Source: Scenedesmus sp. ARA3
Lineage: Eukaryota; Chlorophyta; Chlorophyceae; Sphaeropleales; Scenedesmaceae
Assembly (NCBI GenBank): GCA_004335835.1
Contig: RWJK01001532.1
Location: 1-17,485 of the forward strand
Direction of reading: 5' to 3'
DNA: 17,485 nucleotides
The notes under the pieces are model-generated. The model worked only from the letters and a program-made list of their open reading frames with translations. It was not told the origin of the DNA and did no database searches. Each line of letters starts with the position of its first letter. The first letter of the stretch is position 1. This document shows, piece after piece, positions 1 to 17,485 of this stretch. The position numbers and the translations under genes are program-made.

Positions 1-57
<57 letters not shown>
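1..57. repeat. (GAT)19 microsatellite
   Basis: The window opens with 19 perfect GAT units, followed by GAG. The tract probably continues beyond the left edge. No reading frame links it to a recognisable protein. Confidence 0.97.
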
Positions 58-59
<2 letters not shown>

Positions 60-499
60 GCCATGGACGCTGCGTGAGCAGCAGCCACTATGGCACACCA
101 CTAACAGATGACGTGCACTCCACTGGGAAACTCTCTGTGTGATAGTTATCAAACCATCACTTTGATTGCAGCCACATCCTCCGTCATCATCGTAATGGCA
201 GCCATATCCACTGTCATGCATTCTTTTATTCTGAACAACACCGGCAGTGCTCTATAATGTGCTTGTGCTCGAGAGCCAGCCGTGCCTTTATGCAAGAGCA
301 CTGGAATCTGGCTGAGTGTAACCCCACACCACACCTGACGGTACTGTCACCAGGCGACAACAGCTGCCGTTGCAGTTGCATACCAACTACTCCCTGAGCA
401 AGCCCTGTTGGCAAATCATGCCCAGACAAGTCTGGGTCAAGTTCTACGCTGGTCAACGGGCTGGTTGTTGGCGGCTTGGATGCAGTGAACCGCTGCTGC
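58..499. other. No recognisable gene
   Basis: This stretch lies between the GAT tract and the 32-bp minisatellite. Short open frames exist on both strands but show no conserved motif, no clear codon bias and no convincing splice structure. I see no RNA gene. Confidence 0.6.
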
Positions 500-935
500 A
501 GTCAGGTGAGGGGAGTACAAGTGTACTGCAACTGTTTGCATAGCAGCCAAGATGTGCTGCTGCTGCTTGGCCTGGATGCCCAAGTGTACTGCTTCCTGTC
601 TGGCATAGAAGCTGAGGTGTACTGCAACTGTTTGCATGAGAGCCAAGATGTACTGCTGCTGCTTGGCATGGAAGCCCAAGTGTACTGCTCTGCAGTCAGG
701 TGAGTGGATTTGCAAGTGTACTGCCACTGTTGGCATAGAAGCCCGAGTGTACTGCTGCTGCTTGGCATGGAAGCCCAAGTGTACTGCCACTGTGTGACAT
801 AGAAGCTGAGGTGTACTGCTACTGTGTGGCATAGAAGCCGAGGTGTACCGCCGCTGCTTGGCATAGAAGCCGAGGTGTACTGCCACTGTGTGGCGTAGAA
901 GCCGAGGTGTACCCCTGCTGCTTGGCATCGTGTTT
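500..935. repeat. 32-bp tandem minisatellite, about 13 units
   Basis: Units begin with a TGGCATAGAAGCC-like core followed by (G/C)AGGTGTACTGC and a CTG-rich tail. Perfectly spaced unit starts fall at 731, 763, 795, 827, 859, 891 and 923. Earlier units at about 504, 536, 568, 601, 632 and 664 vary by one to five bases in spacing and are more diverged. Because 32 is not a multiple of three, the array leaves open frames on both strands that repeat every 32 residues. I regard these as by-products. There are no unique spacers between units, so this is not a CRISPR array. Confidence 0.9.
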
Positions 936-1166
936 TACGGTGCTCACTCTCCTTTTCTGGTCTCAGACCTTGTGTTCAACCCGTTGTGGCTCATACCATC
1001 CAAGATGGTGCCAGGACCCACATGTAACTATCGCCTCTCAATCAACACCCAGATGTACCTCCACTGCTCGACACAGAAAACCAACTGTACTGCCACTGGT
1101 TGACGCGGCAGTCACCATAACAACTCATATATGTGTGTGCAATGTTGGCAATCACGCCCACTGCAG
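936..1166 (+). other. Upstream part or intron of the wall-protein gene
   Basis: This is the sequence between the minisatellite and the first Pro/Ser-rich exon. It ends in CCCACTGCAG, a good 3' splice site, directly before the Val-Leu-Pro-Ser-Pro frame. It is therefore probably the 3' part of an intron. No convincing upstream exon, start codon or signal peptide was found. An open frame from 907 has a hydrophobic start but is built partly from minisatellite sequence. Confidence 0.4.
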
Positions 1167-2290
1167 GTCTTACCCAGTCCAAGCCCCAGCGCCAGCCCCA
1201 GCCCGAGCCCAGCAACATCGTTGATCATAACACCCAGCCCTAGCCCATCACCCAGCCCATCACCCAGCCCCAGCCCACCACCTGAGGTACCCAGCCCCAG
1301 CCCATCGCCCAGCCCCCGTTACACCCAACCCACCACCTGAGGTACCCAGCCCCAGCCCATCACCCAGCCCCGTTACACCCGTCCCACCACCGGAGGTACC
1401 CAGCCCCAGCCCATCACCCAGCCCCGTTTACACCCGTCCCACCACCGGAGGTGCCAAGCCCCAGCCCATCGCCCAGCTCCAACCCACCAGGAAACAACGG
1501 GAACGGCGGCAATGGCGGAAACAACGGCAACGGTGGCAACGGTGGCAATGGCGGAAGCAACGGCAACGGCGGAAACAACAGAAACAACGGAAACGGCGGG
1601 AACGGCGGCAGCAACGGAAACAACGGAAACGGTGGAAACAACGGGAACGGTGGAGATCCACCCACCCCATCACCCAGCCCACCACCAGAGGTGCTGCCCA
1701 GTCCCAGCCCACCACCCAACCCCAACCCACCGCCAGCGGTGCCCAGCCCCAGCCCACCACCCAGCACTAACGCACCAGGAAACAACGGCAACGGAGGCAA
1801 CGGCGGAAACAATGGCAACGGTGGCAACGGCGGAAACAATGGCAACGGCGGCAACGGAAACAACGATAACGATGGAAACAACGGGAGCGGTGGGAACGGC
1901 GGAGATCCACCCACCCCATCACCCAGCCCACCACCAGAGGTGCTGCCCAGCCCCAGCCCACCACCCAACCCCAACCCACCCCCAGCGGTGCCCAGCCCCA
2001 GCCCTAATCCTCCAGGAAACAGCGGCAATGGCGGCAACAGTGGGAACGGCGGGAATGGCGGAAACAACCCTGGAAAGGGGCCGCCCCGCAATGCACCATA
2101 CAACATGTCACCCAGCCCCAGCCCACCACCGAAGAGGTCACCGAAACCCGGCCCACCACTACCGAAGAGGTCACCTAAGCCCAGCCCGGCACCCAAAGGG
2201 TCACCCAAACCAAGCCCGGCACCAAGGGGGTCACCCAAACACAGCCCAGCACTGAAAGGGGCACCAAAACCCAGCCCACCGCCAAAATGA
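1167..2290 (+). pseudogene. Hydroxyproline-rich (SP/NG-rich) cell-wall type glycoprotein, 5'-incomplete, frame broken twice
   Basis: The sequence encodes the C-terminal part of an extracellular, probably prolyl-hydroxylated structural protein of the kind found in volvocine walls; the function is inferred from composition. Modules in order: Ser-Pro repeats (1167-1490); an Asn-Gly-rich block (about 1492-1656); a GDPPTPSPSPPPEV module with NPNPPPAV (1657-1770); a second Asn-Gly block (1774-1900) and a second copy of the Pro module (1903-2010); a short third Asn-Gly block (2014-2070); and a Lys-rich tail of SPKPSPAPKG-like repeats ending at TGA 2288-2290. The probable exon start follows CTGCAG at 1161-1166. 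Between 1284 and 1450 a 54-nt unit (start GAGGTACCC) is repeated. The first copy carries an extra C (C5 at 1313-1317, C4 in the next copy) and the third an extra T (1427-1429). Each shifts the frame by one, so three frames must be joined to read the whole. These could be real lesions (pseudogene), homopolymer sequencing errors, or sequence removed by an unrecognised intron. The 5' end was not identified. Confidence 0.72.
1284..1450 (+). repeat. 54/55-bp in-gene tandem repeat carrying two frame breaks
   Basis: Unit starts at 1284, 1339, 1393 and 1448 give spacings of 55, 54 and 55. The 54-nt form encodes an 18-residue Glu-Val-Pro-Ser-Pro type unit. The two 55-nt forms each have one additional base in a C or T run. 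The last unit continues into the Asn-Gly block. Confidence 0.88.
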
Positions 2291-2980
2291 CCACCCAAAA
2301 AACAGAGTTGACAAGGGTTGCGGCTGTATCACGCAGCTCTAACTTGCTACAGAAGCTGTAGCCCGTGTGCATTTCCAGGGATGATACCTATACGTGTGCC
2401 TGGTGATACGTGCAGTGTTGGGTTTTTGCCCCTTGAGTGCCAGTTTTCTTGAGAGGGAGGTGATTTCATGTGGGTCATGGCTTGTGCCAAGGACGGTGCA
2501 CCTTTGAAGTTGGTATGCACCACAATGGGGTGAACAGTACGGCCTCAGACCGACCAGAGAGTGCGAGATGGGCAGCTAGCTGTCTCCTGCTGCAGTGCTG
2601 CTTCGTCCAGCTGCCGAGCTTATGCCACACACCTTTAGATGTACTGTTTTGCCTAGCATGCAGTGGCACCGGTGCTGTGGAAGATATAACAGGGGCCTGT
2701 TATCTCTCCGTGGAAGGAGCAGCGCAGGTCATTTCGAAAGTACTGGAGGTGTCTGCATGAAGTAGAGTTGTGAGATCATGGCAAGATTTGTGTGGGATTT
2801 GTGTTGAAAGCATTGCTCTGTTGTGTTTGCTGCAAGCCTGGAATTGTCTGGGCTGCGGCACAGTCAGTGCGTGTGTCTAGCGATTGTCACAGCGGGAGTT
2901 TATGGGCAGCGCCGCTGTCATCAGCAGCTGAGGTTTGTGGTCAGCACTGCTTTCAGCAGCAGCTTCAAGAAATTCGCAGC

Positions 2981-3060
2981 GCCTCTCACAACCAGCAGGC
3001 AGGTTGCCTGCAGCTGTGTGTGCCTCACAGCCAGCAGGCCGGTCGCCTGCAGCTGTGTGG
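2981..3060. repeat. ~40-bp tandem duplication
   Basis: Two adjacent copies share the GCCTCACA...CCAGCAGGC...GCCTGCAGCTGTGTG pattern with a few substitutions. They are non-coding as far as I can tell. Confidence 0.8.
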
Positions 3061-3729
3061 TGATATTGGGCAAAAGAGTGCAGTAGCGGTGCGCAGCAGC
3101 TGCATAGAGCCGATTATCCAGCAATAATTTGACTGGAGTGAGTAGGTCTGGTGGGCCCATCAGTTATGATATGAAATGAATTTGAAATCAGAAGCGGGTC
3201 AGCAGTGGCCGCCTCCTTTGAATCAGCAGCGGCTGATTGCGCAAGCGTGTGACTTGCGTGAGCCACGTTTGCGGGCTTGCCGGCTTATGAGTTGCTGGTT
3301 ACATTTCTTCGGCATTGGCTGGATCTAATCTGATCTTGACAGTGACAGTCAGATCTGACAGTGCATGGGTGTGCCTGCATGTGGTGTGTGCCCGGCATGT
3401 GCACTACTGTTTGCAGCAGCAGATGTCCGTGGACGCGCAATAGGTGTGCGAGATTTGTGAGTCGCATGTTGAGGCATTCAACTTTCGCCGGAGGCCGGCA
3501 CGTTTCTTGCATATGATACTTTGGAGGGCCAAAGCGTGCATGCATTAGAGGCTGGCTTGCAGCGAGCGCTGCATGATTGCAGCTTGCTTTGCAGATCGTG
3601 AGCGCGGGCGTGTGCACATATGCACTACTGATTGCTAGTAGCAACAGACATGCTGCCCTTTGAAAAGGCATGTTGCAAAGAACATGAAAGGCAGCATCTA
3701 AGCCAGCAATTCAATAATGCGCTTACCTT

Positions 3730-3792
3730 GATGGTGCATGCTCTTGGCATTTCTTTTGAGAGAGGATGGTGCATGCCCTTGGCATTTCTTTA
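3730..3792. repeat. 35-bp tandem duplication
   Basis: GATGGTGCATGC(T/C)CTTGGCA followed by TTTCTT occurs at 3730 and again at 3765. The two copies are nearly identical and adjacent. Confidence 0.85.
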
Positions 3793-4635
3793 TATCAACG
3801 CTGCTATCACATGTGTGGTAGTGCGCAGCGTGTTGTGTGCAGGCGCAAAGAGCTTTGCTTCGGCTTGGAATTGGTCATCCACGAGGGAGTGATGTTCTGC
3901 TGTTCTTTGCTAGCGGTATTTGTGTGTGTATGTGGTGATGGTAGCTAGCATCTGCATAGATGCAGGGGTCAAGCAACGGCATCGTTGCAGCTTGTGGCGA
4001 CTGTGGGGAGTATGTGATGTCATGTGTTGCTGTTGGTGGTGCGGTGATGTGCAGGTCCCTGCACATCCTGTTGTACAACATGTGGGCATCTGATCAGGTT
4101 TCCCACGTGTTTGTGCAGTGGAGCTTGGGACCTGTACTTCCAGTGTTAGGCTGCTGTTGACAAAGAACTGTGCTGCAATCTTCTTGTATAAACGCCGACC
4201 TGGGCGAGACACAGCTGCGTACTTGCAATTGCTGTGGCGCAGATGGGTGAGTGCTGATCAGCTCATGAGCTGAGTGCTGAGCTGCTGCATGTCAGGTGTA
4301 TGCATTTCTAGCTGGGTCAAAGCGATGCCAGCACTTCGAGCGGGGTTTGTGTTTGGGCACGGTGGGTTTGCTGCTGCGGTTTGATGCAATAAATTGTGTT
4401 GAAGAATTGTCAGGCCCCAAAGGGACCAGCTGGTCTGCAGAGTCTGTCACTTGGTCAGTGAACCAGAGGGTGCGCGGCCAGCAGCTGCTGCGACAGTTGG
4501 TGCTTACGCGCTGCTTTCTAGACATACTTTGGGAGGTTACACTCTATCCCAACACCAATGGTGTAGGCTACACGTCAAGGTAATACTAGACAACATAGGA
4601 GCAGAAGCAGGAGCTGCACATGCTAATCTGAGGAA

Positions 4636-4656
4636 AATAATAATAATAATAATAAT
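4636..4656. repeat. (AAT)7 microsatellite
   Basis: Seven perfect AAT units are present. The flanks carry the direct repeat AATCTGAGG on the left (from about 4625) and right (from about 4654), so the tract sits inside a small duplication. Confidence 0.92.
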
Positions 4657-5207
4657 CTGAGGTTCAGCAGCCATGGTGGCCTTTTGGGGGACCACTTCTT
4701 GCCATGTGAGAACGCAATATGTTGCATTGTGCTTGTGCTTATAATGAATGCAATCGGCAACTTTCTTTATACGGTGTGTGTCCAATCTGCCCTGTTCTTG
4801 ATGAGAGCGGAGTTCTGAGCCGCCGCGGCAGCAGCAGCAGTAACATCAAGACGCGAACACAGCCCATAGTCAAGCAATGGCAGGCTCGCTGGGCAACCAG
4901 TGGATGCAGCATCACCAGTATTCCACCAACACCAGGAGGCAGCCGGCATGTACCTGCCGTGGCCTGCAGCAAGTTCTGTTGACGTTGATGTAAGCGAGTA
5001 CTAATTTGCTGGCAGCACCATCCAAGTAACTGCAACTGTGCCATGTGCCACAGAGCGCGTGTTTGCAAACACACAGTTTTGGAGACGCATGCACCGCAAC
5101 GCATGTTGTAAAGGGGGTACTTGCCAACTGGCATTCACTGCTTCATCAGAATGGCCCATGCAGTCCTGCGCACAGTGTGGAGAGCCACTGTACAGCATGC
5201 AGGCCCA

Positions 5208-5225
5208 CTGCTGCTGCTGCTGCTG
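5208..5225. repeat. (CTG)6 tract
   Basis: Six perfect CTG units within the region upstream of the PDI gene. Confidence 0.9.
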
Positions 5226-5350
5226 AAGTAGTAGATAGGGTGTCCGGCACCCTTCTGCTACTGTTGATTGACCTGCCGGGGCCTGCTGCCTACGCCGTCT
5301 GTCACCACTGCAGAGCCTGAACTGCAGAAGCAGCCGCAACACATAGTGCC

Positions 5351-5351
<1 letters not shown>

Positions 5352-5381
<30 letters not shown>
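5352..5381. repeat. (CTG)10 microsatellite
   Basis: Ten perfect CTG units. Read on the minus strand it gives a poly-Gln run in an otherwise unsupported open frame. Confidence 0.93.
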
Positions 5382-5382
<1 letters not shown>

Positions 5383-5735
5383 CGGTTACAAGCCAGGGCA
5401 TTCATACCACGCAGCGTCTGCACTGGGGAGGGCAGCTGCAATGCATGCACAGCCTTTGCTGCTGCTGCTGCAGCTGATGCTGGGTGTTTCCACATGCCAG
5501 AGCCTGGTGCAGATACAGTCACTCCTCCGCCAGACTCCAAACGACAACATTGCTGGCTCTGTCTGCTGCAGCAGCGGTGCTACATTGGCCAAGCAATGCT
5601 TGAAGGTGCGCAGCTTTGCATTTTTCATGCTGGACGGTCCATCTTTACATTGGCAGCAAGGCGCCTGCCTCTGGCAAGCAAGCTCGTAGGCAGCAGCTCG
5701 ACCACAGCAGGTAGCAAGACTAGACAGCGAATGAG

Positions 5736-5750
5736 CAGCAGCAGCAGCAG
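5736..5750. repeat. (CAG)5 tract
   Basis: Five CAG units, in the opposite orientation to the nearby CTG tracts. Confidence 0.85.
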
Positions 5751-6778
5751 TTGCTGATGACAGTGCAGAATAATAGATAATACATGTGCTGGCCAGATCA
5801 GCATCGTGCGCACGCATGAACAACAGCCAAATATGATTTTGCAACTGACTGCCTGAGCTGCAAATGCTGCCACATGTTGCAGAAGTGCACTTGTGCAGGC
5901 GTGGGGAAGTGGCGATGCACGGCACCAAGCACAGGCTTATACAAGGCAACGAGTGATGGGCATGCAGGTGTGCGCACTGTAGTGAAGTGCATGTATACTC
6001 GCTGGCTGCAAGTGCTAGGTGTGGCGGCGTTCCGTCTGCGCGAGAGAGCCCGCCAAACACGGCCGTTGCATAGGGGCAGCATGTGTGCTGCAGAGGCTGC
6101 TGTTTCAACAAACAGCAGGAGGCTTACGAAAGAGGCGTCAAGTCAGCCCTATAAGTCTTGGTGTGGTGGCGGCTGTTGCTTGTCGGCACCACCCCAACAA
6201 CGGCATGCGGTCCACTGCAGGCACCCTGTACTGCTGCTAAAGGCACTGCCAGCGCTGCTTGAAAGACGCACGTTGCCGTGGCTTGCCCCTCACAAATTGC
6301 ACCCATCAGCTATCGTATCTCCTTCAGTGGCAACGTGCTGCGCTGACTGGTCTAGGCCGTGCTGGTCAAAGCCGTGCTGGCCAGCACACAGGTGCTGCTG
6401 GGCACGTAAGTCTCCCCAAGGCATATCGACGTATAACAAGCTAGTTGTTTATGCACTTTAAAATACAATGTAAACGTTGCTGTGCGTGCACGAGGCCCCA
6501 ACGATGCTCGCATATCAGCAGTCTGCAGGAGGGTGGCTTGCGTGTTGACGGGCGTTGACGTGAGGCTGTGCAGCTTGTCACAACCGTATATGAAGGTCCC
6601 TTAAATACTTTGCGGTGGTACTTGAACCGTGCATGCAACGTGTGCGGGGAGCCATGTGCCTAGGTGTCCCGTGCGTGCCTAAACCCACAGGGGGCTGAAG
6701 TTGGTTAGAGGTGCAAAGCTTCAGACAGCGTCGGAATCAACCCAGTCAGTCTTCCTTCTGACACGGCCCATCATCAAG

Positions 6779-9700
6779 ATGAACAAGCTTTTGATCGCCG
6801 CGCTGTTCGGTCTGCTGCTCCTCTCTGCCCCGTTCGTTCGGGGAGAGGAGGCAGAGAAGGAGGACGAGTATGAGGACGACAGTGCCTCCGAAGACAGCAA
6901 GGGTGGCGACGATGAGGAGAAGGATGTGGTGGTGATCACAACAAAGAACTGGGACGACACAGTCAAGAAGGCACCCTTCGCACTGGTATGCAGCCAGCAC
7001 GCATAGAAACAGCTGATCATGGATGCATGATGTTCTCGAGAGAAAGTGCGCCTGCCTCGCACCGCTGGCACGCTTCAGGTCCCACAGGCAGTGCAGCAGC
7101 AGCACTCGCCCTTCTCCGGCCTGGCTCATTCGTTCTTGCCCGCCTCGCAGGTCGAGTTCTACGCTCCTTGGTGCGGTCATTGCCAGGTAAGAGCTGTTTC
7201 AATAGGCGTCAGCCTCAGCAGACGGCAGATCACTGCCCTTGCTCACTGGTAGTTGTTTCACTGCTCCCGCAGAAGCTGAAGCCCGAGTACGCCAAGGCAG
7301 CCACCGAACTGAAAAAGTATGACGACAAGATCGTTATCGGCAAGGTGAGCTGAGCTGTGGGTGCCTCAGGGGCGAGGTTGTTGGCTTAACCACTTGGCGT
7401 GCTGGCCTTGCAACACCGCATGGAGTCCTACACGGCTGTATATGTGTCTCGACGAAGCTTGGGGACTGTTTTTCATGGCCTGGTGGTCGCGTGTGAGCGT
7501 GCAACCACGCTGTTCAGTACTTTCACCAGAAGTTGCCGTTCGTTCCTAGCCCAGCACCCACCCATACGATCTACTCTTTCTGACAATTGCAGTTGCGTGA
7601 CTGTTGGTTGTCACAGCGTATATGGGCAAGCACAACACAATCTACCATGCTTGCAGCTGTTGAATCACAGCAGCAGGGGTGCACAGCCTTGCTGCTGTTC
7701 ATCCTGTTGCTGTACTGCATGCAGTCACTGGTTGCTGCACTGCCTGAAAACATGCAAATTGCAGACATAGTTCACAAACCTCTCCACGGGGCCGCACGGT
7801 CACCTGGTGGAGGGGTAGGGGGTACGGAGCCGGCGACGGCAAGCCTACCCTCGTTCCTTAATTTACGCAGGCTTCCGCGTCCCTGGCAGCCAGGGGTGCA
7901 CGTTAGCCTCGCGTAGTCTCTCTCTCTCTCTCTCTCTGCAGACATATCTGCATCATCCTTTGTGCTACACAACATCACAGCAGCTGCCGTCTCTGCTGTG
8001 CACATCAGTTTTGACCCAACCGCCACACACCTGCGCGACAGCAGCAGCGCTACTGCTGTTGTCGTGCTGCCTCATGTCCTGCAAGCCCTCTCTCTGACCC
8101 TTGTTTGACCGCGTTGACTGTCGTTTGACCGTGTTTGACCAGGTTGACGCCACTGTGGAGTCCGACCTGGGCCAGAAGTTTGGCGTGCAGGGCTACCCCA
8201 CCCTCAAGTGGTTCGTTGATGGCGAGCTGGTGTCCGACTACGGAGGCCCCCGTGATGCGTGAGTTTCTGTTCCCCTTACTCATGTATTGCGATCCTTTGT
8301 GAATTACAACAAGCTGCCAATAGCCAACATGCGCGCGCTGGAGCTGCACAAGCAGCAAGGTACATCATGTAACAGCGGAAGCAGTCCCTGCAGCGCGTGA
8401 GTCATGATCTGCTGGCCAATGCTTTGCTGCTTTCATTCAGAATGCTTGCAGGCCACGCTGAGCAGGCAGCTGCCATTTCACTTGCCTTGGTGCTGCATGT
8501 TGCTGTTGCTTCTGTGAAGCTCTGTCGCCAGCAGCTGCACACAGCAGCGTTTTTGCACCTGCCTGTGTGTGACCCTTTTCACTCCACGCACTGTTGCTGC
8601 TGCTGGTGCTGCTGCTGGCACTGGAGCTGGATTGTACTGGCACCTGCCTGTGAGTGAACCTTTTCACTCCACGCTGCTGCTGCTGCTGTTCAACCCTTGC
8701 AGCTCCGGCATCAGCCGCTGGGTGCAGAAGAAGACAGGCCCTGCTGCTGCCATTGTGTTCTGACACGTGCATGTTTTTTGCTGCTGCGCTACTGCTGCTG
8801 CTTATTTGTCTATACAGTTCCGGCATCAGCCGCTGGGTGCAGAAGAAGACAGGCCCCGCTGCTGCCACCCTTGCTGACAAGGATGCCCTGGAGGCTGCTG
8901 AGAAGGGCGCTGAGGTGCTGGTGCTGGGCTACTTCAAGGACTTCAAGGTGCAAATGATTGCACTTCTCGCTAAGGCTGGATTCTGTTGGGATCGTTGGTT
9001 GTTGGATATTGATGTCTTTTTTTGGAGATCTTGGTGGGACTTATCAATCAGCTGTTGCTTGATGCTACTGCGGGGGTGCGCAGGTGTTGGTGCTGCGCTA
9101 CTTCAAGGACTTCCATGCTGCAAAGCTGCAGGATAGCTAGTTGTGCAGTCTGCAGTGAAAAAGCTGCATGCGTAGACACAACATGGCTGCCGGGGGACAT
9201 ATCTGTTTGAAGCTCTGCGCAGGCATTGCATCAACCGCCACCAACGCTTGGATACGTGCTGCTGCTTCTGGTTCTTGCAGGGTGCTGAGCACGAGGCCTT
9301 CATCAAGGTTGCCCAGGCCAACGAGGACGCCACCTTTGTGCAGACCAGCGACAAGGCAGTGGCCAAGGCAGCAGGCCTGGACAAGGCTGGCAGCGTGACC
9401 GTCATCACCAACTTCCCCAGTGAGTGCTTGGGGCTAGATCTTCGTCCTCAGTGGGTCTTTGGGGCCAGATCTTGCTGTACATCGATCAAAGTGGTCCACA
9501 GGCAGTGGTTGCCAATCAGGCAGTTGCTGTTGCGCTGAAGTTTTTTGAACATAAGCGGGTGCTGGGAGTTCTTTGTCGTGTGCCAGCAGCAAGGCAGTGG
9601 CAAAGGAGCGTCAGATCAAGTCCAAGAAAAGCAGCTGCCCCCTGCCTTCTCACACCTGCTTCTGTTGTTATTTTTCTGTTACTTTTCTGTCATTTGCAGA

Positions 9701-12700
9701 CGAGGAGCGCCAGACCGTGGCCCTGAAGGGCAAGATCACCAAGGACGGCCTGGGCGATCTCATCAAGTCTGAGAAGCTGCCCCCCACCATCGAGTTCAAC
9801 GACCAGAACAGCCAGAAGATTTTCTCATCCGGCATTGAGAAGCAGCTGCTGCTGATTGCCAACGAGAAGGACCTGAAGGCTGACGCTGAGCTGTTCAAGT
9901 CCTACCGCAAGGTGGGTTCAAGGCCTGGGGTTTTTGGCTGTTGTTGTTTTTTTACAGGGTGAGGCATTGAGAAGAAGCTGCTGCTGATCGCCAACGAGAA
10001 GGACCTGAGGGCCGATGCTGAGCTGTTTCTCCTACCGCAAGGTGGGTGTTACAGCCTAGGTGTTCAGGGCTGTGGGTTTGGCTTTCACACAGGAGGATTC
10101 GACTTTCGCCGTTACAGCAGCGTCCAGTGTTTCTGCCGCAGCATGCAGACAGCAGCCTGTGGTTGCTTTGCTGCGTGATTTTGTCCTTGTTACCAAATTG
10201 TGAATGTGTTTGCTTGTTTTGCTTTCACTTTCACAGGTTGCCCTTAAGCACAAGGTCAAGCTGGTGATGGTGACTGTGAATGCTGTCCAGTGTCACCATC
10301 TGATGTCATTTTGTTGTCACTTTCCATGTTGATTTCTGTCACAGGTGGCCCTGGAGCGCAAGGGCAAGCTGGTGATGGTGACCGTGAACATGACACTTGC
10401 AGCAGCCGTGTACATGTTACAATGTCATCTTCTGATGTCATTTTGTTGTCATTTTGTTTGTAACTGCAGGTGGCCCTGGAGCACAAGGGCAAGCTGGTGA
10501 TGGTGACCGTGAACATGACACTTGCAACAGCCGTGTACATGTTGCATTGTCATCTTCTGACGTTATTTTGTTGTCATTTTGTTTGGCACTGCAGGTCGCC
10601 CTGGAGCACAAGGGCAAGCTCGTGATGGTGACCGTGAACATGGACGGAACTGCCAAGGACCCCGTCGTGAACTTCTTCGGTGTGAAGGCCGAGGACGCAC
10701 CCGTGGTGGTGGGCTTTGAGATGGCCAAGAACAAGAAGTACAAGCTGAAGGGCGACCTCAGGTGAGGTCTGCTGCATTTGTTGCTCTGCTGCGCATCGCA
10801 GAGGCAGAGTACAAGTCTGCTCCCATTCCTGACATGTATTGCAATGCTGCCCTCTGCTGCACCCTGTTTGCGTCTTGTGTGCTACAGCGATAAGGCCCTG
10901 GGCGAGTTTGCAGCCTCTGTCCTGCACGGTACCGCAGAGGCTGAGTACAAGTCTGCGCGTATCATACGATCCTCACCCCCTGCTGCCCTCTGCTGCACAT
11001 ATGTTTTGACCCTGCAGCGAGAAGGCCCTGGGCGAGTTCGCTGCATCCGTCCTGGACGGCACCGCAGAGGCTGAGTACAAGTCTGCCCCCATCCCCGATG
11101 AGCCAACTGACGGCGGTGTTTCCATCATTGTGGGCAAGAACTTCGACTCCATTGTCAAGGATGAGGAGAAGGATGTGCTGCTCGAGGTGGGCATGCAGAT
11201 CACCGCAGCTTTTGCGCTTTCTGCTGGTGCCTGTTTGTGTATGTGCGTGCAAGCAGCAGCCAACTTATTAAGTGTGCATAGAAATGGGCTGCCTGTTGTC
11301 ATCTTTGTGGTGTGGCGTCGGCTAGTTTTCAACTCCTGTTGTGAATGATGAGGAGAAGGATGTGCTGCTGTGAGTGGGCTTCTGCATGCTGCTCTCTTCT
11401 GCTATGCTGCTAACGCATCGCTGCCATGCGCCTGAGAGACTGTTGCCTGACAATGTGCTGCTGTTGCCTGCAGGTGTACGCCCCGTGGTGCGGCCACTGC
11501 AAGGCCCTGGAGCCCGTGTACAAGAAGCTGGCCAAGCGCTTTGCCAAGGTAGGAAACAATTTTAATTGATTTGCAAGTACTAGATAACAGCAGAGCAACA
11601 GTCGAGCAATGTGGGCTGCAGCGCAGCAGCAGCTGTGTGCAAGAAGCTGGCTAACAAATCCTTCAAATCAACAAGGCAGCAGTCATGCTGCAGCAACAGC
11701 GCAGATGGCACAAACCAGCAAGGGCCTGCATGACTGCAAGTAGTGAAGCAGCTGCTGTTGTTTACTGTACGCGAAGCAGCAGTTGCAAATCCCACAGTAA
11801 TCAATGCCTTCTCATCGTTCGCATGCCGTACTCATGTTGTGTCAATTTTACACGTGCAGGTTGACACCGTGGTCATTGCCAAGATGGACGGCACTGAGAA
11901 CGAGCACCCCGATGTTGAGGTGAAGGGCTTCCCCACCATCATCTTCTACCCGGCCGGCAAGGACGCAAAGCCCATCACTTTTGATGGTGGCGACCGCAGC
12001 CTCAAGGTGCGTTTGGCGCATTGTTCCTTCTCTTGGCGCACTGTTTCAATTTTTTGGCTGGGGTCTTGCGGGGTCTTGTGGAACCAAATATGTCTGGTCA
12101 CTGTTCTTCTGCTTTGTTCTGCTGCTCTGTAAGCTCTGCAAGTACATTGTTAAATCTAATTTAATCAATCTAGCATCAGCTGCTCACTACGCCTTGTTCG
12201 AGGAGGACAATGTCAGCAGATATTAGTGTCTGCCATCACGCACTTCATCTCCTGTATCAGGACGCTGACACACGCTCCTGTAGCCCCTTGTGTTCATCGT
12301 GCTTCCTGCAGGCGCTGACCAAGTTCATCAAGAAGAACGCAGTCAGCAAGTTTGAGCTGCCAAACATGTCGATGACACCTTCATTGTTAACTGTAGTCTA
12401 ACGAATGTGCTGCTTTGTGTTTCTTTGCTTCCTGCAGGCGCTGACCAAGTTCATCGAGAAGAACGCTGTCAGCAAGTTTGAGCTGCCAGGCATTTCGATG
12501 ACGCCCTCCTTCAATGCTCGTTTGACAAATGTGCTGCTTTGTGTTTCTGCTTCCTGCAGGCTCTGACCAAGTTCATCAAGTCTGACCAAGTTCATCAAGA
12601 AGAACGCAGTCAGCAAGTTTGAGCTGCCAAACACTCGATGACACCTTCCTTGAATGCTAGTCTGACACATGTGCTGCTTTGCCTTTGTGCTTCCTGCAGG

Positions 12701-12819
12701 CTCTGACCAAGTTCATCAAGAAGAACGCAGTCAGCAAGTTTGAGCTGCCAAAGAAGAAGAAGAGTGACGATGGCGAGAAGGATGCCGAGGAGGAGGACGA
12801 CAAGAAGGATGAGCTTTAG
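6779..12819 (+). CDS. PDI1: Protein disulfide isomerase, RB60/PDI1 type, 12 exons, complete
   Basis: An ER-luminal oxidoreductase that forms and rearranges disulfides. Proposed join: 6779-6985, 7151-7186, 7273-7344, 8143-8258, 8818-8947, 9281-9419, 9700-9911, 10595-10761, 11018-11186, 11474-11548, 11860-12006, 12700-12819. All introns are GT-AG and the total is 1590 nt (529 residues). Residues 1-22 form a signal peptide (MNKLL, hydrophobic core, ending VRG), followed by an acidic stretch to about residue 49. Thioredoxin domain a carries WCGHC at 76-80, b and b' domains follow, and domain a' carries WCGHC at 421-425. A charged Lys/Glu/Asp tail ends in KDEL (526-529, stop TAG). Length and architecture match the Chlamydomonas RB60 family (about 530 residues), whose member has been reported in both ER and chloroplast; only the ER signals are visible here. 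The first active site is followed by Gln rather than the usual Lys. Exon 2 is only 36 nt. Introns 4-11 contain partial duplicate exon edges, listed separately. No transcript evidence was used; exon edges rest on frame and conservation. Confidence 0.96.
7345..8142 (+). other. PDI intron 3 (798 nt) with hairpins and a TC tract
   Basis: This is the longest PDI intron. It holds an imperfect inverted repeat (about 7810-7819 with 7844-7852, GAGGGGTAGG / CCTACCCTC) in a GC-rich patch, a second small hairpin CCCTGG-CAG-CCAGGG (7881-7895), and a (TC) run at about 7917-7937 ending in TGCAG. Several TTTGACC/GTTGAC motifs crowd the last 45 bases before the exon 4 acceptor and could act as branch points. 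No duplicate exon edge was recognised in it. Confidence 0.6.
8555..8760 (+). repeat. PDI intron 4 duplications, including a decoy copy of the exon 5 start
   Basis: An 84-bp-spaced duplication (copies from 8555 and 8639, sharing GCACCTGCCTGTG and CCTTTTCACTCCACGC) is followed by TTGCAG and then, at 8703-8752, a near-identical copy of the first ~50 nt of exon 5 (real exon from 8818). After the shared part the decoy runs into an in-frame TGA at 8761-8763. Splicing to it would give the same residues SGISRWVQKKTGPAA and then stop. Confidence 0.9.
9081..9113 (+). repeat. Decoy copy of the exon 5 3' end in PDI intron 5
   Basis: The sequence CAGGTGTTGGTGCTGCGCTA followed by CTTCAAGGACTTC matches the last coding bases of exon 5 (ending 8947) with few changes. 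The donor GT is lost, as the copy continues CATGCTGC. Confidence 0.85.
9591..9646 (+). repeat. Decayed chimeric exon remnant in PDI intron 6
   Basis: Bases 9591-9610 resemble the exon 6 stretch AAGGCAGTGGCCAAGG. Bases from about 9606 resemble the exon 7 start (GAGCGCCAG), and 9613-9646 the exon 7 stretch encoding IKSEKLPP. Pieces from the two flanking exons are joined with gaps, so this looks like an old rearranged duplicate. Similarity is lower than in the other decoys. Confidence 0.55.
9964..10041 (+). repeat. Decoy copy of the exon 7 3' end with donor in PDI intron 7
   Basis: This closely matches the last ~75 nt of exon 7 (GIEKQLLLIANEKDLKADAEL region), including CGCAAG|GTGGGT. It carries a two-base deletion near the end (CTGTTTCTCC in place of CTGTTCAAGTCC), so the frame would shift if it were used. 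Confidence 0.9.
10237..10594 (+). repeat. Three tandem decoys of the exon 8 start with acceptor (108/125/125 bp)
   Basis: Copies begin at 10237, 10345 and 10470, each directly after an AG; the genuine exon 8 begins at 10595. Each unit holds up to 48 nt of exon 8 (encoding VALEHKGKLVMVTVNM) plus about 60-77 nt of the preceding intron with its TTTTGTTGTC-rich tract. The second and third units differ at only about eight of 125 positions. The first is shorter and more diverged. Exon similarity ends sharply after the AACATG codons, so none can replace exon 8. Confidence 0.93.
10797..10956 (+). repeat. Partial decoys of exon 9 in PDI intron 8
   Basis: At 10797-10832 a fragment matches the exon 9 part encoding AEAEYKSAPIP. 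At 10888-10956 a copy with its own acceptor (GCTACAG) matches the exon 9 start (real exon from 11018) through EYKSA, then departs. The spacer sequence TGCTGCCCTCTGCTGCAC is also duplicated at about 10845 and 10980. Confidence 0.88.
11347..11371 (+). repeat. Decoy copy of the exon 9 3' end in PDI intron 9
   Basis: GATGAGGAGAAGGATGTGCT at 11347 repeats the exon 9 end at 11160, 187 bp away. Three bases (CTCGAG region) are lost and the junction becomes CTGCTGTGAGTG, still a donor-like sequence. Confidence 0.85.
11630..11667 (+). repeat. Decayed copy of the exon 10 3' end in PDI intron 10
   Basis: GTGTGCAAGAAGCTGGCTAA and following bases resemble the exon 10 segment encoding VYKKLAKRFAK (ending 11548), with substitutions and loss of the donor. 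Similarity is moderate. Confidence 0.6.
12312..12699 (+). repeat. Three tandem decoys of the PDI terminal exon, all lacking KDEL
   Basis: Copies begin at 12312, 12438 and 12560, each after CTTCCTGCAG; the genuine last exon starts at 12700. Each has the 51-nt segment encoding ALTKFIKKNAVSKFELP, then breaks into a shared non-exon tail (TCGATGACACC-like) instead of the Lys/Asp/Glu tail. The first copy reads on in frame to TAA at 12399-12401 and the second stays open through the third copy's start. The third has a 19-bp internal duplication that shifts its frame. Unit lengths are 126, 122 and 140 bp. Confidence 0.93.
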
Positions 12820-14038
12820 ACTGTGAAGTTCAATCTTCTCTGTGTGAAGTATGGACAGCAGCCACCGTGAAGTTCTCAGCAGCGGATGGTTGGCTTGGGG
12901 GTTGGTGGTTGGGGCAGAGATTGGGAAGATGCAGAGAGAGTGAGCGAGTGTGAGTCTGGTGCAATAGCTGCGGCGGCAACAGTTGAAATGGCTGTTGCTG
13001 CGCAGGCTGTGTCACTGGGTGCTTGCGAGTGGTTGCAGCTGCGCTCACGTACAGATCTATGTGCAGGCGCGCCGCACAGACAGCAGCATCACACGCTCAG
13101 GATGACTTGCGTGTTTCTTTCGGGCATTGCAACTCGCTGCTGCTGCTTGCGATATGGCATTCCTTACATCTGTCAGTTGGCCGTACGGCCGCTGTGTCAG
13201 CAGCAGCAACAGCAGTTGATGTGGGGTCAGCAGCATGCCTGGCCAAGGCAGTAAGGCTGCTGCAGGGTGTTGGGGTTTTGGGCGTGCCAGCAAAGTATGA
13301 ACATACTGACCGGAGCTCGCGTGCTTTGTTTTGTTTGCTCATACGTCAACATGCTCAAGCGGTAACATATCAAAAACCAGTTCCTTGCGATGTGCCTTCT
13401 GGCAGCATGTTGCAGGAGTGTTTGACTGCTGCAACGCCAGCTGATGGCATTGTCATGGTTGCCTTCTTGCTGCTGACTCAGCTGCTGCAGTACTCTGCAA
13501 CACACCGCTACCTTAAGCCCTATCCTGCGAATGATTGATAGCAATATACAACAACCTTACTGTGTTGGAGCAGGCGAACAAGAATGCAGGATGCTAGTCT
13601 CGATGTGCACGGGCAAACGGCAGGTGTGAGGTTTTCCCGCGCTCCCATCATAGTGGAACAGCGACGCCACTCTGCATAGGTTCCGCAGCATAGACAAAGA
13701 ACTAATACATTACACGTTTTTGCATATCTATTGCACTCTAGAAGCTCACGACCGGAGCGCAAGCAGCGTGACCTGTTCTGGTGCCCGAAGCTGCAGGCCG
13801 CGCCCTACCACTCTGAGTGGACAGTGACATACATAAGCAGCACACGCGTTTCAGCACCTAATATCTGATTGGGTGGTTGCTCTCCATATGTCCTGTACAC
13901 CTGTGTGACTGCACAAAGTTTGATTGCGGTGTCCTGCACACAGAGTCGGGGGAGCCCAGTTCTGGAACAGCAAGACGCAACAAGCCATCTATTCATTGCA
14001 CGAGGAAAATAGTGCCTGGTTTTTGAATCCTGGCTAAA
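12820..14038. other. Spacer between the PDI and glycosidase genes
   Basis: It should contain the PDI 3' untranslated region and the promoter of the downstream gene. I find no TGTAA poly(A) signal, no clear TATA element and no supported gene. A 171-codon plus-strand frame (13023-13538) has no recognisable domain and lacks the G/C-ending codon bias of the real exons. Confidence 0.5.
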
Positions 14039-14917
14039 ATGGCTCACCGGAGGCTTCAACTTGCCGCGGTGCTGGCTCTGGCTGCATTCGCTGTGGCGCA
14101 GGTGCGTGCCTGCTGCGGGATATAATCTCAACAGTAGCATTAGCCAGTTAGCGTGATCTAAATAGCAATGGATGCCATGAATAGGTCGACAGTAGATGTA
14201 CTGCGCCAATTACGTACCACTGGACAGACAGTAGGACACTCTGCGCTCAATCCGAGTCAGTAGGAAGACAGCACATCACTCAACATGATTGCATACAGAC
14301 AAAACTGCCTCATTAAAATATCTATCGTCCCTGTTCAGTCAAATACTTGTGCCGAGTTGATCTACAAAGCAGCTACGCATGGCCAGTCTATCTACTGCAA
14401 AGAATCGTGTTGAACATGTGGCGTTTTCGAAGCTTGCAGCGGGTTTGCGAAGGCCTTGGCCCAGAGCAGTAGCAGCAGCTGTGTCTGTGCTGGTTGCTGC
14501 AGTAGTGCTGGGCCTAGCCTCACATCTGTATCTGGAATGGAAGGTTGTGTAGCAGATTCGTGCAGCATCACTATAAGCATATCAACCCTGCTGAATAGCA
14601 TCGGCATGCTTGCAACAGACACTGCACACCAGAAAAACACGCCGACCACAGCGCGAATGACAGCAGCAGCAGTGCTGGGCACTGTAAGCTTGCACTCATT
14701 TTGGGCCTCTTCCCCACATGTCTTTAGGGGAGAACACATTTTCACACTTCCTGTGCTTCTTCATAACAGAACATGTTCCCACTGCTGCTGCAGCTTGAGC
14801 ACTGGCAGCTGCACTGGCAGACTGCTCTTGCACCGCAGCCCAGCTTGCCTGCTGCCTCCTGCTCCCACAGCAGCACTGGCATGCAATGACCCGCAACTAA
14901 CACAGGCTTTGCCGCCA

Positions 14918-14966
<49 letters not shown>

Positions 14967-16714
14967 AGGCCAGGCAGATCTCACACCTGCCGGATGCACC
15001 AGCCATGTGCCCGCTGGAGATGCGCAAAAACACACGCTGGGGTGTGGCCACAGCATCCTACCAGGTGGGTTTTAGGCTTTTGAGGTTTTGGTTGTGGCTG
15101 CTGCTGTGGTTTAGGACTGCCATGTGCCCGCTGGAGATGCGCAAACACACACGCTGGGGCGTGGCCACAGCATCATACCAGGTGGGTTTCAGGCTTTTGA
15201 GGTTTTGTACGTGGCTGCTGCTGTGGTTTAGGACTGCCAGGTGCCCGCTGGAGATGCGCAAAAACACACTCTGGGGTGTGGCCACTGCTGTTGTGCACAG
15301 AACACCAGTCAGCAACATGAGAGAGAGGCAGCAAGACAGCAGCAGCAGCAGTGCAGGGACCGGCTGCAATGCTCACAGCAGCAGTGGCTGCAGCAGCCAG
15401 TAGCGCTGTGTGTAGTATGCTGCTTGAGCAAGCACACACTAGCTGTATGTGGCACAGCAACGGCAACCAGGCAGGCCAATGCGCAAGTTGTAGCTGCTCT
15501 GCAATGAGCTTGCTGCATGCTTGCGCATTAGCCTGGCTGGTTGCTGTTGCTGTACCACATACAAACTTTGCCTCCTATGACGGCAGTGTGTCCGTTGATT
15601 TGGTCGTGACATGGTGCTTGACAGCCGCTGCTGTAGCTGTATGCAGCAGCAGCTGGAGCAGCAGCAGCAGCAGTCCACCTCATCTGAAGCGATTGGCTGC
15701 AGCTGCTGCTGCGGTGCAGGTGGAGGATGAATGCAATTGGGGTGGGCACACACACAGTTTACTTGCAGCTCCCATAATTCACTGCATTCTAAGATCCCTC
15801 GGTTTCGGATTGCTGCTGCTGCGTTGCAGGTTGAGGGTGGTTGGAATCTGGGCGGGCGCACACCCAGTGTGTGGGACACTTTCTCCCATGCTGGTTTCAT
15901 CAAGAACAATGACACGGGTGACGTGGCATGTGACATGTACCACAAGTACCCCCAGGACTTCAAGCTCATGCGCGAGCTGGGCATCAAGCACTACAGGTGA
16001 CATGTTATTGTGTGTTATTTTGTATGTTATTTCCATATTATTCTTTTGGAAGGACAGCAGAATGTGATGGTGGCGTGGCATGTACCACAAGTACCCCCAG
16101 GACTTCAAGCTCATGCGGGAGCTGGGCATCAAGCACTACAGGTGAAATGACATGTTATGTAGTGTTACTTTATGCTATGAGGCAGCAGAATGACGATGAC
16201 TACTACTCTTAGAATGGCAGCAGCATCTTTGCCTCGCACACCGGAGTGTTGGTTGCTCCCCTGCTTTCTGTGTGTGTAGCAAGCGCCTGGTATTTACACC
16301 ACAAGTGCTGACAAAGCATCATAGTAGCTTTGACTGTTACATAATATGTTACGTAACACATGTTATGCCCTTGCAGGTTCTCCTTCTCCTGGAACCGCAT
16401 CCTGCCGCATGGCGGCAAGGGCACACCAGTGAACCCTGAGGGCATTGCTTTTTACAACAGCCTGATCAACGAGATGATTGCCAACAACATTCGGCCCTAC
16501 GCAACCATCTTTCACTGGGACCTGCCTCAGGTAGGTGAAGCAGCAGCATGTGACGTTTGCTGAGCAGCAACCGAGCAGCAGCAGCATTTGCCAACAACAT
16601 CAGGCCATATGCAACTATCTTCCACTGGGATCTGCCTCAGGTGTGAAGGTGTAGAATGCAATGTAGCCACATGTGCTGTGTACCTTTGTGAGCAGTGGTG
16701 CCAGAGTAGTGCAG

Positions 16715-16813
<99 letters not shown>

Positions 16814-17174
16814 TTTGTCTCAACATGCTACTTTCAGCTCAATAAGCAGCAATGTCTGCCCCAGCCTGGTAATCCGCTGCAGCATCTCGCACATCCTCAC
16901 ACTGTGAACTTCCTGGCCGCCGCTGTGAACTCTGCCATGAACTCCGCAGGTCCTGCAGGACAAGTACCAGGGCCTGATCGCCGAGGAGTTCATCGCGGAC
17001 TTTGTGAACTACGCAAACGTTCTGTTTGAGAACTTTGGGGATCGCATCCGTGACTGGATGACCTTCAACGAGCCCTGGGTGACCTGCGTGCTGCAGGTGG
17101 GGTTTGACACATAGTGGTTCTGTGATGTTGCTGGTCCTACAAATGCTGCTTGTCTACATTGATGCTGCACAGTC

Positions 17175-17209
<35 letters not shown>

Positions 17210-17322
17210 CGTTGGTTGTCGTGTTTGCCGCTAGTCACGGCTGTGGTGCAGCCAGTGATGTACGGCTTTCGTGAAAGCAGCATGTGGAACACGTGCGCAG
17301 AACACCGCATGTGCTGACCCTC

Positions 17323-17359
<37 letters not shown>

Positions 17360-17398
17360 AGTACGGACAAGGTGTGTTTGCTCCTGGCATCCCAATGG
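14039..17398 (+). CDS. Family 1 glycoside hydrolase (beta-glucosidase type), secreted, 3'-incomplete
   Basis: GH1 enzymes hydrolyse beta-glycosides by a retaining double-displacement mechanism. Proposed join: 14039-14101, 14969-15064, 15830-15996, 16377-16530, 16950-17096, and probably 17362 to about 17398, continuing past the window. Exon 1 encodes a 21-residue hydrophobic N-terminus (MAHRRLQL, Ala/Leu-rich, ending AVAQ), probably a signal peptide. Family hallmarks follow: [16 protein letters not shown] (Gln53 in the sugar-binding loop), the FSWNRILP motif at 112-119, FHWDLPQ at 154-160, and TFNEPW with the acid/base Glu201. The YGQGVFAPG motif lies in the last visible exon. The catalytic nucleophile (ENG motif) and the rest of the barrel lie off the window. 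The link of exon 1 to exon 2 rests on phase (0/0), the donor GTGCGT and the signal peptide, across an 867-nt intron, so it is less certain than the rest. Natural substrate is unknown. Confidence 0.9.
14102..14968 (+). other. Glycosidase intron 1 (867 nt), ending in (CTG)15 CAG
   Basis: This is the proposed first intron. It contains no recognisable exon copy. Its last 48 bases are (CTG)15 (14921-14965) followed by CAG, which supplies the acceptor directly. A long plus-strand open frame (14456-15403) crosses this intron, exon 2 and part of intron 2 only because the tract is open in all frames. Confidence 0.65.
14921..14965. repeat. (CTG)15 microsatellite at a splice acceptor
   Basis: Fifteen perfect CTG units are followed immediately by CAG and then glycosidase exon 2. 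The tract stands where a polypyrimidine tract would be. Confidence 0.95.
15115..15291 (+). repeat. Two 117-bp tandem copies of the glycosidase exon 2 end plus donor
   Basis: The ATGTGCCCGCTGGAGATGCG element of exon 2 (15005) recurs at 15122 and, with ATG changed to AGG, at 15239, spaced exactly 117 bp. The second copy keeps the MCPLEMRK...WGVATASYQ coding and its own CAG|GTGGGT donor. The third decays after GTGGCC. With the nearest acceptor (TTTAG, exon from 15115), the second copy would be 67 nt long and shift the frame. Confidence 0.92.
15720..15763 (+). repeat. Decoy of the glycosidase exon 3 start with acceptor
   Basis: Following GCTGCTGCGGTGCAG, the bases GTGGAGGATGAATGCAATTG resemble the genuine exon 3 start at 15830 (GTTGAGGGTGGTTGGAAT), 110 bp downstream. 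Codons for [13 protein letters not shown] are degraded to a [17 protein letters not shown] reading. Confidence 0.78.
16073..16141 (+). repeat. Decoy of the glycosidase exon 3 end plus donor
   Basis: A near-identical copy of the exon 3 end ([21 protein letters not shown] region), 145 bp after the original, complete with CTACAG|GTGAAATGACATGT, resembles the true donor GTGACATGT. It lies inside intron 3. Confidence 0.92.
16586..16640 (+). repeat. Decoy of the glycosidase exon 4 end plus donor
   Basis: This is a copy of the exon 4 segment encoding [17 protein letters not shown], 110 bp after the original end (16530), with silent-type changes and the donor-like CAG|GTGTGA. It lies inside intron 4. 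Confidence 0.92.
16718..16810. repeat. (CAG)31 microsatellite in glycosidase intron 4
   Basis: Thirty-one uninterrupted CAG units, in the opposite orientation to the CTG tracts elsewhere in this gene. The tract sits within the proposed intron 16531-16949, so the poly-Gln or poly-Ala frames through it are not expected to be translated. Confidence 0.95.
17178..17207. repeat. (CTG)10 microsatellite
   Basis: Ten perfect CTG units within glycosidase intron 5 (17097-17361). Confidence 0.94.
17326..17358. repeat. (CTG)11 microsatellite at a splice acceptor
   Basis: Eleven CTG units are followed directly by CAG and the exon encoding YGQGVFAPG, the same arrangement as at 14921-14968. Confidence 0.94.
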
Positions 17399-17424
17399 GT
17401 GATTGAGGGCATGTGCTGACGTTT

Positions 17425-17427
<3 letters not shown>

Positions 17428-17485
<58 letters not shown>
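17428..17485. repeat. (CTG)19 microsatellite at the window end
   Basis: Nineteen CTG units run into the right edge of the window. By analogy with introns 1 and 5, this may be the end of the next intron, with the next exon just beyond. Confidence 0.93.

What the first reader, a model, noticed from the sequence alone, without database searches (positions are those of the whole stretch)
8259..16640. Splice-site-spanning partial exon duplications across two adjacent genes
At least 15 intronic copies of exon edges are present. Some carry an acceptor plus the first ~50 nt of the next exon (8703, 10237, 10345, 10470, 10888, 12312, 12438, 12560, 15720). Others carry the last 25-75 nt of the preceding exon, several with the donor (9081, 9964, 11347, 11630, 15115, 16073, 16586). 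Most PDI introns and glycosidase introns 2-4 are affected. No ordinary exon is copied whole, and copies stay next to their source. Two unrelated genes show the same pattern, which suggests a genome-wide process (for example slippage or repair-driven tandem duplication focused on exon-intron junctions) and possibly a role in splice-site choice. The mechanism is inference; the copies are directly visible.
Basis: partly seen in the sequence, partly recalled or inferred. Interest (0 to 1): 0.87.

Follow-up and report, generated by a model that had tools for sequence, protein, structure and literature searches.

The report
Exon-edge copies crowd an alga's introns
In this green alga (Tetradesmus obliquus, judged by an identical protein), 57 of 100 introns examined in twelve genes hold copies of the edge of the exon next door, most with an intact spare splice site; the copies likely began as short tandem duplications across the exon border and are likely kept alike by recombination with the exon, which would make these genes a natural test of how cells choose splice sites.

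Summary
In 12 genes of the same genome (PDI, beta-glucosidase, ten CCT/Cpn60 loci), 57 of 100 introns carry exon-edge copies; 11 of 12 genes have them, one has none. Copies upstream of an exon carry its 5' edge (75 of 76), copies downstream its 3' edge (70 of 77), none carries both. Wholly intronic repeats are rare: 6 of 165 self-matches, where uniform duplication predicts half or more. Copies and spacers make up 40% of the intron bases examined. Splice sites in the copies are strong but decay at the neutral rate. Copy-exon differences are biased to third codon positions more than a neutral copy should allow, yet copies carry frameshifts. The most similar pairs usually (8 of 10) still share flanking intron; others mostly do not (19 of 68). 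Best reading: tandem duplications across splice junctions (a known mutation type, described for one potato gene) that persist because the exon edge is a permanent recombination partner; splicing is predicted to use the sites bordering the full exon. Junction focus is confirmed in the sample; a splice-site-aware copying process is not excluded. No RNA or long reads were available.

The parts
6779..12819 (+). PDI gene, 12 coding exons (6779-6985, 7151-7186, 7273-7344, 8143-8258, 8818-8947, 9281-9419, 9700-9911, 10595-10761, 11018-11186, 11474-11548, 11860-12006, 12700-12819)
   Evidence: spliced model; 100% identity to P0002
14039..17096 (+). beta-glucosidase-like gene, first five exons (14039-14101, 14969-15064, 15830-15996, 16377-16530, 16950-17096); continues beyond
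   Evidence: translation (name from reading the translation; no family search run)
8703..8752 (+). acceptor-side copy of PDI exon 5 head (source 8818-8867); spacer 8753-8817
9074..9117 (+). donor-side copy of PDI exon 5 tail (source 8905-8947), donor not kept
9963..10041 (+). donor-side copy of PDI exon 7 tail with GTGGGT donor (source 9831-9911)
10237..10517 (+). three acceptor-side copies of PDI exon 8 head (10237-10280, 10345-10392, 10470-10517; source 10595-10642), period 108-125
10793..10832 (+). fragment matching exon 9 interior (11059-11098), outer part of the same array
10888..10956 (+). acceptor-side copy of PDI exon 9 head (source 11018-11086)
11328..11369 (+). donor-side copy of PDI exon 9 tail (source 11142-11182)
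11635..11654 (+). possible donor-side copy of PDI exon 10 tail; marginal (20 nt, E 3e-3)
12312..12631 (+). three acceptor-side copies of PDI exon 12 head (12312-12364, 12438-12488, 12560-12631; source 12700-12752); the third holds a further internal 19-nt repeat
15119..15181 (+). donor-side copy of glucosidase exon 2 tail with donor (source 15002-15064); full 117-nt tandem unit
15236..15288 (+). third copy of glucosidase exon 2 tail, lacking the last 10 nt and the donor
15720..15758 (+). acceptor-side copy of glucosidase exon 3 head (source 15830-15868)
16070..16146 (+). donor-side copy of glucosidase exon 3 tail (source 15923-15996), including an ACAGGTGA donor
16588..16638 (+). donor-side copy of glucosidase exon 4 tail (source 16478-16530), including a CAGGTG donor
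8555..8688 (+). the one wholly intronic tandem pair found in the window's introns (8555-8605 and 8640-8688, period 85)

Best explanation
Copies of exon edges sit in the neighbouring introns of this window and of most sampled genes of the same genome; they likely arise as 90-160-nt tandem duplications across a splice junction and are likely kept similar to the exon by recombination with it, while splicing is predicted to go on using the two sites that border the full exon. Step 1 (inferred; shown directly for part of the copies): a tandem duplication takes in one exon edge plus, as a rule, at least 50 nt of intron, giving edge-spacer-edge. Step 2 (inferred from the protein): the normal protein results only if the inner sites, last acceptor and first donor, are used, so the extra edge becomes intron. 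This is the shortest-exon or exon-definition choice. Step 3 (inferred): because one edge is an exon that selection never lets decay, it stays a recombination partner for its intronic copies. Unequal exchange and gene conversion change copy number and carry sequence between exonic and intronic positions, while flanking intron drifts away. Duplications lying wholly inside introns have no such anchor and fade. The result is a minisatellite anchored on a splice junction, and introns about twice as long.
For: Edge rule 75 of 76 and 70 of 77 with no copy holding both edges. Intron-only pairs 6 of 165, against an expected edge:intron-only ratio of 0.55 (0.88 after a rough detection correction) under uniform births (p about 2e-20 under that model). 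Full tandem units exist (15002-15235 and 10342-10591, each 94%; L025 at 98%). Of outermost copies with >= 97% edge identity, 8 of 10 still share flanking intron, versus 19 of 68 of the rest (Fisher p 0.002): the most similar look like plain tandem duplications. Within arrays, spacer-spacer identity averages 0.63 over 66 comparisons against 0.49 for spacers of different genes. Third-position bias is 3.17 (95% range 2.4-4.2) with one copy per side, 80 sides, above the 1.75-2 that by my estimate a neutral copy of a constrained exon allows; differences private to one intronic copy are also biased, 2.27 (1.65-3.17), 26 arrays; 0 stop codons against 5.4 expected in the one-per-side set; yet 23 of 25 indels break the frame: a history partly exonic, partly intronic. 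Splice dinucleotides in copies decay at about the neutral rate (AG 70 of 81, GT 58 of 72). Collapsing the arrays brings median intron length from 622 (59 introns) to 250 nt, near the 294 of 41 introns without copies (the two still differ at p 0.04). Using any of 8 upstream acceptors in the PDI gene instead of the true one shifts the frame, 8 of 8, with a stop before the normal end in 7 of 8.
Against: 12 of 22 outermost copies with >= 95% edge identity show no flanking-intron similarity; homogenisation is invoked to explain this and no exchange tract was demonstrated. For outermost copies alone the third-position bias is 2.48 (1.96-3.17), hardly above the neutral ceiling. In the full set of 153 copies 3 stop-making codon changes were seen. 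The about-50-nt minimum spacer is understandable on the acceptor side (room for branch point and pyrimidine tract) but not on the donor side, where it is about as sharp. The anchoring argument must account for an excess of edge over intron-only events of some 15- to 25-fold (81 sides to at most 6 pairs). One CCT gene (L026) has no copy in 9 introns. Which splice sites are used is deduced from the protein, not from RNA.
Confidence: 0.52

Rival explanations
1. A splice-site-aware process copies the exon edge, bounded at the splice junction, and places it 50-110 nt away in the intron (edge-spacer-edge from birth, spacer unrelated).
For: In 41 of 82 outermost copies similarity runs only 3-10 nt past the junction; 12 of 22 pairs with >= 95% identity lack flank similarity; a 68-nt 100% identical exon tail sits 113 nt from its source behind an unrelated spacer (L023); spacers have a sharp minimum near 50 nt on both sides; intron-only repeats are nearly absent. 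The one spacer searched is single-copy in the genome.
Against: 27 of 78 outermost copies do share flanking intron, and the most similar ones do so most. Third-position bias exceeds what plain snapshots of the exon would give. No known mechanism.
Confidence: 0.22
2. Ordinary tandem duplication at a uniform rate; only those spanning a junction are noticed because exon-internal ones are lethal.
For: Explains why copies keep one edge and never both, and the frame logic.
Against: Predicts at least as many intron-only as edge events; 6 of 165 pairs were intron-only.
Confidence: 0.08
3. The copies are working alternative mini-exons.
For: Public T. obliquus protein models contain copy-like peptides in frame: 11, 10 and 18 aa in PDI models P0003, P0004, P0001, 7 aa in CCT4 models P0121 and P0122 and 27 aa in P0121 only; my own gene finder also called copies as mini-exons; third-position bias and no stops in the one-per-side set.
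Against: 23 of 25 indels break the frame; splice dinucleotides are kept at about the neutral rate; spacers show no consistent GT start or AG end at the inner copy end, though a few do (part of the list cut from view); 7 detected copies on one side of an exon in one CCT gene (L029). The models may be gene-finder output; their RNA basis is unknown to me.
Confidence: 0.1
4. Copies were captured from a diverged second haplotype or strain by unequal exchange, which would give both unrelated spacer and synonymous differences.
For: A strain assembly of almost twice the size of another strain's is reported (PMC5552973, whole text read), compatible with separately assembled haplotypes (my inference); third-position bias.
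Against: A 319-nt PDI query found only its own locus in G000, so no second haplotype of it is held here; introns of haplotypes would need to be unalignable.
Confidence: 0.06
5. Assembly artefact.
For: Short-unit tandem arrays are a classic assembly hazard.
Against: Most copies differ from their source and from each other (median edge identity 0.91 for 78 outermost copies); copy-like peptides appear in models of other assemblies, P0003, P0121 and P0122 on contigs of 3.1 and 4.6 Mb.
Confidence: 0.02

Closest known systems
Potato RdRp intron gain by a tandem duplication crossing an intron-exon boundary (PMC4974935; abstract read)
   Same: Duplicated segment crosses the acceptor; an exonic piece of the upstream copy becomes intronic and the downstream copy brings branch site, pyrimidine tract and acceptor. 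PDI model P0003 would need the same kind of donor inside the copied edge (my inference).
   Different: One gene, one event, a new intron; here 57 of 100 introns, both acceptor and donor sides, arrays, and by the 529-aa model no net change to the mRNA.
Intron gain by tandem duplication of an AGGT-containing exon segment (Hellsten et al. 2011, recalled; described in review PMC3443670, passages read)
   Same: Tandem duplication plus splicing that hides the extra copy.
   Different: There the duplicated piece is exonic and the new intron lies between the two AGGT sites; here the unit straddles an existing junction and lengthens an existing intron.
Minisatellites under concerted evolution (general knowledge)
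   Same: Units of about 90-160 nt, variable copy number, spacers alike within arrays.
   Different: Each array is private to one exon edge and one copy is functional coding sequence.
Introner elements (recalled)
   Same: Mass intron change in algae.
   Different: No dispersed family was recognised: the one spacer searched genome-wide is single-copy and spacers of different genes are 0.49 alike. Against this, one search listed 3429 weak hits of spacers in other stretches (E <= 0.1), many to CTG/CAG runs, and one spacer (L032 1830-1907) matched L008 at 88% over 43 nt (E 3e-10); not followed up.

Membership tests
Tandem duplication across a splice junction | Both exon edge and adjacent intron are repeated head to tail | tested here: inconclusive
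   Flank similarity in 27 of 78 outermost copies, 8 of 10 at >= 97% identity; not detected in most others
Tandem duplication across a splice junction | Copies lie beside the source, same strand | tested here: met
   153 adjacent-intron hits, 1 in a non-adjacent intron of the same gene, 0 opposite strand
Intron gain by AGGT tandem duplication | The duplicated unit is exonic and the new intron lies between its two AGGT sites | tested here: not met
   Copies lie inside existing introns and carry the outer edge of one exon
Introner or other mobile element | Dispersed sequence-related family | tested here: inconclusive
   One spacer searched genome-wide, single copy; spacer-spacer identity between genes 0.49; one other spacer has an unexplained 43-nt match elsewhere
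Alternative mini-exons | Frame and splice sites kept by selection | tested here: not met
   23 of 25 indels break frame; splice dinucleotides at about the neutral rate; third-position bias points the other way
Alternative mini-exons | Present in mRNA | not testable with these tools
   no RNA data; protein models only
Concerted evolution of a tandem array | Copies share variants and constraint with the exon | tested here: inconclusive
   Third-position bias and few stops fit; no exchange tract shown
Exon definition | Sites bordering the shortest full exon are used | not testable with these tools
   Deduced from the 529-aa protein model; RNA needed

The most novel reading that the evidence does not exclude
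T. obliquus has an active, splice-junction-targeted DNA copying process that repeatedly writes exon edges with their splice sites into the adjacent intron at a set distance of 50 nt or more, building some 40% of intron sequence in the sampled genes and pairing each such exon edge with near-identical decoy splice sites that the spliceosome must tell apart.
Probability: 0.22. Interest if true: 0.92.

Novelty: new variant of a known kind. Interest (0 to 1): 0.75.

Why it matters
Tandem duplication across a splice junction is known to me from single cases; here it is a routine feature of the sampled genes and a main source of their intron length. The published mean intron length of T. obliquus is 462 nt against 230-302 in three other Sphaeropleales and 270 in Chlamydomonas (PMC5966456, table passage); arrays could account for the difference (inference). 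Each array sets similar splice sites in competition in a real gene, so the rule of splice-site choice can be read from RNA across many natural replicates. Arrays are also ready starting points for new introns and mini-exons, and a trap for gene finders: several public protein models of this species contain copy-like peptides.

Tried and rejected
Simple neutral tandem duplication at a uniform rate was tested and disfavoured. Spacer as an intron in its own right was looked for; no consistent GT/AG at its inner end (part of the list cut from view). Spacer as a dispersed element: not recognised, but most of the output was cut from view and one spacer match (L032 to L008) was not followed up. Selection for or against the decoy splice sites: none seen (the site model was built from the same true sites). 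Base composition as cause of the third-position bias: rates per exon base are flat, 0.042-0.047. Literature: ten searches, seen as listings; none of the titles or abstract starts shown describes genome-wide exon-edge copies. Only open-licence full text was searched, so this is weak evidence of absence. A comparison with DNA of other strains or other algae was not made; the collections held are bacterial, archaeal, phage, plasmid and viral. A third protein family (HSP70) could not be searched because the machine was busy.

Dropped before counting: the exon lists of the ten CCT/Cpn60 loci (ten of the eleven contigs with hits) come from my own gene finder, with copy-like exons removed by a rule and short or uncertain exons then left out by hand; some 'introns' may hide a small true exon (at least one does, L032 232-391). 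One search gave 176 rows at E <= 0.05 (the middle of its printout was cut, the stored table was used); 153 pass E <= 1e-6. Chains use E <= 1e-4 (59 introns with copies instead of 57), one search uses 1e-5. At the looser cut-offs two copies lie 75 and 77 nt from their source, below the minimum of 88 at E <= 1e-6. Low-complexity matches were removed by an entropy filter. The uniform-birth expectation uses observed periods, edge lengths 25-100 and spacers of 50 or more.
Full report
What was checked. I read the window, listed repeats and built a 12-exon PDI model with canonical splice sites. Its 529-aa product is 100% identical to a Tetradesmus obliquus protein, which names the organism with good confidence and supports the splice sites used. 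The second gene reads as a beta-glucosidase in its first five exons; no family search was run on it.

How general it is. The window is part of an 87.3-Mb, 1567-contig genome. Nineteen other 10-kb stretches, the starts of contigs picked by number without regard to gene content (173 kb without N), hold 62 distinct tandem pairs; 35 of 62 periods fall at 100-159 nt, and 55% of the pairs contain a strongly coding segment against 23% of random segments. Seven of the nineteen had none or one. A family search for Cpn60/TCP1 over the whole genome shows the same model positions matched twice within genes, and so does a tRNA synthetase family in some of its genes (for example C1400 77-156 and 119-156, C584 142-176 and 144-176). 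I fetched ten of the eleven CCT/Cpn60 contig regions and analysed them with the window's two genes.

Anatomy. In 100 introns of 12 genes, 57 hold at least one copy at E <= 1e-6: 44 of 100 acceptor sides and 38 of 100 donor sides. Copies upstream of an exon include its 5' edge in 75 of 76 cases, copies downstream its 3' edge in 70 of 77, and none includes both edges. Counts per gene run from 9 of 9 introns (L023) to 0 of 9 (L026). The offset of the nearest copy is never below 88 nt at this cut-off (75 and 77 nt occur at looser ones). Edge pieces are mostly 25-80 nt; the spacer between copies has a sharp lower limit near 50 nt on both sides, with exceptions of 35, 45 and 46 nt, and is commonest at 53-71 nt. 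Introns with copies have a median of 622 nt; with arrays collapsed 250; introns without copies 294. Arrays make up 40% of the intron bases examined.

Focus on junctions. Self-matches inside these genes fall into 126 exon-edge pairs, 32 copy-copy pairs, 6 intron-only pairs and 1 exon-only pair, although introns offer 51 kb and exons 16 kb. Pairs within one array are not independent. Under uniform duplication with selection against exon damage, half to two thirds of the events should be intron-only. Controls: 1 hit in a non-adjacent intron of the same gene, 0 on the opposite strand, 23 in introns of other genes, of which I read 21 as CCT paralogy.

Are the copies kept for a use? Acceptor AG is intact in 70 of 81 and donor GT in 58 of 72, about what neighbouring identity (0.89 and 0.90 per base) predicts; the sites are strong (median scores 6.1 and 5.9; true sites 8.3 and 7.4; background about -2). 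They are decoys in good order but not visibly selected. In the PDI gene, using any of eight copied acceptors in place of the true one would shift the frame, and so would the one copied donor tried.

How they evolve. If a copy were a neutral snapshot of a constrained exon, third positions should, by my estimate, differ at most 1.75-2 times as often as the others. The figure is 3.17 (2.4-4.2) with one copy per side and 2.48 (1.96-3.17) for outermost copies, so the excess is clear in one set and slight in the other. Differences private to one intronic copy are biased too (2.27, 1.65-3.17), though synonymous change in the exon between two captures could add to that. No stop codon was seen in the one-per-side set where 5.4 were expected; 3 were seen in the full set. 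Yet 23 of 25 indels break the frame. So the copies seem to have been exonic for part of their history and intronic for part, which recombination between exon edge and copies would bring about (inference).

How they start. In full tandem units (glucosidase 15002-15235, PDI 10342-10591) intron is duplicated with the edge. Over all outermost copies 27 of 78 share flanking intron; among the ten most similar, 8 do. This favours tandem duplication at birth followed by faster loss of likeness in the intron. But 12 of 22 pairs with at least 95% edge identity have no recognisable flank, and a 100% identical 68-nt exon tail in L023 sits behind an unrelated, single-copy spacer. I therefore keep a splice-site-aware copying process open at about one in five.

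Other strains. Protein models of T. obliquus from other sources carry extra peptides that repeat exon edges: PDI P0003 (+11 aa), P0004 (+10), P0001 (+18); CCT4 P0121 and P0122 (+7), P0121 (+27). The P0001 insert repeats the head of exon 7, of which I find no copy in this window's intron 6, so copies likely differ between strains. The insertions indicate that copies exist elsewhere, not that they are in mRNA.

Known kinds. The nearest precedent is a potato RdRp gene in which a tandem duplication crossed an intron-exon boundary (PMC4974935, abstract). The AGGT duplication route to new introns (PMC3443670, passages) differs in where the unit lies. I saw no report of the pattern at genome scale in the listings of ten searches of open-licence papers. 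The AS-6-11 genome paper has no hit for 'intron' or 'tandem' in its main text (term search); the DOE0152z paper (whole text) does not discuss introns.

Noticed in passing
window 1286-2290 (+): A 334-codon open frame rich in Pro/Ser and Asn/Gly repeats, like a hydroxyproline-rich wall protein (impression, not searched).
   Followed up: no
window 484-928: Tandem repeat with nested periods of 32, 64, 96 and 195 nt, outside the two genes.
   Followed up: no
window 14919-14966, 16711-16811, 17324-17359, 17428-17485: Long CTG/CAG trinucleotide runs in or near introns; many spacer matches seen in the part shown are to such runs.
   Followed up: partly
L032 spacer 1830-1907 and L008 3728-3770: A spacer matches another genomic stretch at 88% over 43 nt, opposite strand (E 3e-10); possibly a small dispersed repeat.
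   Followed up: no
P0121 and P0122 (CCT4 models of two T. obliquus locus-tag series): A 27-aa exact internal repeat is in the OEZ86 model but not in the OEZ85 model; both hold a 7-aa repeat absent in Chlamydomonas P0134.
   Followed up: partly
L026 (C837:15900-20600): A CCT gene with no exon-edge copy in nine introns, in contrast with its nine sister loci.
   Followed up: no
published T. obliquus annotation: 7.8 introns per gene against 4.0-5.7 in three other Sphaeropleales, but 7.5 in Chlamydomonas; copies called as mini-exons by gene finders may inflate the figure (inference).
   Followed up: no
spacers, donor side: Spacers are rarely under 50 nt on the donor side too, where no branch point is needed; unexplained.
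   Followed up: no
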